Assembly: GCA_947630925.1 (NCBI GenBank)
Contig: CANRJM010000003.1
Coordinates: 1-64,000, forward strand
Length of the DNA stretch: 64,000 bases
DNA from: an uncultured Lachnospiraceae bacterium
Lineage (GTDB): Bacteria; Bacillota; Clostridia; Lachnospirales; Lachnospiraceae
Direction of reading: 5' to 3'
The position numbers were made by a program, and so were the translations under genes. The notes beneath the pieces were generated by a model that was not told the origin of the DNA, ran no database searches, and saw only the letters and a list, made by a program, of their open reading frames with translations. Numbering within the stretch: position 1 is the stretch's first letter; each line of letters begins with the position of its first letter. This document shows positions 1 through 64,000 of this stretch, in pieces.

Positions 1-56
1 TAATGCTCTTTTTAATTGCAAACTCCCTAAAAATGAAGGTTTAGAAATAAAAAATA

Positions 57-76
57 GGTAGTTATTTGACACTACC
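57..76 (+). promoter_or_regulatory. Leader hairpin ahead of ABC-F gene
   Basis: GGTAGT and ACTACC form a 6-bp stem around an 8-nt loop about 24 nt before the ABC-F start codon. No T-run follows, so it is not a standard terminator. Some ABC-F genes are controlled by leader attenuation, so a regulatory role is possible, but this is inference. The first 56 bases hold nothing else I recognise. Confidence 0.3.
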
Positions 77-99
77 CATTTGGCTTTGGAGGAATTGTT

Positions 100-2073
100 A
101 TGATTTTACAGTGCAGTCATATTCAGAAGACATTTTTAACAGATACGGTTTTATCGGATATATCGTTTCATATCAATGAACAGGAAAAAGCGGCAATTGT
201 CGGTATCAATGGCTCCGGCAAGTCCACTCTCTTAAAAATTATTGTGGGGCAGCTACCTGCGGAGGAAGGCGAAGTCATTCTCGCCAAAGGCACTACGATA
301 GGATATCTGGCGCAAAACCAGGAGTACCATTCGGAACGTACCATTTTAGAAGAAATGCAGGATGCAAAGCCGGAGATTGTGCAATTAGAGAAAAAAATGG
401 CTGCTTTATCCGCACAGATGGAGCATATGCAGGAGGAAGAACTGCAAAAATCAATCCGGCAATTTGACGCAATGCAGCATCGCTTTGAACAACTAAACGG
501 CTATGCTTATCAGAGTGAGCTGGTTGGCGTGCTAAAAGGACTTGGCTTTGATACGGAAGATTTCGGGAAACCGGTAACATCTCTGTCCGGCGGCGAAAAG
601 ACAAGGGTTTCTCTTGCAAAAATGCTTTTGACCGCACCGGACTTAATCATTTTGGACGAGCCGACCAACCATCTGGACTTAAACGCGGTTCACTGGCTGG
701 AAGGCTATCTGGCGCAATATCCCGGAGCTGTTTTAATTGTCGCGCACGACCGCTATTTTTTAGATAAGATTGTTACAAAGATAATTGAAATCAGGCAAAG
801 CCATGCCATGGTCTATTCGGGCAATTATACCGCCTATGCACAGAAGAGACAGGCAATCCTCGAAACACAGATGAAGCATTATCTCAATCAACAGGCAGAA
901 ATCAAACATCAGAAAGATGTAATCGCCAAACTGAAACAATTTAACCGGGAAAAATCTGTGAAACGCGCCGAAAGCCGTGAAAAACAATTGGAAAAAATCG
1001 AACGGATAGAAAAACCAATGGACGAAACAACGGATATGAAACTATTTTTTTCGCCGGCGCTCCAAAGCGGAAATGATGTTTTAGATGTGAAGGACCTTTC
1101 TAAGGGTTTTCATGGCACTACGCTCTTTTCCCATATTCACTTTTCTGTGAAACGAGGCGAACATATTGCCATAATTGGAGAGAATGGCTCCGGAAAAACC
1201 ACGCTTTTAAAAATCATCAACGGACTCCTGCCGCCGGACGACGGCTCATTTACGCTTGGGACAAATGTTGAGATTGGCTATTATGATCAGGAACATCATG
1301 TATTACATATGGAAAATACCATCTTTGAGGAGATACAAAACGCCTATCCTCACATGACGAATACGGAAATCCGCAATGTACTTGCCGCCTTTCTCTTTAC
1401 GGAAGATGATGTATTTATGAAGATCAAAAATTTAAGCGGCGGAGAGCGGGGCAGGGTTTCCCTCGCAAAGCTCATGCTTTCCGATGCGAATTTCCTGATT
1501 CTGGACGAGCCGACCAATCACTTGGATATTGATACAAAAGCGATCCTGGAAAATGCGATAAATCAATTTGAAGGCACTGTATTATATGTTTCCCACGACC
1601 GCTATTTTATCAATACCACGGCGCACCGTATCCTGGATTTAACCGGACATACGCTGTTAGATTATATTGGAAATTATGATTATTATTTAGAGAAAAAGGA
1701 AGATGTAGAAGCCGCTTATTTCCATCGCACCGAAAAGAGCCCGGCCAACTCTGCAAACCGTCCATCCGCCCCGGATGCCGTTAGCGGGCAGACTGCTTCT
1801 GCCATAAGCCGTTCCAAACTTTCCTGGCAGCAGCAAAAAGAGGAGCAGGCCCGTATCCGTAAGCTCAAAAATGCTTTGAAAAAGATTGAACAGGAAATTG
1901 ATGCATTAGAGAGCCGCAACGAAGCCCTGGACGCCGCTCTGTTGGATCCAGGCAACATGACAAATTCCGTAAAATTGCAGGAACTGACAACAAAAAGAGC
2001 CGAGAATGATTCCCGGCTCGAAGAACTCATGAATGAATGGGAAGAAAAAAGCACGCTTTTGGAAAATACGTAA
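100..2073 (+). CDS. ABC-F family ATPase (YdiF-like)
   Basis: Soluble ABC-F protein of 657 aa with two ATPase domains and no membrane segments. Family members bind the ribosomal E site and rescue stalled translation or protect against antibiotics. Domain 1 has Walker A GINGSGKST near residue 36, signature LSGGEKTR and Walker B ILDEPTNHLD. Domain 2 has GENGSGKTT, LSGGERGR and ILDEPTNHLD, so both sites look active. The charged linker between them is the ribosome-contacting region. A C-terminal coiled coil (about 570-650) resembles that of YdiF/Uup types. The start ATG follows a GGAGGAATTGTT ribosome binding site. It converges with the deaminase gene, leaving a gap of only 5 bases. Whether it confers drug resistance cannot be told from the sequence. 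Confidence 0.93.
   Translation: MILQCSHIQKTFLTDTVLSDISFHINEQEKAAIVGINGSGKSTLLKIIVGQLPAEEGEVILAKGTTIGYLAQNQEYHSERTILEEMQDAKPEIVQLEKKMAALSAQMEHMQEEELQKSIRQFDAMQHRFEQLNGYAYQSELVGVLKGLGFDTEDFGKPVTSLSGGEKTRVSLAKMLLTAPDLIILDEPTNHLDLNAVHWLEGYLAQYPGAVLIVAHDRYFLDKIVTKIIEIRQSHAMVYSGNYTAYAQKRQAILETQMKHYLNQQAEIKHQKDVIAKLKQFNREKSVKRAESREKQLEKIERIEKPMDETTDMKLFFSPALQSGNDVLDVKDLSKGFHGTTLFSHIHFSVKRGEHIAIIGENGSGKTTLLKIINGLLPPDDGSFTLGTNVEIGYYDQEHHVLHMENTIFEEIQNAYPHMTNTEIRNVLAAFLFTEDDVFMKIKNLSGGERGRVSLAKLMLSDANFLILDEPTNHLDIDTKAILENAINQFEGTVLYVSHDRYFINTTAHRILDLTGHTLLDYIGNYDYYLEKKEDVEAAYFHRTEKSPANSANRPSAPDAVSGQTASAISRSKLSWQQQKEEQARIRKLKNALKKIEQEIDALESRNEALDAALLDPGNMTNSVKLQELTTKRAENDSRLEELMNEWEEKSTLLENT
1992..2019 (-). 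terminator. Minus-strand terminator inside the ABC-F gene
   Basis: Read on the minus strand, GAGCCG and CGGCTC close a stem extended by GAAT/ATTC and one G.U pair, followed by TTTTTG. It lies inside the last codons of the plus-strand ABC-F gene and about 60 bases past the stop of the minus-strand deaminase gene. It is the natural end of the purine-salvage operon. Confidence 0.7.
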
Positions 2074-2078
2074 TCCGT

Positions 2079-3359
2079 TTATCCCTCTTTTTTCATGCGC
2101 GCAATGCACTCGTTTACCTTTGCATAGACCTCTTCCGGTTCTATCCCAAACAGGAAACTGCCATCCTGATATAAAATTTTTCCGGCAACCATCGCCATCC
2201 TGATATTCTGTTTGCTGCCGCTATAGACAATATTTTTCTTAATATTATTGATTGGCTGCATATTGGGCTGATGTAAATCGACCATAATCAAATCGGCATA
2301 TTTCCCCTCCGCCAGAATGTCGCAATCGTCTAATCCCATAACACGCGCGCCTCCAACGGTTGCCATCGTAAGTACCTCCTGCGCATCTACGGCAGAGGCA
2401 TCCTTTAATGAAACTTTTTGCAGTCCCGTTACCAGGAACATCTCCCGGAACATATCCAGACAATTATTGCTTGCCGGCCCGTCCGTACCGATCGCCAGAT
2501 CGATTCCCATATCTAATATTTTCTTGATTGGCGCAATGCCGCTTGCTAGCTTTAGATTGGAGGATGGGTTCGTTACAATCCGGATTCCCCTCTCTTTACA
2601 GATATCCAAATCCTCCTGCGTCATATGCACGCAGTGAAATCCGCCTCCGCCATAGGCAAACATGCCGAGCGAATCCAAAAACGCAGTCGGCGTCTTTCCA
2701 TAACGTTCGATACAATCTGCCACTTCTTGTTCCGTCTCCGAATTATGCGTATAAACCGGCGCTTTGTACCGTTTCCCCAACGCTGCCATTTCCTCCAGGA
2801 TTTCCCGTTTTGTCGTATACTCTGCATGAAAACCAAGCTGATAGGAAATCAACGGGTCGTAATCATTAAAATGCCGGTATTCCTCTTCGATTTCCCTGAC
2901 TGTACCCCCAAAATCATTGATACTGCCGCAAAGTACCGTGCGAAAGCCAGAATCCACAGAGGCTTTGGCATTTGCTTCATTCTTCATATACATATCAAAA
3001 TTTGCCGTAATGCCGCTTGTTAAATACTCCATATTGGCAAGCATGGCAAACCAATAAACGGCTTCTTCCGTCAGTTTCGCCTCCATCGGAAAAACCTGCT
3101 GATACAGCCACTCCTGCAGCGGCAGGTCATCTGCGTAGGAGCGTAAGAATGTCATAGCCGAATGCGTATGCGCATTTTTAAATCCCGGCATAATCAGATT
3201 TTTCTCTGCATCAATCTCCTTGTCCCATTTTATGTCGTCTGAATGTTTTTCCTTGCCAAGATAGGTAATCCTATCTCCCTGTATCTGTATTTCGCCCTCC
3301 AGTATCTCGCAATGAGCCTCCATCGTCAAAATGCGGGCATTGTAAATTCTAATATTCAA
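2079..3359 (-). CDS. mtaD: S-adenosylhomocysteine / methylthioadenosine deaminase
   Basis: Amidohydrolase of about 426 aa that deaminates adenine-containing nucleosides such as SAH or MTA in the cytoplasm. Metal-site motifs are present: AHTHSAM near the N-terminus, HNSETEQE, HCVHMT and GTDGPASNN. The start is a TTG at 3359, preceded 6 bases upstream by AAAGGAG that lies in the last codons of the upstream phosphorylase gene. A TTG further out at 3383 would put this ribosome binding site inside the coding region. It is the last gene of the operon with the AbiEi-like gene and purine nucleoside phosphorylase, one base after the latter's stop. The exact substrate (SAH, MTA, adenosine or guanine) cannot be fixed from motifs alone. 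Confidence 0.85.
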   Translation of the reverse strand: MNIRIYNARILTMEAHCEILEGEIQIQGDRITYLGKEKHSDDIKWDKEIDAEKNLIMPGFKNAHTHSAMTFLRSYADDLPLQEWLYQQVFPMEAKLTEEAVYWFAMLANMEYLTSGITANFDMYMKNEANAKASVDSGFRTVLCGSINDFGGTVREIEEEYRHFNDYDPLISYQLGFHAEYTTKREILEEMAALGKRYKAPVYTHNSETEQEVADCIERYGKTPTAFLDSLGMFAYGGGGFHCVHMTQEDLDICKERGIRIVTNPSSNLKLASGIAPIKKILDMGIDLAIGTDGPASNNCLDMFREMFLVTGLQKVSLKDASAVDAQEVLTMATVGGARVMGLDDCDILAEGKYADLIMVDLHQPNMQPINNIKKNIVYSGSKQNIRMAMVAGKILYQDGSFLFGIEPEEVYAKVNECIARMKKEG

Positions 3360-3360
3360 C

Positions 3361-4212
3361 CTAATCTCCTTTCCGTTCTGCAATATTCTGAATGACCTCT
3401 GTTACCAGCTTCTTAAATAATGGCGCGACGCGGTCTGCAGTCGCCTGTACCTCTGCATGGGACAACGGCGTTGCAGAAATGCCGCATCCCATATTGGAAA
3501 TGCAGGAAATGCCGCATATCTTCATCCCCATATGATTTGCCGCAATCGCTTCACAGGCAGTACTCATTCCCACGGCGTCGGCTCCCAGCGTACGGCACAT
3601 GCGTACCTCCGCAGGCGACTCATAGTTCGGCCCGGTCAACTGGATATAAACTCCCTCCTGCAGTGGAATATCTAACAGAGCCGCTGTTTTTTTAATAACG
3701 TTTTGCAGCTCACGGTCATAAATATCGCTCATATCCGGAAAACGGACGCCGAGTTCCTCGATATTTGCCCCAATCAATGGCGACGGAACAAAATTGGCAA
3801 TCTGATCTTTGATCAGCATAAAATCGCCGGCACGAAACGAAGGATTGATTCCGCCGGATGCGTTTGTCAGGAAAAGGACCTCTGCCCCCATAAGCTTCAT
3901 TAAACGGATTGGCAGCACAACATCACTGATATCGTATCCCTCATAATAATGAACGCGTCCTTTCATGCATACCACCGGAACTTCCTTTACATAACCGAAA
4001 ATATATTTCCCCTCATGGCCGGCAACCGTAGAAACCGGAAAGCCTTCAATGTCACTGTATTGCAGTTCCGCCTCTACCTGAATGCCATCGGCATAATCTC
4101 CAAGACCTGACCCCAAGACCAACGCAATCTTAGGAGTAAAATCCACCTGCTTTTTCACGCATTCATAACAATGAATCAGTTTATCATATCCGTTTTCCAT
4201 CTTATTTTTCAT
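3361..4212 (-). CDS. punA: Purine nucleoside phosphorylase (trimeric type)
   Basis: Phosphorolytic cleavage of inosine/guanosine to base and ribose-1-phosphate; 283 aa, the usual size for trimeric family 2 enzymes. Motifs seen: LVLGSGLGDYAD (phosphate loop), HEGKYIFG, RVHYYEGY, NASGGIN, GPNYESPAE and GADAVGMST (purine site). The ATG at 4212 overlaps the TGA of the AbiEi-like gene as ATGA and is preceded by GAGGAGG, so the two genes are translationally coupled. The downstream deaminase supplies hypoxanthine-type nucleosides, consistent with a salvage operon. Confidence 0.93.
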   Translation of the reverse strand: MKNKMENGYDKLIHCYECVKKQVDFTPKIALVLGSGLGDYADGIQVEAELQYSDIEGFPVSTVAGHEGKYIFGYVKEVPVVCMKGRVHYYEGYDISDVVLPIRLMKLMGAEVLFLTNASGGINPSFRAGDFMLIKDQIANFVPSPLIGANIEELGVRFPDMSDIYDRELQNVIKKTAALLDIPLQEGVYIQLTGPNYESPAEVRMCRTLGADAVGMSTACEAIAANHMGMKICGISCISNMGCGISATPLSHAEVQATADRVAPLFKKLVTEVIQNIAERKGD

Positions 4213-4826
4213 CTTATTTTTCCCTCCTCTAAACCGGTGCGGACAATCTTACCAACGCGCATGGCGTCTGCATATGCATACAAGCGCTCTAACTGCTTAT
4301 GATTGCTTTTCATATAGTTTGTGATAATCTCCGAAACCTGTTTCTTTCCAATATCCTTACGAAAGCGTATGGCGTCGCAGACACTGCGCTCTACGCCGTA
4401 TACCCGTATCGGCCCGCAGGAAGTATCGACTGTCTGTAATTCCTGCTCAAACGCCAGATTGGAATAATAGTGCCTGGTAATCGGAAACGAAAAGCGCATC
4501 CGGGAACGATCGGTCTTCAATGTCGCAACGGACAGCTTTTTCGGCTCTTTTTTTATCAGACCGTGATAATAACAGGCGCTGTCTGCACAAATCACTGCTT
4601 TGGGATGAGACCGGCATACTTCGATCATCTTATAATATTCCGGTTTTCCATGTTCCCTGTCGACTAACCAGTAATGCCCGTGCGATACCTTTTCCAGGAT
4701 ACCGTCCGTCAAAAGCTGTTTAACCTGAATCGTGGTAATTTTTTCCTCCCTTAGCTGCGCTGCGCTTAAATACCCATGATTCGCTTCAAATAATTTGATA
4801 ATCCGCTCATATGTTTCCTGTAGCAT
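4209..4826 (-). CDS. AbiEi-like antitoxin-domain regulator, orphan
   Basis: About 205 aa. The N-terminal winged-helix-like region (YERIIKLFEANHGYLSAAQLRE) followed by a core with SHGHYWL and VYGVERSVCDAIRFRKDIG fits the AbiEi antitoxin / transcriptional regulator family. The start ATG at 4826 has a GGAGGAAGG ribosome binding site. A longer reading from 4919 is rejected because the likely promoter -10 at 4876-4881 lies inside it. AbiEi normally precedes the nucleotidyltransferase toxin AbiEii. Here it is coupled to purine nucleoside phosphorylase instead, so a role as a local transcriptional regulator is the better guess. Confidence 0.75.
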   Translation of the reverse strand: MLQETYERIIKLFEANHGYLSAAQLREEKITTIQVKQLLTDGILEKVSHGHYWLVDREHGKPEYYKMIEVCRSHPKAVICADSACYYHGLIKKEPKKLSVATLKTDRSRMRFSFPITRHYYSNLAFEQELQTVDTSCGPIRVYGVERSVCDAIRFRKDIGKKQVSEIITNYMKSNHKQLERLYAYADAMRVGKIVRTGLEEGKIR

Positions 4827-4875
4827 CCCTTCCTCCTTCCATCCGATACGCATGTAAAGATTGCTTTTCTTCCCC

Positions 4876-4881
4876 ATTATA
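4876..4881 (-). promoter_or_regulatory. Extended -10 promoter of AbiEi-punA-mtaD operon
   Basis: On the minus strand TGT-TATAAT is an extended -10 element about 50 bases before the 4826 ATG. The -35 is weak, as is common for extended -10 promoters. Confidence 0.55.
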
Positions 4882-4905
4882 ACATATACGGATATTTTAG
4901 GAAAC

Positions 4906-4951
4906 AAAAAACCGTACATTTATTTTCATTCCCAAATGTACGGCTTTTTTT
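4906..4951 (-). terminator. Terminator of the ABC exporter operon
   Basis: A 10-bp stem CCGTACATTT/AAATGTACGG is flanked by A-runs on one side and T-runs on the other, so it could work in both directions. It lies directly after the stop of the exporter gene on the minus strand. Confidence 0.85.
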
Positions 4952-4952
4952 C

Positions 4953-6869
4953 TTAACCCGCCAGATCGTTCTTTTCCTTGCCTGTATAAAGCTGATAATA
5001 TTTGCCCTGTTTTTCAATAAGTTCGTCATGCGTTCCGCGCTCAATAATCCTGCCGTCCTCTAACACCATGATACAGTCGCTGTTGCGTACCGTAGACAGC
5101 CGGTGCGCAATGACAAATGTTGTCCTGCCGCTCATTAGCCGGTCCATTCCCTGCTGTACCAGTTTTTCCGTTCTGGTATCAATAGATGAGGTCGCCTCAT
5201 CCAGGATCAGTACCGGCGGGTCTGCAATCGCTGCTCTTGCAATCGCCAATAACTGCCTCTGTCCCTGACTTAAACTGGCGCCGTCTCCGGTAAGCATTGT
5301 ATCGTAACCTTCCGGCAGTCTTTTAATAAAGCTGTGCGCATTGGCAAGCTTTGCCGCCTTTACTACCTCTTCATGCGTTGCTCCCAGCTTACCGTAACGG
5401 ATATTTTCCTCAACTGTTCCGGTAAACAGATGGGTATCCTGCAGCACTACGCCAAGCGAGCGCCGCAAATCCTTTTTCTTAATCTTATTGACATTGATAT
5501 CGTCATACCGGATTTTTCCGTCCTGAATATCATAAAAACGGTTAATCAGATTGGTAATCGTCGTCTTGCCGGCGCCCGTCGCGCCTACAAAGGCAATTTT
5601 CTGCCCTTCCTTTGCATACAGTTCAATGTCATGCAGAACGATTTTATCATCATGATACCCAAAATCTACATGATCAAAAACCACCTTGCCCTTTAACCTC
5701 TGATAGGTAATCGTATCGCTTTCTTTATGATAATGCTTCCATGCCCATATACCGGTTCTTTCTATACTTTCTTCCAAACTTCCGTCTTCTTTTTCTTTTG
5801 CATTTACTAACTCTACATAGCCGTTATCCGCCTCCGGTTCTTCATCCAACAAACGGAAAATCCTCTCCGCGCCCGCAAGCGCCATGACGATTGCATTTAA
5901 CTGCTGGCTGATTTGGTTGATTGGCATATTAAAAGACTTATTGAAGGTCAAAAAACTGACTAAGCCGCCAATGGTAAGCCCCATAACATGTTTCAAAGCA
6001 AGCATGCCGCCTGTAATCGCACACAGTACGTAACTGATATTGCCAATCTGCGCATTGATCGGCGCTAAAATATTTGCACATTTGTTTGCATGATCTGCAC
6101 TTTCAAAAAGCTTTTCATTTCTCTCATCAAATCCTTTACAGCTCTCTTCCTCATGGCAGAACACTTTTATGACTTTCTGTCCGCTGATCATCTCTTCAAT
6201 ATATCCGTTCAATGCGCCGATATCTTTCTGCTGCGCCACAAAATAGGAGCCGCTCAATCCGGCAACCTTTTTCGTAATCAGCAATGTTACGGCGACCATA
6301 ATCAGCGTAACAACAGTCAAAGGAATGCTCAGCACAAGCATACAGGTAAAGACGCTCACTATCGTTACCATGCTGTTAATAGACTGAGGAATGCTCTGGC
6401 TGATCATCTGACGCAGCGTATCAATATCATTGGTATACATTGACATAATATCCCCATGCGAATGTATGTCAAAATATTGAATCGGCAGCATCTGCATCTT
6501 ATAAAACATCTCATCACGCAATTTTCGCAGCGTTCCCTGCGTTACTATTACCATGATACGGCTTTGGATATATCCCGCAATCACGCCGACGCCATAAAAG
6601 GCAGCAACCTGAGTTAACCGCCGCAGCAGCGGGGAAAAATCCGGCTGCTTTGCTCTGGTAAGCGGTTCAATATAATCATCAATCAAGGTCTGGATAAACA
6701 TAGTTCCCTGCACGTTTGCAAGCACGCCTATGATGATACACAGGAATACGGCGATACAATGCGCCGTATACTGTTTCAGTACATATTTCATCAACCGGAC
6801 AAATAATTTACCCGGATTTTTTATTTTGGGTCTTGCTCCCATCGGCCTTCTTCTTCCCGGTCCATTCAT
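4953..6869 (-). CDS. ABC exporter half-transporter with canonical ATPase site (BmrD/LmrD-like)
   Basis: 638 aa: an N-terminal six-helix exporter domain (about 25-330), an insert around 360-400, then an ATPase domain. Walker A is GATGAGKTT and Walker B is LILDEATSSID with the catalytic Glu. The ABC signature is LSQGQ rather than LSGGQ. It pairs with the neighbouring half-transporter three bases upstream, whose Walker B has Asp in place of Glu. This gives the asymmetric pair of ATP sites known from heterodimeric multidrug exporters such as BmrCD and TM287/288. The start ATG at 6869 follows GGAGG at the end of the upstream gene. The substrate is unknown. Confidence 0.9.
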   Translation of the reverse strand: MNGPGRRRPMGARPKIKNPGKLFVRLMKYVLKQYTAHCIAVFLCIIIGVLANVQGTMFIQTLIDDYIEPLTRAKQPDFSPLLRRLTQVAAFYGVGVIAGYIQSRIMVIVTQGTLRKLRDEMFYKMQMLPIQYFDIHSHGDIMSMYTNDIDTLRQMISQSIPQSINSMVTIVSVFTCMLVLSIPLTVVTLIMVAVTLLITKKVAGLSGSYFVAQQKDIGALNGYIEEMISGQKVIKVFCHEEESCKGFDERNEKLFESADHANKCANILAPINAQIGNISYVLCAITGGMLALKHVMGLTIGGLVSFLTFNKSFNMPINQISQQLNAIVMALAGAERIFRLLDEEPEADNGYVELVNAKEKEDGSLEESIERTGIWAWKHYHKESDTITYQRLKGKVVFDHVDFGYHDDKIVLHDIELYAKEGQKIAFVGATGAGKTTITNLINRFYDIQDGKIRYDDINVNKIKKKDLRRSLGVVLQDTHLFTGTVEENIRYGKLGATHEEVVKAAKLANAHSFIKRLPEGYDTMLTGDGASLSQGQRQLLAIARAAIADPPVLILDEATSSIDTRTEKLVQQGMDRLMSGRTTFVIAHRLSTVRNSDCIMVLEDGRIIERGTHDELIEKQGKYYQLYTGKEKNDLAG

Positions 6870-6872
6870 ATA

Positions 6873-8624
6873 CTAATCCTCCTTTCCCGGCTCATCAAAA
6901 TCGCCGCTTCCTCCCATTTGGGATTCATATACTTCCCGGTAGATTTCATTGTTTTGCAAAAGTTCCTCCGGTGTCCCAAACCCATTGACCTGACCGTCTT
7001 CCATTACAATAATCCGATTGCATTCTGCAACGCTGGAAACTCTCTGCGCAATGATAAACTTTGTTGTCCCGGGGATTTCCTCCATAAACGCCTTTCTGAT
7101 CTTAGCGTCCGTAGCCGTATCTACCGCGCTTGTCGAATCATCTAAAATCAAAATCTTTGGTTTCTTCAACAAAGCTCTTGCAATGCAGATACGCTGCTTC
7201 TGCCCTCCGGAGACATTCGTACCGCCCTGTTCAATATATGTATCATAGCCCTTCGGCATCTTCTGTATAAATTCATCTGCACAGGCAAGCTGACAAACCC
7301 TGATACATTCTTCCCTGCTCGCAGTCTGGTCTCCCCAACGAAGGTTCTCTAAAATCGTTCCGCTAAACAAGACATTTTTCTGCAGCACGACGGCGACTTC
7401 ATTACGAAGGGCTTCCAGATCATACGTTCTGACGTCGCGTCCGCCGACTAAAACGCTTCCCTGGTCTGCATCATACAAACGGCTGATTAAGTTTACCAGA
7501 CTCGATTTGGCGCTTCCGGTCCCGCCGATGATACCAATCGTCTCTCCGGAATGAATGGTAAGATTGATATCCTTTAGTACAAAATCCGAAGCTTCTTTGT
7601 GATAACGAAAAGAAACATGGTCGAATACCACGGAACCATTTTCGACTTCCATAACCGGATTTTCCGGATTTGTAATATCCGGCTTCTCATTCAGCACCTC
7701 GGTAACGCGCTCTGCGCTCGCAATACTCAAAGTGACCATTACAAAGATCATGGACAGCATCATCAGGCTCATTAAGATATTCATACAATATGCAAGCAGA
7801 GAAGTTAAATTACCGGTTGTCATTGAAGAACTGACAATCATATTCGCTCCCAGCCAGCTAATCAGAAGAATACAGGAATATACCGTAAACTGCATAATGG
7901 GGTTATTTAATATAATCAGGTTCTCCGCTTTTACAAACATTTTATAAATATTGGCGCTGGCATGAGAAAATTTTTCCTTTTCATATTCCTCTCTCGCATA
8001 TGCCTTGACGACACGAATCGCAGAGACATTTTCCTGCACGCTTTCATTTAATTTATCATATTTTCTGAAAACCTGATTAAAATACTTCATAGTCCTCCGT
8101 ATCAGGAAAAAGAGAACAATGCCCAGAAAGAAGACGGCAACCACATATACGCCCGCTACTTTGGCATTTACGTAAAAAGCCATAACCATGGCGCAGATCA
8201 GGCTTGCCGGCGCTCTCATGCACATCCGCAAAATCATCTGATATGCATTTTGAAGGTTTGTAACATCAGTTGTCAGTCTGGTAACCAAACCGGAAGTACT
8301 AAATTTATCAATATTAGAAAAGCTAAATGTCTGGATGTTGTCATACATTGCTTTTCGGATGTTTCTGGCAAAACCGGCGGAAGCCCTTGCGCCATATTTT
8401 CCTCCCAAAATGCCAGTGAAAAGACCCATAGCGGCCATAGCCACCATCACGCCTCCCACCAGACAAATATGTCCCATATCGCTCTTTTTAACGCCATCAT
8501 CAATAATGGAAGCCATCAAAAGCGGAATCAGCGTTTCAAATAAAACTTCCAAAATCATAAACACAGGCGTCAAAATAGAATCCTTTTTAAATTCCTTAAT
8601 TTGAGCCCCAAGTGTTTTTAGCAT
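6873..8624 (-). CDS. ABC exporter half-transporter with degenerate ATPase site (BmrC/LmrC-like)
   Basis: 583 aa with a six-helix transmembrane domain (about 15-310) and a C-terminal ATPase domain. Walker A reads GGTGSAKSS, the signature is VSGGQKQR, and Walker B ends ILDDSTSAVD, so the catalytic Glu is Asp. In the heterodimer this degenerate Walker pair faces the partner's LSQGQ, while its own normal VSGGQ completes the partner's active site. The ATG at 8624 follows GGAAGG, 14 bases after the DUF5721 stop, so it is the middle gene of a three-gene operon. Confidence 0.9.
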   Translation of the reverse strand: MLKTLGAQIKEFKKDSILTPVFMILEVLFETLIPLLMASIIDDGVKKSDMGHICLVGGVMVAMAAMGLFTGILGGKYGARASAGFARNIRKAMYDNIQTFSFSNIDKFSTSGLVTRLTTDVTNLQNAYQMILRMCMRAPASLICAMVMAFYVNAKVAGVYVVAVFFLGIVLFFLIRRTMKYFNQVFRKYDKLNESVQENVSAIRVVKAYAREEYEKEKFSHASANIYKMFVKAENLIILNNPIMQFTVYSCILLISWLGANMIVSSSMTTGNLTSLLAYCMNILMSLMMLSMIFVMVTLSIASAERVTEVLNEKPDITNPENPVMEVENGSVVFDHVSFRYHKEASDFVLKDINLTIHSGETIGIIGGTGSAKSSLVNLISRLYDADQGSVLVGGRDVRTYDLEALRNEVAVVLQKNVLFSGTILENLRWGDQTASREECIRVCQLACADEFIQKMPKGYDTYIEQGGTNVSGGQKQRICIARALLKKPKILILDDSTSAVDTATDAKIRKAFMEEIPGTTKFIIAQRVSSVAECNRIIVMEDGQVNGFGTPEELLQNNEIYREVYESQMGGSGDFDEPGKED

Positions 8625-8638
8625 AAAAACCTTCCTTT

Positions 8639-9133
8639 CTATTCTTCATAAGATATTTTTAACCGTTTCAATAACTGTTTTACTGCAAGATCCCAAGTAT
8701 GTTCCGCCATCTTATCTATGATAAACTCTTTTTGTGAAATCCCTGTGACAAGAGATAATTTTCCTTTCTCAAAACGGAAATGCAGAAATAAATCAATCTG
8801 ATGCGTTTTTACCATTTGAAGCACGCCGGAATCCTCCAGATAACGTTCTGCTCCATCCGGACATAATTTTAACATAACCGAAAAAAAAGAAGGCGGCTTT
8901 TTCCCTTTGATCAACTGAAAAACGGACGGCTTTATTTCCCTCCAGAAAAGCAGTCTGGGAAATCCTTCCTCCCGCTGCTCCGAATCATACCAGTCCATAT
9001 TCCTTCTGCCATTGATTTTTATGGATGCATACGTAACGGCATGGACTTCTTCCAAAAAAAAATTGTCAAACTCTTCCTGAAGCAGCAATTGCGCCATAGT
9101 ATCCTTAATATCTAATATGCTCAATGCAATCAT
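8639..9133 (-). CDS. DUF5721 family protein
   Basis: About 164 aa, soluble and without a known function. The pattern MIALSILDIKDTMAQLLL, then FDNFFLEEV, then a KPSVFQLIKGKKPP stretch matches what I recall of the DUF5721 family of Lachnospiraceae. The ATG at 9133 is chosen over the one at 9154 because AGAAGGATTTT directly precedes it. It heads the operon with the ABC exporter pair, but this does not by itself show a role in export. Confidence 0.75.
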   Translation of the reverse strand: MIALSILDIKDTMAQLLLQEEFDNFFLEEVHAVTYASIKINGRRNMDWYDSEQREEGFPRLLFWREIKPSVFQLIKGKKPPSFFSVMLKLCPDGAERYLEDSGVLQMVKTHQIDLFLHFRFEKGKLSLVTGISQKEFIIDKMAEHTWDLAVKQLLKRLKISYEE

Positions 9134-9166
9134 AAAATCCTTCTTTCTGTACATACTAACTCTTAC

Positions 9167-9229
9167 GACAAAGTAACTACAATGAGAATGCCATTCTATT
9201 GCAATCCGTTGTAGAGGAATTGCTTTGTC
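9167..9229. repeat. 63-bp nested inverted-repeat element
   Basis: Outer arms GACAAAG/CTTTGTC and inner arms CTACAA/TTGTAG enclose a smaller GAATG-C-CATTC hairpin. It lies between the divergent DUF5721 and Cys-rich genes. It could be a structured leader of the exporter operon, a small RNA or a tiny MITE-like repeat; there is nothing here that decides. Confidence 0.55.
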
Positions 9230-9242
9230 TTTTAGATATATT

Positions 9243-9284
9243 GATTAAAGCAGTAAAAACATTTTGGTTTTTATTGCTTTAATC
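9243..9284. repeat. 18-bp-stem perfect-like hairpin
   Basis: Two 18-base arms (GATTAAAGCAGTAAAAAC and its near-exact complement) with one mismatch flank a 6-base loop. No T-run follows on either strand, so it is not a typical terminator. It lies 45 bases upstream of the Cys-rich gene. Confidence 0.6.
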
Positions 9285-9328
9285 ATACTAAAATTGCGCT
9301 GTAAACTTACGCAGAAATGAGGTAAAAC

Positions 9329-9529
9329 ATGAAAAAAGATGCCAAAACTTTCAAAGAGGTAGCAGAACGTTGTACACGCTTTTCTCCTGACGAATGTGAA
9401 GGCTGCAGCTTCAGCAACTCTACCGCTTCTTCTGAAGACGTCAGTTGTAAGCACTGCAAACATTATGAACCGGGTAAAGTATGTAAACTGGACTTATATC
9501 GGGAAATTGTAACAAATCACAACCTGTAA
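9329..9529 (+). CDS. Small Cys-rich protein, function unknown
   Basis: 66 aa, hydrophilic, no signal peptide. Six cysteines at about 15, 23, 26, 40, 43 and 52, including two CxxC pairs, suggest a small zinc-binding fold. GAGGTAAAAC precedes the ATG. It stands alone between divergent and convergent minus-strand genes. I do not recognise the family. The cysteine spacing and good ribosome binding site argue that it is real. Confidence 0.65.
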   Translation: MKKDAKTFKEVAERCTRFSPDECEGCSFSNSTASSEDVSCKHCKHYEPGKVCKLDLYREIVTNHNL

Positions 9530-9565
9530 GTCAACTAAAACATTCTGTTTGAAAAACATTTGGAA

Positions 9566-9615
9566 AATGTAACATTGTTTAATGCAGCATTTTCTAATGC
9601 AACATTTTTTAATGT
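9566..9615. repeat. 15-bp tandem repeat, three copies plus a partial
   Basis: Three consecutive 15-base units of the form AATGYARCATTKTYT start at 9566, 9581 and 9596, with the first five bases of a fourth at 9611. They sit just after the Cys-rich gene stop and before the terminator of the GlgX-like gene. Confidence 0.6.
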
Positions 9616-9656
9616 AAAAGGGAATGCAAAATATCTGCGGATATTATGGCATTCCC
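9612..9656 (-). terminator. Probable terminator of the GlgX-like gene
   Basis: GGGAATGC/GCATTCCC arms (9620-9627 and 9649-9656) enclose an inner ATATC/GATAT hairpin. On the minus strand the stem is followed by TTTTACATT, a modest U-tract. It may also stop plus-strand transcripts from the Cys-rich gene. Confidence 0.55.
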
Positions 9657-9675
9657 TGATACATAATCTGATAAA

Positions 9676-11601
9676 CTATTCTTCCACAAATACCACAGTA
9701 CTCCGCGGCGGAACCACAGTCTTTTTTGACAGCTCCATCCGCTGTTTCTTTTTTGCGCGGGACAGTTTTACCGGCTTTGCAGGCTTCAAAAGTTCCTCGT
9801 GAAAGGTATTGTCAAATGTGTCAATCATGACCTTCCAGGAACGTCCCTTTGGAAGATTTGGCAAATCAAACGATTTTGCTTCCCAATACATATTATAGAT
9901 AATATAAACCGATCTGCCATCGCCGTTTTCGACATAACCTCCATAATACAACATTCCTAACATTCTGCTGTAATTGGAAAAATCAGGCTTCCACGCCTGC
10001 ATGCCATGAACGGAAAGATCAGGCATGCCGCAGGATAAAGTGTCCATCAGCCGCATCGGCTCTTCCTGGCGTAATACGGGAAATGCTTTGCGGAACTGAA
10101 TCATCTGTTTGACATAGGCATGGATCATCTCAGAAGTTTTCGTATGATTCCAATTAAGCCAGCCGGTCGCATTGTCCTGACAGTAGGCGTTATTATTGCC
10201 AAACTGGGTATTGCCAAACTCGTCGCCTGCTAAAATCATCGGCGTTGCCTGACTTGTCAAAAGCATGAGCAATGCATTCCGAATCTGCTGCATTCTACGG
10301 TCCAGAATATTTTTTTTACGCGTCTTTCCCTCGATACCACAGTTCCAACTGTAGTTAAATTCCGTACCATCCCGATTCATTTCCCCGTTTTCCTCATTAT
10401 GCTTAATATCATAAGAGACCAGGTCCATCAGGGTAAATCCATTGACATGAGTAATAAAATTGACATAGGAATATTCCCTTGCATTCCTGCTGAAATCTCC
10501 CGCCGCTTTTTCAACCATTCCTTCATCGCCTTTCAGAAAACGGCGGATATCATTCATATAACCTTCATTATACTCGCCCAGCGCATTCTTCTGAGCGGAT
10601 ATTTTCGCATTGCGCAGCATATCCACATCCCAATAAGACGCCAACAGTTTTACGCCGGATAAAATTGGATCAGAGGCCAGTGAAATAGACGGCATAACCT
10701 CCTGATTGACCCGAAAACCGTCTACATGATATTTCAGCACCCAGCTCCGCAGGCAATCCGTCATCAAAAAGACATTGGTTCCCGGCGAAAAATAGATATC
10801 CAATAATACTTCTATCCCATTTTCATGAAATGCCTTTACCATCTGCTTAAACTCAATAGAAGGGCTTGTCTTCTCACTGGCGTAAGCCGCCTTTGGCGAA
10901 AAATAAAAGGTTTCCCTGGCGCCATATCCCCAATAATTCAGTTTTGTTTCCCCGGCATTGAACTCTGCCGTCCCCTCCTGCAGTTCGTTAAATTCATATA
11001 CCGGAAGAAGCATAACGCCGTTGATGCCCAAATCCTTCAGGTAGGGAATCTTTTCCATCAGCCCCCGGAAAGTTCCTTTATGCTTTACTTTTGAAGAACT
11101 ATGTTTTGTATACCCACGAACATGAAGCTGATATAAAATCAGATCGGAATACGGCGTCCGAAGCGGCATATCATCTCCCCAGTCAAATTCCTCCAGGCAA
11201 ATCCCGCTGCGCACGGCCTTTAGGTCCGTATTCCTTTTGCCCCAATGGTCTCTTCCGGTAACCCCCGCTGCATACGGATCTGCAAATTCCACGCCATCCG
11301 CTTCATAGAGATATTCATAATCCTGCGTCAGGATGTCTTCGATACTCCTTTTTTCGCTGGAATGCTCCGCCTTGCAAATGGTTACGAAAAACACGCTTCC
11401 CACCTGGAATTTATCTTTCAGTTCCACGACAAAAGAGGGATTTTTTCTTCCCTTTTTATAAAGTTTTAATAAACAACTGTCACTCTTGGGAAGGTATACA
11501 GCAAACTGTACCCCTTGAGGTACTTTTGTCACACCAAAGGGCAGCGCATTTCCCGCCCGGTATTCAAATAAACTGTCCCCTTTTTCCATTTCCATCCTCA
11601 T
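9676..11601 (-). CDS. GlgX/isoamylase-like GH13 protein, catalytically degenerate
   Basis: About 641 aa with the layout of glycogen debranching enzymes: N-terminal beta domain (FGVTKVPQGVQFAVYLP), barrel from about 165, C-terminal beta domain. Conserved scaffold parts remain, e.g. YQLHVRGYTKHSS, NYWGYGARETFYF and ILAGDEFGNTQFGNNNAY. Yet every catalytic position is changed: region I has SP at 272-273 instead of NH, the nucleophile Asp is Asn 299 (GFRVN), the acid/base Glu is Ser 322 (ASYWD), and the transition-state HD is VN with Asn 387 (HVNGF). It should not hydrolyse alpha-1,6 bonds and may be a glycan-binding or regulatory pseudoenzyme. The start may be the ATG at 11592, which directly follows a GAAATGAGG motif. 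Confidence 0.88.
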   Translation of the reverse strand: MRMEMEKGDSLFEYRAGNALPFGVTKVPQGVQFAVYLPKSDSCLLKLYKKGRKNPSFVVELKDKFQVGSVFFVTICKAEHSSEKRSIEDILTQDYEYLYEADGVEFADPYAAGVTGRDHWGKRNTDLKAVRSGICLEEFDWGDDMPLRTPYSDLILYQLHVRGYTKHSSSKVKHKGTFRGLMEKIPYLKDLGINGVMLLPVYEFNELQEGTAEFNAGETKLNYWGYGARETFYFSPKAAYASEKTSPSIEFKQMVKAFHENGIEVLLDIYFSPGTNVFLMTDCLRSWVLKYHVDGFRVNQEVMPSISLASDPILSGVKLLASYWDVDMLRNAKISAQKNALGEYNEGYMNDIRRFLKGDEGMVEKAAGDFSRNAREYSYVNFITHVNGFTLMDLVSYDIKHNEENGEMNRDGTEFNYSWNCGIEGKTRKKNILDRRMQQIRNALLMLLTSQATPMILAGDEFGNTQFGNNNAYCQDNATGWLNWNHTKTSEMIHAYVKQMIQFRKAFPVLRQEEPMRLMDTLSCGMPDLSVHGMQAWKPDFSNYSRMLGMLYYGGYVENGDGRSVYIIYNMYWEAKSFDLPNLPKGRSWKVMIDTFDNTFHEELLKPAKPVKLSRAKKKQRMELSKKTVVPPRSTVVFVEE

Positions 11602-11620
11602 TTCTGTACCTGCGTACGAG

Positions 11621-12946
11621 TTACATAATCTGTTGTCCTGTCAAATATCCGGCCAGATACAAACCAAACAACAGCGTAAAGACCGTTAATATCAGATAAT
11701 ATCTCTTCTCTTTCGCCTGCGTCCACTCTGCCAGAATGATAAACATCGGCAGGGCGCATGCCATATAGCGTCCGCCACTGATCAAAAAGGTAACGGAATA
11801 ATTGACCATCGTATATACCAGTAAAAAAGCGGTATATTTCAACGGATGGCGGCGCAGCGCATATATTATCAGTATACCCGCTAAAACAAATAGTATAATT
11901 TCCGGATACCAAATACTGAGCCGCATATTATTCTGTGCCCCCAATGCGTTTTCCACCAACTCTTTCAAACAGTTTGACGTCCATGTTGTAGTATGATACC
12001 AGTGTTCTTTCTGATATACCTGAAAACGGAAGAAATCTCCTTCCGTCTGATAATTGATAAAGAAGTAGATCAGATTTCCAATCGGAGTCAAAAACAGAAA
12101 GATGCCTTTTTTAAAAAACGCTTTGATAAACTGCTTTCCCTCTCTCCGGCGAATCATGGTCCCCGGCGGATAACACAGAAAAAACTCTACCAATCCTACG
12201 CCCAGCAGCAGGACTCCCTGTACTCTGCAGAGCGCACAGAACATACCAACGATACCCGCGGCAAGCCATTTATGCCGTTTCACACAGAAAAACCCGGCGG
12301 ACAACAGACAGAAAAAGAGGCTTTCCGTCATGATTCCACCAAAGAAAAAGGCAAACGGAAAGAAAGATAACAGCCAAAAAGCCCGTTTTGCAATCTCTTC
12401 GTTATACTCCTCTTTTACCACCCCATAGAAGAAAACGCTTCCCACACAAAACGCCAATGTCGAAACAAGCATGGCGGTAACTTCATAGCTCCCAATCAAG
12501 TAATGGACAATATGGATCAGGACAGGATATAGCGGAAAAAACACCAAGAACAAGTGTTGTCCATTTTCAACACAATTCTGATAACCGAATTTTGCTAAAT
12601 CAATATAATGCGGCGAGTCCCACAAATTCCAGCTATTGATAAAATCGGTAAAGGAAAACCCGTTCCGTCCGGAATAGTAATTTGAAAGAAGCATACAGAC
12701 GGCAGCTCCAACGATATATACCGCAATGCGTATTGCAAGAGCCGTTCCGAAAACCTGAAACGCTTCCCGCCCCTTCAGTCTGCTTTTTTCCTCTCTGCTT
12801 TCTGCAATCTTCTTGCTGCAGCACCAGATGACCAGCCTGTTTCCCGAAGATAAGATCCCCGTCTCTCCCAAAAAACGTACCAACCATACAAAAAGGATTC
12901 CCGCCAATACCAAAAACCATATTACTGAAAAAATAATTTCACTCAT
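11621..12946 (-). CDS. PIG-V-like membrane glycosyltransferase
   Basis: Polytopic membrane protein of about 441 aa with roughly ten hydrophobic segments. The extracytoplasmic loop NSWNLWDSPHYIDLAKFGY carries the WD...HY pattern typical of PIG-V/GT-C type mannosyltransferases that use lipid-linked sugars. An internal Arg/Lys-rich loop (MIRRREGK) fits a cytoplasmic side. The ATG at 12946 has AGAAGGA upstream and begins with a clear membrane helix; the longer reading to 12985 adds no conserved part. It lies 19 bases before the GlgX-like gene and may share its transcript. The sugar and acceptor are unknown. Confidence 0.75.
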   Translation of the reverse strand: MSEIIFSVIWFLVLAGILFVWLVRFLGETGILSSGNRLVIWCCSKKIAESREEKSRLKGREAFQVFGTALAIRIAVYIVGAAVCMLLSNYYSGRNGFSFTDFINSWNLWDSPHYIDLAKFGYQNCVENGQHLFLVFFPLYPVLIHIVHYLIGSYEVTAMLVSTLAFCVGSVFFYGVVKEEYNEEIAKRAFWLLSFFPFAFFFGGIMTESLFFCLLSAGFFCVKRHKWLAAGIVGMFCALCRVQGVLLLGVGLVEFFLCYPPGTMIRRREGKQFIKAFFKKGIFLFLTPIGNLIYFFINYQTEGDFFRFQVYQKEHWYHTTTWTSNCLKELVENALGAQNNMRLSIWYPEIILFVLAGILIIYALRRHPLKYTAFLLVYTMVNYSVTFLISGGRYMACALPMFIILAEWTQAKEKRYYLILTVFTLLFGLYLAGYLTGQQIM

Positions 12947-13009
12947 CACAATCCATCCTTCTGTTCCTGAACCAAAAATTTCCAACGCTAAAACAAAAAC
13001 ATTGTTTTT

Positions 13010-13039
13010 ATAGTACTACATATCTGTTTATAGTGTCAA
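13010..13039 (-). promoter_or_regulatory. Sigma-A promoter of the PIG-V-like gene
   Basis: Minus strand: TTGACA at 13034-13039, an 18-base spacer, and TACTAT at 13010-13015. It points to the membrane glycosyltransferase gene starting at 12946. Confidence 0.65.
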
Positions 13040-13063
13040 TTATGGTTTTACTCAAAATACCCC

Positions 13064-13091
13064 TTGCAAATTCCTCATATTACTGTAAAAT
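13064..13091 (+). promoter_or_regulatory. Sigma-A promoter of the second ABC-F gene
   Basis: TTGCAA at 13064-13069, a 16-base spacer, TAAAAT at 13086-13091. Transcription from here gives a leader of about 90 nt. Within it GCGCTGC (13127-13133) can pair with GCAGCGC (13162-13168) just ahead of the ribosome binding site. Confidence 0.6.
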
Positions 13092-13184
13092 AAATTACAT
13101 ATGTCGCTTAACCAGTTTGTGTCTGCGCGCTGCCTGCCACAAACACCCCTCATGAGAAATAGCAGCGCAGAAATGAGGATAACT

Positions 13185-14837
13185 ATGATTCAAGCCAGTA
13201 ATGTCACACTGCGTCTTGGCAAAAAGGCGCTTTTTGAAGATGTGAATATTAAATTTACAGAAGGAAACTGTTATGGACTAATTGGTGCAAATGGCGCCGG
13301 CAAATCTACCTTCTTAAAAATCCTGACCGGAGAAATTGAGCCTTCCAAGGGCGAGGTTATCATTACGCCGGGACAGCGTCTTTCCTTTTTAAAACAGGAT
13401 CATTTCCAGTATGACGAGTATTCCGTTTCAGACACCGTTATTATGGGAAACGAACGCCTATATGAGATTATGAAAGAAAAAGATGCGATTTATGCCAAAG
13501 AAGATTTTACCGAGGAGGATGGCATCAAGGCAAGCGAATTGGAAGCGGAATTTGCCACAATGAACGGCTGGGAGGCAGAAGCCGACGCCGCTACGCTGTT
13601 AAACGGTCTTGGCATTCTGACGGAACTTCATGAAAAACAGATGCATGAACTTACCGCAAGCGACAAAGTAAAAGTCCTTTTGGCTCAGGCGCTTTTTGGC
13701 AATCCTGATATCTTATTATTAGACGAGCCGACCAACCACCTGGATTTAGACGCCATCCGCTGGTTAGAGGAATTTTTAATTAATTTTGATAACACTGTTA
13801 TTGTCGTTTCCCATGACCGTTATTTCTTAAATAAGGTCTGTACGCATATTGCGGATATCGATTATGCAAAGATTCAGCTTTATGCCGGAAACTATGATTT
13901 CTGGTATGAATCCAGCCAATTGATGATAAAACAGATGAAGGAAGCGAACAAAAAGAAAGAAGAAAAAATCAAGGAATTACAGGAATTTATTCAGCGATTC
14001 AGCGCAAATGCTTCCAAATCGAAACAGGCTACCTCCAGAAAACGGGCATTGGAAAAAATTGAACTGGATGATATCAAGCCTTCCAGCCGAAAATACCCCT
14101 ATATTGATTTCCGTCCGGAACGCGAGATTGGAAATGAAGTGCTGTCGGTGGAGCATTTATCTAAGACAATAGACGGAGTAAAGGTATTAGATGATATTTC
14201 CTTTATCTTAAACCGCAACGACAAGGTTGCCTTTGTCGGAAACAATACCATTGCCGCAACGACTCTCTTCCGAATCCTGGCAGGCGAGTTAGAGCCGGAC
14301 GAGGGTTCCTATAAATGGGGAGTGACTACAAGTTTTTCCTATTTCCCAAAAGATAACACCGAACTGTTTTCCGGAAATGAAACCATTGTTGACTGGCTTA
14401 TGCCCTTTTCTCCTGAAAAAGATCCGACCTATGTACGCGGTTTCCTTGGAAGAATGCTTTTCCCCGGCGAGGACGGCATAAAAAAAGTAAATGTATTGTC
14501 AGGCGGGGAGCGCGTCCGTGTGATGCTTTCTAAAATGATGATTCTTGCCTCAAATATTTTAATTATGGATGAACCGACGCCGCACCTTGACATGGAGTCC
14601 ATTACCGCATTAAATAACGGTCTGATTAAATTTCCAGGCGTTGTTCTATTTACTTCACAGGACCACCAGTTTATTCAGACGATTGCGAACCGCATTATGG
14701 AAATCACGCCGGGCGGATTGATTGATAAGATTACCACATATGACGAATATCTGGATAGTGATGAAATGGCGCGGAAGAGACAGATTTTATCTGTACAGAC
14801 AGAAGAAGACGAAGATAACGGAAACGAACCCGCATAA
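13185..14837 (+). CDS. ABC-F family ATPase (YkpA/YbiT-like)
   Basis: About 550 aa, two ATPase domains without membrane helices. Domain 1 has Walker A GANGAGKST and Walker B LLLDEPTNHLD, but the signature is LTASDKVK instead of LSGG. Domain 2 has a normal LSGGERVR signature, while its Walker A reads GNNTIAATT without the Lys, Walker B reads MDEPTPHLD, and the H-loop reads TSQDHQF. A degenerate second site is seen in YkpA-type members, but the Gln in the H-loop is worth noting. The ATG at 13185 follows GAAATGAGGATAACT; upstream in-frame ATGs lie inside the leader hairpin. The role is presumably ribosome-associated translation control. Confidence 0.9.
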   Translation: MIQASNVTLRLGKKALFEDVNIKFTEGNCYGLIGANGAGKSTFLKILTGEIEPSKGEVIITPGQRLSFLKQDHFQYDEYSVSDTVIMGNERLYEIMKEKDAIYAKEDFTEEDGIKASELEAEFATMNGWEAEADAATLLNGLGILTELHEKQMHELTASDKVKVLLAQALFGNPDILLLDEPTNHLDLDAIRWLEEFLINFDNTVIVVSHDRYFLNKVCTHIADIDYAKIQLYAGNYDFWYESSQLMIKQMKEANKKKEEKIKELQEFIQRFSANASKSKQATSRKRALEKIELDDIKPSSRKYPYIDFRPEREIGNEVLSVEHLSKTIDGVKVLDDISFILNRNDKVAFVGNNTIAATTLFRILAGELEPDEGSYKWGVTTSFSYFPKDNTELFSGNETIVDWLMPFSPEKDPTYVRGFLGRMLFPGEDGIKKVNVLSGGERVRVMLSKMMILASNILIMDEPTPHLDMESITALNNGLIKFPGVVLFTSQDHQFIQTIANRIMEITPGGLIDKITTYDEYLDSDEMARKRQILSVQTEEDEDNGNEPA

Positions 14838-14863
14838 AAAAGCGGCGAAAACAGAACCGCAGC

Positions 14864-14896
14864 AAAGAAGGGAATGCCGCCGGCATTCCCTTCTTT
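14864..14896. terminator. Bidirectional terminator between convergent genes
   Basis: A perfect 16-bp inverted repeat (AAAGAAGGGAATGCCG and its complement) surrounds one base. A- and T-rich ends allow it to stop both the ABC-F gene and the convergent glycosyltransferase gene. Confidence 0.9.
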
Positions 14897-14899
14897 CTG

Positions 14900-15859
14900 C
14901 TAATCGTTATTTTTTTCCTGATACAACAAACTTTCTATTGTGTAACGCGGCCGATGCTTTACTTCAAGATATGTCTTTCCTATATATTCTCCAATCACTC
15001 CAAGCGCAAGCAACTGCAACCCGCCTATCCCCCATACAGAGATAACAATCGTTGTCCAGCCGGTTACCGTATAACCTATCATCCATGTCACAAAGAAATA
15101 TACCAGCAGGAAAACGCTGATACTAAACAGGAAGAATCCCAATGCCGTAATCATACGAATCGGTTTGATGCTAAAAGAGGTGATCCCTTCCACGGCAAAG
15201 GCTAACATTTTCTTTAACGGATATTTGGATTCTCCCGCAAAACGTTCATGCCTCTCATAATAGACGATATCCGTTTCAAAGCCAATCATCGGCACAATCC
15301 CACGTAAAAACAGATTGACCTCCTCGTATTCCGACAACGCTTCTAAGGCTCTTTTACTCATCAGGCGGTAATCTGCATGATCCTTCAGGGTATCCGCCCC
15401 CATAAAGTGCATCAGTTTATAAAAAGCATGCGCCGTCCCTCTCTTAAAAAAGGTATCTGTTGCCCTGGTAGAGCGGACGCCGTATACAATATCCTTTCCT
15501 TCATTGAATTTATCAATAAACTGCTCGATTGCCGCAACATCATCCTGCAGATCCGCATCCAGGGAAATCGCGGCATCCGCATACTCCTTCGCTGTCATCA
15601 GACCGGCAAACAGGGCATTTTGATGTCCGCGGTTATGCGCCAGATTGATTCCCACATAGACAGGATCTTCCATATGAAGCTGAGAAATCATATTCCAAGT
15701 GGCATCCTTTGAACCGTCATTTACAAAAGCAATCCGGCTGTCAGAACCAATCTTCCCTTTCTGTACCAAATCCGCCATAATCTGCTTTAACTGTTTTGCA
15801 GTTTCCGGCAAAACTTCCATTTCATTGTAACAAGGAACTACAAACCATACTGTTTTCAT
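14900..15859 (-). CDS. GT2 family polyprenyl-phosphate glycosyltransferase (GtrB/CsbB-like)
   Basis: About 319 aa. The N-terminal GT-A domain has VVPCYNE, FVNDGSKD, NRGHQNALFAG and the DADLQDD metal motif. Two hydrophobic helices near residues 225-290 anchor it in the membrane, followed by EYIGKTYLEVKHRPRY. This layout is that of enzymes loading a sugar onto undecaprenyl phosphate for transfer outside the cell. GGAGATGG precedes the ATG at 15859. The flippase and acceptor glycosyltransferase that often accompany it are not adjacent, although the PIG-V-like protein 3 kb away could be a later GT-C partner (inference). Confidence 0.88.
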   Translation of the reverse strand: MKTVWFVVPCYNEMEVLPETAKQLKQIMADLVQKGKIGSDSRIAFVNDGSKDATWNMISQLHMEDPVYVGINLAHNRGHQNALFAGLMTAKEYADAAISLDADLQDDVAAIEQFIDKFNEGKDIVYGVRSTRATDTFFKRGTAHAFYKLMHFMGADTLKDHADYRLMSKRALEALSEYEEVNLFLRGIVPMIGFETDIVYYERHERFAGESKYPLKKMLAFAVEGITSFSIKPIRMITALGFFLFSISVFLLVYFFVTWMIGYTVTGWTTIVISVWGIGGLQLLALGVIGEYIGKTYLEVKHRPRYTIESLLYQEKNND

Positions 15860-15904
15860 AACCATCTCCATACCACTGCATTACCCGCAATTTTCCATAA
15901 CCTA

Positions 15905-15935
15905 TAAAAAATCGTAGAATACAGACATTCTACGA
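15905..15935 (-). terminator. Terminator of the tRNA-Gln pair
   Basis: Minus strand: a 9-bp stem TCGTAGAAT/ATTCTACGA followed by TTTTTT, 8 bases past the second tRNA. Confidence 0.88.
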
Positions 15936-15942
15936 CTTGCAA

Positions 15943-16014
15943 CTGGGCTACAAGGATTCGAACCTTGAAATGCTGGAGTCAGAGTCCAGTGCCTTACCAT
16001 TTGGCGATAGCCCA
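15943..16014 (-). tRNA. tRNA-Gln (CUG anticodon), copy 2
   Basis: Reverse complement folds as a cloverleaf: acceptor TGGGCTA/TAGCCCA with discriminator G, D stem GCC/GGC, anticodon stem CTGGA/TCCAG with loop CTCTGAC giving anticodon CTG, and T stem CAAGG/CCTTG with TTCGAAT. The 3' CCA is not encoded. The tRNA itself is identical to the copy 32 bases upstream. Confidence 0.95.
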
Positions 16015-16046
16015 TCAAATATCATAAAGCATTTCTTTTTTGTAAA

Positions 16047-16118
16047 CTGGGCTACAAGGATTCGAACCTTGAAATGCTGGAGTCAGAGTCCAGTGCCTTA
16101 CCATTTGGCGATAGCCCA
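16047..16118 (-). tRNA. tRNA-Gln (CUG anticodon), copy 1
   Basis: Same 72-base cloverleaf as the neighbouring copy, anticodon CTG, no encoded CCA. It is the promoter-proximal copy of a two-gene transcript. Between the promoter and this tRNA a short GCTTG/CAAGC leader hairpin is present. Confidence 0.95.
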
Positions 16119-16152
16119 ATATGAGCGCTTGTTTCTTCGCAAGCACGCGTAT

Positions 16153-16181
16153 ATTATATAATAGCTTATTTAAATTTGCAA
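16153..16181 (-). promoter_or_regulatory. Strong sigma-A promoter of the tRNA-Gln genes
   Basis: Minus strand: TTGCAA at 16176-16181, exactly 17 bases, then a perfect TATAAT at 16153-16158. It starts only 8 bases past the stop codon of the methyltransferase/MTHFR gene. Confidence 0.85.
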
Positions 16182-16188
16182 GTACTTT

Positions 16189-18039
16189 TTACATTTTTCC
16201 ATCTACATAACGGTTTTTAATATAATTCACAATTTTCAATACCAGTTCAATCCGTTTAAACGGTGTAATCACATAAAATCCATCAATAAACTGACTCATT
16301 TCATCAATGATATTCTGCGAAATGACAAATGCAAGCTCTTCGCCTTCCTCCCGGTTTTTCCCCTCATATAACCGGATAATCTCATCCTGCACTTCAATCC
16401 CTGCCATTTCATGATTCATAAAGGCCGCATTGCGATAACTCACAACCGGCATGATCCCGCCCAACAGCTTGATTGGCAATTCCGCCCTTGCGCGCTTTAG
16501 GTTTTCGAGGCCCCTTTCCGAAAGAACCGGCTGCGTAAACAGGACGGACACTCCATTTTCTATCTTTTTCCGGGCGTGCGCGATCTGGGAATCAAAATTG
16601 ACTGCATTGATATTTAACGCGCCCGAAACCATAAATGGATTTCTGGCAAAAATTTCCTCATTAAAAGTCTGAATATGACGGGATAACACGGCTGAATTAT
16701 AACTAAACACCGTTTTAACCTCATGGCGCATCGCCTCCGGAACAGGGTCGCCGGTCACTGTAAGCACATTATTGACCCCTTCTATATTCAACCCCAATAA
16801 CAATGCCTTTGTCGCATTGATATTACGGTCGCGGCACGTGATATGCGGAATGGCCGTCATCCCCAGCTCTCTTTTCAATTTACATGCTAACAGACTGCTG
16901 TCAATTCTTGCTCTGGCAATCGGACAATCGGCAATATCAATCGCATCTACGCCGGCGTGCTGATACCGCGCCGCTCCTTCCATAAAAAAATCAATATCCG
17001 GCTCTACCGGCGGATCCAATTCCACTACAACGACCTTCTTACCCGCCTGCAGCTTTTGCGCAAAGGTATTCTGAGAATTTTGCATGCCACGGATTTCCCC
17101 ATTGCCGGTTTCCTGCGCCGAAGCTTTCCGTATGTATTCTCTCTGGGCTTTCCTGCGGTCTTCTAATAGGGTTTGATAAGAAAAGGCAGAATGAGCTAAT
17201 AACTTTCCTGCTTCTGCAATATCAGACGGCGTTGTGCCGCAGCATCCCCCAATGACAGATGCTCCTGCCTCCAACAGTTCTATCAGACTTTTCCCATAAT
17301 AATTTTGATTTTTCCCATAATAAATCCGTTTTCCAAGCATCGCCGGATAGCCGGCGTTTGGCATAACCGTAAGATATTTTTTCATCCGATGCGCAGGAAG
17401 CCTTTTCGTCCGCTCTAACAGATGCTTCGGTCCGGAAATACAATTAAAACCAACCGCGTCTACGGAATCGCTCTGCTGCATCTGCCAAAAAAGCTTTTCT
17501 GCCAGAAAGCCGGCACGCGTATAGCCTTCCGGAGATGCGGCAAAAGAAACAATCAGAAAGCTGTCCGCCTCCTTTTCCTTAATATAAGAACAAATTTGTT
17601 CCAATCCCGCACGATTCTCCTGTGTTTCAAACAGAAAATTTTTTGCCCCGCATTGTAGAAAGATATCTACCATTTCCTTATAAAAAAGAAATTCCTCTCC
17701 TTCTGTCACAGCCGGCCCGATATCCGCAAACACAAAACGCGTATCATCATATTTTTGTACGGCCGCATTGGCAAGCGCCCAACCTTTTTGTATCATCTGT
17801 TCTAACTGCTTTCTATCGGTTTGCAGCGTCTGGCAGTTTGCAGAAAAAGTATTCGTCTTAATCGCGACAGCTCCTGCCTGCAGATATTCTTCATGAATCT
17901 GCTGTATCAGCCCGGGCTCTGTCAGATTCAGGCGTTCCAACTGTTCTTTTGCATATTTTGGATATTTCTCTATGATATATGTCCCCATTGCGCCGTCAAA
18001 CAGCAATGGTTCATTCTCTAAATACTCCCGTACCGTCAT
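16189..18039 (-). CDS. Bifunctional homocysteine S-methyltransferase / methylenetetrahydrofolate reductase
   Basis: 616 aa fusion like YitJ. The N-terminal half (about 1-290) is a zinc-dependent homocysteine methyltransferase: LLFDGAMGTYI, AIKTNTFSAN and the zinc cysteines in VGFNCISG and GGCCGTTP. The C-terminal half (about 330-600) is an MTHFR barrel starting VVVVELDPPVEPD with DAIDIADCP and NVLTVTGDP. It would reduce methylene-THF and transfer methyl groups in methionine metabolism. GAGAGGAAG precedes the ATG, 18 bases after the zinc-type permease gene, so both are probably co-transcribed. The methyl donor of this subgroup is not settled by the sequence. Confidence 0.92.
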   Translation of the reverse strand: MTVREYLENEPLLFDGAMGTYIIEKYPKYAKEQLERLNLTEPGLIQQIHEEYLQAGAVAIKTNTFSANCQTLQTDRKQLEQMIQKGWALANAAVQKYDDTRFVFADIGPAVTEGEEFLFYKEMVDIFLQCGAKNFLFETQENRAGLEQICSYIKEKEADSFLIVSFAASPEGYTRAGFLAEKLFWQMQQSDSVDAVGFNCISGPKHLLERTKRLPAHRMKKYLTVMPNAGYPAMLGKRIYYGKNQNYYGKSLIELLEAGASVIGGCCGTTPSDIAEAGKLLAHSAFSYQTLLEDRRKAQREYIRKASAQETGNGEIRGMQNSQNTFAQKLQAGKKVVVVELDPPVEPDIDFFMEGAARYQHAGVDAIDIADCPIARARIDSSLLACKLKRELGMTAIPHITCRDRNINATKALLLGLNIEGVNNVLTVTGDPVPEAMRHEVKTVFSYNSAVLSRHIQTFNEEIFARNPFMVSGALNINAVNFDSQIAHARKKIENGVSVLFTQPVLSERGLENLKRARAELPIKLLGGIMPVVSYRNAAFMNHEMAGIEVQDEIIRLYEGKNREEGEELAFVISQNIIDEMSQFIDGFYVITPFKRIELVLKIVNYIKNRYVDGKM

Positions 18040-18057
18040 ATTGTTTCTTCCTCTCTG

Positions 18058-18876
18058 CTATCGCGCCAGCCATTCCCTGCCATTCTGAATGATAAAAAAC
18101 AGAAGAAAAGCCGCTAAATTCATTAAAACTACACTGGCTCCCGCAGGCATGCCCGATTGATATGATATTACCATACCTATGCAATAGCATACCACAGATA
18201 AAATTCCGGAACTGATTACGACGCCCCGAAAACTCTGAAACAGGCGCATCGAAGTCAGCGACGGGAATATGACCAGACTGGAAATCAGCATGGCTCCCAT
18301 TAATTGCATCCCCAAAACAATGGTTACCGCCGTTAATATAGCAATCATACTATCATAAAAAGAAGTTTTCACTCCGGTCGCCTTTCCAAAATTTTCATCA
18401 AAGGTAACGGCAAAAATCTTATGATACGACAAAATAAAGAGCGCCAGTACAATAATGGATAATACTGCGCCTAACCAGACATCCTCCCGCGTCATGGCAA
18501 GAATGCTTCCAAACATATAGCTGTTAATATCTGTAGTCATCCCTGTCGTCAGCGAAGTTACGCTGACGCCAATGGCAAGAGATGAAGCGGAAACCGCCGC
18601 AATAGCGGCATCCGAACGCATCAGGTTTTTCCCGGTCATCCGAAGCAGTAAAAATGCCGCTGCAATCACAATAGGAATAGACAATTTCAACGGCGCAATA
18701 TTGCAGGCAAGCGCAATCGAAAGCGCGCCATACGATACATGCGACAGTCCGTCCCCAATCATCGAATACTGTTTTAACACAAGGCTGACCCCAAGCAAAG
18801 CTGCGCACAGGGAAACTAAGATCCCGACAATAAACGCCCGCACAATAAAGGGATAGCTTAACATTTCTAAAATCAT
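18058..18876 (-). CDS. znuB: ABC-3 family metal permease (ZnuB/AdcB-like)
   Basis: 272 aa, eight or so membrane helices, the fold of zinc/manganese ABC permeases. Recognisable parts are LVLKQYSMIGDGLSHVSYG near the N-terminus and MQLMGAMLISSLVIFP near residue 190. It follows the ATPase gene by 32 bases with a GGAGGAGAATGG ribosome binding site. No substrate-binding lipoprotein (ZnuA type) is nearby, so the solute-binding partner must be elsewhere. Zinc is inferred rather than manganese because the next gene in the operon is a zinc enzyme. Confidence 0.85.
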   Translation of the reverse strand: MILEMLSYPFIVRAFIVGILVSLCAALLGVSLVLKQYSMIGDGLSHVSYGALSIALACNIAPLKLSIPIVIAAAFLLLRMTGKNLMRSDAAIAAVSASSLAIGVSVTSLTTGMTTDINSYMFGSILAMTREDVWLGAVLSIIVLALFILSYHKIFAVTFDENFGKATGVKTSFYDSMIAILTAVTIVLGMQLMGAMLISSLVIFPSLTSMRLFQSFRGVVISSGILSVVCYCIGMVISYQSGMPAGASVVLMNLAAFLLFFIIQNGREWLAR

Positions 18877-18908
18877 TCTACCATTCTCCTCCCTGATAAA
18901 ATCAACAG

Positions 18909-19628
18909 TTACTTCACATTCGTTATACCGGGTAAAAGACTGGCATATTCTGACTGTTGATATTTCTGTACTGTCCCATAAAAATATCCGCCTTCCTTGA
19001 GATGAAGAATATATTCCGCCTCTGAAACCGCGCTTTGCAAATCATGGGTTACCATGATGATTGCCATTCCCTCCTGATGCAGCATCCGCAAATTACGATA
19101 TAACGCCGCAGTCGCCATAGGGTCCAATCCCGCCGCTGGTTCATCCAGCACAAGGATATCCTGCGCGGCGCATACAGCCCTTGCTAAAAGGGTTCTTTGC
19201 TGCTGCCCACCGGAAAGCTTTCCATAACATTTGTTTTTTAATTCACTGATCCCCAGCCGTTCCATCACCGACAGTGCTTGTCTCTTCTCTTCACGCCGAA
19301 AAAAAGGCCGGATATGCGTCCTGTTTAAAAAACCCGACAGGATCACTTCCATTACGCTTGCCGGAAATTGTCTCTGCGCCACAGTTTGCTGCGGTAAATA
19401 TCCAACCTTACCATTCTGTATATCCTGCCTGATCTGAACCTGTCCGCTTACCGGTTTCATCAGGCCTAACAAAGTCTTTAGCAGCGTACTCTTTCCGGAA
19501 CCGTTCCCGCCTACCACACAGATATAATCGCCCTGATTGACCATAAAATCAAAATGCTCAATCAAAACTCTGTTCTCATAGCCTAATCCCACGTCTTTAC
19601 AATAAATCAGACATTCTTCCTGCTCCAT
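18909..19628 (-). CDS. znuC: Metal ABC transporter ATPase (ZnuC-like)
   Basis: About 239 aa cytoplasmic ATPase. Walker A GGNGSGKST, signature LSGGQQQR, Walker B ILVLDEPAAGLD and H-loop VTHD are all intact. The ATG at 19628 has GGAGGGCGAA upstream; the outer ATG at 19640 would place it within the coding region. It heads the operon znuC-znuB-methyltransferase under a strong promoter. A Zur operator could not be identified with confidence. Confidence 0.88.
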   Translation of the reverse strand: MEQEECLIYCKDVGLGYENRVLIEHFDFMVNQGDYICVVGGNGSGKSTLLKTLLGLMKPVSGQVQIRQDIQNGKVGYLPQQTVAQRQFPASVMEVILSGFLNRTHIRPFFRREEKRQALSVMERLGISELKNKCYGKLSGGQQQRTLLARAVCAAQDILVLDEPAAGLDPMATAALYRNLRMLHQEGMAIIMVTHDLQSAVSEAEYILHLKEGGYFYGTVQKYQQSEYASLLPGITNVK

Positions 19629-19667
19629 TTCGCCCTCCATCCAAAGTATGAATTGAAAACCTTTTTC

Positions 19668-19696
19668 ATTTTACGTTTGCATCCCACCTTTGTCAA
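19668..19696 (-). promoter_or_regulatory. Sigma-A promoter of the metal transporter operon
   Basis: Minus strand: consensus TTGACA at 19691-19696, 17-base spacer, TAAAAT at 19668-19673. It is back to back with the promoter of the CNNM-type gene. Confidence 0.8.
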
Positions 19697-19727
19697 GCTG
19701 CCATATTTATTTTAAATCTGATTTTCC

Positions 19728-19757
19728 TTGACATATTGGTATAATCTAATGTAAAAT
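19728..19757 (+). promoter_or_regulatory. Sigma-A promoter of the CNNM-type gene
   Basis: TTGACA at 19728-19733, 18-base spacer, TAAAAT at 19752-19757. Confidence 0.65.
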
Positions 19758-19804
19758 GATGAAAGTTGTACATATTTTAAATAGAATGGATGGGAGTTGA
19801 TTTT

Positions 19805-21124
19805 TTGGACGCAAGCGACGTCTCGCAGGTCATTATATTATTAATTTTGTTAGTTCTTTCCGCATTTTTCTCCTCTGCGGAAACTTGCCTGACTACAGTA
19901 AACAAAATGCGAATGAAATCAATGGCGGATGAAAACAGGAAGAATGCCAAACTGGTTCTGAAACTGACTGAAAATCCAACAAAACTGCTAAGCGCTATTT
20001 TAATTGGAAATAACATTATGAACCTGTCTGCTTCTTCTCTTACCACTTCGTTTGCCATTCGTCTGGCAAATAATTTAGGATATTCCCAATTTGTCAGCGC
20101 AATCACCGGGCTTGCTACCGGTCTTCTGACTATATTGGTACTGATTTTCGGGGAGATTGTCCCCAAGTCCTTTGCAACCATGGCGGCAGAAAGACTATCG
20201 CTGCTCTACGCTAAGCCGGTTTACCTGTTTGTTACGCTTATGACGCCATTTTGTTTCATTATGAATAAAATTTCTTCCGGTATCCTTTTCCTTTTACGGA
20301 TTGATACAAAAAAAGTGCCTGCCATTACAGAAAATGAACTGCGAACCATTGTAGACGTCAGTCATGAAGAGGGTGTCATTGAAAGCGAAGAACGGCAGAT
20401 GATTACCAATGTTGTTGATTTTGGCGATTCCTTAGCAAAAGATATCATGGTTCCGAAAATGGATGTCACATTTGTGAATGTGAATTTATCCTATAATGAA
20501 CTGATGGAATGCTACTCGGTTGATAAATTTACCAGACTGCCTGTCTATGATGACAGCCGTGATAATGTAGTCGGTATCATCAACCTAAAAGATTTATTTT
20601 TCTATCAGGGCTCGAAACGGGATTTTTCTATTGCTGAAATTATGCGGGAGCCATATTTTACTTATGAATACAAGAAAATCTCTGAATTGTTTTTTGAAAT
20701 GAAAAAGGAATCCATCCCTATGGCAATCGTACTGGACGAATATGGTTCTACTGCGGGCATGCTTACTTTAGAGGATCTCATTGAAGAAATCGTCGGGGAT
20801 ATCCGTGATGAATACAATGACAATGAAGAAGATGAAATCACAAAAATAGATGAGGAAACTTATATTCTCCTTGGCGTAGCCAAGTTAGCGGATATTGATG
20901 AAATATTAGGCATTACGATTGAATCAGAAGATTATGATTCCATTGCCGGTCACGTCATAAAGCTTCTGGATCATTTTCCGGAAGCCGGAGAAACGGTCAG
21001 CGACAGTTTTGCAGAATATACGGTATTGGAAGCCGAAAAGAACCGGATTGATAAGGTTCAGTTGCATCTTCTTCCGGCACGGGAAGAAATGGAGGAAGAG
21101 GACGAAGCAGAAGAGACGCTATAG
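19805..21124 (+). CDS. CNNM/HlyC-CorC family membrane protein with CBS pair
   Basis: About 439 aa. An N-terminal DUF21 membrane domain with four helices (ILLILLVLSAFFSSAET, AILIGNNIMN, GEIVPKSFA) is followed by a CBS pair (IMVPKMDVTFV, RLPVYDD, GIINLKDL, GSTAGMLTLEDLIEEIVGDI) and a C-terminal CorC_HlyC domain. Relatives are implicated in magnesium or cobalt efflux. The ATG at 19790 lacks a ribosome binding site, whereas TTG at 19805 has GGGAG 8 bases upstream, so TTG is chosen. It is monocistronic with its own promoter and terminator. Confidence 0.88.
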   Translation: MDASDVSQVIILLILLVLSAFFSSAETCLTTVNKMRMKSMADENRKNAKLVLKLTENPTKLLSAILIGNNIMNLSASSLTTSFAIRLANNLGYSQFVSAITGLATGLLTILVLIFGEIVPKSFATMAAERLSLLYAKPVYLFVTLMTPFCFIMNKISSGILFLLRIDTKKVPAITENELRTIVDVSHEEGVIESEERQMITNVVDFGDSLAKDIMVPKMDVTFVNVNLSYNELMECYSVDKFTRLPVYDDSRDNVVGIINLKDLFFYQGSKRDFSIAEIMREPYFTYEYKKISELFFEMKKESIPMAIVLDEYGSTAGMLTLEDLIEEIVGDIRDEYNDNEEDEITKIDEETYILLGVAKLADIDEILGITIESEDYDSIAGHVIKLLDHFPEAGETVSDSFAEYTVLEAEKNRIDKVQLHLLPAREEMEEEDEAEETL

Positions 21125-21128
21125 AATC

Positions 21129-21161
21129 AAAAGAGGAATGCATATGCAGTCCTCTTTTTTT
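21129..21161. terminator. Bidirectional terminator after CNNM-type gene
   Basis: AAAAGAGGA pairs with TCCTCTTTT around a TGCATATGCA core, followed by a T-run on the plus strand. It sits between convergent genes and touches the stop of the beta-helix gene. Confidence 0.85.
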
Positions 21162-23013
21162 AACTGACATCATTCGGTTTACAGTCCAGAAAATAGCATT
21201 TTACTACTTTCTGTCCCAGATTCCTGTCAATAGCGCCGCCGGTATAGTCGGCAATACACCGCCGGAACCGGCATTCTTCTATCGTTCCCCTGTTTCCATA
21301 CATCAGTATGCCCGCACCGTTCTTGCTGCGGCAGTTTACAAAAGTACATTTTCGGATATTGCCATCCTGAGAATAAATTGCCCCATCCTGGCAGAAATTA
21401 AAAATGCATCCTGTTATCTCCGGCGCATAGGCATCATAAACCGCCCTTCCCTTAACCATATTGCGGAAAACAGACTGTTCTGCAGTCAACCGGCAGCCGG
21501 TCGCATATATCCCGCTTGCTTTTCCCATGCCATTCAATTCACTTTGATTGATGCTGCACTTTTTACTGTGTTCTAAAATAATCATATCTTCCTTTTGCAT
21601 GTGATTGCAGATCATCTTCACATGATGTAAGGTCAGGCTCCCCCTGCAGCGTATCGGATAATTCAAATAGACATTGGCATCTTCTATCAGCAGGCGCCCC
21701 TGCGCTTCAATCAGAACCGGGCAGTCTACTATGGTTGACACCATGATTCGGTAATCACCCGTTATCTGAAAAGTCCCCATCTTGGCAAGATATTGTATCG
21801 TTTCTGCTCCCTCCGGACAGCATTTCTTATATTGAAGCTGGTTGACATTTGCCCGCACAAAACCGTTGTAAAAGATTGCTGCTCCATATTCTGCCACATA
21901 GCATTCCTCAAATTCACAGTTCGTAATACGATTCCCTTCTACCGCATAAATTGCGCCTCCGCGCTTTGCCTCGCATCTATAAAATTTACAGCCCCGGACA
22001 CTTCCCTGCGGGGTGCGTATCATAATCGCCCCGCCATCTTCCGGAGAATAACAATCTGCAAATACCGTATCTTCTACCTGAATCGCGTTTCCCCAAAACC
22101 GAAGAGCCGCCCCCCTCGTCGTATGATAAATATAACTTTTTGAAATCTGCAGTTCTCCTGCTTCCGCACGAACCAACATCCCAAAATTCCTACAATCCAT
22201 CTCGCTATTCCGAATCAAAACACGGCTATGTACAGATTTTATATTAATGCACGCCCTATGCGCATCGCTTTTTCGAATCAGCTTACTGTCTTCCACAATC
22301 AGTTCCCCGCCGGCTAACAGAATGTTCCCAAAAACACGAACCTCTGCATGGTCAAAAATCAAACGCATCCCTTGCGTCAATACCAGATCCTGCTTAATCT
22401 GACAGCGTTCCACAATCCGAACCTCTTTTTCCTCTTCCAGCATTTTCTGCGTACATTCTAACGTTTCCCAAAGCTGCATAATATAATATTTCATATCCAC
22501 CGGAGACAGTTCCATATCGTTTAGATGCATGCGATGTAAAATTTCCCGGCATCGGGTAACGTCCTCTTCATTAGCGCCCAAAACAAATTCCCGCAAAAGG
22601 GACAGCTTTTCCGCAGAAATCTTTAAGATTCCGCCAAACCGCTCCACCGATTCCCATTCCCTGTCAGGAATCCCTGAATGTTTCAGGCTGACGTTCATCA
22701 TATCTAACAGCAGTAAATATTTTTCCCGTTCTGATTGAAAGGCATGGAGCAAATATTCCACTACGGTCTCTTTTTCCTTGGAATACCGCAATACTTTTGC
22801 CATATCATCTGACTCCAAATGAAACCCCGCCAACAATAACCGTTCCAGTTCAAAGTTATTGAGCGGGCTGGATAGGCAGTCCAATTCTGCCTGCATAAAA
22901 ATAGCAGAGCCGTATATAATCTTATATTTATATGGTTTGGTATAAAGCGGATGCTTCGGCGTCATCCATAACTTCTTTTTCTGATTAAATTTAGTAAGAT
23001 TATCGATTATCAT
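21160..23013 (-). CDS. Long cytoplasmic beta-helix repeat protein
   Basis: About 617 aa, no signal peptide. The first 190 residues are mostly helical and contain KHPLYTKPYKYKIIYGSAIF, a block also found in the upstream paralogue. From about residue 200 to the end there are repeated short strands with motifs such as C-x-F-x-x-C and GGAI (EDGGAIMI, KRGGAIYA, AEYGAAIFY, KNGAGILMY, YTGGAID), typical of a right-handed parallel beta-helix. The ATG at 23013 follows AGAGGA located at the end of the upstream gene, whose TAA is 4 bases away, so they are coupled. I do not know a function; enzymatic residues of pectate lyases are not visible. Confidence 0.85.
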   Translation of the reverse strand: MIIDNLTKFNQKKKLWMTPKHPLYTKPYKYKIIYGSAIFMQAELDCLSSPLNNFELERLLLAGFHLESDDMAKVLRYSKEKETVVEYLLHAFQSEREKYLLLLDMMNVSLKHSGIPDREWESVERFGGILKISAEKLSLLREFVLGANEEDVTRCREILHRMHLNDMELSPVDMKYYIMQLWETLECTQKMLEEEKEVRIVERCQIKQDLVLTQGMRLIFDHAEVRVFGNILLAGGELIVEDSKLIRKSDAHRACINIKSVHSRVLIRNSEMDCRNFGMLVRAEAGELQISKSYIYHTTRGAALRFWGNAIQVEDTVFADCYSPEDGGAIMIRTPQGSVRGCKFYRCEAKRGGAIYAVEGNRITNCEFEECYVAEYGAAIFYNGFVRANVNQLQYKKCCPEGAETIQYLAKMGTFQITGDYRIMVSTIVDCPVLIEAQGRLLIEDANVYLNYPIRCRGSLTLHHVKMICNHMQKEDMIILEHSKKCSINQSELNGMGKASGIYATGCRLTAEQSVFRNMVKGRAVYDAYAPEITGCIFNFCQDGAIYSQDGNIRKCTFVNCRSKNGAGILMYGNRGTIEECRFRRCIADYTGGAIDRNLGQKVVKCYFLDCKPNDVS

Positions 23014-23017
23014 TCCA

Positions 23018-24259
23018 TTAATCCTCTTTTTTACCTGCATTAAAAATCGCGCTTTCTTTCGGCTCACACTGATAGAGCACGGATTTTTTCACGAACTGCC
23101 CCAGTTTTTCATATTTAAAATATACTGCAGCCCCTAAATACCGTACTGTGCAATTCCGAAAAGAACATGCTTCAATGATTACATTGTCAATCGACTCCGA
23201 GTAAACAGCGCCGCCATATTCTGCAGTCGCCTGATAAAAATCACAGTTTGAAATATGAATCTGTGATGCGCCAAAAACAGCAAGAAACCCATTCTCCCCA
23301 TTGATAAAACTGCTTCGGTTAATCTGCGCATATCTTCCATCAAACACGAGCATTCGTTTTCCTCTGGAGTGGCTAAACTCACTTTCCTCAATCAACAGCC
23401 GGCCTGCTTTCTGCTGTAACAAGCCGCATTGCATATGACAGTCTATCAGGGCATTTTCTATTTTTACTACAGCCGCGTCCTGGATTGTCAGAAAATAATC
23501 TTCTTCACAGGCAGTCACATCCCATCTGGTATTACAAATCCGGATTCTTCCGCCATTAATCTGAACAGACCCCCGCATTGTGATATCTGCGCCATCAATC
23601 AGCAGAGAACCGCCGCGCTCTACATAAATATTCCCCGTAATCTCAGTCGGTTTATCCAGTATCAGAGTTTTCCCCGCCTCTACATGGATATCCTGAAAGA
23701 TATCCCGGTCGGTAAACTCTCTATAAAAATACTGCAGTATACGATAGGGAATCTCATAGCCGGCTTCCTGAAACTGATGATAACACTTTCTCGCCCCTTC
23801 TAAATCCTTTTTTGAGGCCGCCTCCTGAAAGTCTTGAAAAAAACGGATTTCTGCAGGCGTCATATGAAAGATCTGCTGATAGTTTTCAATGACCTTGCCG
23901 CAATAATCCAATGACCAGACTGCCCCGCCGTACAACTGATATAAATCCGCCAAAAAACAATACTGCACTTCTTTGGTCTTTAATATCTTCATGCATTCCG
24001 TCAAGCGGAATTCAAAATAATTGTTAATATCCGTAATGATTTTATCCCTCTGCTCTTTGGGCAAAGAAATACATTCCAGAAAAAAGTCATATCTGTCTTT
24101 TAACTCTGTAATGGCTTTCATATTCCCAATTGCCAGTATTCCTACGCCAAAGGAATATAAATATCGAAAGGACAGACTTTTTGAATAGAAAGGATGATTC
24201 ACTCTTTCTAACTCATTCCGCCTGCTTTTTAAATATTCCAGAACATCCATTTCCGCCAT
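23018..24259 (-). CDS. Short cytoplasmic beta-helix repeat protein, paralogue
   Basis: 413 aa, no signal peptide. The N-terminal 185 residues are helical and include NHPFYSKSLSFRYLYSFGVG, aligning with the block in the downstream paralogue. Residues 195-400 form a shorter beta-helix (ITGNIYVERGGSLLIDGADI, AEYGGAVYSE, RYLGAAVYF). AAAGGAATCTGAAT precedes the ATG and a good promoter lies 40-70 bases upstream, so the two beta-helix genes can be expressed without the MinD-like ATPase. The function is unknown. Confidence 0.85.
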   Translation of the reverse strand: MAEMDVLEYLKSRRNELERVNHPFYSKSLSFRYLYSFGVGILAIGNMKAITELKDRYDFFLECISLPKEQRDKIITDINNYFEFRLTECMKILKTKEVQYCFLADLYQLYGGAVWSLDYCGKVIENYQQIFHMTPAEIRFFQDFQEAASKKDLEGARKCYHQFQEAGYEIPYRILQYFYREFTDRDIFQDIHVEAGKTLILDKPTEITGNIYVERGGSLLIDGADITMRGSVQINGGRIRICNTRWDVTACEEDYFLTIQDAAVVKIENALIDCHMQCGLLQQKAGRLLIEESEFSHSRGKRMLVFDGRYAQINRSSFINGENGFLAVFGASQIHISNCDFYQATAEYGGAVYSESIDNVIIEACSFRNCTVRYLGAAVYFKYEKLGQFVKKSVLYQCEPKESAIFNAGKKED

Positions 24260-24297
24260 ATTCAGATTCCTTTCTCCAACGATTCTATCCTTTTTTT

Positions 24298-24326
24298 ATT
24301 ATACTCCCTTCTATATCCCTGTGCAA
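24298..24326 (-). promoter_or_regulatory. Sigma-A promoter of the beta-helix gene pair
   Basis: Minus strand: TTGCAC at 24321-24326, 17-base spacer, perfect TATAAT at 24298-24303, in the 100-base gap after the MinD-like gene. Confidence 0.7.
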
Positions 24327-24359
24327 GCAAAGAAATCCTTCCTTTGGCAAAAGGCGCCC

Positions 24360-25181
24360 TTAGCCCCGTTTCTCTTTCCGTTTCTTTAAAATATTTTTCC
24401 GTATCATCTTACCGGCGCGCTTTACAAACCGGATAAAATATTCATTGTCCAAATCAGAAGGTTTATAATAATTGCGATTTAAGAACTGCAACAGATGTCC
24501 CTGCAGCATGGAATCCTGTAATTCCATATTGTAGGGAATAATGCCGATCTTATCCTTTGGAATATGAAATTCCCTGCATATGCGGGACACATCCCAAAGC
24601 GCCTCGGTTTTATAATTTCCAATTAAATATACTGCTTTTTGCTGAATAGAAGAATACCGGGTAAAATACTCCCTTAGATGAACCGGATCCTGGTCCAGAT
24701 TAACTACCACCAACTCTGCTTCGGATAGTATAACATTAGAACTAAGATTTTGATTCGTTTCCGTATCAATATAGATATAATCTGAAATGCCAGACAGTGC
24801 AGAAAACAATTTTTCCTGTACCAGATTAAATTCATAGTTAAATACTTCTTTGTTGACAATTCTTCCCTGCGGAAGATAATACATACCGGAAAACAACAAT
24901 GGAATGGTTGCATGATGTACCAGCCTGTCTCCCTGTTCTCCCGAATACAAACGCTTTAGCACATATTCAATCCCATAATGGCTATAATATTCTCCCTGTT
25001 CCCGAAGTACCTCCATCTTCTCCGGCATCAATAAAATATCCCCAATTCCATGGACACTATAATGATTCTCTAATAATATGATCTTCCCATGCCCACTAAG
25101 CGAGGTCATGGCAGAAACACATGCCAAATTAGTCGTGACGCCTGCCGCACCTCTTACATGACTCCAAAATGCTATTTTCAT
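24360..25181 (-). CDS. MinD/ParA-like protein with deviant P-loop lacking lysines
   Basis: 273 aa. The start MKIAFWSHVRGAAGVTTNLA has the place and shape of the MinD/ParA Walker A, but both lysines are replaced (K to R and K to V). The Walker-A'-like strand YIYIDTETNQN and VVVNLDQDP follow, as in this superfamily. Clostridial pilus-type ATPases with an HGxxGTTSN loop are the nearest pattern I recall. The C-terminus is very basic (KMIRKNILKKRKEKRG), which could bind membrane or nucleic acid. GGAGG is 4 bases before the ATG. A role in positioning or assembling the neighbouring beta-helix proteins is a guess. Confidence 0.75.
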   Translation of the reverse strand: MKIAFWSHVRGAAGVTTNLACVSAMTSLSGHGKIILLENHYSVHGIGDILLMPEKMEVLREQGEYYSHYGIEYVLKRLYSGEQGDRLVHHATIPLLFSGMYYLPQGRIVNKEVFNYEFNLVQEKLFSALSGISDYIYIDTETNQNLSSNVILSEAELVVVNLDQDPVHLREYFTRYSSIQQKAVYLIGNYKTEALWDVSRICREFHIPKDKIGIIPYNMELQDSMLQGHLLQFLNRNYYKPSDLDNEYFIRFVKRAGKMIRKNILKKRKEKRG

Positions 25182-25391
25182 TCATCCTCCATCACATGCA
25201 AGTCCTCCCCCTTCCTTTGCATGCTCTTCTTCTGTCGTATGTTCTTTCCGGGCAGCGCAAACACACCGGATTGACAGACTGCCCAAAAAAGTTGCCTCTA
25301 AGTAATTTCCTATTAAAAATACTGTAATATATCCTACTAAGATTCGTAAAGCATTTTTTTCATCTTTTCTTTTTTTCTCCCTTTTTGCCAA
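25182..25391 (-). CDS. Possible small single-pass membrane protein
   Basis: 69 aa with one hydrophobic stretch (ILVGYITVFLIGNYLEATFL) between a Lys/Arg-rich N-terminus and a polar tail. A TTG start at 25391 has AAAGG five bases upstream, and the TGA directly abuts the ATG of the MinD-like gene, which supports a real upstream gene in that operon. The unusual Cys/Glu/Gly-rich tail is a reason for doubt. No family recognised. Confidence 0.45.
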   Translation of the reverse strand: MAKREKKRKDEKNALRILVGYITVFLIGNYLEATFLGSLSIRCVCAARKEHTTEEEHAKEGGGLACDGG

Positions 25392-25420
25392 ATTACCTTT
25401 CTAAATTTTGTGAAATAAAT

Positions 25421-25452
25421 AAAAAAACACCCTGATTAACAGGATGTTTTTT
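25421..25452. terminator. Bidirectional terminator after the FliB-like gene
   Basis: A-run, stem CACCCTG/CAGGATG with one wobble and a TTAA-type loop, then T-run. On the minus strand it lies about 110 bases past the FliB-like stop. Bases 25453-25560 hold nothing else recognisable. Confidence 0.85.
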
Positions 25453-25560
25453 CATATATGCCATAATAAAAATTACCCCGGCAAAGCCCGCAAGAATCCC
25501 CTAAAAACAGACAGAAGCCGCCTCATTCTATTTGGTTCCTGCGCCTTCCACAAAACCACT

Positions 25561-26556
25561 CTATTGCAGAAAACACTCCCACATATCTTCCCGTGAAAAA
25601 AGCGTGTCTGCCATATGGTGAAAATCCGCCGATGCTTTTCTGCTGTGTACGCAAAAACGATATGTCATTTGTATTGCCTCACACCAATCAGAAGCGGAAA
25701 GCGAACCCGTCATGGCATATCGGCAGAAAGCAAGCAGCCGTATCAGTACCAGTTCTGCCTTTATGTGCACATAGCTTACTTTACCGCCTTTTAAAGCTGC
25801 CTCCGCCGTACAACCCACCAATCGGTATTCCCTATAATTATGTTGAATCTTCTTCCACATTGCCTGCGACTTTGCCACAAATGCATCGATTTGCTCCCGC
25901 CGCCTTTCTTCCGGTACATCCTGCATAAAGATTTGCAATTCCTTCTGCAGATTTGTTCCCTCCTGGTACGATACGATCATCCGAAGCAGCTCATCTGCTA
26001 TTACCTCAAAACCGGAAAGCAAAAAGCTGCCGCTCATCAAATTCTCCTTCGTCTGACAAAAGCTTTCCCCATGCGAAAAACATGGAGCATTTCCTGTCAG
26101 CCGGCACAAAAGCTCCTGTAAATCAATCTGTTCCCCTCTCCCGTTCTCATCGGAACAAATCCATGTTACCGTATCGTTTACCAGATATTCCGATACTACC
26201 GGACAAGAGGCCGCCATAGACAGATACAATGCTCCCTGTATCATGTAAAAAAGGCGTGGATATTTTCTGCAGGTATTACAAAGCGTTTCCTCCGCCGCAT
26301 TTTTTTGGATCCTGCAAAGACCATCTTCCTCCAGCATGGCGCATCTGCCATCCATGTTATTTTTAAAATAGTATCCATTTTCCTTCCGCTGTATATTCGA
26401 CAGAATATCTAAGCGCAGCCAGTCAGGCGACAGGTTCGAAAAGCGTCTGTAATCCTCGCTGCTGACAAAAATACTCCAACCGGCGCAGCAGGTAGACGGA
26501 CAATCTCCTGCAAGGCAGGAAAACTTTTGATACAAACTGATTGCATAGTATTCCAT
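25561..26556 (-). CDS. fliB: Flagellin lysine-N-methylase family protein (FliB-like)
   Basis: 331 aa. The Cys pattern FSCLAGDCPSTCCAGWSI at the N-terminus, then GRCAMLEEDGLCRI and TLCNTCRKYPRLF, is the hallmark of FliB-type proteins that methylate flagellin lysines, probably with an Fe-S or zinc site. No flagellar gene is present in this window, so the substrate may be elsewhere in the genome or may not be flagellin. The ATG at 26556 overlaps the TGA of the small upstream gene (TGATG), suggesting coupling. Confidence 0.85.
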   Translation of the reverse strand: MEYYAISLYQKFSCLAGDCPSTCCAGWSIFVSSEDYRRFSNLSPDWLRLDILSNIQRKENGYYFKNNMDGRCAMLEEDGLCRIQKNAAEETLCNTCRKYPRLFYMIQGALYLSMAASCPVVSEYLVNDTVTWICSDENGRGEQIDLQELLCRLTGNAPCFSHGESFCQTKENLMSGSFLLSGFEVIADELLRMIVSYQEGTNLQKELQIFMQDVPEERRREQIDAFVAKSQAMWKKIQHNYREYRLVGCTAEAALKGGKVSYVHIKAELVLIRLLAFCRYAMTGSLSASDWCEAIQMTYRFCVHSRKASADFHHMADTLFSREDMWECFLQ

Positions 26557-26765
26557 CAAAACATCAAGTCCGATTTCCGTTTTAACAGATGGGCTCCCTT
26601 TGCAATGACTGCAGTTCCAAAAGCAATACCAGATGCAATCATCAAAATTCCCATCACAACATTAAAAGCGCCTACCGATTTCATTGTCTTATAAACTCTC
26701 TCCAAAATAACCTCTTTTCTGCAACTGTTTTTCCGATCCATGATCGAGTCTAACAGATTTGCCAA
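26556..26765 (-). CDS. Small membrane protein coupled to FliB-like gene
   Basis: Up to 69 aa, with one hydrophobic segment of about 22 residues (AFNVVMGILMIASGIAFGTAVI) and a basic C-terminus. TTG at 26765 is the outer start; an inner ATG at 26738 (MDRKNSC) is also possible, and neither has a strong ribosome binding site. It overlaps the FliB-like start by the TGATG junction. Function unknown. Confidence 0.5.
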   Translation of the reverse strand: MANLLDSIMDRKNSCRKEVILERVYKTMKSVGAFNVVMGILMIASGIAFGTAVIAKGAHLLKRKSDLMF

Positions 26766-26842
26766 TTATGCTACGTCTCTATGCACCGCTGTCGTCTTCT
26801 TTGCGCCCGCTTAACGCTTCACGCCCCCTGTGAAATTCTTTC

Positions 26843-27529
26843 TTATCCACACGATTTTACGCCATATTCTGCGTAATATGCATCAATGGCTTTCTTTAAT
26901 GCATCATCAATCAGAATCTTCCCTCCGCATTCTTTATTGTACAGGCATTCTATGACATCCTCCATGCTGACAATGGCATTTGCAGGAAATCCATATTTCT
27001 CCTCAATTTCGTCCAAAGCGCTCGCATGGGACGTCAGGCCGCGCTCCATCCGGTTTAAGGAAACCATCAGGCCAATAATTTTCACTTCTCCCTGCGCCTT
27101 GATAATTGGAAAAGTCTCTTCAATGGATTTTCCGGACGTCGTCACATCTTCTATGATAACCACCCGGTCCCCATCCTTGAGTTTACTGCCTAAAAGAATC
27201 CCTGTATCTCCATGATCCTTTACTTCCTTCCGGTTGGAACAATACCTGATCTCTTTTCCATACAGCTCGCTAAAGGCAATCGCTGTCGCAACCCCAAGAG
27301 GAATCCCCTTATACGCCGGTCCAAATAATACATCAAAATCGCTGCCGTATTTCCCGTAAATCGCTTTTGCATAATACTGCCCCAGTTTACGAAGCTGCGA
27401 ACCGGTTACATAGGCGCCCGCATTCATAAAAAAAGGAGATTTTCTTCCACTTTTCAATGTAAAATCACCAAATTTCAATACGTCGCTCTCCACCATAAAT
27501 TCAATAAATTCTTTTTTATATTGCTCCAT
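26843..27529 (-). CDS. pyrE: Orotate phosphoribosyltransferase
   Basis: 228 aa. Converts orotate and PRPP to OMP. The PRPP motif VVIIEDVTTSGKS is clear, with FGPAYKGIPLG and SGRKSPFFMN completing the site. GAAGGAGGG precedes the ATG. It has its own promoter and is separated from pyrD by an oppositely transcribed gene, so it is not in one transcript with the other pyr genes. Confidence 0.95.
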   Translation of the reverse strand: MEQYKKEFIEFMVESDVLKFGDFTLKSGRKSPFFMNAGAYVTGSQLRKLGQYYAKAIYGKYGSDFDVLFGPAYKGIPLGVATAIAFSELYGKEIRYCSNRKEVKDHGDTGILLGSKLKDGDRVVIIEDVTTSGKSIEETFPIIKAQGEVKIIGLMVSLNRMERGLTSHASALDEIEEKYGFPANAIVSMEDVIECLYNKECGGKILIDDALKKAIDAYYAEYGVKSCG

Positions 27530-27559
27530 CTTTTTGAAACCCTCCTTCTTTTGTATTTG

Positions 27560-27588
27560 ATTATACTAAAATCCTGTTGTGTATTCAA
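27560..27588 (-). promoter_or_regulatory. Sigma-A promoter of pyrE
   Basis: Minus strand: TTGAAT at 27583-27588, 17-base spacer, perfect TATAAT at 27560-27565. It overlaps the divergent promoter of the YHYH gene, so the two may compete. Confidence 0.75.
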
Positions 27589-27604
27589 GAAAAAATGCTA
27601 TAAT
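27577..27604 (+). promoter_or_regulatory. Sigma-A promoter of the YHYH gene
   Basis: TTGTGT at 27577-27582, 16-base spacer, TATAAT at 27599-27604. Confidence 0.65.
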
Positions 27605-27653
27605 GAAAGTGGTATATGTCATTCTAATCATGATAAAAAATGGGAGGTAACAA

Positions 27654-28094
27654 ATGAAAATATTCAAAAAAATACTAATCATGATCCTTAGCCTCAGTCT
27701 CCTTGCCCCTATGCAAACTACATTCGCGCATTCGGGCAGAACAGATGCATACGGAGGGCATCACGACAACAAAAACGTCAGCGGTTTAGGATCATACCAT
27801 TATCATTGTGGCGGTCATCCGGCTCACTTACATACCAACGGAATCTGCCCTTACTCTGCAAAGGCAAAATCAAAAACTACCACCACTGGAAAAACCTCAA
27901 AATATTATAAAGTTTCTACTGTAAAAAAAGTACAGAAGAAGTTAAATAAACTGGGATATTCCTGTGGAAAAGCAGACGGCTTCTACGGCAATAAAACGAA
28001 AAAAGCCATTCGGAAATTTCAGAAGAAAAAAAATATGACCGTCAATGGGAAAATCAATAAAAAATTATTGAAAAAATTAAAAATTAAAATTTAA
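27654..28094 (+). CDS. Secreted YHYH-domain protein with peptidoglycan-binding domain
   Basis: 146 aa. A signal peptide (KKILIMILSLSLLAPMQTTFA) is followed by a His-rich YHYH segment (HSGRTDAYGGHHDNKN, GSYHYHCGGHPAHLH, ICPYS) and a C-terminal PG_binding_1 domain (VQKKLNKLGYSCGKADGFYG and FQKKKNMTVNGK). The His-rich part probably binds metal; the second domain would hold it on the cell wall. GGGAGGTAACAA precedes the ATG. It is Lys-rich and A-rich compared with its neighbours and sits opposite to the pyr genes, which suggests insertion. Function unknown. Confidence 0.88.
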   Translation: MKIFKKILIMILSLSLLAPMQTTFAHSGRTDAYGGHHDNKNVSGLGSYHYHCGGHPAHLHTNGICPYSAKAKSKTTTTGKTSKYYKVSTVKKVQKKLNKLGYSCGKADGFYGNKTKKAIRKFQKKKNMTVNGKINKKLLKKLKIKI

Positions 28095-28112
28095 TACAAA
28101 CCCGATATCGTG

Positions 28113-28150
28113 CACAGGCAATCTGAATAAAAAGGATTGCCTGTGTTTTT
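28113..28150 (+). terminator. Terminator of the YHYH gene
   Basis: Stem CACAGGCAATC/GATTGCCTGTG followed by TTTTT. Confidence 0.9.
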
Positions 28151-28169
28151 ACAATATTCTTTTGGTTCT

Positions 28170-29072
28170 TTACTCTACGCACCCTATTAATTCACGGATA
28201 TCAGAAATAGCATGGTCTCTCATAAAACGCTCTAACCCGTTCACAACATCTGCCACTGCTGTCGGATTTGCAAAGTTTGCCGTACCGACTGCTACCATTG
28301 TTGCGCCTGCCATGATAAATTCCAAAGCATCCTCCGCGTTCTGTATACCGCCCATGCCAAGTACAGGTATCGACACTGCGTGCGCCACCTGATAGACCAT
28401 CCGGACTGCTACCGGCTTAACGGCAGGACCGGACATACCGCCTGTTTTATTTGCCAGAGCAAATTTTCTTTTTTCAATGTCAATCTTCATACCTGTTAAG
28501 GTATTGATAAGAGAAACTGCGTCTGCTCCACCGGCTTCCGCTGCCCTTGCTATTTCCGCAATGTCTGTCACATTGGGGCTTAATTTCATGATGACCGGCT
28601 GCTTTGCCTTTTCTTTTACCCGTGCAGTCATTTTTTCTACCAGTTTTGGATTCTGACCAAAAGCAATACCGCCTGCTTTTACGTTAGGACAGGAAATATT
28701 GATCTCCAATAAATCAATCTCCTGGTCTGCCAGACGTTCCACTACCTCCAGATACTCCTCCTGCGTCTTACCGCATACATTCACAATAATATTTGTATCG
28801 TACTGTTTCAGAAAAGGAATATCTCTTTTCAAAAACAAATCAATTCCCGGATTCTGCAGTCCGATGGCATTGAGCATACCGCCATAAGTCTCACAAATCC
28901 GCGGCGTCGGATTCCCCGGCCATGGCACGCTTGCCACTCCCTTTGTTGTAACTGCACCTAAGCAATTTAAATTTACAAACTCTGCATATTCCGCACCGGA
29001 GCCAAATGTCCCGGATGCCGTTGTTACAGGATTTTTCATTGAAACACCTGCAAAGTCAACAGAAAGGTTCAT
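28170..29072 (-). CDS. pyrD: Dihydroorotate dehydrogenase B, catalytic subunit
   Basis: 300 aa class 1B enzyme. FMN-site motifs include NPVTTASGTFGSG, INISCPNVKAGG with the catalytic Cys of the class 1 type, and GMGGIQNAEDALEF. It acts as a complex with PyrK, encoded directly upstream with a 13-base gap, passing electrons to NAD. A GGAGGAAACG ribosome binding site precedes the ATG. It is the last gene of the pyrC-F-K-D run. Confidence 0.95.
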   Translation of the reverse strand: MNLSVDFAGVSMKNPVTTASGTFGSGAEYAEFVNLNCLGAVTTKGVASVPWPGNPTPRICETYGGMLNAIGLQNPGIDLFLKRDIPFLKQYDTNIIVNVCGKTQEEYLEVVERLADQEIDLLEINISCPNVKAGGIAFGQNPKLVEKMTARVKEKAKQPVIMKLSPNVTDIAEIARAAEAGGADAVSLINTLTGMKIDIEKRKFALANKTGGMSGPAVKPVAVRMVYQVAHAVSIPVLGMGGIQNAEDALEFIMAGATMVAVGTANFANPTAVADVVNGLERFMRDHAISDIRELIGCVE

Positions 29073-29085
29073 TTACGTTTCCTCC

Positions 29086-29877
29086 TTACCACTCAATCTC
29101 CTGCACGTCAAAAACAGGTCCGTCTTTACAAATCCGCTTATTCTTTACATTGCTGTGGCTGTCCTTTTCCACTGACTGGCAGACACAGGCCAGACAGGCG
29201 CCAATACCGCATGCCATTCTTTCTTCCATGGAAATCTGGGCAGCAATCCCTTCCTGCTCCGCATATGCTTTCACACCGCGAAGCATCGGCAAAGGTCCGC
29301 AGGCATATATGGTATCCGCCGTCAAATGATGTTCCCGTATGGCGTCTATCACATTTCCCTTTGTCCCTACGCTGCCATCCTCTGTAGACAGATACACCCT
29401 GCCATACGGAGCAAACTCTTCTGATAGAAAAACATCCCGATTTCGATATCCCAGCACTACCGTCACATCGCCTTTCAATTCCTTTGCTAACGACAAAATC
29501 GGTGGAATCCCAATTCCTCCGCCAATTAATATGCTTTTTCCCTCTTTCATGGTAAAGCCATTTCCCAGCGGTCCGACGACGCTGACCGTATCGCCCGCGG
29601 CATACCCAGCAAATTCCTCCGTTCCCTTTCCGGCAACGCGATATACAATGCGAAGCATATGTTCCGCCCGGTTAATGCCGCAAATACTAATCGGTCTGGG
29701 CAGCAAACGGCTGCCATCTTTCGAATATAAGGAAATAAACTGTCCTGGAACGGCTGCAGCAGCCACATCCTGTTCTTCCGGAAATTTCAGCCACATACTG
29801 TAGATTCCAGCCGACAGCATAACCTGACTGGTAACCTTTGCGATACACTTTTGTTTACCCGACGTCACTTTTTCCAT
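29086..29877 (-). CDS. pyrK: Dihydroorotate dehydrogenase B, electron-transfer subunit
   Basis: 263 aa. Ferredoxin-reductase-like FAD domain (RPISICGIN, GPLGNGF), NAD domain (LIGGGIGIPPI, YACGPLPML) and a C-terminal 2Fe-2S cluster with the cysteines in ERMACGIGACLACVCQS and RICKDGPVF. Partner of PyrD. Confidence 0.95.
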   Translation of the reverse strand: MEKVTSGKQKCIAKVTSQVMLSAGIYSMWLKFPEEQDVAAAAVPGQFISLYSKDGSRLLPRPISICGINRAEHMLRIVYRVAGKGTEEFAGYAAGDTVSVVGPLGNGFTMKEGKSILIGGGIGIPPILSLAKELKGDVTVVLGYRNRDVFLSEEFAPYGRVYLSTEDGSVGTKGNVIDAIREHHLTADTIYACGPLPMLRGVKAYAEQEGIAAQISMEERMACGIGACLACVCQSVEKDSHSNVKNKRICKDGPVFDVQEIEW

Positions 29878-29913
29878 ACTTCCTTTTTTTGCTCCTTTTC
29901 TCTTTATAACAAT

Positions 29914-30840
29914 TTATGCCTGTTTCTTAGCTCCATTGATATCTGCAATCATATCCATAACTGCCTGGCGGGAGGCTTCCGCATAATGCCCGGCGCCGAA
30001 TCCCGCATACTTCTCCTGCATATATGCGGCAATAATCCCTCTGGAAGAATTGACAATGGCTCCCAGACCATCTTTATTAAAATACAGCGCCAAATCTTTT
30101 GCTGTACCGCCCTGCGCGCCATAGCCGGGTACTAAAATATATGTTCTTGGCATCTTCTTTCTCAACACTCTGCCCATCTCCGGATAAGTAGCGCCAATGA
30201 CGCAGCCCACGTTGCTGTAGTCGCCATCCATGCATTCTTCCCCCCACTCTGCAACCTTCTGTGCTACCAGTTCATACAATGGCTTTCCGTCTATTTTCTG
30301 ATCCTGGAATTCTCCGCTGGAAGGATTGGACGTCTTTACCAGAACAAAAATTCCTTTATCTTCCTCTTTACATACATCCAGAAACGGCTGGATCCCGTCG
30401 CTTCCCAAATAAGGATTGACGGTTACCATATCCTCGTCAAATCCCCTGCATATTTGATTTCCTACCGTAACTTTCCCAAGATGGCCTGCAGCATATGCCG
30501 CAGAAGTAGAACCGATATCTCCCCGCTTGATATCTCCAATTACGATCAGGCCCTTTTCTTTGCAATAATCCACTGTCTTTTTAAAAGCAGCCAGTCCCGG
30601 GATTCCAAACTGTTCATACATGGCAATCTGCGGTTTTACAGCAGGTATCAAATCATACGTTGCATCCACGATCCCTTTATTAAACTGCCAGATCGCTTCT
30701 GCCGCCCCTTCCAATGTTTCTCCATACTCCTCAAACGCCGCCTTCTGCATCTGTTCCGGAACATAGCGCAGCATAGGATCCAATCCCACGACAATCGGCG
30801 CATCCTTTTCCTGAATTTTTTCAATCAATTTACTTATCAT
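29914..30840 (-). CDS. pyrF: Orotidine 5'-phosphate decarboxylase
   Basis: 308 aa, type 2 subfamily. VGLDPMLRYVP at the N-terminus, the catalytic GDIKRGDIGSTS and VPGYGAQGG near the C-terminus are intact. Makes UMP from OMP. AAAGGATGG precedes the ATG. Confidence 0.95.
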   Translation of the reverse strand: MISKLIEKIQEKDAPIVVGLDPMLRYVPEQMQKAAFEEYGETLEGAAEAIWQFNKGIVDATYDLIPAVKPQIAMYEQFGIPGLAAFKKTVDYCKEKGLIVIGDIKRGDIGSTSAAYAAGHLGKVTVGNQICRGFDEDMVTVNPYLGSDGIQPFLDVCKEEDKGIFVLVKTSNPSSGEFQDQKIDGKPLYELVAQKVAEWGEECMDGDYSNVGCVIGATYPEMGRVLRKKMPRTYILVPGYGAQGGTAKDLALYFNKDGLGAIVNSSRGIIAAYMQEKYAGFGAGHYAEASRQAVMDMIADINGAKKQA

Positions 30841-30876
30841 ATGCCCATCCTTTCTATATGTCCAATTTTTCGTACA

Positions 30877-32163
30877 CTACGCTTCTGTTTTTTCCTGATA
30901 TACAATTTTCCCATCCACGATTGTAACTTCAACTTTACCATATACTTTTCTTCCGTTAAACGGCGTATTCTTTCCCTTCGATGCAAATCGGCCGGCATCA
31001 ATGACATATTCCGTATCAATATCTGCAATCATAATATCCGCCGCCTTTCCCTCCGCCAGGTTTCCCTTTGCAATCCCAAGTATTTTCGCCGGATTTACGC
31101 TCATTTTTTCTACTAACTGGGATAACGACAGATAACCGCCGCGCACCAATCCCGTATAACTGAGTGCAAAGGAAGTTTCTAATCCTACAATGCCAAACGG
31201 CGCTTTTTCCATCGACTGGTTTTTTTCTGCTTCGCTATGCGGCGCATGATCCGTAGAAATAACGTCCATCACACCATCCCGGAGCGCTTCCTTTAACGCC
31301 GCTACATCTTCCCTGCTGCGAAGAGGCGGATTCATCTTAAACCTTCCGTGATCCTCTGTAATATCCTCATCTGTCAGGGTAAAATGATGCGGGCAGACCT
31401 CTCCGGTAACCGAAAGTCCCTGTTCCTTTGCCAGTCCAAGGATAAGCGTGCTGTCCTTTGTGGAACAATGGCACAGATGCAGGCGGTTTCCGGCTTCCTT
31501 TGACAACAGAATATCCCTGGCTGCTATCACATCCTCTACTGCATTTGTAATGCCGCGGAGCCCAAGCTCCTGCGCCTTTTTGCCTGCATTCATCACACCG
31601 CCGTCCGCCAGGCCTTTATCCTCGCAGTGTGCAAAAACCGGCAGATCGCATTTTGCCGCCTCCTTCAATGCCTTTCGGTATACGACAGAATCCATAACCG
31701 ATTTTCCATCTTCGCTGATGGCCACGGCTCCTGCCGCTTTCATGCCCTGGATATCGGCAGGCTGCTTTCCCTCCTGACGAACTGTCACAGCGCCAACCGG
31801 CAATATATGGACCGGTGCATCCTTGGCGCGTTCCAATAAATCTTTTACTTTTTCTGCGCTGTCAATGACCGGATTTGTATTCGGCATTGGGCAGATGGTT
31901 GTCACGCCTCCTCTTGCGGCGGCACGCGCCCCTGTCTGAATGGTTTCCTTATACTCAAATCCCGGTTCTCTTAAATGCACATGCAAATCGATCAGACCCG
32001 GAAGAACTACTTTCCCTTCGGCATAAATGACCGTTTCCGCCTCTACGTCGATATTTTCTGCAATCTTATGTATCTTTCCCCCGCAAATCCATAAATCACA
32101 TATGGTATCCCTCTTATTTGCCGGATCTACCAGCCTTCCTTTTTTAATCAGTATTTGACTCAT
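30877..32163 (-). CDS. pyrC: Dihydroorotase, class I
   Basis: About 428 aa amidohydrolase. Zinc motifs PGLIDLHVHLREPG, FAHCEDKGL, LHLCHCSTKDS and ISTDHAPHS are intact, so it is probably active. The ATG at 32163 has GGAGGCAGT upstream; a longer reading to 32193 is not supported. First pyr gene of the run, 78 bases after the Nudix gene and probably on the asd transcript, as no promoter is obvious in the gap. No PyrR attenuator signature was found. Confidence 0.93.
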   Translation of the reverse strand: MSQILIKKGRLVDPANKRDTICDLWICGGKIHKIAENIDVEAETVIYAEGKVVLPGLIDLHVHLREPGFEYKETIQTGARAAARGGVTTICPMPNTNPVIDSAEKVKDLLERAKDAPVHILPVGAVTVRQEGKQPADIQGMKAAGAVAISEDGKSVMDSVVYRKALKEAAKCDLPVFAHCEDKGLADGGVMNAGKKAQELGLRGITNAVEDVIAARDILLSKEAGNRLHLCHCSTKDSTLILGLAKEQGLSVTGEVCPHHFTLTDEDITEDHGRFKMNPPLRSREDVAALKEALRDGVMDVISTDHAPHSEAEKNQSMEKAPFGIVGLETSFALSYTGLVRGGYLSLSQLVEKMSVNPAKILGIAKGNLAEGKAADIMIADIDTEYVIDAGRFASKGKNTPFNGRKVYGKVEVTIVDGKIVYQEKTEA

Positions 32164-32202
32164 ACTGCCTCCATTCGAACCGCAATTTACCAATATATAG
32201 AG

Positions 32203-32238
32203 AGGGCATCTATCATAGTTTCCTGACAGATGCGCCCT
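32203..32238 (-). promoter_or_regulatory. Stem-loop between the Nudix gene and pyrC
   Basis: Arms AGGGC-(G)-CATCT-TCA and TGA-AGATG-CCCT with small bulges surround an 8-base loop. It starts 3 bases past the Nudix stop and lacks a T-run on the minus strand, so it is a weak terminator or an mRNA-stability element. Confidence 0.4.
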
Positions 32239-32241
32239 GTT

Positions 32242-32652
32242 TTAATATATTTCTGCTCTTTCCAAATCCTCTAACATTCGCTTATTGCTAATATACTTTC
32301 CAAACTGTTCCGGATCAATCCACTTTGCATCGTTCAGTTCTTCTGACAGGATGACATCCTCCTCTTCCATATCCGTAAGACAAAGATAAGCAATACCAAG
32401 GTTGCATTCGGAACCAATCATAAAAGTCCATGTATATAAAATACGATCGACAACCGAAGTGAGTCCGGTCTGCTCCTGAATCACCCGCACAACCGCTGCA
32501 TCAGGCGATTCGCCAAACTCAGCCACACCATCTATAAATTCCCACTGATACGGCTCAATAATATTATCGTCATACCACTTTTGAACCGTTAAAAACTCAT
32601 TTCCCCTGTGAACGATTCCCTTTACCAAAATCCGATATCTATTGTTACCCAT
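32242..32652 (-). CDS. Nudix hydrolase family protein with altered box
   Basis: About 136 aa. The fold signature VAEFGESPDAAVVRVIQEQTGL corresponds to the Nudix box, but the RExxEExG part reads RVIQEQTG, so two of the metal-binding glutamates are Val and Gln. Other parts (WEFIDGVAEFGE, WIDPEQFGKYI) are typical. The ATG at 32652 has GGAGGAATGTGC upstream. It sits between asd and pyrC. Activity on nucleotides may be weak or lost; the substrate is unknown. Confidence 0.8.
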   Translation of the reverse strand: MGNNRYRILVKGIVHRGNEFLTVQKWYDDNIIEPYQWEFIDGVAEFGESPDAAVVRVIQEQTGLTSVVDRILYTWTFMIGSECNLGIAYLCLTDMEEEDVILSEELNDAKWIDPEQFGKYISNKRMLEDLERAEIY

Positions 32653-32700
32653 GCACATTCCTCCTTATGATACGGTATTCGATTGAACTGTTGGTTTGGC

Positions 32701-33798
32701 TTATTTCGCCGTAATATACTTCTGTGCCGTCAGCAGTTCCGCTGTCAGCATTGCCCCGCCTGCAGCGCCGCGGACCGTATTATGCGATAAACCGACAAAT
32801 TTCCAGTCAAAGACCGCATCCTCCCTTAAGCGCCCCATTGATACGCCAAACCCATTCTCATAATCGACGTCCAATGAAACCTGCGGGCGATCTTCTTCTT
32901 CCAGATACCGGATAAACTGCTTTGGCGCGCTTGGAAGCCCTAACTCCTGCGGAAGTCCCTTAAATTCCTTCCATGCCTTTAAAATCTGCTCCTTTGTCGG
33001 ATTTTTTCCTTCTTCAAAGGTTACGAACACAGCCGCCGTATGACCGTCTAAAACAGGGACACGGATGCATTGCGTGGTAATAACCGGCGTTTCCGCTTTC
33101 ACAATTTCCCCGTTCACCACTTTTCCCCAGATGCGCAGAGGCTCCTGCTCGCTCTTTTCCTCCTCGCCGCCGATAAACGGTATAATATTATGTTCCATCT
33201 CCGGCCAGTCCCGAAACGTTTTTCCTGCTCCGGAAATTGCCTGATAGGTTGAAGCCACTACTGTTTTCGGTTCAAATCCCGCTGCCTTCAATGCGCTGAG
33301 CGCCGGCGTATAACTCTGAATCGAGCAATTTGGTTTTACTGCAATAAAGCCTCTGGTTGTTCCAAGCCTTTTTTTCTGCGCCTCAATCACTTCAAAATGT
33401 TCCGGATTCAGTTCCGGAACTACCATCGGAACATCCGGCGTCCATCTGTGCGCACTATTATTGGAAACTACCGGCGTTTCTGTCTTTGCATACTCCTCTT
33501 CGATTGCCCTGATTTCATCCTTCGTCATATCGACAGCGCTAAACACAAAATCGACTTTTGCCGCCACTTCCTTTACATTGCTCACATCCTGGACAACAAT
33601 CTTCTTGACGGTTTCCGGCATCGGCGTCGTCATTTTCCAGCGTCCGCCTATCGCCTCCTCATATGTTTTCCCTGCGCTTCGCGGACTTGCTGCCACGGCT
33701 GTCACTTCAAACCAGGGATGATTCTCTAATAATGCAATAAATCTCTGTCCTACCATTCCGGTACCGCCCAGAATGCCAACTCTTAATTTCTTATCCAT
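32701..33798 (-). CDS. asd: Aspartate-semialdehyde dehydrogenase
   Basis: 365 aa. NADP fold GILGGTGMVGQRF, catalytic Cys in VKPNCSIQS, and GAGKTFRDWPEME with the archaeal/fungal-type layout. Makes aspartate semialdehyde for lysine, threonine and methionine synthesis and for diaminopimelate of the cell wall. AAATGAGGAAAAT precedes the ATG. Own promoter about 120 bases upstream. Confidence 0.93.
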   Translation of the reverse strand: MDKKLRVGILGGTGMVGQRFIALLENHPWFEVTAVAASPRSAGKTYEEAIGGRWKMTTPMPETVKKIVVQDVSNVKEVAAKVDFVFSAVDMTKDEIRAIEEEYAKTETPVVSNNSAHRWTPDVPMVVPELNPEHFEVIEAQKKRLGTTRGFIAVKPNCSIQSYTPALSALKAAGFEPKTVVASTYQAISGAGKTFRDWPEMEHNIIPFIGGEEEKSEQEPLRIWGKVVNGEIVKAETPVITTQCIRVPVLDGHTAAVFVTFEEGKNPTKEQILKAWKEFKGLPQELGLPSAPKQFIRYLEEEDRPQVSLDVDYENGFGVSMGRLREDAVFDWKFVGLSHNTVRGAAGGAMLTAELLTAQKYITAK

Positions 33799-33920
33799 AT
33801 TTTCCTCATTTCTACGCTGCTTTTTTATATTAGGCTATCTCTGCATCCCGCAACGCACAAATGCAGAACAGCCTGCCATCCTTTGCCGATAGATGATAGA
33901 AATATCGGCATATTATCTTG

Positions 33921-33949
33921 ATTTTACACTATTCCATACAATAAGTCAA
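33921..33949 (-). promoter_or_regulatory. Sigma-A promoter of asd
   Basis: Minus strand: TTGACT at 33944-33949, 17-base spacer, TAAAAT at 33921-33926. Confidence 0.75.
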
Positions 33950-34046
33950 AAAAATTATTATAAGAAAGAATGCAAAAATGACATCCGGCGCAAAATTGGT
34001 TTTCGGGGACTAAAACTTGCGGAAATCCATACGGATTGATGATATA

Positions 34047-34075
34047 TTGCTTAATTGAATGAATTGTGGTAAAGT
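34047..34075 (+). promoter_or_regulatory. Candidate promoter of the hisS-like gene
   Basis: TTGCTT at 34047-34052, 17-base spacer, TAAAGT at 34070-34075, 36 bases before the first start codon. Confidence 0.5.
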
Positions 34076-34111
34076 ATTACTGTTTGATTAACGATTGATC
34101 ATGGAGAAAGG

Positions 34112-35359
34112 ATGTTTGGAATGAAATCTACCCCGGTAAAAGGAACGAAGGACTATCTGCCGAAAGAGGCGGCTATTCGGGATTATTTGCAAAACGTTAT
34201 ATTAGAGACCTATCAGGATGCCGGTTTTTTCCGCATCACAACACCAATCATAGAAGATGCTGCCAATCTGGAAAAAAGCGAAGGCGGCGAAAACTTAAAT
34301 TTAATCTTTAAGATTTTAAAGCGCGGGCAAAAGCTGACTTCGGCCCTGCAGGAAGATGCAACGGAAAAAAGCCTCTCCGATATGGGACTGCGCTACGATC
34401 TGACTTTACCGCTTTCCCGCTATTTTTCCAATAACCGCAGTCATCTGATGACGCCGTTTAAAGTTATCCAAATGGATCGCGTATACCGCGCGGAGCGTCC
34501 GCAAAAAGGCAGACTCCGCGAATTCATGCAGTGCGACATTGATATCATTGGCAATCCAGATGCGGATGCGGAAATCGAATTGATCCTGACGACTACAAAA
34601 GCATTGAAAAAAATCGGTATCAAAAATTTTAAGGTAAAAATAAATGACCGGCGCATTTTAAAAAGTATTTTTGCCTTTTCCGGTTTTGCCAACGAGGATC
34701 ACGAAAAACTGGCTATTATTTTTGATAAGCTGGATAAAATCGGCATTGAAGGCGTTAAAACAGAATTAGAAGCGTCGGGTTTTGCCGCAGATGCTATCCA
34801 TACCTTTGTGACCCTTTTTGAAAACAATACCCTTTCACTGGATTCTGTCACAAAAGTATGCGAGGCAGACCATGTTACCCGCCTGAAATATATTATCGAT
34901 ACGGTAAACACTGTCTCTGACGGAACTTTTGCAGTGGAATTTACCCCTTCTTTAGTACGCGGGCAGGGATACTATACCGGAACCATCTTTGAAATAGAAG
35001 CAGAGGGTTACAGCGGATCCGTTGCCGGAGGCGGACGCTATGATAACCTGATCGGTAAATTCTTAAATGAGAGCATCCCTGCTGTCGGATTCTCGATTGG
35101 GTTTGAACGAATTTTTGATATTATGATGGAACAAAACTACAGCATTCCGGGACAAAAGAAACGGGTCGCCGTATTCTATGACACGCAAAATTATACAGAA
35201 GCGCTCTCTTACGCCGAAGAATTGAGAAAAGAGTATATGGTTTCTGTCCTAAAGCGTCCTAAAAAATTGGGGAAATTCTTAAATAAAATAGAAAATCAGG
35301 GATTTGACGGATTCGCTGTGTACGGCGAGGAAGACGGCATAAAACTGTTTGGAGAGTAA
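34112..35359 (+). CDS. hisS: Histidyl-tRNA synthetase, archaeal/eukaryal-like form
   Basis: 415 aa class II synthetase. It begins with TPVKGTKDYLP. The motif-1/2 region reads LRYDLTLPLSRYFSNN and VYRAERPQKGRLREFMQCDIDIIG, closer to archaeal/eukaryal HisRS wording than to the usual bacterial form (LRPEGT). The His-binding loop LVRGQGYYTGTIFEI keeps the key Arg, and motif 3 is GFSIGFERIFD. The C-terminal anticodon-binding domain of about 80 residues is on the short side. The retained Arg and the anticodon domain speak against HisZ. ATG 34112 and 34121 both have possible ribosome binding sites. It may be a second HisRS; that needs the rest of the genome. Confidence 0.88.
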   Translation: MFGMKSTPVKGTKDYLPKEAAIRDYLQNVILETYQDAGFFRITTPIIEDAANLEKSEGGENLNLIFKILKRGQKLTSALQEDATEKSLSDMGLRYDLTLPLSRYFSNNRSHLMTPFKVIQMDRVYRAERPQKGRLREFMQCDIDIIGNPDADAEIELILTTTKALKKIGIKNFKVKINDRRILKSIFAFSGFANEDHEKLAIIFDKLDKIGIEGVKTELEASGFAADAIHTFVTLFENNTLSLDSVTKVCEADHVTRLKYIIDTVNTVSDGTFAVEFTPSLVRGQGYYTGTIFEIEAEGYSGSVAGGGRYDNLIGKFLNESIPAVGFSIGFERIFDIMMEQNYSIPGQKKRVAVFYDTQNYTEALSYAEELRKEYMVSVLKRPKKLGKFLNKIENQGFDGFAVYGEEDGIKLFGE

Positions 35360-35396
35360 ACCCAAAGAGGTATCGTCTCTGTACACAGCGCCGCCC

Positions 35397-36743
35397 CTAC
35401 GCATGATCCGTAAGCAGAAGCACAGTACCGGAGTTTGGTTGTAATGTAATTTTAAGCATGCCGTCCCGATATGTAAACTGCTCCGCACCGTCAAGCAAAT
35501 CTACCGCCTGTTCTGCCGATACCGGCGCATGAATTTCTAAAACCGCCGGCGCATCATCACAATTTAATGCAGTGACGACTGCAGAGTTCTGTAATACCCT
35601 TCCAAAGGCAAACTGGCGGTTTGTCAAAAGCAATTCCTTATACTGCCCGTCTGTCAGTTCCGGATATTCTTTCTTTAACTGCCCCAGACGCATACATAAT
35701 TTTGTAATCCGGTTTTCCTGACAGGCTGTTTTATAATCTGCCAACGTAAGGCAGGGACGCAGATTCCAATCAGAACCATTTTCTTTCTTTCCCTCAATCC
35801 CGAACTCAGAACCATAATATAGCGATGGAATGCCATATACCGTATATAGCAGCATGATGACTAATGGCAAATGTTCTTTCTCATTCAGCTTACTTGCAAT
35901 CCGATTTACATCATGATTATCAAGAAAGGTATATAATCTTCTGTCACGGCAGATATCATGCAATCGTTTGATGGAATGCGCAATTTCAAAGTAATTATGA
36001 TCATTATGCCCCGAGTACAGCCCCTTATGAAGTTCATAATTGGTAACAGAATGCAGCATATCGTCATTGACCCAGCGGCTGTAATCTCCATGGATCACCT
36101 CGCCCATCAGCCAGAAATCCTCTTTTACCTCATTTGCAACCTGGCGCAGGGCTTTCATAAACCTAAAATCCAACACATCCGCCGCATCCAGACGAATTCC
36201 GTCGATATCAAATTCCGTAACCCAGAACCGGACTACATCAAAAAGATACTGCTGCACCTCCGGATTCTGCTGATTCAGTTTTACCAGCAGATTGTAGCCG
36301 CCCCAGTTATCGTAGCAAAAGCCGTCATTATATTCATTGTTTCCGCCAAAATCCAGGCGATGGAACCAACTGCAGTAACGGGACTGCTCCCGTTTTTCTT
36401 TCACATCTTCAAAAGCAAAAAATTTTCTGCCGACATGGTTAAACACACCGTCTACAATAACCCGCAGCCCAAGCTTATGGCAATACTTTACATAATCCTT
36501 AAATTCCTCATTGCTTCCCAAACGGCAGTCAACCCTTTTATAATCCGTCGTTTCATAACCATGTCCAACGGATTCAAATAACGGGCCAATATAAATCGCT
36601 GTGCAGTTTATCTTTTGGATATGGTCCGCCCACTCTTTTAGTTTTTCAAAATGATGCCCCTCTTTTCCTGTATTTTCCCGATCACAGCCACACAATCCCA
36701 GTGGATAGATGTGATAAAATACTGCGCTATCATACCAAGCCAT
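35397..36743 (-). CDS. GH13 alpha-amylase family enzyme, cytoplasmic
   Basis: 448 aa, no signal peptide. All four catalytic regions are intact: DGVFNHVG, DGIRLDAADVLD with the nucleophile Asp, GEVIHGD with the acid/base Glu, and FLDNHDVNRI. It probably degrades maltodextrins or glycogen inside the cell, similar to cyclomaltodextrinase/neopullulanase-type enzymes but without their extra N-terminal domain. AAAGGACAG precedes the ATG. Monocistronic or downstream of nothing obvious; it converges with the hisS-like gene with no clear terminator in the 37-base gap. Confidence 0.9.
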   Translation of the reverse strand: MAWYDSAVFYHIYPLGLCGCDRENTGKEGHHFEKLKEWADHIQKINCTAIYIGPLFESVGHGYETTDYKRVDCRLGSNEEFKDYVKYCHKLGLRVIVDGVFNHVGRKFFAFEDVKEKREQSRYCSWFHRLDFGGNNEYNDGFCYDNWGGYNLLVKLNQQNPEVQQYLFDVVRFWVTEFDIDGIRLDAADVLDFRFMKALRQVANEVKEDFWLMGEVIHGDYSRWVNDDMLHSVTNYELHKGLYSGHNDHNYFEIAHSIKRLHDICRDRRLYTFLDNHDVNRIASKLNEKEHLPLVIMLLYTVYGIPSLYYGSEFGIEGKKENGSDWNLRPCLTLADYKTACQENRITKLCMRLGQLKKEYPELTDGQYKELLLTNRQFAFGRVLQNSAVVTALNCDDAPAVLEIHAPVSAEQAVDLLDGAEQFTYRDGMLKITLQPNSGTVLLLTDHA

Positions 36744-36813
36744 TCTTTATCTGTCCTTTCTTAATATAATCTTTAACGACCGGGGCTTTCTCCCCCCTCG
36801 CTGTAACATAATA

Positions 36814-38505
36814 TTAAAATCCTTGTATCTTACATAAATAATTTTTCTCAAACTCATCTGACGGAACCGGTCTTGCAAAATAAAACCCCTGAATATAATC
36901 CGGTTTTAATTTCAATACGCATTTTAGTTCCTCATCCGTTTCCACGCCCTCATAACATACTTTCAGATTCAGGCTGTGCGCTAATTCCGTAAATTGTTTT
37001 ACCACCAGATAATCATATTGGCTCTGTGTGATATTACGGATAAAGCTCTGGTCGATTTTAACCAGATGAAACATCATTTCCTTTACATAACGGAAATTAG
37101 AATATCCCGTTCCAAAATCATCAATTCCCAGACTCAGTTTCCTTTTCCGGAAGGCTTGCAATATCTTTTTCATCATCTCTCCCTCTTCCAGTTCGCCGCT
37201 CTCCGTTACTTCAAAGAGGACATTACGGCTGTTAAACCGTAACTCTGTCATATAACCATCAATATCCCGAATGACATTGCTTTTCTTTAACTGAATAAAT
37301 GACAGATTGATATTTACCCGGAAATCAGGATCCTTCTCCTGCCACTTCAGGCACTGCTGCATTGCCGTTTTCATAATCCAACGTCCCACCGGGATAATCA
37401 AGCCGCTCTCCTCCAACAGAGGAATAAACTCGCCCGGAGATACCCTTCCGAAAACTTCATCCTCCCAACGAAGCAATGCCTCAGCTCCCAATATTTTTTG
37501 TTTCTCTATATTGACAATCGGCTGGTAATATAACGTAAAACCTTTAAAATCCTCTTTTACCGCCTGCCTCAGCCTCTCCTGCATATCCAGACGTTTTACA
37601 AAAAGGCGATATTCTTCTTCATTATATTTTACATACGTATTTTTTCCCTTCAGCTTTGCCTGATGTAATGCAAATTCCGTCTCCTTTACATAAATTTCAT
37701 CCTTTTGTTCCTGACCGTTAAAGTATACGCTTCCACCGGAAATTGTGTAAAAATGCTGGTATCCGTGTTCTAAAATGGATTCATCCACCATTTTACGGAT
37801 TCTATGATACAGTTTTCTTGCCGGATCGGGTTGTTCTAAGAACGCCGCACCCGCCATAACAATCAACATCTCGTCCCCACTCATCCGGTAAGCCATGCCG
37901 TCTTCTCCCACGCATTTCCGAATACAGTCCGCAACATTCGATAAAACCACATCTCCATATGCTTTTCCGAACTTATCATTCACGTTTCTAAAATTGTCAA
38001 TTCCAATCAACAGCAAAAAGCCGCCATCTTCTGCATTCTTGGAAATTTTTGACAAATCTGACCAAAGCCTGGTTTCACGATAGAATCCGGTCACATTGTC
38101 AACAATACTCTTGCGCTCCAGCTCCGTAATCCTTCCTATCATGTACTGAGCCTGTCCTTTGTCATCTGCAAGAATTTGTCCGCAACAGTTAATCCAAACC
38201 GGATGTCCGGTCCTGCTCATCCAACGGTACTCTACATTATGCTCGAATACCGTTCCCGCTATAATTCCGTCAATATTTTGTTTTAACATGTCCCAATCAT
38301 CCGGATGGCATACTTTCTGCAGTTCCATCGATGCATTATAAAACTGCGATGACGGTAACGCAAAACGTTCTGCCGCACTCTCTGATATTGTATAATAATC
38401 CTGTTGTAAATCAAAAATAAACAGATAATCTTCCGTACATCTTCCAAGCAGTGTAAATACTCTTTGAAAATGATCAAAATTTAATGTATCCGTAACCCTC
38501 TGCAT
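36814..38505 (-). CDS. PAS-GGDEF-EAL c-di-GMP signalling protein
   Basis: 563 aa. A PAS-like sensor (about 20-130; VEYRWMSRTGHPVWINCCG) is followed by a GGDEF domain with a degenerate active site (RMSGDEM) and an EAL domain with EALLRW, VNINLS, FEVTES, IDDFGTGYSN, KIDQSF and YEGVET intact. So it likely works as a phosphodiesterase whose GGDEF part is regulatory. No membrane helices are seen, so it is a cytosolic sensor. AGAGGAGG precedes the ATG. Signal unknown. Confidence 0.9.
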   Translation of the reverse strand: MQRVTDTLNFDHFQRVFTLLGRCTEDYLFIFDLQQDYYTISESAAERFALPSSQFYNASMELQKVCHPDDWDMLKQNIDGIIAGTVFEHNVEYRWMSRTGHPVWINCCGQILADDKGQAQYMIGRITELERKSIVDNVTGFYRETRLWSDLSKISKNAEDGGFLLLIGIDNFRNVNDKFGKAYGDVVLSNVADCIRKCVGEDGMAYRMSGDEMLIVMAGAAFLEQPDPARKLYHRIRKMVDESILEHGYQHFYTISGGSVYFNGQEQKDEIYVKETEFALHQAKLKGKNTYVKYNEEEYRLFVKRLDMQERLRQAVKEDFKGFTLYYQPIVNIEKQKILGAEALLRWEDEVFGRVSPGEFIPLLEESGLIIPVGRWIMKTAMQQCLKWQEKDPDFRVNINLSFIQLKKSNVIRDIDGYMTELRFNSRNVLFEVTESGELEEGEMMKKILQAFRKRKLSLGIDDFGTGYSNFRYVKEMMFHLVKIDQSFIRNITQSQYDYLVVKQFTELAHSLNLKVCYEGVETDEELKCVLKLKPDYIQGFYFARPVPSDEFEKNYLCKIQGF

Positions 38506-38642
38506 CTTACTACCTCCTCTATTTTATCCAATGCTGAAAGGCGACTTAAAGTTCAATATCTGATATGGCTTTTTCATGTTCATACTACAAACTATATAAA
38601 GTATATCACATACGAAAGGACTTGGTAACATTTTTTAACAAT

Positions 38643-39509
38643 TTACTCTGCAGAAGTTTCCTTCCTTTCTCCTTTTTTCCCAATCAGGGAACCCATGCTC
38701 AAAAGAAAAGCGCTCCCTCCCAATCCAAACACAATTACCATGCAAACGATACGCCATGTCGGATTTTCTATCGTAATCCCGCCTAACACATATGAAGTCG
38801 TGTTAAATAAAATATGAGCAGCCATGCCGGCAAAAATGCTGCCGGTTTTCCGGCGAAGCAGGCCAAGCACAATACCAAGACAGACGGCATATGCCCCCTG
38901 TATCCAATCCAGATGATAAATCCCAAAAAGCAGCGCCTGCATACCATTTGCCAGATAAAACGGAAAAGCCAAATAAAGCCTGTCCATAATCGCGCCTCTG
39001 AAGACCAGTTCTTCTGAAACCGGCCCAATCAACAAAACATACAAAAGAACCAGTGGCGTACTGCCGTCCGTCAGACGTCCCATTGTCTCGTTGTACAAAG
39101 AAAACAAGCCGGGAGCCAGGGTATATAATCCCGTCAGCAGAAAGCTGAATACGATACAGCCTCCCACTCCGCTTCCTATTATAACCGCAACATTTTTTCC
39201 GCAAAAGGCTTTTTTATAATCAAACGGCCTTTCCCGCCAGTCGGATCTCCGGTACAGCGTTCCGCACCAAAATATGGATAATATAGCGCTGACAACAGAA
39301 ACAGAAATCATAAATGTATGATTTCCTGCATTTGCCTGAATCAGCATCTGCTGCAGTTTACTGTTTTTCTCTCCAAGAAGCAGGACTGCCCCTGTCAGTA
39401 CGACTACGCAAATAATATACGCAAGCATCTGCATCAGGATCACTCCAATAAATATCATGAACGCCCGTATACAGGAACGATTCCTGACCACCTTCCAGTT
39501 TTCTTCCAT
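38643..39509 (-). CDS. CPBP family intramembrane metalloprotease
   Basis: 288 aa with about seven to eight membrane helices. The glutamate motif EELVFRG and later histidines in GIYHLDW and HILFN mark an ABI/CAAX-type protease. Bacterial members process or protect against small peptides or take part in regulation; the target here is unknown. GAGGAGACAAGAGG lies before the ATG. Confidence 0.88.
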   Translation of the reverse strand: MEENWKVVRNRSCIRAFMIFIGVILMQMLAYIICVVVLTGAVLLLGEKNSKLQQMLIQANAGNHTFMISVSVVSAILSIFWCGTLYRRSDWRERPFDYKKAFCGKNVAVIIGSGVGGCIVFSFLLTGLYTLAPGLFSLYNETMGRLTDGSTPLVLLYVLLIGPVSEELVFRGAIMDRLYLAFPFYLANGMQALLFGIYHLDWIQGAYAVCLGIVLGLLRRKTGSIFAGMAAHILFNTTSYVLGGITIENPTWRIVCMVIVFGLGGSAFLLSMGSLIGKKGERKETSAE

Positions 39510-39586
39510 CCTCTTGTCTCCTCATTTTTTCTATCACAAGCGTGTTGCCAAACCGCAACGCTGATGAACCGCAATTTCCTATATCG

Positions 39587-39616
39587 TAAAAAGGGCAACG
39601 TGCAGACGTTGCCCTT
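39587..39616 (-). terminator. Terminator of the dcw operon after ftsZ
   Basis: Minus strand: stem AAGGGCAACGT/ACGTTGCCCTT followed by TTT, 57 bases past the ftsZ stop. Confidence 0.88.
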
Positions 39617-39672
39617 GCAAAAATGCTCCGCATTTCTTGTTTGCACATCCATTCGGATCTGACAAACTTTTT

Positions 39673-40878
39673 CTATCGTTTCCTCTGCAAAAACTCCGGA
39701 ATTTTAATTCCATTTCCATCATCTGCAGACTGGCGGCTAAAACTGCCCGTCGAATTGCTGCCGTTTGCCGCAGGCGGCGTCTGCCTGGTCGCTGCGTTTG
39801 CCGTAACCGGTCTCGCAGCAGTTGTCCGCTGTGAAGATGCCATCTGACCCTCTCTGGTAGGAAAGTTTGTCTTAGGCTGTGCCGGCTTTGCAAATGCCGG
39901 TTTTGCAAATGATGTACTACTCATCCCATCATTCTCCAAACCGGTAGCAATTACAGAAATCTTTACAGAATCCTCATTATCCGCACCATCTACTACACCA
40001 AAAATAATATTGGTATCCTCTCCTGTCAGTTCCTGTATGTAGGATACGGCTTCGTTTGCCTCTAACAGGGCAACTGCGCCGGATATATTGACAATGACAT
40101 GGGAAGCTCCGTTTATCGTCGTTTCCAATAAAGGACTGGATATCGCCTGTTTTACAGCGTCCAGACACTTCTCGTCTCCGGTACCGGAACCTATTCCAAT
40201 ATGTGCGATCCCCTTATCCTTCATAACGGTCTCAACATCGGCAAAGTCCAGGTTAATGGTTCCCGGAACATTGATTAAGTCCGTAATTCCCTGAACGCCC
40301 TGCTGCAATACTTCATCCGCTTTTAATAATGCGTCTTCCATGGAGGTACGGCGGTCTACAATCTCAAGCAGACGGTCGTTTGGAATAACAATCAGTGTAT
40401 CAACACTTTCCTTCAGACGTTCGATACCGGACAACGCATTATTCATACGGCTCCTTGCTTCAAATGTAAACGGCTTTGTTACGACGCCAACTGTTAAAAT
40501 GCCCAGACTTTTTGCAATCTGCGCCACCACAGGCGCAGCGCCGGTACCAGTGCCGCCGCCCATGCCGCAGGTAACAAAAAGCATGTCTGCTCCTTTAATC
40601 ATCTCCGTGATTTCTTCTTTATTTTCTTCTGCCGCAGCCTGTCCAACCTCTGGGTTTGCACCGGCTCCTAACCCCTTTGTCAGCTTTTCGCCAATCTGTA
40701 ATGTAGTAGGCGCCTTACAATTCATAAGATGCTGCCTATCTGTATTAATTGCAATAAACTCTACACCAACAATCCCCTCATCTATCATCCGGTTGACGGC
40801 ATTATTGCCTGCGCCGCCAACTCCCACAACAATAATCTTTGCTGTGAACTCTGCATTTCCTGACTTAATTTCTAACAA
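39673..40878 (-). CDS. ftsZ: Cell division protein FtsZ
   Basis: About 401 aa tubulin homologue that forms the division ring. [13 protein letters not shown], the tubulin signature [10 protein letters not shown] and the T7 region NLDFADVE are intact. A long Ala/Thr/Pro-rich linker (about 315-390) leads to the conserved C-terminal peptide [15 protein letters not shown] start at 40878 is chosen: GGAGG lies 8 bases upstream and the protein then begins like B. subtilis MLEFE. It has a private promoter in the gap behind ftsQ. Confidence 0.96.
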
Positions 40879-40964
40879 AGCGGTTCCTCCTTCATTCATT
40901 TATGCTTACGCAAATTTGATTCTGACTATTTTCAAAAGTACAATAATATTTTGCCCTACAGTAT

Positions 40965-40993
40965 ATAATACTAATTTAGTTCTCAATAATCAA
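40965..40993 (-). promoter_or_regulatory. Internal sigma-A promoter of ftsZ
   Basis: Minus strand: TTGATT at 40988-40993, 17-base spacer, TATTAT at 40965-40970, in the gap between ftsQ and ftsZ. It would let FtsZ be made in excess of the upstream dcw products. Confidence 0.65.
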
Positions 40994-41023
40994 GAGAATG
41001 TATGTTCTTTTTTTAGATTTTTA

Positions 41024-41758
41024 CTATTTTTTTCTTGCATGAGAATCAGAACGGTTTGCCCGTTCCAAAATAACTTTATCGCCCGGCTCAAAATTTTCCA
41101 TATGGATTGTTCCGCTGAACTTTTTATCCTTATAATCGCCAAGGACACTGGATAATACGGAAATTTCATCATCATATTTTTCTTTTCTGCCTAAAATCAC
41201 CTTAATATCCCCCGCATAGAGATAGACATGCTTCCTGTCAATATGGATTCTGTCGATGGACACATCATAATGAGAAATCAACTGCGATAGATTCATAATG
41301 GTAGAAAACAGGGAATCATCCTCTACATGAAACGGCTCCCCTATCGTAAAAGTGCCAAACTGAATCCCTGAAACAACCGGCACATTTTCCTTTTTCTCGT
41401 TCATGCTCTGTAAAACCGTACCGTCTTTATCAAAATAAATATATTGTCCCATATAACGGATGCAGCCGCTGATTGTCTTATCGTATACATGCAGTATTAC
41501 CTTATCTCTGCCCTGATAGGACACTTCGATATCTTCTACAAAAGGCAGTTTATTGATTCCGTAGATTTTATTGTAAATCCAGAAAAACAATTCGTTATCC
41601 GAAAATTTCCTTGTAAAAACAGAATCTTTAATTTCCTGTTCGGAATAAATTTGAGTACCTTCTACCTTTACTTCACGAATCCGCAGTCCTGCAAAGATAA
41701 ATAAGACTGCTAACGCAAGGACTGCCAAAACAGCCAATAGCTTTTGATACCATCGCAT
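41024..41758 (-). CDS. ftsQ: Cell division protein FtsQ/DivIB
   Basis: 244 aa. Short cytoplasmic tail, one membrane helix (LLAVLAVLALAVLFIFAGL), then a POTRA domain (REVKVEGTQIYSEQEIKDSV) and an FtsQ beta domain. It is the FtsQ/DivIB scaffold of the divisome. GGGAGAAACATA precedes the ATG. Confidence 0.9.
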   Translation of the reverse strand: MRWYQKLLAVLAVLALAVLFIFAGLRIREVKVEGTQIYSEQEIKDSVFTRKFSDNELFFWIYNKIYGINKLPFVEDIEVSYQGRDKVILHVYDKTISGCIRYMGQYIYFDKDGTVLQSMNEKKENVPVVSGIQFGTFTIGEPFHVEDDSLFSTIMNLSQLISHYDVSIDRIHIDRKHVYLYAGDIKVILGRKEKYDDEISVLSSVLGDYKDKKFSGTIHMENFEPGDKVILERANRSDSHARKK

Positions 41759-41773
41759 TATGTTTCTCCCATC

Positions 41774-42979
41774 CTATTTTTGTTTAATCTGACGTGAAAC
41801 CGCAAGCACAATTCCCATTTCAACCATGATAATGGCTGCCGAAGTACCTCCATAACTGATTAACGGCAGGGGAATACCGGTAGACGGAATGGAATTGGTA
41901 ACTACGGCAATATTAATAACAACCTGGATTGCCAACTGTATCATAACGCCTACGCAAAGCATCGTGCCAAATAAATCCGGAGCATGGCATGCTATCACAA
42001 CAATTCTCCAGAACAAAACCAAAAACGCCAGTATGACAAGCACTGCCCCTACTACGCCAAGTTCTTCACAAATAACCGAAAAAATCATATCATTGTATGC
42101 TTCCGGGATAAACCCCAGTTTCTGCATGCTCTGACCAAGGCCTTTTCCAAACAGCCCGCCGGAAGCGATTGCATACAGACCCTGGCGAATCTGATATGCG
42201 CCGGCATTATTTTCCACATCCTGCCACATACGGATCCGTTCCATGCGGAATCCTTCTCCCAACCATACAATGGCGCCTAACATTGCGGCGCCGGCAAGGA
42301 TGATAATAATAAAATACCATTTTTTCTTGCTTGCGACAAAGCACATGCCAAACGTGATTCCCATTACAATAATGGCGGAACTCATATTTTCCAACAGAAT
42401 CAACAGGATTAACGGCGACATATAGATCAAAATACGGACAAACCCCATAAAATAGTCTAAATCATGCCTCCTTTGATAAACCGCATACGCAATAAATAAA
42501 ATAGCTGCTATCTTCGATATTTCAGACGGCTGAAACTGGAGCGGTCCCAAACGGAGCCAACGCTTCGCTCCGTTCAGGTCAACGCCAATGACCAGGACAA
42601 TCGCCTGCAGAAACATTGCCAAAACATAAAGCAGATGCACTAATGTCAGCTTTGTGCGAAATATTCTCTGCCGAAACACCTGATAATCCATCATAGATAC
42701 AACGATCATCCCAAGCGTCCCCAATATCAGGCAAAACACCTGCGATTTGACATAACGGAACGGATTGTTTTGCAGAGAAGCCGTATAGTAACCCGCGCTG
42801 TAAATCATTACCACGCCAAACAAAGCAATCCCTATGGTAAGAACAAGAAGCGCAAAGTCATACTGTCTTGTAAAACGAACCCTTTCCATTGTTCTTCGTT
42901 CCGATACCCTATTGCCGTTCGCCCTGCTGTTTCCCCCGCTGCGCGCAGCCCTGCGATATTGATAATCTGAATTTTCCAT
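41774..42979 (-). CDS. ftsW: Peptidoglycan glycosyltransferase FtsW
   Basis: About 401 aa SEDS-family membrane protein with ten helices; polymerises lipid II with its class B PBP partner. Typical parts are PSEISKIAAILFIAYA, NDMIFSVICEELG and TGIPLPLISYGGTS. The ATG at 42979 is preferred, with AAGGA upstream; 42991 is an alternative. It follows murD directly in the dcw order. Confidence 0.93.
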   Translation of the reverse strand: MENSDYQYRRAARSGGNSRANGNRVSERRTMERVRFTRQYDFALLVLTIGIALFGVVMIYSAGYYTASLQNNPFRYVKSQVFCLILGTLGMIVVSMMDYQVFRQRIFRTKLTLVHLLYVLAMFLQAIVLVIGVDLNGAKRWLRLGPLQFQPSEISKIAAILFIAYAVYQRRHDLDYFMGFVRILIYMSPLILLILLENMSSAIIVMGITFGMCFVASKKKWYFIIIILAGAAMLGAIVWLGEGFRMERIRMWQDVENNAGAYQIRQGLYAIASGGLFGKGLGQSMQKLGFIPEAYNDMIFSVICEELGVVGAVLVILAFLVLFWRIVVIACHAPDLFGTMLCVGVMIQLAIQVVINIAVVTNSIPSTGIPLPLISYGGTSAAIIMVEMGIVLAVSRQIKQK

Positions 42980-43028
42980 AAAGCTTTCCATCCTTACCCG
43001 CCTGCCATTCCATAAGTGAATCTATTGC

Positions 43029-44384
43029 TTATGACAATGCACGCACATATTCTTTAAACAACGTTCCTCTTTCTTCATAGCTTTTAAACATATCCCAGCT
43101 TGCACAGGCCGGCGACAGCAAAACTGCATCTCCCGGCTCAGCCTGACGGCTGCTGACGTCTACCGCTTCTTTCAGGCTGTCCGTCATAATAATGTTAGTA
43201 AAACCTGCCTTTCTTGCGGAAGCTGCAATCGCTTCTTTTGTCTCTCCCAACAACACCAGGCATTTTACCTTCCCGCCAAAGGAAGCAATCCATTCATCAT
43301 AAGCAGACTCTTTATCATAACCGCCTCCAATGACAACAGTCGGCCTTACCATCGCTTCCACTGCTTTGATGGCGGCATCCGGGTTTGTTCCTTTGGAATC
43401 ATTATAGTACTTGACGCCATTGATTTCCGTAACATATTCAATACGGTGTTCTACGGCGTCAAATTCCCGTATCGCCTTTCTGATACAATCCATTGGAACG
43501 CCTAAGTGAACTGCGATTGCAACTGCCGCCATGACATTTTCATAATTATGTTTTCCCAGTAATTTCATGTCGTGGATATTACATACCGGAATTTTCTCCG
43601 TATCGCAGTATACAATTTCCTCGCCCTCCAACCATATGCCACGTTCTAATATATGTTCGCTGCTGAACCAAAATACGTCCGCAGAAATTTCTTTCCCAAT
43701 TTTTTCCAGATACGCATCCTCATAATTCAGGACGCATACCTGTGGCTTTGTCTGATTCTTTGCTATGTATGCTTTTGTTTCCACATAACATTCCATCGTA
43801 TGATGACGGTTGAGGTGATCCGGCGTAATATTCAGAATCGCACTGACATCCGGACAAAACCGGTGGATGGTCTCAAGCTGAAAACTGCTGATCTCTGCTA
43901 CGGTAACTGATGTATCCGTTGTCTGTAAAGCATACTCCGTATACGGCTTTCCTATATTTCCAACCACGAAAACACTATCGTAATATGTTTTCATGATTTC
44001 TCCGGTCAACGCCGTAGTTGTCGTTTTCCCGTTTGTTCCCGTGATTGCCGCCAGTTTTCCCCTGCTGCAGATATATGCCAACTCAATCTCTCCCCAAATC
44101 GGAATGCCGCGCTCCTGCATTTTCTGTACAAACGGCAAATCCGTGGGCACTCCCGGGCTCAGGACGGCAATATCAATCCGATCCATAACGCCTTCTGGCA
44201 GCTCGCCCAAAATAAAATCCACCTCTGCCTCTTTCGGAAGCTTTTTACGGATTTCCTCACAATCCAGTTTTGCATTGCTGTCAAACAAAACAACGTTTGC
44301 CTGCAGAACCATCAAAAGTTTTACTGCGGCAATTCCGCTGACGCCCGTTCCCACTACTAAAAATGTCTTGTCGTTCCACTTCAT
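43029..44384 (-). CDS. murD: UDP-N-acetylmuramoylalanine-D-glutamate ligase
   Basis: About 451 aa Mur ligase adding D-Glu to UDP-MurNAc-L-Ala. Rossmann-like N-terminus (FLVVGTGVSGIAA), ATP loop AAITGTNGKTTTTA, HNYENVMAA and YNDSKGTNPDA are all present. The ATG at 44384 follows GCAGAAATGAGGATAAAA; the reading to 44417 is longer than the family and lacks a ribosome binding site. Confidence 0.95.
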   Translation of the reverse strand: MKWNDKTFLVVGTGVSGIAAVKLLMVLQANVVLFDSNAKLDCEEIRKKLPKEAEVDFILGELPEGVMDRIDIAVLSPGVPTDLPFVQKMQERGIPIWGEIELAYICSRGKLAAITGTNGKTTTTALTGEIMKTYYDSVFVVGNIGKPYTEYALQTTDTSVTVAEISSFQLETIHRFCPDVSAILNITPDHLNRHHTMECYVETKAYIAKNQTKPQVCVLNYEDAYLEKIGKEISADVFWFSSEHILERGIWLEGEEIVYCDTEKIPVCNIHDMKLLGKHNYENVMAAVAIAVHLGVPMDCIRKAIREFDAVEHRIEYVTEINGVKYYNDSKGTNPDAAIKAVEAMVRPTVVIGGGYDKESAYDEWIASFGGKVKCLVLLGETKEAIAASARKAGFTNIIMTDSLKEAVDVSSRQAEPGDAVLLSPACASWDMFKSYEERGTLFKEYVRALS

Positions 44385-44427
44385 TTTTATCCTCATTTCT
44401 GCACGCATCTTTTCCAATCACTTTTTT

Positions 44428-44464
44428 GCGGGGATATATCCCGCATGCAAAAATATATCCCCGC
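44428..44464. repeat. 12-bp inverted repeat in the mraY-murD gap
   Basis: GCGGGGATATAT and ATATATCCCCGC flank a 13-base loop. No T-run follows on the minus strand (A-run instead), so it is not a normal terminator of mraY. It might act in mRNA processing or stability within the dcw transcript. Confidence 0.6.
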
Positions 44465-44479
44465 CGCCGTCTTAAATGT

Positions 44480-45454
44480 TTAAATCCCGCTCAAGGCAAA
44501 CATACACATGAATGCCGTGATACAGGAAAATACTGTTACAATCTTTGTCTCAGACCAACCGCCCTGCTCCAAATGATGATGGAACGGCGCCATACGGAAT
44601 ATCCGTTTGCCATGAAATAGGCGATATCCTGCCACCTGTATCATTACCGACAGTACTTCAATCAGATAAATAACGCCAACAATCAAAATAAACAAAGGCA
44701 TTTTCAGGATAAACGCCGTAGCGGATACAAATCCGCCCAAAGCCAGGGAGCCGGTATCGCCCATAAACACCCTTGCCGGATAGACATTGTAAACCAAAAA
44801 GCCCATCAGCGCACCTGCTACTGCGGAAGTAATCGGCGCCAGGCCGCTTTCTGTCCCCAGAGAAATTACCGTAAAAAAAATGGAAATCAGCAAGGTTACA
44901 CTGGAGGCAAGGCCATCCAACCCGTCTGTAAAATTGGTTCCGTTCACTGTTCCAAGCATGGTCAGAAACACAAAAAGCACAAACACCCCTTTTGACATGG
45001 TAAAGTACATTCCCCCGTCCAGTCCTCCGGTAAACGGGATCAGAATCTCCGGCTCTAATTTTAATATTTCAAGGTAATAGAGTGAAAAAATCCCGGAAAT
45101 CACTGCCTGTAACACCAATTTTTGTACCACTGTCAGACCAAGGGAACGTTTCATGATAATTTTAATAAAATCATCTAAAAAACCAACCGCGCCAAAGCCA
45201 ACGGTAGAAAATAACACCAATAACGTCTCTTTCTGATGATTCATATAAAGCACTGATGTAATGGTAACTGCAAATAAGATAATAATTCCACCCATGGTAG
45301 GCGTTCCCGCCTTTTTTAAATGGCTTTTAGGACCATCCGCCCGGACAAACTGCCCAAATTTCAGCTTCCGCAAAAATGGAATAATTACCGGACATAAAAT
45401 AACACTAATTGAAAATGCTACCAATACAGGTACAAAAGTACTCAAAAACATCAT
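44480..45454 (-). CDS. mraY: Phospho-N-acetylmuramoyl-pentapeptide transferase
   Basis: About 324 aa integral membrane enzyme making lipid I. Aspartate motifs GFLDDFIK and NFTDGLDGL and the HHHLEQGGW loop are intact. The start is the ATG at 45454 (MMFLST), with TTGGAGA upstream; the open frame to 45511 lacks family similarity. No murE or murF lies upstream, unlike the usual order. Confidence 0.94.
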   Translation of the reverse strand: MMFLSTFVPVLVAFSISVILCPVIIPFLRKLKFGQFVRADGPKSHLKKAGTPTMGGIIILFAVTITSVLYMNHQKETLLVLFSTVGFGAVGFLDDFIKIIMKRSLGLTVVQKLVLQAVISGIFSLYYLEILKLEPEILIPFTGGLDGGMYFTMSKGVFVLFVFLTMLGTVNGTNFTDGLDGLASSVTLLISIFFTVISLGTESGLAPITSAVAGALMGFLVYNVYPARVFMGDTGSLALGGFVSATAFILKMPLFILIVGVIYLIEVLSVMIQVAGYRLFHGKRIFRMAPFHHHLEQGGWSETKIVTVFSCITAFMCMFALSGI

Positions 45455-45591
45455 CAGAATTATCTCCAATCCTAACCTCATTATTGTAATGCAACCGTTA
45501 CCAGAAATCAACTCCGTAATCTATTTCTCCTACGTTTTTTATTCTATTAGCATTTTTCCATAATGTTATTCGTTTTTGACCCTGTTATCGC

Positions 45592-47337
45592 TCAGTCCGC
45601 TTTTTTTTCCGTTTTTTTCTCCGCCTTTCTTTCTACTCCCAAATATGGCAGCGCATCGTCTAACAGCTCCGAAATAACCGGCGCTGCTATCTGCCCGCCA
45701 TAATATATTCCTTCCGGCTCATCAATTAATACGACCGCCAGTACGACCGGATGATCCGCCGGCGCAAAACCAAGTGTGGATGCAATATAGCGTTTGCTGC
45801 TCCGCGGCAGTTTTTCAGACGTTCCTGTTTTTGCGCCTACCTCATAGCCCTGCACCGCCGCTTTTGAGCCGGACCCCTCTGATACTACGGATGCAAGAAT
45901 TGTTTTCATTGTCTCCGAAGTATCGGATGATATCACATTTTCCTGTACAGGATAAGTAAGCTTCTTTACTACCGTTTTGTCAGAGCTTTCCAGCCGAATG
46001 CCAAAATGCGGCGTAATGAGCCTTCCTCCGTTAATCACGGCGCTAACCGAAGTCAAAAGGCGTAATGGCGACAACTGGAAGGACTGTCCAAAGGACATGG
46101 TTGCCAGTTCTACAGCGCCAACATTTTTTTTCTGATGCATAATCGTTGCCGCCTCTCCCGGAACATCTACGCCTGTTTTTTGTAAAATCCCAAGATTCTG
46201 CATATAACGGTACATCCCGTCCACTCCCAACCTGGAACCAACTTCGATAAAAACGGGATTGCAGGAATTCTGCACCCCCTGCACAAACGTCTCCGCACCG
46301 TGCCCGGTTGTTTTATGGCATCGAATCCTCCGATCCTCAACAATTTTATAACCCGGACAGCTAAAGGTATCCGATGTCTTTACCACGCCCGCCTCCAATG
46401 CAGACGTTGCCGTAATTACCTTAAAAGTGGAACCCGGCTCATATGTATCGCTGATGCAATGGTTTCTCCACATTTGATTGAGCAAATCCTGTTTCTCTTT
46501 TTCCGTTACATTTTTTTTATTAAGCTGATACGGTTCATTTAAGTTAAACTCCGGTACATTGACCATTGCATAGATTTCCCCATTTTGCGGATTCATCATA
46601 ATGATTCGGACATTCTTTGCCTTTTTCGCCTTCATAACCTTCTGCGCCGCCTGCTGGGCAAACTTTTGCAGATTGACATCCAGACTGCAATACAGATTGT
46701 CGCCTGCTACCGATTCAATTCTGTCTTCCGTTTCGCCGTCTATCTCAATCCCCTTTGCATTTGTCGTAGTCAATATACTTCCATCCGTTCCGGATAAATT
46801 TTTATCATAACTGACTTCCAGACCTAAGATCCCCTGATTATCCCCTCCTGCAAAACCAATCACCTTCGATGCCAGATCCTGATATGGATAATATCGTTTA
46901 TAATCCTCATCTACCATAACGCCATCCATATCCATTTCCCGGATTTTATCTGAAATCTCTTTTTCTACATTTGTCTTAATCTTTTCACGGGAGGATTTTT
47001 TCTCGACCCGCTTTCTTACCTTTTCTTCCTCCAAATCCAAAAGTTCTGAAAGCGCCCGGATGACCTGCTCTGAATCCGTAATCTGATTGTGGATTACAGA
47101 AATCGTTGAGACCGGCTTGTTTCCGGCAATGACCAAACCATTTCTGTCATAGATCTTTCCCCGTTCCGCTTTGATTGCACGTTCTCTTTGCTGTACCTCT
47201 TTTGCCTTTTCGCCATAATAATCTGCTTTGGCTAACATCAGATAGGACAAGCGGCACATCAATCCGATTGTCATAAGGCAGATTACAGCAAAAGCAAAGA
47301 AAATTCTCTGACGCTGTGGTGTTTTACAATTTCTCAT
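45592..47337 (-). CDS. Class B penicillin-binding protein (SpoVD/FtsI type), first of two
   Basis: About 581 aa. One N-terminal membrane anchor (about 8-30), a PBP dimerisation domain (RGKIYDRNGLVIA) and a transpeptidase domain with STFK, SCN and KTGT motifs. It cross-links septal or spore peptidoglycan. GGAGTTATT precedes the ATG at 47337. It lies beside a longer paralogue, as in gram-positive dcw clusters with pbpB and spoVD; which one is vegetative cannot be told. No PASTA domains are present. Confidence 0.93.
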   Translation of the reverse strand: MRNCKTPQRQRIFFAFAVICLMTIGLMCRLSYLMLAKADYYGEKAKEVQQRERAIKAERGKIYDRNGLVIAGNKPVSTISVIHNQITDSEQVIRALSELLDLEEEKVRKRVEKKSSREKIKTNVEKEISDKIREMDMDGVMVDEDYKRYYPYQDLASKVIGFAGGDNQGILGLEVSYDKNLSGTDGSILTTTNAKGIEIDGETEDRIESVAGDNLYCSLDVNLQKFAQQAAQKVMKAKKAKNVRIIMMNPQNGEIYAMVNVPEFNLNEPYQLNKKNVTEKEKQDLLNQMWRNHCISDTYEPGSTFKVITATSALEAGVVKTSDTFSCPGYKIVEDRRIRCHKTTGHGAETFVQGVQNSCNPVFIEVGSRLGVDGMYRYMQNLGILQKTGVDVPGEAATIMHQKKNVGAVELATMSFGQSFQLSPLRLLTSVSAVINGGRLITPHFGIRLESSDKTVVKKLTYPVQENVISSDTSETMKTILASVVSEGSGSKAAVQGYEVGAKTGTSEKLPRSSKRYIASTLGFAPADHPVVLAVVLIDEPEGIYYGGQIAAPVISELLDDALPYLGVERKAEKKTEKKAD

Positions 47338-47447
47338 AATAACTCCAAAAATGCATTCTCTATTATCCATATTTAGCATTTTGCAGACTTATTCGTATTC
47401 CAAAGACTTTTCTTTGCTAAAATCCCACGATTGACAGCAGTCCTTTT

Positions 47448-49388
47448 TTACTCGGTCTCTTCGTCCTCTCCGTTTTCTGCAACATGGTAATCGCTGCTGG
47501 AATATCCTCCCTCCGGTACCTCTTTTGTGGATGGAATGGTAATATCCGTCGCCTTTATTTTATCTTTTTTCTTTGTATTTTCATTCTGATATAAGCCAAG
47601 TAACGGAAGAATTTCTTTCATTACCTTGCTTGAAAATTCTGTTGCATACGTACTATGCGCCTGATCCTTTACATGCGGCTCATCAATTACAATATATACC
47701 ATAACGGACGGCTTATCGATTGGCGTAAAACCGGCAAAAGATACCAGATATTTCCCATGTCCGGTAGGATGCTTCTCAGCCGTCCCTGTCTTTCCGGCAA
47801 TTTCATAGCCGGGAATCTGTGCGGGACTTGCCGTTCCCTCTTCCACTGTCTTATACAGATATTTTCTGATTTTATCGCTTGTATTTTCTGTAATCACACG
47901 ACGGATTAAAGAATTATCCTTTGCGGAAACGATTACGCCGCTTTCGCTTTGGATTTGCTTTACAACATGCGGCTCATAATAGTTGCCGCCGTTAATAACA
48001 GACGAAAATGCTGCTGCCAACTGGATCATCGTAACGGTCTGCCCCTGTCCAAAGCTGGAAGTCGCCAGCTCAACAGAATGCATGGTATCCTTAGTAAAAA
48101 CGCCTCCCGTCGCTTCTCCCGGCAAATCAATGCCTGTCTTCCGTCCAAACCCAAAATTGCTGACATAATCAATAAATTTATTTCTCCCCAGGGAAGCGCT
48201 GATCTGCATCATAACATCATTGCAGGATTCCATCAGAGCCTGGCAGATATTGATTGTACCATGACCGCCTCTGTCGTTTGCCACGCATTTAATCTTAACC
48301 CCTGCAACCGTCTGCTGACCGTCGCAGATGTATCCTCTCCCTGCGCTTGTCGCCCCCTCGTCCAGACAGGCGGCAACCGTCATCGGTTTAAACGTCGAAC
48401 CCGGTTCATATGCGTCACTGATGCAGAAATTTCTCCACATTTGATTCAACGCCTCTGCTTTTTCCTTTGTCGACATGCCATTGATCTTATTTTGGGAATA
48501 TACCGCCGTCAAATCTCTCGGATGGTTCAGATCAAATTCCGGATAGGAGGACATTGCATAAATTTCTCCATTTTGCGGATTCATAATAATGCAGCCCATA
48601 TTTTGGGAACCGGTTTTATCCTGAAATTCTTTCATATGCCGTTCTAAAATTCCCTGTACATTTATATCAATCGTTGAAATGACCGTATTTCCATTGGTAG
48701 GCTTTTTCACGGTCTCCACAAGATTCAATCCGGAGTCAAAATAACCGTATCTCCTGCCATTGACACCGGAAAGTTCTTCATTATATTGATTTTCAATCCC
48801 CCACACTCCGGCATTTTCCGCAGAGCAAAACCCTATTATTTTGCTGCCTGCCGTGGAGTAGGGATAATATCTTTCATAGCGTTCATCAAAGGTAACCCCT
48901 TTAATATTGCGGTCTTTTTTGGCTAAATCTTTAAATGCCTTTACTTTAGCCTTAGAAAGCCCTTTGTACTTCTGCATGACATAATACTGTAAATCTGCTT
49001 TTTTTTCTAAGATGCGGTTCCATTTTTTGTCTGTTATGCCAAACACATCCTCCAACGCTTTTCCCGTTGCTTCCGCATATTTTTCATCTGTCAGGATCAG
49101 AGCGGGATCTAATACCAAATCGTATACCTTTTTACTGGACGCTAACTTGTTCCCATTACGGTCTGTAATGTCTCCTCTTTTATAATTGAGTTCATTACTG
49201 CTGTAACTTTTCTGCGCCAACACTTTTTTTTCGTAGGAATTTCCCTTTGTCTTGTTTAAATACAGGATTTTTCCCACTAAGACTCCTGATACCGCTAATA
49301 TCAAAAGAAATACAATCAAAATCCGCCCATATAATTTTCTGGTGCCAATACGATTCTCTTTTCTGGTATCTACTGCTCTTCTTCCCAT
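47448..49388 (-). CDS. Class B penicillin-binding protein (FtsI/SpoVD type), second of two
   Basis: About 646 aa. N-terminal basic segment and membrane anchor, dimerisation domain (RGDITDRNGNKLA) and transpeptidase domain with STFK, SCN and KTGT. A polar tail of about 45 residues (KKKDKIKATDI onward) follows the domain and carries no PASTA repeat. The ATG at 49388 is preceded by AATGAGAG. It follows ftsL, the usual place of the divisome transpeptidase, so it is the more likely FtsI. Confidence 0.93.
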   Translation of the reverse strand: MGRRAVDTRKENRIGTRKLYGRILIVFLLILAVSGVLVGKILYLNKTKGNSYEKKVLAQKSYSSNELNYKRGDITDRNGNKLASSKKVYDLVLDPALILTDEKYAEATGKALEDVFGITDKKWNRILEKKADLQYYVMQKYKGLSKAKVKAFKDLAKKDRNIKGVTFDERYERYYPYSTAGSKIIGFCSAENAGVWGIENQYNEELSGVNGRRYGYFDSGLNLVETVKKPTNGNTVISTIDINVQGILERHMKEFQDKTGSQNMGCIIMNPQNGEIYAMSSYPEFDLNHPRDLTAVYSQNKINGMSTKEKAEALNQMWRNFCISDAYEPGSTFKPMTVAACLDEGATSAGRGYICDGQQTVAGVKIKCVANDRGGHGTINICQALMESCNDVMMQISASLGRNKFIDYVSNFGFGRKTGIDLPGEATGGVFTKDTMHSVELATSSFGQGQTVTMIQLAAAFSSVINGGNYYEPHVVKQIQSESGVIVSAKDNSLIRRVITENTSDKIRKYLYKTVEEGTASPAQIPGYEIAGKTGTAEKHPTGHGKYLVSFAGFTPIDKPSVMVYIVIDEPHVKDQAHSTYATEFSSKVMKEILPLLGLYQNENTKKKDKIKATDITIPSTKEVPEGGYSSSDYHVAENGEDEETE

Positions 49389-49434
49389 AACCACTCTCAT
49401 TTCCGTGCTGTTTTATACGGCAAAATGCATATCC

Positions 49435-49953
49435 TTAATCATCTGTCCCTGGAATATCCGCATATTGTTTTACCATATCGCTCTTTTTGGTGCGATAGGT
49501 ATAAATCTGATTGCTTTCCGCCTGAACCATCTTCAATTTTTTTGTTGCCTTCTCGTAAATTTCCGACAAATCTACGGTTTCCACGATAGACTGATATAAT
49601 TCTTCATTTTCCTGTCTCTGCTCTTCATTTGCATTCTGAAGAGTTACAATTTTTGTCTTAACCTGCTGAACCTCATTTTGTGTGGAGAGATAAGAAAAAC
49701 TGGTAAATATTATTACTGAAAGCAGCGTTGCAAAAAAAACAAATCCCTTTATGCTGATTCCCGGCATATGGACCGGTTTCCTCTGCGGATACCGCCCAGG
49801 CTGTTTTTTCGGCGTTGTTTCCTCTCTTCTTTTCGGTACCGCGCTCATTTTACGGACGGTATTCCCTTCTACATAAAAATTGGTCCGGTATGCAGAAAAC
49901 TGTTCTTGTCTTTCACGGCGATCCCTGCCATAATTTTCCCAGTCAATAGCCAT
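49435..49953 (-). CDS. ftsL: FtsL-like septum protein
   Basis: About 172 aa. A basic cytoplasmic region, one membrane helix (IKGFVFFATLLSVIIFTSF) and a coiled coil (NEVQQVKTKIVTLQNANEEQ) fit FtsL/DivIC, and the gene lies between rsmH and the PBPs as expected. The ATG at 49953 is chosen (AAGGGGATGAAGGT upstream). Sequence conservation in FtsL is low, so the call rests on architecture and position. Confidence 0.82.
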   Translation of the reverse strand: MAIDWENYGRDRRERQEQFSAYRTNFYVEGNTVRKMSAVPKRREETTPKKQPGRYPQRKPVHMPGISIKGFVFFATLLSVIIFTSFSYLSTQNEVQQVKTKIVTLQNANEEQRQENEELYQSIVETVDLSEIYEKATKKLKMVQAESNQIYTYRTKKSDMVKQYADIPGTDD

Positions 49954-49984
49954 ACCTTCATCCCCTTTCTTGCTTTCTTTTATT

Positions 49985-50920
49985 TTAGATATGCTCAAAT
50001 ACTCTCAACTTCGCGCTTTTGGAACGTGGATTCCGCCTCATTTCCTCCTCAGAGGGCAAAACCGGCTTCCTTGTGATCTGCCGTCCTCTGCTTTTCTTTC
50101 CGCATACGCAAACCGGAAAATCCGGCGGACAGGTACAAGGATCCTGCGCCTCCCGGAATGCTTTCTTTACAATGCGGTCTTCCAGAGAATGAAAGGTAAT
50201 AATACAAAATCTGCCGCCTGTGTTGAGCAAATCAATCATGCTACTAATGCTTCTCTCCAGTGCTTCCAATTCGTGATTTACCTCAATCCGAATTGCCTGA
50301 AAGGTTCGTTTCGCAGGATGTCCCCCCTGCTTTTTTATTTTCATCGGAATGGAACAACTGATGATATCCGCCAGCTCTCCCGTCGTTTTTATCGTTTTCT
50401 CCTGTCTCGCCAGGACAATATTTTTTGCAATATTCTTTGCAAACTTGTCCTCGCCATAATTCCGTATCACATGAAATAATTCCCGCTCAGAATATTCATT
50501 TACAATCTTCTCAGCCGTCAATTCCTGTCGGTCATCCATCCTCATATCTAACGGCGCATCCCAACGATAGGAAAAACCTCGCTGTATTGTATCCAGTTGA
50601 AAGGAGGAAACGCCCAAATCCAAAGTGATGCCATCTACTTTCTCTATGCCCAGATCATGCAGTACATCGGTCATATCTGAATAATTGCTCCTGACAATAT
50701 TAACCCGATCTTTGTATGGCTCCAGCTTTTTCCGGCTGGCCGCAATCGCGTCCCCATCCTGATCCATTCCTACAAATCTGCCGCCTTCCCCCAGCTTAGA
50801 ACAGACAACACTTCCGTGCCCTGCGCCTCCCAAAGTGCCGTCCACATAGATTCCACCTGGTTTGATATCCAGATATTTGATTACCTCGTCCAACAGTACT
50901 GATTTGTGGTTAAATTCCAT
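49985..50920 (-). CDS. rsmH: 16S rRNA m4C1402 methyltransferase
   Basis: About 311 aa. SAM-dependent enzyme with [35 protein letters not shown] and [11 protein letters not shown]. Second gene of the dcw operon. The ATG at 50920 has GGAGTGCAT upstream. The Cys-rich C-terminus ([14 protein letters not shown]) is usual for the family. Confidence 0.96.
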
Positions 50921-50933
50921 ATGCACTCCATTC

Positions 50934-51362
50934 TTACAGGGAAATATTTAATTCATCCATGGTAATTTCAAGCGCCTCTTCATCCTCTTGTATTTCCTGT
51001 TCGCCCAGGCGGCTCTTATCCCATACTTCCACACGGTTCATCATGCCTACAAATACAACTTCTTTTTCAATCGCTGCATCCTTTCGCAGTAAAGCAGGAA
51101 TCAAAATCCTGCCCTGTTTATCTACCATGACCTCCATTGCCTTGGATAAAAACTGCCTCTGGATTTTTCTTGTATTCTGGTTGGAAGGTAGCTTCTGCAG
51201 CTTATCCACAAAATTCTGCCATTCGGATTGCGGATACAGGAAAAGACATCCGTCCAGTCCCCGGGTAACAACAAATGTCTCCCCCAGATCCTCACGGTAT
51301 CTCGCCGGTATGATAGTTCTGCCCTTGGCATCAACCGAGTGCTCATACTGCCCCATGAACAT
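50934..51362 (-). CDS. mraZ: Transcriptional regulator MraZ
   Basis: About 142 aa with two SpoVT/AbrB-like halves ([36 protein letters not shown]-like). It represses or tunes the dcw operon by binding short direct repeats near its own promoter, and such repeats are visible here. The ATG at 51362 has AGGCGGTGA upstream; the longer frame to 51398 overlaps the operator. Confidence 0.95.
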
Positions 51363-51401
51363 AACTATCACCGCCTTTCCCTGTTTTTTCAAAAGCATGT
51401 A

Positions 51402-51449
51402 CCACTTTGATGGATTTTTAAACCACTTTTACCCACTTTCCACCACTTT
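51402..51449 (-). promoter_or_regulatory. MraZ operator: direct AAAGTGG repeats
   Basis: Three AAAGTGG boxes (51423-51429, 51433-51439, 51443-51449 read on the minus strand) are spaced exactly 10 bases, with a fourth at 51402-51408, 21 bases further. They match the AAAGTG(K)N3 repeats described for MraZ in other low-GC bacteria. They lie just downstream of the predicted start site, where binding would block transcription. Confidence 0.85.
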
Positions 51450-51456
51450 CTATACA

Positions 51457-51485
51457 ATTCTATCTCTTTTTTGGGAATTTATCAA
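51457..51485 (-). promoter_or_regulatory. Sigma-A promoter of the dcw operon
   Basis: Minus strand: TTGATA at 51480-51485, 17-base spacer, TAGAAT at 51457-51462, just upstream of the MraZ repeats. Confidence 0.75.
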
Positions 51486-51504
51486 GTATTTTTTCAGAAA
51501 AAAC

Positions 51505-51533
51505 AAAAAAAAGAGCCGATTTCCCGACTCTTT
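51505..51533 (-). terminator. Terminator of the ychF-lgt operon
   Basis: Minus strand: AAAGAGTCG/CGGCTCTTT stem (one G.U pair) followed by a long T-run. It separates lgt from the dcw promoter. Bases 51534-51663 between it and lgt look like 3' untranslated sequence. Confidence 0.85.
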
Positions 51534-51663
51534 GTCCGTTTCGCGCGGTTTCCTATCCGCGTTCCCACTAAGATGTCTGCCGACATCCCTTTCTTCCTAT
51601 ATCCCTCTGATTACAGCAACGCCCGGCTTCGTTTGCTCCGGTATATCAAACACCAGACAGCTC

Positions 51664-52551
51664 TCAGATACTGCGCCCGCCTTTCGTATCCAAACCGGCA
51701 TTTTTCCGCCTGATATACTGATACAAAAGAATAGCGCCGGAAAGAAAAACTAATATGCCCGACAAAAGCTGCGACACTGCAATGGATGTTCCAAACAGCT
51801 TTAACTGGTCTGTACGCAAACCTTCAATCCAAAGCCTTCCCAACCCATAACCAAACAAATACATCAAAAATAACTGCCCGTCAAATTTTCTTTTGCGGGT
51901 ATAGAGCAGTATGACCAGCAATACGGCAAGATTCCAAAGCGACTCATACAGAAAAGTAGGATGCGCCTGAATATAATCGATGCCATCAACCTGCGTAATG
52001 TGTTTTATCATCTCATCTGTAATATCCCCGGCGCGTACCTGCGACCGCTTTAACTGCATGGCGAACAGGCTGTCCGTATATCCGCCAAAAGCCTCCCTGT
52101 TAAAAAAGTTCCCCCATCTTCCAATTATCTGTCCCGTCAGCAGTCCACAACATGCAGCATCCGCCAACTGCAGGAAAGAAACTTTCCGTATTTTCGCAAA
52201 CACGAAGGTTGTGATCACACCCGCTATCACGCCGCCGTATATCGCCATCCCGCCGCCGCGGATATTTATGATTTCATCCAAATGCTTACTGTAATAACTC
52301 CAGGAAAACAGCACATAATATAATCTGGCGCCAAGAATCGCAAAGATAATATCCCACAGCGCCAGGTCAAGAAAAATCTCTTTATCCTGTCCCAGTCGCC
52401 CTGCCTGCCAGTACACCAAAAAAAGTCCTGCCATCATGCCAAATGCAATAATAATCCCATAGTATGCAATTGAAAAACCGCCAATCGAGAGTGTCTTTCC
52501 CAAGGATCCTATTTCTATCCCCAAATGAGGGAAACGGACATCAGCCCCCAT
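51664..52551 (-). CDS. lgt: Prolipoprotein diacylglyceryl transferase
   Basis: 295 aa, about seven membrane helices. Adds diacylglycerol to the lipobox Cys of prelipoproteins. GGGMAIYGG, the signature GRWGNFFNREAFGG and YGLGRLWIEGLR are typical. AAGGAGGCAGAT precedes the ATG, 11 bases after ychF. Confidence 0.94.
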   Translation of the reverse strand: MGADVRFPHLGIEIGSLGKTLSIGGFSIAYYGIIIAFGMMAGLFLVYWQAGRLGQDKEIFLDLALWDIIFAILGARLYYVLFSWSYYSKHLDEIINIRGGGMAIYGGVIAGVITTFVFAKIRKVSFLQLADAACCGLLTGQIIGRWGNFFNREAFGGYTDSLFAMQLKRSQVRAGDITDEMIKHITQVDGIDYIQAHPTFLYESLWNLAVLLVILLYTRKRKFDGQLFLMYLFGYGLGRLWIEGLRTDQLKLFGTSIAVSQLLSGILVFLSGAILLYQYIRRKNAGLDTKGGRSI

Positions 52552-52562
52552 ATCTGCCTCCT

Positions 52563-53660
52563 TTATACATTAAAACGGAACAGAATCACATCTCCATCCT
52601 GTACCACATATTCTTTCCCTTCCGAGCGAACCAAACCTTTATCCTTTGCCGCGTTCATACTGCCCTGCTCCACCAGATGATCATAACTGACCACTTCCGC
52701 ACGGATAAATCCGCGCTCAAAATCACTATGGATTTTGCCGGCAGCCTGCGGAGCTTTTGTTCCTTTGACAATCGTCCACGCTTTGGTTTCCATTTCGCCT
52801 GATGTAATGTAGCTAATCAATCCCAAAAGCGAATAACTGGCCCGAATCAGCTTTTCCAAACCGGATTCCTGCAGTCCCAAATCTTCCAGGAACATTTTCT
52901 TTTCCTCTTCATCCAGCTCTGCAATCTCCTGTTCAATCTGCGCACAGATCACAAATACCTCAGAACCTTCGTCTGCTGCATATTTTCTTACCTTCGCCAC
53001 GTTTTCATTATCAGACGCATCATTTGCCAGTTCATCCTCCGCAACATTTGCAGCATAGATAGTCGGCTTATAGGTTAAAAGCTGAAAGCTTTTGATCAGT
53101 TCTGCTTCCTCATCATCTGCTGTTTCAAAATTTTTGGCAAGCCCGCCATCTTCCAGATACTGTTTCAAACGGCCGACTAATTCGGTTTCCTTTGCCAGAG
53201 ACTTATCATTTTTGACGCCTTTGACTAACTTTGCATATCTTCTCTCTAAAATCTCCAAATCGGAAAAAAGCAGTTCCAGATTGATGGTTTCAATATCACG
53301 CAGCGGATCGATACTGCCATCCACATGGACAATATTGGAATCCTCAAAACAGCGTACCACATGCACAATAGCATCTACCTCGCGGATATTGGATAAAAAC
53401 TGATTGCCAAGGCCCTCGCCCTTGGAAGCGCCCTTAACCAATCCTGCAATATCCACAAACTCAATCGTTGCATTAACAATCTTGGCAGAATGATGCATTT
53501 CGGCAAGCACCGCCAGCCTTTCATCCGGCACCGGCACAATTCCCACATTTGGATCTATGGTACAGAACGGGTAGTTTGCCGACTCTGCCCCCGCCTTAGT
53601 CAGCGAGTTAAATAATGTGCTTTTTCCTACGTTGGGAAGTCCCACAATACCTAATTTCAT
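52563..53660 (-). CDS. ychF: Redox-regulated ATPase YchF (OBG-type)
   Basis: About 365 aa. MKLGIVGLPNVGKSTLFN, DIAGLVKGAS (G3) and a C-terminal TGS domain ending VVQDGDVILFRFNV. YchF hydrolyses ATP and associates with ribosomes. The ATG at 53660 has AAAGGAGATC upstream; the longer frame to 53699 covers a leader hairpin. Confidence 0.95.
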   Translation of the reverse strand: MKLGIVGLPNVGKSTLFNSLTKAGAESANYPFCTIDPNVGIVPVPDERLAVLAEMHHSAKIVNATIEFVDIAGLVKGASKGEGLGNQFLSNIREVDAIVHVVRCFEDSNIVHVDGSIDPLRDIETINLELLFSDLEILERRYAKLVKGVKNDKSLAKETELVGRLKQYLEDGGLAKNFETADDEEAELIKSFQLLTYKPTIYAANVAEDELANDASDNENVAKVRKYAADEGSEVFVICAQIEQEIAELDEEEKKMFLEDLGLQESGLEKLIRASYSLLGLISYITSGEMETKAWTIVKGTKAPQAAGKIHSDFERGFIRAEVVSYDHLVEQGSMNAAKDKGLVRSEGKEYVVQDGDVILFRFNV

Positions 53661-53688
53661 TTTATCTGATCTCCTTTGATTTTTTTGC

Positions 53689-53710
53689 CTTAAATTCACC
53701 AGAATTTAAG
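53689..53710 (-). repeat. Palindrome in the ychF leader
   Basis: CTTAAATTC and GAATTTAAG with a 4-base loop, ending 30 bases before the ychF start codon. Confidence 0.6.
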
Positions 53711-53731
53711 TCATTCTCTGTTGCGTGAACA

Positions 53732-53748
53732 TACAGATTCAATCTGTA
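53732..53748. repeat. 17-base palindrome
   Basis: TACAGATT-C-AATCTGTA is perfectly symmetric around one base. It could be an operator or a small hairpin in the ychF leader. Confidence 0.55.
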
Positions 53749-53793
53749 CAAAACCAACACAGGCATGCTTTCGCCAAAGAACCTTAATACCAA

Positions 53794-53813
53794 ATGCTCA
53801 GCAAGCTGAGCAT
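53794..53813. repeat. 20-base palindrome
   Basis: ATGCTCAGC-AA-GCTGAGCAT: two exact 9-base arms around two bases. A TATACT -10-like element lies just upstream on the minus strand (near 53820), so it may sit at the start of the ychF transcript. Confidence 0.6.
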
Positions 53814-54166
53814 TGACAGTATACCATATCAAGACTCAAAAGTAAATTACAGGAATTTGCTTTCTCCCAAATTGGCACTTCCTTTATAAATCCCCCCTTG
53901 CAAACCAAACGCCAACACGCTTTGCGAACTGCCTTATTGGACACAAAAAGGACAGTCCAGACTTTTCCCATAAGTCAGTAACTGCCCTTGCACTGTGTCA
54001 GTTTCATGTTCGGGTGTATAAACCAAAGGATTATCTCGTCTGTGTTTAGATATCATCAAAATACATTTATTTTACCAACATTAATTCAACATATTGCATG
54101 TATGCAAAAAACATAGACAAGACATATCCAATATATCAACAGCTTTCAATGCTTTATACCATTTGC

Positions 54167-54349
54167 TTACTTGATACGATACTGTTCCGCTTCCTCGTCC
54201 GTGAGTGGTCTGCCTAACGTTTTTACTGCTTCAATCATCTTCCGCCACTCATACCGTCTACCGTCCGAGGGTTCCGTTAACCTGCCATCCTTTGCATAGT
54301 CCGCAATATCTTCAAAAAGATTAACTTTCTTTCTTTCCATTGTCAACAT
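54167..54349 (-). CDS. Small acidic/basic protein paired with GNAT gene
   Basis: 60 aa, no membrane segment. It has many charged residues, with the phrases NLFEDIADYAKDGRL and RPLTDEEAEQYRIK. GGTGGTGGT precedes the ATG, 8 bases after the acetyltransferase-like gene, so both are co-transcribed. I do not recognise the family. A role as antitoxin or partner of the acetyltransferase-like protein is possible but unproven. Confidence 0.55.
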   Translation of the reverse strand: MLTMERKKVNLFEDIADYAKDGRLTEPSDGRRYEWRKMIEAVKTLGRPLTDEEAEQYRIK

Positions 54350-54357
54350 ACCACCAC

Positions 54358-54855
54358 CTACTTTCTTATGTATTTATCTAAGAGTATCTCTGCCGCTATT
54401 TCATCTAGAAACATTCGTTGTCCCCTTGCTACCTGCGCATTTAGCACCCGGCTGTAATAAGTAATCAGATCACTTTTTGCCGTGAATGCTACATAACCGT
54501 CACACCCTGCTTCCATACTGATTTGACAGGCAATCGCAAATAAGTGACCACCCACACCTTGATATTTTCCCGTATGGCTGTAATTATGTGGTGCGCTTTC
54601 CACAATGTCCACATCTGCCACACCACCGTCAATCCGTAAGGAAATACGCCCTTGCACGGTGTCATCCCCGACTAAAAACAACTCATAAATATTGTACCCG
54701 GCTTTTTCCGTTTTACTCCAATCAAATTTCCAGCCTTTATAATCTTTTGGCTGTATAGACATTGCTCGCATACGGTATTCCGTTTCTACGCGCTCTCCAG
54801 TGCTTCTCTCCACCAAACAATCCGTGAGCTTATCTATTAGAATATCTACTGCCAT
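54358..54855 (-). CDS. GNAT-like acetyltransferase fold protein
   Basis: 165 aa. The run YQGVGGHLFAIACQISMEAGCDG resembles the acetyl-CoA loop and following helix of GNAT proteins, and SDLITYYSRVLNA resembles their C-terminal part. The first 60 residues are less typical. It has an extended -10 promoter 25 bases upstream and is flanked by the gene-poor gap and the feo genes, so it may be a small acquired module. Substrate unknown. Confidence 0.6.
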   Translation of the reverse strand: MAVDILIDKLTDCLVERSTGERVETEYRMRAMSIQPKDYKGWKFDWSKTEKAGYNIYELFLVGDDTVQGRISLRIDGGVADVDIVESAPHNYSHTGKYQGVGGHLFAIACQISMEAGCDGYVAFTAKSDLITYYSRVLNAQVARGQRMFLDEIAAEILLDKYIRK

Positions 54856-54877
54856 AAACCTGCTTCCTTTCTTTTCA

Positions 54878-54883
54878 ATTATA
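54878..54883 (-). promoter_or_regulatory. Extended -10 promoter of the GNAT-like gene
   Basis: Minus strand: TGC-TATAAT, 22 bases before the ATG at 54855. The -35 is poor. Confidence 0.5.
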
Positions 54884-54966
54884 GCATATTCTCTTATGAA
54901 TTACTACTAAATTCTCCTTTTCGAACATGTTAGTTTATTGTTTTGATACATCCACTAAACCGGTCA

Positions 54967-55001
54967 TAAAAGGACAAGCCATTCTGACTTGTCCCTTTTC
55001 T
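54967..55001 (-). terminator. Terminator of the feo operon
   Basis: Minus strand: AAAAGGGACAAG pairs with CTTGTCCTTTT around a 9-base loop, 15 bases past the Cys-rich gene stop. Confidence 0.85.
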
Positions 55002-55015
55002 TCCGGTATTAAGAC

Positions 55016-55180
55016 TCAATCCTTCTTTTGCCCCTTTTTGCCCGTTGCACAGCAGCCGCATCTTCCGCTACAGCTCCCACAGCAGCCGCTTCCCTTTTTC
55101 CGGCGGCTCCGTCTCCAAAACATTCCAAGGGCCACAACGACCAGAATGGCAGCAAGCAGAATGATATCCAATCCTCTCAT
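55016..55180 (-). CDS. FeoB-associated Cys-rich membrane protein
   Basis: 54 aa: MRGLDIILLAAILVVVALGM forms one membrane helix, followed by RRSRRKK and a Cys cluster GCCGSCSGRCGCC, then a Lys-rich tail. This is the small protein found after feoB in many Clostridia. AAGGAGGAACC precedes the ATG, directly after the feoB stop. It may assist Fe(II) import or bind iron; its function is not established. Confidence 0.9.
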   Translation of the reverse strand: MRGLDIILLAAILVVVALGMFWRRSRRKKGSGCCGSCSGRCGCCATGKKGQKKD

Positions 55181-55189
55181 GGTTCCTCC

Positions 55190-57538
55190 TTATCCCAAAC
55201 CGAAAAGCATCCCCAGAAGCCGCGCTGCCATGGCGGCAATCCAGGCAATCGCGCACTGCCAGATTACGACTCCGGCAGCCCATCCACGCCCAAGCTCCCG
55301 CCGCACGGCGGCAATTGCTGCCACACACGGCGTATACAAAAGGCTGAAGATGAGAAGCGTCAACGCTGAAAGGGGTGTAAGCGCCGCCTTCACACCGCCT
55401 GCGGCACCAAACAGAACCTCTAAAGCAGACACTACGCTCTCCTTGGCCATAAAGCCGCTAACGAGGGAAGTACATATCCGCCAGTCCCCCAACCCCAAAG
55501 GCTGCATGAGCGGCGTCAGCCACCCTGCCACGATAGCAAGGATGCTGTTTTGAGATTTACTGACTAAATTAAAGTGCAGATCAAAGCTCTGTAAAAACCA
55601 GACTGCGATAGTAGCAATGAGGATGACGGAAAAGGCACGTTCCAGGAAATCTTTGGCCTTCTCCCAAAGAAGTTGAACAACACTTCTGGGACTGGGAAGC
55701 CTGTAATTTGGCAGTTCCATCACAAACGGCACCGCCTCCCCCTGAAAGACCGTACTTTTCATAAAAAATGCCACGAATATTCCCATTGCGATGCCAAACA
55801 GGTAAAGTCCCGTCATAACCTGCCAACGATAGTTCTGAAAGAAAGCGCTGACAAAAAACGCATAAATCGGCAGCTTCGCCGTACAACTCATGAAAGGCGT
55901 TAAGAGAATCGTCATCTTTCGATCCCGCTCACTGGGCAGCGTTCTGGTTGACATGACCGCCGGGACTGTACAGCCAAATCCCACTAAAAGTGGTACAATG
56001 CTGCGTCCGGAAAGGCCAATCTTACGCAGAAGCTTGTCCATAAAGAAAGCAACTCTCGCTATATAGCCGCTATCCTCCAAAATAGACAAAAAAAAGAAAA
56101 GCGTCACAATGATAGGAAGAAAGCTTAAAACGCTCCCCACACCCTCAAATATACCATCAATAATAAGCCCGTGGATAGCAGCGTTTACATGTCCCGCCGT
56201 CAGAGCATGGTCAACCGCCAGCGTAAGCTTACTGATACCAAAATCCAGGAGATTCTGAAGCCATGCGCCCACAACGGAAAAAGTCAAAAAGAACACCAGA
56301 GCCATTATCCCGGCGAATACAGGTAAAGCCGTATATTTTCCAGTAAGTATTTTATCCAGTTTTTCACTGCGCATGTGCTCCCGACTCTCATGGGGTCTTA
56401 CCACATATTGGGAACAGATACGCTCTATGTACGCAAAACGAGTGTCCGCAATGGCGGCAGCCCTGTCAAGTCCCCGCTCCCGCTCCATTTGGACAATAAT
56501 ATGTTCCAAAAGATCGATCTCATTCTCTTCAAGTTCCAGTTTTTGTAAAATAAGCTGATCCCCCTCCATCAGCTTGTCGGCGGCAAACCGCACAGGAAGC
56601 CCTGTTCTCTTGGCGTGGTCCTCTATAAGGTAAATTGTTGCATGGAGGCATCTGTGTACAGCGCCGCCTTGATCCTCCGAGCCGCAAAAGTCCCGCCGCA
56701 AAGGTTTCTCCTGATATTTAGCAATGTGTATGGCGTGATCCACAAGTTCATCCACGCCCTGATTCTTCGCTGCCGAGATGGGCACCACCGGCACCCCCAG
56801 CATCTCCTCCAGACCGTTTACATCAATAGAACCGCCGTTACCGGCAACTTCGTCCATCATGTTCAGCGCTACCACCATTGGCACTTCCATCTCTAAAAGC
56901 TGCATGGTCAGATAGAGATTGCGCATAATATTGGTAGCGTCAATAATATTTATGATAGCAGAAGGTTTCTCATCCAACAGAAAATCACGCGACACAAGTT
57001 CCTCGCTGGAGTAGGGCGACATGGAATATATTCCCGGTAAATCTGTGATCCTGGTGTTTGAATGTCCCCGTATGACGCCATCCTTCCTGTCCACCGTAAC
57101 CCCCGGAAAATTGCCCACATGCTGGTTTGAGCCTGTGAGCTGATTAAAGAGCGTAGTCTTACCGCTATTTTGATTGCCTGCTAAGGCAAAGGTAAGCACT
57201 GTCCCATCCGGAAGCGGCGTACCTGTACCGCGCGGGTGGAATTTTCCCTGCTCGCCAAGTCCCGGGTGAACCGCCTTATACCGCCTTTTTGCAGGCATCT
57301 CCAACGTCAGATCCGGGATGGGTTCTATTGTTATCTTCTCCGCATCAGCCAGCCTCAGCGTCAACTCATAACCATGTATGCACACCTCCATGGGATCCCC
57401 CATGGGCGCCAGTTTTACTACCTTAAGCTCCGCGCCCGGTATCGCACCCATGTCAAGGAAATGCTGCCTTAACGCACCGCTGCCGCCTACCTCTAATATT
57501 TTTCCACACTCCCCCGGCCGAAGTTCCCGTACATTCAT
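55190..57538 (-). CDS. feoB: Ferrous iron transporter FeoB with N-terminal FeoA domain
   Basis: About 782 aa. Residues 1-75 form a FeoA-like SH3 domain (MNVRELRPGECGKILEVGG), followed by the G domain (GNQNSGKTTLFNQLTG, DLPGIYSM, LNMMDEV) and a membrane domain with Nucleoside-recognition/Gate-like repeats (GFGCTVPAVMSTR, LTPFMSCTAKLPIY). FeoA-FeoB fusions are known. Imports Fe(II) using GTP. GGAGGAACGAT precedes the ATG. No Fur box could be identified with confidence. Confidence 0.95.
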   Translation of the reverse strand: MNVRELRPGECGKILEVGGSGALRQHFLDMGAIPGAELKVVKLAPMGDPMEVCIHGYELTLRLADAEKITIEPIPDLTLEMPAKRRYKAVHPGLGEQGKFHPRGTGTPLPDGTVLTFALAGNQNSGKTTLFNQLTGSNQHVGNFPGVTVDRKDGVIRGHSNTRITDLPGIYSMSPYSSEELVSRDFLLDEKPSAIINIIDATNIMRNLYLTMQLLEMEVPMVVALNMMDEVAGNGGSIDVNGLEEMLGVPVVPISAAKNQGVDELVDHAIHIAKYQEKPLRRDFCGSEDQGGAVHRCLHATIYLIEDHAKRTGLPVRFAADKLMEGDQLILQKLELEENEIDLLEHIIVQMERERGLDRAAAIADTRFAYIERICSQYVVRPHESREHMRSEKLDKILTGKYTALPVFAGIMALVFFLTFSVVGAWLQNLLDFGISKLTLAVDHALTAGHVNAAIHGLIIDGIFEGVGSVLSFLPIIVTLFFFLSILEDSGYIARVAFFMDKLLRKIGLSGRSIVPLLVGFGCTVPAVMSTRTLPSERDRKMTILLTPFMSCTAKLPIYAFFVSAFFQNYRWQVMTGLYLFGIAMGIFVAFFMKSTVFQGEAVPFVMELPNYRLPSPRSVVQLLWEKAKDFLERAFSVILIATIAVWFLQSFDLHFNLVSKSQNSILAIVAGWLTPLMQPLGLGDWRICTSLVSGFMAKESVVSALEVLFGAAGGVKAALTPLSALTLLIFSLLYTPCVAAIAAVRRELGRGWAAGVVIWQCAIAWIAAMAARLLGMLFGLG

Positions 57539-57642
57539 ATCGTTCCTCCAATTAAAATCTTCTGCAAAATACAATTCTTTTCGAAACGAACAGCAATATA
57601 AAATAACACTAAGGAAGTATTTGCTCCTTTGGAGCTTACTCT

Positions 57643-59418
57643 TTATGCATCCAGTCTGACAACCCTGTTCTTTCCGGTCTTCTTCGCCTGATACAAGGCA
57701 TTGTCAACCCTGCTGCACAATGCATCGGCAGATTCGCCGTCTTTTGCCTGCGTGACACCAATGCTAACCGTCTGATGACCTGCTTTTTCAAATAACGTAT
57801 CTTCAAATATCGCACGTATTTTTTCCGCCGCCTTTACCGCAGTATTGATATCGCTCTCCGGCAGCAATACCATAAATTCTTCTCCGCCCCATCTTCCGGC
57901 AGAGGAAGATGGAAGCCGCAACGTTACCTTTCGAAGGATATCGGATAATACAATAATCACATTATCTCCCTCTTTATGCCCATAGGTATCGTTTACTTTC
58001 TTAAAATTATCAATATCCAGCATAATCAATGAGATGCAGCCATTCTCAGCCTCATTTCCATGACTGGCAATGCTTTCCCGGATTCTTCTTTCAATTTCCG
58101 TACGATTATACAACTTGGTCAGACCATCCGTAATTGCAGAAAGCGCCATTTTTTGATTCATTTCCTCCAACTCGGCGGTAGATGCTTCAATAAAGGATAC
58201 AAAACGCCAAATCATAGGTATTTTATCCAAAACGTCCATGCTGGCGTCATAGAAATTAATTTTTTCCCTGTCCCCTGCGTCTCCTTCCCGCATGGCAACA
58301 AGCACCAGCGTAACATTAAAATTTAACATATCTCCATTGATCCTGATAAATTCTCCATGCGTGTAGAATCCCGCTGTCGGAGCAATATTTTCAAACAATA
58401 CCGTCTCTTTGCTGATATTTTCATCTCCCCAAAAAGCTCTTCTTGCCGCGCAGGAAAAGGTCTGAATGACTTCCGGGAAAAAATCCGCTAACTTTTGTCC
58501 GTCCTGCCGTATACTTCGAAGAATGGTCTCCGGATCTCCATAGGCGAGCCTTACAATTGCATTCTCCTCCATATCCGAAGTCATTACCAGCGAATCGTCC
58601 TCATTGACGGCAAGAGGACAGCGTAAGATATCAATCCCCTCATGTTCCATAAAAAGCGGAAATTCCAACGTATTAGAGAAAAAGTTGTTGTTTTTCTTTA
58701 TATTTAAAAATTTGTGATAGACATTAAACGCCGGCATCCCATCCAACTCATACAAAATGGATTTATCTGCTTTTGTAATACGGAATTTACGTTTCAAAGG
58801 CTTCCAACCGGATATAAACGTACTATACGCATGGAAATCCTCTCCGCCAATCAGCAAAAAGACAATACCATGCTCCATGAAACCATTGCCCTTTGAAAAA
58901 ACGCCTGCCGTATCATCATCCATATTGGGATTAAATGCGCCGCCGCCAAATACCTGGATATCACTTCTCAGCTTGCTCATTTCATCACAAAATTCTTTCA
59001 TGGACATATCCATGATCGTTGCCAGCATTTCTATTGAATTTACCCAGGGATTGTCATTACAGTACTGCCTCAGGTCGCGTACATCTTCCTTACAGTTCTC
59101 CTCCAAAAAAGGATACTGCAAAAGCTTTACTTTTGTCGTCTCGTATTCAAAGACGGTACAGAGCAGAATAATCTCCGCATCCGTCAACTGGCCTTCCAGT
59201 ATATTTGCGTTGGTAGTACAGCCAAAATATAAGGCTTCCGGCATGGTATCATCAAGGATATGACACACCCTGGCTATATGTTCCCTATTCATATCCTGAG
59301 AATAAATCCTAAATACAACCGTACAGGCAGATGTGCCGGAACCGCACTGCTGCTTGATTTCCTGTAATCTTTCCCGAAACGTCGTTTCGTTGCCAAATGT
59401 AATGCTAAATTGTTTCAT
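57643..59418 (-). CDS. FIST-domain diguanylate cyclase
   Basis: 591 aa. N-terminal FIST sensor (about 20-210; ALYFGCTTNANILEGQL, QVFGGGAFNP) with FIST_C region up to about 380, a short coiled segment, then a GGDEF domain (about 425-590) with an intact RWGGEEF site and LDIDNFKKVNDTYGH. FIST domains are thought to sense small ligands, perhaps amino acids. It should make c-di-GMP. An RxxD inhibitory site is not seen before GGEEF. It ends the stk-rsgA-rpe-pilZ-thiN gene string. AGGAAAGGAAAT precedes the ATG. Confidence 0.9.
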   Translation of the reverse strand: MKQFSITFGNETTFRERLQEIKQQCGSGTSACTVVFRIYSQDMNREHIARVCHILDDTMPEALYFGCTTNANILEGQLTDAEIILLCTVFEYETTKVKLLQYPFLEENCKEDVRDLRQYCNDNPWVNSIEMLATIMDMSMKEFCDEMSKLRSDIQVFGGGAFNPNMDDDTAGVFSKGNGFMEHGIVFLLIGGEDFHAYSTFISGWKPLKRKFRITKADKSILYELDGMPAFNVYHKFLNIKKNNNFFSNTLEFPLFMEHEGIDILRCPLAVNEDDSLVMTSDMEENAIVRLAYGDPETILRSIRQDGQKLADFFPEVIQTFSCAARRAFWGDENISKETVLFENIAPTAGFYTHGEFIRINGDMLNFNVTLVLVAMREGDAGDREKINFYDASMDVLDKIPMIWRFVSFIEASTAELEEMNQKMALSAITDGLTKLYNRTEIERRIRESIASHGNEAENGCISLIMLDIDNFKKVNDTYGHKEGDNVIIVLSDILRKVTLRLPSSSAGRWGGEEFMVLLPESDINTAVKAAEKIRAIFEDTLFEKAGHQTVSIGVTQAKDGESADALCSRVDNALYQAKKTGKNRVVRLDA

Positions 59419-59464
59419 ATTTCCTTTCCTCCAATAGATTTATCTCCATAAGTACTGATTGATA

Positions 59465-60124
59465 TTATTCATCCCTGGACTCTACTACAATCAGTATACC
59501 ATCCCGAAAACTAACAGTTGCCGTTTTAGATCCCTCTGCCAATTCATTGCTGACGCCGATACTGTCTCCCAATAGCAAGGTCCCTCCATCCAGCTCATAT
59601 CGAAAACCCTGCAGGCGTACGGCATTGACCGTCTGGGTAAGCGGCAAAAAAGAAATATATTTCCCAAACATTTCCTCCCGCCGGATGATATGGCTGCGGT
59701 TTAGCAAATATAAACAGTTATGCTCATCAACAATATATGCGGGGATACCGCGGGCGAGCGGTTTCATCAAAAGGCTGACATTGGCAAGAAAATGATCCAG
59801 ACGCTTTCCTGTCGCGCCAAGCAATAAAATATCTGACGGAGATCTTTCGACCACCCAATCCAGTGCAATATGTAAATCTGTAGCATCTTTCTGCGCCGGA
59901 TATTCCATAAACTCCGTTTCGCTCTCACGGTATTTTTTCAACGCCGTTTCAGATACACTGTCAAAATCTCCCACTGCATACTGTACCTTTAATCCTAACT
60001 GTTCTGCCGCATCCATTCCGGAATCTGCACAGATAACCGTGTCAAAGTCTTTTCCTTCCAGATACTTGCGTGCAAATGCAATATTTATCGCCCCGCCGGC
60101 AATAATCAACGTCTTTCCGAGCAT
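59465..60124 (-). CDS. thiN: Thiamine diphosphokinase
   Basis: 219 aa. Motifs VICADSGMDAAEQLG, AVGDFDSVSE, ATDLHIALDWV and LLGATGKRLDHFLAN are those of thiamine pyrophosphokinases that make the cofactor TPP. GGGAGAGG precedes the ATG. Linkage to rpe and rsgA is common in Firmicutes. Confidence 0.93.
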   Translation of the reverse strand: MLGKTLIIAGGAINIAFARKYLEGKDFDTVICADSGMDAAEQLGLKVQYAVGDFDSVSETALKKYRESETEFMEYPAQKDATDLHIALDWVVERSPSDILLLGATGKRLDHFLANVSLLMKPLARGIPAYIVDEHNCLYLLNRSHIIRREEMFGKYISFLPLTQTVNAVRLQGFRYELDGGTLLLGDSIGVSNELAEGSKTATVSFRDGILIVVESRDE

Positions 60125-60191
60125 TCTGCCAACCTCTCCCGCCTTATCGAACTATCATCGGTTTCCTTCTCATTTTTTGTTCTCTTTTCTT

Positions 60192-60947
60192 TTACTTCCC
60201 CCGATCTTCCCTCTGCGCTTTCTGCTTTTTCAGATGTTCTCTTTGCAAATCATAAATATACCGCAGAAGCTTTCGGCCTGCCTTTACAATAACGCAGCCG
60301 TAATAATATTCAAATCTGCTCGTGGCAGAAACAATTTTTGTTTTGCGCACAATCAATGCTTTTATGTGAAGATCCCCATAAGGACATGGAATATCAAAAA
60401 AGATACTGTCATTTATTGCAAATTCTTCATCACAATAAATCCCGACACCGGTTTCACTTACATTTTTAATCATACCATTGACATTATGTAATGTCAAAGA
60501 TTCCGTAAATTGTTGTTTCTCTTTTTCAGAAAATTTCCCCGAATTTTCCAAAAATTCTGTTTCCTCTGCATATTTAGCCAGGCTGCCGGGCGCGGAGTAA
60601 AAATTTACGATAATATCCTCTAGCAAATTGACACGATAAGCATTTCTGCGGTTTGAACTCTGCCCTTTATCTGCAATCAGAAAATAATGAACCGTAGCTC
60701 CTTCCAGTGTCGCCAGACCCGCCGTAACATGATTCCACTCCCACATGGTTTCCGGATCCCGATACAATACGGAAATCTTATCCTCTGGAAGAAAGGAAAA
60801 AATCTTACCGTTCCTAGATGAAATTGCCGTAACGCAAACACGTTTTTCATTGGTATCCTCCACCTTGCTTACCAGCCTGTAACGATAATCCTCCCTTTCC
60901 ACAAATATTTCTAACGTTTTCCCTAAAGGAATATTTTCAAGAAGCAT
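60192..60947 (-). CDS. PilZ-domain c-di-GMP receptor (YcgR-like)
   Basis: 251 aa. An N-terminal YcgR-like beta domain (about 1-100) is followed by PilZ with the RxxxR motif in RRNAYRVN and the NVSETGVGIYC motif, which bind c-di-GMP. It could control motility, secretion or surface polysaccharide, but the target is not visible. The ATG overlaps the rpe stop (ATGCTTCTTGA), and GGGAGG lies upstream inside rpe, so translation is coupled. Confidence 0.9.
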   Translation of the reverse strand: MLLENIPLGKTLEIFVEREDYRYRLVSKVEDTNEKRVCVTAISSRNGKIFSFLPEDKISVLYRDPETMWEWNHVTAGLATLEGATVHYFLIADKGQSSNRRNAYRVNLLEDIIVNFYSAPGSLAKYAEETEFLENSGKFSEKEKQQFTESLTLHNVNGMIKNVSETGVGIYCDEEFAINDSIFFDIPCPYGDLHIKALIVRKTKIVSATSRFEYYYGCVIVKAGRKLLRYIYDLQREHLKKQKAQREDRGK

Positions 60948-61596
60948 TTACAGCTACCTCCCTCATTTTTTTCACATTCTCCGAAATATCGCCATCAAAT
61001 ACCGCCGTTCCTGCAACTGTAATATCGGTTCCCATTGAAACAACCCTTCTAATATTCTGCATGTTAACGCCGCCATCTATCTCTATCCGATAATCCAATT
61101 GTTTCTCACTTCTGAACTGTTTGAAAGCCGCAACCTTTTCCAGCGTTTCCGGAATCAGCGTCTGGCCCCCGAATCCGGGATGAACGCTCATAACTAATAC
61201 CATATCAACCCATTTCAGATATGGTAAGACCTGTTCTACCGGCGTTTCGGGATTCAGGGCAATACCGCACCCCCTGTCAAATTCTTTTATCATCTGAAGC
61301 GTTTTTCCAATCTGACGGCACGCCTCAACATGAACCGTGACAGAGTCCGCCCCCGCCTTTACAAAATCCGAAATATACCGTTCCGGATCCTGCACCATCA
61401 AATGAACATCAAAAAACAAGGAGCAATTCTTTCGGATAGAAGCAATGACCGGCATGCCAAAAGAAATCGACGGAACAAACATCCCATCCATAACATCAAT
61501 ATGCAGCATCTCGATTCCCGCTTTGCTTGCTTCCTGTAGTTGTTTTCCCAGGCAGCAGAAATCTGCTGCCAAAATTGACGGTGCTATCTGAAACAT
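60937..61596 (-). CDS. rpe: Ribulose-phosphate 3-epimerase
   Basis: 219 aa pentose-phosphate enzyme. IAPSILAADF, HIDVMDGMFVPS, HLMVQDPERYI, VMSVHPGFGGQ and EIDGGVNMQN are complete. GAGGAAAAC precedes the ATG, 18 bases after rsgA. Confidence 0.95.
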   Translation of the reverse strand: MFQIAPSILAADFCCLGKQLQEASKAGIEMLHIDVMDGMFVPSISFGMPVIASIRKNCSLFFDVHLMVQDPERYISDFVKAGADSVTVHVEACRQIGKTLQMIKEFDRGCGIALNPETPVEQVLPYLKWVDMVLVMSVHPGFGGQTLIPETLEKVAAFKQFRSEKQLDYRIEIDGGVNMQNIRRVVSMGTDITVAGTAVFDGDISENVKKMREVAVNAS

Positions 61597-61614
61597 GTTT
61601 TCCTCACAATCTCT

Positions 61615-62493
61615 TTAATACTTTTTTTGTAAACTGATTTCTTCATAAAACTGTTTATAATTTTCATATCTTTTCTGCGGAAGTTTCTGCTCGCTAAGCG
61701 CCTGTTTCACCTGACAGCCCGGCTCATGAATATGGACACATCCCAAAAAACGGCACTGATCCTGATAGGGCGCAAACTCCCTGTAATAATTTTTTAATTC
61801 TTCTTTTTCGATTTCCGGCAGACTGAGCGAAGTAAATCCGGGCGTATCCATCACAAAAGTATTGTGGCCAGTAGAAAACAATTCCGAATGTCTCGTCGTA
61901 TGCTTTCCCCTCTTTATCTTTTCGCTGATTTCTCCCGTTTCCATATGAGCGTCCGGAAACAGCACATTCATAACAGAAGACTTCCCCACGCCGGAAGGTC
62001 CGGCAAAAACTGTCGTTCTACCGTCCAGGCATCTGCGAAGGTCCTCTATGCCCTCGCCGGAAACCGTACTGGTAAAATAAAGTTCACTGCCGCTTTTCTC
62101 ATAATTTTTTGTAATTGCCTGTATCTCGTCGTATGTTACATCATCCGTCTTATTAAAACAAATGGCAGTAGAGATTTCCTGCATTTCCATCATTAACAGA
62201 AAACGGTCCAATAAATTCAGATTCGGTTTCGGATAAGATAGCGCAAAAATGACAACCGCCTGATCGACATTGGCAACTGCCGGACGGATCAAATGATTTT
62301 TCCGCTGCAAGATCTGTATGATATTCCCAATCTTCTTCTCCCGGTCCAGAAGTTCCACTTCAACATTATCGCCCACTAACGGCTTTTTTTTCTGATTGCG
62401 AAATATCCCCTTTGCCTTGCATTCCACAATCCCCGTCTCTTCCGCATATACATAGTAAAATCCGGCAATTCCACGTATAATCTTTCCCTGCAT
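61615..62493 (-). CDS. rsgA: Ribosome small-subunit GTPase RsgA
   Basis: 292 aa circularly permuted GTPase acting in 30S maturation. OB-fold N-terminus, then FNKTDDV (G4), FAGPSGVGKSSVMN (G1) and DTPGFTS (G3), and the zinc-binding C-x4-C-x-H-x5-C near residue 250 (FLGCVHIHEPGCQV). The start ATG overlaps the stop of the kinase gene (TAATG), so they are coupled. Confidence 0.94.
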   Translation of the reverse strand: MQGKIIRGIAGFYYVYAEETGIVECKAKGIFRNQKKKPLVGDNVEVELLDREKKIGNIIQILQRKNHLIRPAVANVDQAVVIFALSYPKPNLNLLDRFLLMMEMQEISTAICFNKTDDVTYDEIQAITKNYEKSGSELYFTSTVSGEGIEDLRRCLDGRTTVFAGPSGVGKSSVMNVLFPDAHMETGEISEKIKRGKHTTRHSELFSTGHNTFVMDTPGFTSLSLPEIEKEELKNYYREFAPYQDQCRFLGCVHIHEPGCQVKQALSEQKLPQKRYENYKQFYEEISLQKKY

Positions 62494-64000
62494 TACTGTG
62501 CAACCTTTTTAAACTCTACATTATAGGAACCATCCAATACATCATCGCCTTTGCAGACAGTAATCGTACCGTTATTCTCACTCCATCCGTTAATGGTAAA
62601 TTTCTTCGGGAAGTCACTGTAGCTTAAGGTTCCTTTATAAACAGTACGCGACTTTCCATCCTGTGTCAATACAAGTTTGATAAGGGCAGGGTCCTCATCC
62701 GGATATTCAAATGGATTAGAACTGATCGTCGTCGTACCGATATAATCATATGTCACGGCTTCTGTAGGCTTTGGCGTTGCCTTTACCTTTGGCCCTTTAC
62801 TTACTGTATAATCAATCTTTGTTCCAATCTCTACTTTTGTCCCCGCTTTAATAGACTGTCTTGTAATCCTTCCTTTGGCATACTTATCAGAATAGACATA
62901 AGTGACATTCGCCGCATTGCCGGACAGACCGACATCTGACAGTTTCTCTAATGCAACCTCTTCCTTCTTTCCAACCAGATTAGGTACCGGAACCATTGTA
63001 CTCTTTGGCCCCCTGCTGACCAGAATCGTAACTGCAGATCCCTTGGATACGCTGGTACCCACAACCGGATCCGTGCCGCAGACCTTTCCTTCTTCAATAC
63101 TTTCGCTATATTCTTTTAATACGCCGGAAACGGTCAGTCCCAACGCCTCTAACGTTGTTGTTGCCTCCTCTAACGTTTTATTCTCCACGCCCGGAATCGT
63201 GATACCGCTCTCTCCCTTGCTGTAGTAAATGGTAATCCTCGTATATTCCTCTACTTCTTCTCCTGCCGCAGGTTCCTGCTCCGTAACCGTATTTGCCTCT
63301 TTATCAGACTCTACCGGCTCCAGATCATAGTGAAGATTGAGATCCTCCAACGTCTTCTCTGCTTCTTCCAATGTGTGGTCGACAATGTCCGGAACTTCAA
63401 CTGTATCTGCCGCTGCAGAAGGCGTCGGGCTTACAGTGACAGCAGGAGTATCCTTATCAGAGCTGCGGCTGCCCGGCCACCATCCGGCAAGCTTGCCAAC
63501 CAGCAGAACGACTACCACGACAATAATGACCGCTACCACGCCGCTGCAGATTTTTAAGATACGCTCCAATTTTGGATCGATTGCATCTTCATCCAGCGAT
63601 TCGTCTATCGTTTCCTCCGGCCTGATATTTCTGTTCTGCGGATCTTTTACGGCACGTACTACATCATCCGATAACATAATGGTCGGCGAATCGTTTTCTT
63701 CCTCTTCCAGAATCACATAATCGCCATCCGGATCCGATACGGCACGACGTAAATCCATGATAAGCGCCGCCGCATCCCCATAACGCATATCCGGTTTTTT
63801 CTGCATACACTTCTGCACAATCCGCGAAAGACTTCTTGGAATCGTTTCATCCAGTTCATCTAAGGCAGCCGCCTCTTCATGTACATGGGCAAACGCTACG
63901 GAAACCGTGCTTTCCCCTTCAAACGGCACTTTCCCCGACAACATTTCATACAGGGTAACGCCAAGGGAGTACAGATCACTCTTTTCATCACTGTAGCCGC
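62493..64000 (-). CDS. PASTA Ser/Thr protein kinase (PrkC/Stk), 5' end outside window
   Basis: The frame is open from the window edge: SDEKSDLYSLGVTLYEML are the late kinase-domain residues (subdomains IX-X), so about 200 N-terminal residues are missing here. Then come GKVPFEGEST, the rest of the C-lobe, an acidic juxtamembrane part, one membrane helix (GVVAVIIVVVVVLLVGKLAG), three PASTA repeats and a beta-rich C-terminal domain of about 80 residues. It senses peptidoglycan fragments and controls growth and dormancy in relatives. It probably lies with a PP2C phosphatase upstream, outside the window. Confidence 0.92.
   Translation of the reverse strand, partial: GYSDEKSDLYSLGVTLYEMLSGKVPFEGESTVSVAFAHVHEEAAALDELDETIPRSLSRIVQKCMQKKPDMRYGDAAALIMDLRRAVSDPDGDYVILEEEENDSPTIMLSDDVVRAVKDPQNRNIRPEETIDESLDEDAIDPKLERILKICSGVVAVIIVVVVVLLVGKLAGWWPGSRSSDKDTPAVTVSPTPSAAADTVEVPDIVDHTLEEAEKTLEDLNLHYDLEPVESDKEANTVTEQEPAAGEEVEEYTRITIYYSKGESGITIPGVENKTLEEATTTLEALGLTVSGVLKEYSESIEEGKVCGTDPVVGTSVSKGSAVTILVSRGPKSTMVPVPNLVGKKEEVALEKLSDVGLSGNAANVTYVYSDKYAKGRITRQSIKAGTKVEIGTKIDYTVSKGPKVKATPKPTEAVTYDYIGTTTISSNPFEYPDEDPALIKLVLTQDGKSRTVYKGTLSYSDFPKKFTINGWSENNGTITVCKGDDVLDGSYNVEFKKVAQ

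Follow-up and report, generated by a model that had tools for sequence, protein, structure and literature searches.

What does a MinD-like protein without a P-loop lysine do beside two adjacent beta-helix proteins? The question is raised by a locus of a Lachnospiraceae bacterium, lying in the 64,000-nucleotide stretch of DNA analysed here (the window), for which a preliminary description had proposed a new assembly or positioning system. Part of that proposal stands, namely a conserved neighbour set, a MinD fold and a protein pair with only generic beta-helix matches, but a single self-contained system does not: the trio is real and conserved, and it is not a proven new system. As the likeliest account, held with some reserve, the MinD-like protein would be a TadZ-like membrane landmark retained after the loss of a pilus, adjoining an independent pair of beta-helix proteins that we name BH1 and BH2. 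A survey by title or abstract of the literature on Tad/CpaE, MinD-like proteins, TerB, DUF5704 and Lachnospiraceae pili returned no published description of the trio.

The three large genes lie on one strand, as had been stated (Table 1). The small membrane protein that had been added to them is probably not a gene of the locus; its best tblastn match against 64 fetched loci had an E-value of 3.1, and the ORF was set aside for this lack of conservation. For BH2, the ATG at 23013 appears a more likely start than the GTG at 23067: it lies 4 bases past the BH1 stop, is preceded by AGAGG, and coincides with the first start in 5 of 16 aligned BH2 rows. The separate promoter proposed for the pair is supported in part, as a TATAAT-like site precedes BH1 and an exact TATAAT recurs in the best-scoring promoter pair of 10 of the 22 relatives' gaps (a raw count in which some gaps are near-copies, L122 having no gap and being excluded), but the region holds fewer promoter-like sites than its shuffles (8 vs a mean of 12). 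Terminator-like sites number 5, vs a shuffle mean of 3.9.

Table 1. Features of the trio locus and its flanks, in window coordinates.
Feature	Position	Strand	Remarks
CNNM/hemolysin-like transporter gene	19790-21124	(+)	marks the shared chromosomal site
BH2	21160-23013	(-)	617 aa; BH1 paralogue; its beta-helix is longer and has Cys-x-Phe-x-x-Cys repeats
BH1	23018-24259	(-)	413 aa; helical N-terminal domain (~29-178), right-handed beta-helix (~186-396)
Promoter-like site (TATAAT) before BH1	24298-24325	(-)	consensus match only; number of such sites not above shuffles
MinD/TadZ-like gene	24360-25181	(-)	273 aa; basic amphipathic C-terminal helix (~residues 244-272); no P-loop lysine
69-aa ORF, TTG start	25182-25391	(-)	"small membrane protein" of the preliminary description; unconserved
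Terminator-like hairpin, 16 pairs	25419-25455	(-)	between the FliB-like and MinD-like genes
pyrE	26843-27529	(-)	marks the shared chromosomal site

All three large genes are genuine and evolve under purifying selection. Within the genus, which includes Butyribacter intestini, the MinD-like gene was found in 26 of 28 genomes and the beta-helix pair in 27 of 28, with stable chromosomal synteny, and dN/dS over the three genes ranged from 0.037 to 0.157 in the 22 of 63 pairs for which it was computable (dS was not computable in the other 41, and every computed dS exceeded 1.4).

Neither Pfam (E up to 1) nor NCBIfam returned a MinD/ParA-type match for the MinD-like protein of the window, and a PDB sequence search with the MinD-like profile gave chance-level matches only. 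The MinD/ParA-like identity initially assigned to it is confirmed by structure prediction, the AlphaFold model (pLDDT 89.8) matching MinD/ParA structures of the PDB in Foldseek with a best E-value of 8e-10. The P-loop, RGAAGVTT, is devoid of lysine as reported, and none of the 54 aligned family members has a lysine at this column, although four of them (G018, G028, G159 and G247) carry GKS or GKT about 3 residues before it. The missing lysine is therefore a family trait, and decay of the window copy is ruled out. With its 273 residues and a model that opens at the P-loop strand, the protein has no receiver-like N-terminal domain. At the other end, the C-terminal helix of the window protein reaches a moment of 0.79, attained by 0.4% of shuffles; some BH-type rows are less clearly amphipathic (shuffle fractions of 0.25 and 0.31 in G003 and G018, for example). 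The C-terminal stretch carries a mean net charge of +5.5 in the 21 BH-type rows, against which 30 Tad-locus rows average +0.4 (Mann-Whitney p 3e-8), a comparison between rows that are related to each other and from which three motor-less rows are omitted (G298, +3; G320, -4; G028, -1); one Tad-locus row, G295, reaches +8.

The gene contexts of other genera point to the origin of this protein. MinD-like matches occur in 60 genomes of the family, and contexts were read in 20 loci of these genomes plus a few fetched earlier. A CpaF-type/Tad-type ATPase adjoins the MinD-like gene in 16 of the 20 fetched loci, in two others a short, divergent ATPase is encoded two genes further along, and the last two have none. 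The profile built from 11 of these ATPases matches CpaF structures (E 3e-14), and the name Tad-like for the pilus cluster derives largely from this ATPase. The membrane protein in the platform position has 6-7 hydrophobic segments in the three examples examined; it gave no convincing Pfam match (two examined) and no TadB/TadC profile match, and the signal for an internal duplication in it is unconvincing (hhalign E 0.028 over 58 columns vs 0.63 for a shuffled-column control). Of the 20 loci, 11 contain one or both of the genes that flank the trio in the window, pyrE and CNNM. In two genera (G150 and G217) a Tad-like locus is found with BH1-BH2 close behind, near pyrE and ABC-F in G150 and near pyrE, CNNM and ABC-F in G217, where one extra unrelated gene separates the pilus block from the pair; the trio therefore looks like such a locus minus its motor, membrane and pilin genes. 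The window locus itself has no motor or pilin gene, and among the 28 genus genomes the motor profile found one full strong match (G019) and the pilin profile matched the same single genome, with none in the 17 genomes of best quality. The Tad-like pilus locus is patchy in gut Lachnospiraceae, where it is met repeatedly at one chromosomal site. The preliminary description had named homologues occurring mostly alone, or matching a known pilus or phage-tail system, as evidence against a new system, and this is largely what emerged: homologues of the MinD-like protein mostly sit beside a pilus motor, and the members of the trio also occur apart.

A phylogenetic tree including 20 of the 26 genus MinD-like proteins, with G028 also a row (it matched the single protein query, not the profile), places the 21 BH-type rows (20 from the genus, plus G336 of another genus) together with G298 in one group (support 99/96) that branches among the Tad-locus rows; the branch joining the 21 rows without G298 is weak (50/72). 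As the tree is midpoint-rooted, with G028, G224b and G217 among its long-branched rows, the direction of change that we infer, loss and not gain of the pilus block, is drawn from parsimony and from the order of MinD-like and motor genes, which many loci share.

BH1 and BH2 are paralogues over much more than the N-terminal HP block first noticed: nearly the whole of BH1 aligns (hhalign E 5e-31, 397 columns). The beta-helix repeats were correctly recognized, Pfam Beta_helix scoring above cut-off in both proteins, and above Pfam cut-offs the pair matches generic beta-helix models only. A hydropathy scan found no signal-like N-terminal segment, in agreement with the initial reading. A PDB sequence search with the BH1 profile gave chance-level matches, and Pfam TerB was weakly detected in 2 of 16 BH2 N-termini (best E 0.031). 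Predicted structures cover the MinD-like protein and BH1. Within the family, BH1 was found in 9 of 397 genomes, a count excluding G261 with its one partial match (E 8e-9); class-wide, 4 of 391 genomes matched, three of them partially and within long frames that were not counted as BH1. The pair is apparently restricted to Lachnospiraceae, and previously undescribed. BH1 and BH2 are adjacent paralogues in all seven other genera read, four of which have no detectable MinD-like gene (for one of the four, G202, genome completeness is only 72%), so that the pair stands as a unit of its own within Lachnospiraceae. Conversely, G298 and G320 have a MinD-like gene with neither adjoining motor nor pair.

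In the history that we favour, an ancestor would have had a Tad-like (type IVc) pilus cluster lodged between pyrE and the CNNM gene and comprising a small protein, a TadZ-like MinD protein, a CpaF-type motor, a large membrane protein and pilin-like proteins, with BH1-BH2 close behind. The motor, membrane and pilin genes would have been lost in the lineage leading to G336 and to the genus, bringing the MinD-like gene, which was retained, beside BH1. Most likely, the MinD-like protein would act as a dimer of the TadZ/CpaE type that hydrolyses little ATP or none; it would bind the membrane by its basic amphipathic C-terminal helix and so mark a position for a client. As for the pair, BH1 and BH2 are presumably translationally coupled and cytoplasmic, and may assemble together through their helical domains, in which case the beta-helix could serve as a rigid rod or offer a surface for binding.

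A closer bond between the two parts can be envisaged, the trio then being one module in which the MinD-like protein, re-purposed after pilus loss, would position a scaffold made of BH1 and BH2 at a site on the membrane. The two parts have been retained throughout the genus (in the 26 and 27 of 28 genomes given above), even in G014, whose MinD-like gene sits elsewhere beside other genes, and apparently also in G001, although there this gene lies near a contig end; they are adjacent in G336; and the BH-type group has the more basic C-terminal stretch. Moreover, MinD-like genes occur in 5 of the 9 genomes with the pair vs 55 of the 388 without (Fisher p 0.005) and, by genus, in 4 of 8 vs 50 of 326 (p 0.03), although this test, for which the two family counts were taken as the same sample, ignores relatedness and shared chromosomal position. 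The four genera with the pair but no detectable MinD-like gene, the motor-less and pair-less MinD-like genes of G298 and G320, and the promoter that BH1 may have of its own all speak against a module, which we consider doubtful. That the lineage re-used the pilus landmark, its membrane helix now strongly basic and its ATPase cycle absent, in order to position a cytoplasmic assembly of BH1 and BH2 seems rather unlikely; BH1-BH2 as client of the MinD-like protein is possible but unproven. The leftover might otherwise be a second positioning protein for a canonical Tad pilus: a locus for such a pilus lies elsewhere in this genome, and canonical TadA (best E 1e-109 or lower) is present in 20 of 20 selected genomes, including G298, G320 and G336. 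The presence of TadA does not discriminate, however, since it is also found in four selected genomes with the pair but no MinD-like gene; the canonical locus encodes a TadZ of its own, a relative of the protein solved as 3fkq (E 6.6e-14), and canonical tadA is split in several genus genomes, making this explanation unlikely.

The remaining alternatives concern the beta-helix proteins, and both are very improbable. Their Cys-x-Phe-x-x-Cys and GGAI motifs, together with weak BH1 fold matches to pectate lyases and phage tail proteins, could suggest a phage tail component or another surface or secreted beta-helix protein (adhesin, lyase), but no BH1 fold match fell below E 0.001 in the PDB or the viral library, none of the three proteins matches a PHROGs family at E 0.01, and signal-like segments are absent. 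With the stable chromosomal synteny, a phage origin was likewise judged unlikely. A beta-helix adjoining a MinD/ParA fold also recalls the BacNOP-PadC-ParA system of Myxococcus xanthus, in which a bactofilin cytoskeleton is described as working with ParA (PMC5703909). The bactofilin analogy of the preliminary description is not supported at the family level, though, and membership was rejected: BH1 and BH2 give no match to the Pfam bactofilin family (PF04519), the bactofilin match of this genome sits on another contig (C14), and the ParA-like protein is without a P-loop lysine.

A retained TadZ-like landmark would offer a natural experiment on the role of such a protein without its pilus, because the MinD-like protein is under purifying selection across a genus whose genomes nearly all lack the matching motor and pilin. 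This work also names a previously undescribed beta-helix protein pair and reveals the recurrence of a patchy Tad-like pilus locus at a single chromosomal site. If true, the re-use reading would amount to a pilus-derived positioning system that no longer builds any pilus.

Among known systems, right-handed beta-helix proteins (Pfam Beta_helix, NosD, pectate-lyase-like) resemble BH1 and BH2 through generic models, from which the pair differs by its lack of a signal-like segment, its helical N-terminal domain and its arrangement as adjacent paralogues. Bactofilins share with the pair the beta-helix and, by inference for BH1/BH2, a cytoplasmic location, whereas BH1 and BH2 are longer and carry the helical domain. 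MinD/ParA/FlhG ATPases have the fold in common with the MinD-like protein but differ from it in the P-loop column, where all 54 aligned members of its own family lack lysine. The closest counterpart is TadZ/CpaE of Tad (type IVc) pili: TadZ is described with an atypical Walker A, low ATPase activity, polar localisation and a role as recruiting hub (PMC6668835), and CpaE, which bears an amphipathic helix at its C-terminus, is modelled as a set of six dimers surrounding CpaF (PMC13170226). Unlike these, the MinD-like protein has no receiver domain and 27 of 28 genus genomes have no full motor or pilin match; like them, it combines a MinD/ParA fold, an atypical Walker A and an amphipathic C-terminal helix, and a CpaF-type motor is encoded beside its relatives.

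The MinD-like gene and the genes of the two beta-helix proteins, BH1 and BH2, are kept across the genus of the window, the former in 26 of its 28 genomes (it is missing from G017 and G022, which are 79% and 60% complete) and the latter in 27 (G022 is without both). The MinD-like gene lies directly upstream of BH1 in 24 of these 26 genomes, the contig ending inside BH1 in G019 and G027; in two genomes that are sisters in the tree it is found on a separate contig, with other neighbour genes (G014) or close to the contig end (G001). In the genome collection, the records of 29 loci (one being the contig of G336, from another genus) name Butyribacter intestini along with numerous uncultured Lachnospiraceae. 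The dN/dS ratio, sampled with seven rows per gene, ranged from 0.037 to 0.157 in the 22 of 63 pairs for which it was computable, every computed dS exceeding 1.4 and the remaining pairs being saturated at synonymous sites. The ATG at 23013, four bases past the BH1 stop and preceded by AGAGG, is probably the start of BH2. The preliminary description of this gene set was mostly accurate, except that the small membrane protein it included, a 69-amino-acid ORF upstream of the trio, shows no conservation in 64 fetched loci. A relative of the FliB-like protein encoded between pyrE and the MinD-like gene adjoins the trio in many genus members.

Coordinates of the trio and of two further features in the window
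Feature	Position	Strand	Remark
MinD-like gene	24360-25181	minus	
BH1	23018-24259	minus	
BH2	21160 to probably 23013	minus	
FliB-like gene	25561-26559	minus	flagellin lysine-N-methylase model match above cut-off
Two tandem tRNA-Gln genes	15943-16119	minus	shared anticodon CTG

In the predicted structure of BH1 (pLDDT 90.3), a right-handed beta-helix comes after a helical domain, and the fold matches of the protein are mainly generic beta-helices, none below E 0.001. The proposed paralogy of BH1 and BH2 is borne out by hhalign (E 5e-31). Neither contains a signal-like segment, as previously noted, or matches PHROGs, and both are therefore likely cytoplasmic. BH1 was matched in 10 of 397 genomes of a family sample, from which a partial match (G261) was dropped. 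The two genes are adjacent in all seven other genera with the pair (G150, G182, G202, G217, G222, G336 and G380), and profile searches found the MinD-like gene in three of the seven and not in the other four, which include G202 (72% complete). Of 391 genomes sampled across the class, the own genome of the window (G000) alone gave a full BH1 match. The pair, for which the literature searched holds no earlier description, is therefore an independent two-gene unit, so far restricted to Lachnospiraceae in the samples searched. One genome (G018) carries it in two copies, on contigs C139 and C90, one of which possibly stems from contamination. A bactofilin match was also seen on another contig of the own genome (G000:C14:20515-20901).

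Neither Pfam nor NCBIfam recognises a MinD/ParA-type fold in the MinD-like protein of the window, and AAA_31 is weakly matched by 6 of 16 aligned members (best E 0.0019). Its AlphaFold model (pLDDT 89.8) nevertheless matches structures of MinD, ParA/Soj and FlhG (best E 8e-10), in agreement with the initial assignment. The reported lack of a P-loop lysine holds, at this alignment column, for all 54 proteins compared, four of which have GKS or GKT slightly earlier.

A MinD-like relative occurs in 60 of 397 family genomes, and its context was read in 20. A Tad-type ATPase, whose profile matches CpaF structures (E 3e-14), is adjacent in 16; a divergent short ATPase lies two genes on in G148 and G159, and none was found in G298 and G320. 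The usual order is a small protein, the MinD-like protein, the ATPase, a large membrane protein and pilin-like proteins, the last with one N-terminal hydrophobic segment in both loci examined. The flanks of the window locus, pyrE and/or a CNNM gene, fall within the stretch in 11 of the 20. The MinD-like gene is thereby akin to Tad-like loci that share its chromosomal position. Two genomes combine such a locus with BH1-BH2, the last pilin-like gene and BH1 being separated by two extra proteins in G150 and by one unrelated gene in G217. Five of the 20 loci (L200, L205, L206, L207 and L210) have two MinD-like genes, the upstream copies forming their own tree group (93/87). Several Tad-like loci (L091, L163, L191, L197, L198 and L204) encode a protein of ~1000-1070 residues, the G036 copy of which matches DUF5704, a domain on which the literature searched holds nothing. 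At the platform position, a single protein of ~540-680 residues stands where TadB and TadC are expected (L163, L192, L094 and others); hhalign scored a possible internal duplication of it at E 0.028 over 58 columns, against 0.63 with shuffled columns, which is not convincing.

In a midpoint-rooted tree of 54 proteins, 21 MinD-like proteins of the trio kind (20 from the genus plus G336) group with G298 (99/96) among those from Tad-like loci. Profile searches of the 28 genus genomes covered two pilus proteins, the motor and the pilin. The only full strong motor match and the sole pilin match came from G019, a genome in which another locus besides the trio also carries a MinD-like gene; G008 gave a partial motor piece, and the remaining genomes weak or no matches, the weak one coinciding with canonical TadA in the 11 genomes checked. 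The MinD-like gene persists in the absence of motor and pilin. The simplest account would be loss of the pilus block with the landmark protein kept. The short piece of a Tad-like ATPase in G008 (L212, 1516-2100), away from the trio, may be a remnant of the machine that was lost. Separately, another contig of the own genome (G000:C10; L130, 3077-11667) carries a canonical Tad locus: it encodes TadA and a TadZ akin to 3fkq, and inspection by eye adds genes for TadB/TadC-like, peptidase and pilin-like proteins. In three related genomes (G014, G002 and G018; L235, L236 and L237), a break at one shared position divides canonical tadA into two frames that overlap. Its halves lie on different contigs in G021 and G001, with recombinase-like genes nearby by eye, and other genus members have intact copies (further loci considered are L238, L239, L242 and L243).

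The MinD-like protein may have BH1-BH2 as its client, or else the pilus of the canonical Tad locus on the other contig, or something different again. The MinD-like gene accompanies the pair in 5 of 9 genomes versus 55 of 388 without it (p 0.005), and in 4 of 8 versus 50 of 326 genera (p 0.03), in tests that ignore relatedness. Exceptions to co-occurrence are seen in both directions. The pair and the MinD-like gene are both retained across the genus, but these data fall short of the single new assembly or positioning system that was proposed.

TadZ combines an atypical Walker A with low ATPase activity; it localises to the pole and serves as a recruiting hub (PMC6668835). CpaE is modelled as dimers surrounding the motor, with a C-terminal amphipathic helix that likely binds the membrane (PMC13170226). 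The window protein has a C-terminal helix of this amphipathic kind (moment 0.79, matched by 0.4% of shuffles), and the C-terminal stretch has a mean net charge of +5.5 in the 21 trio-type proteins versus +0.4 in 30 from Tad-like loci, a comparison whose p-value overstates the difference, owing to kinship among rows, and which leaves aside three proteins without an adjacent motor (G298, +3; G320, -4; G028, -1). We infer that the window protein would be a membrane-bound landmark no longer serving a pilus of its own.
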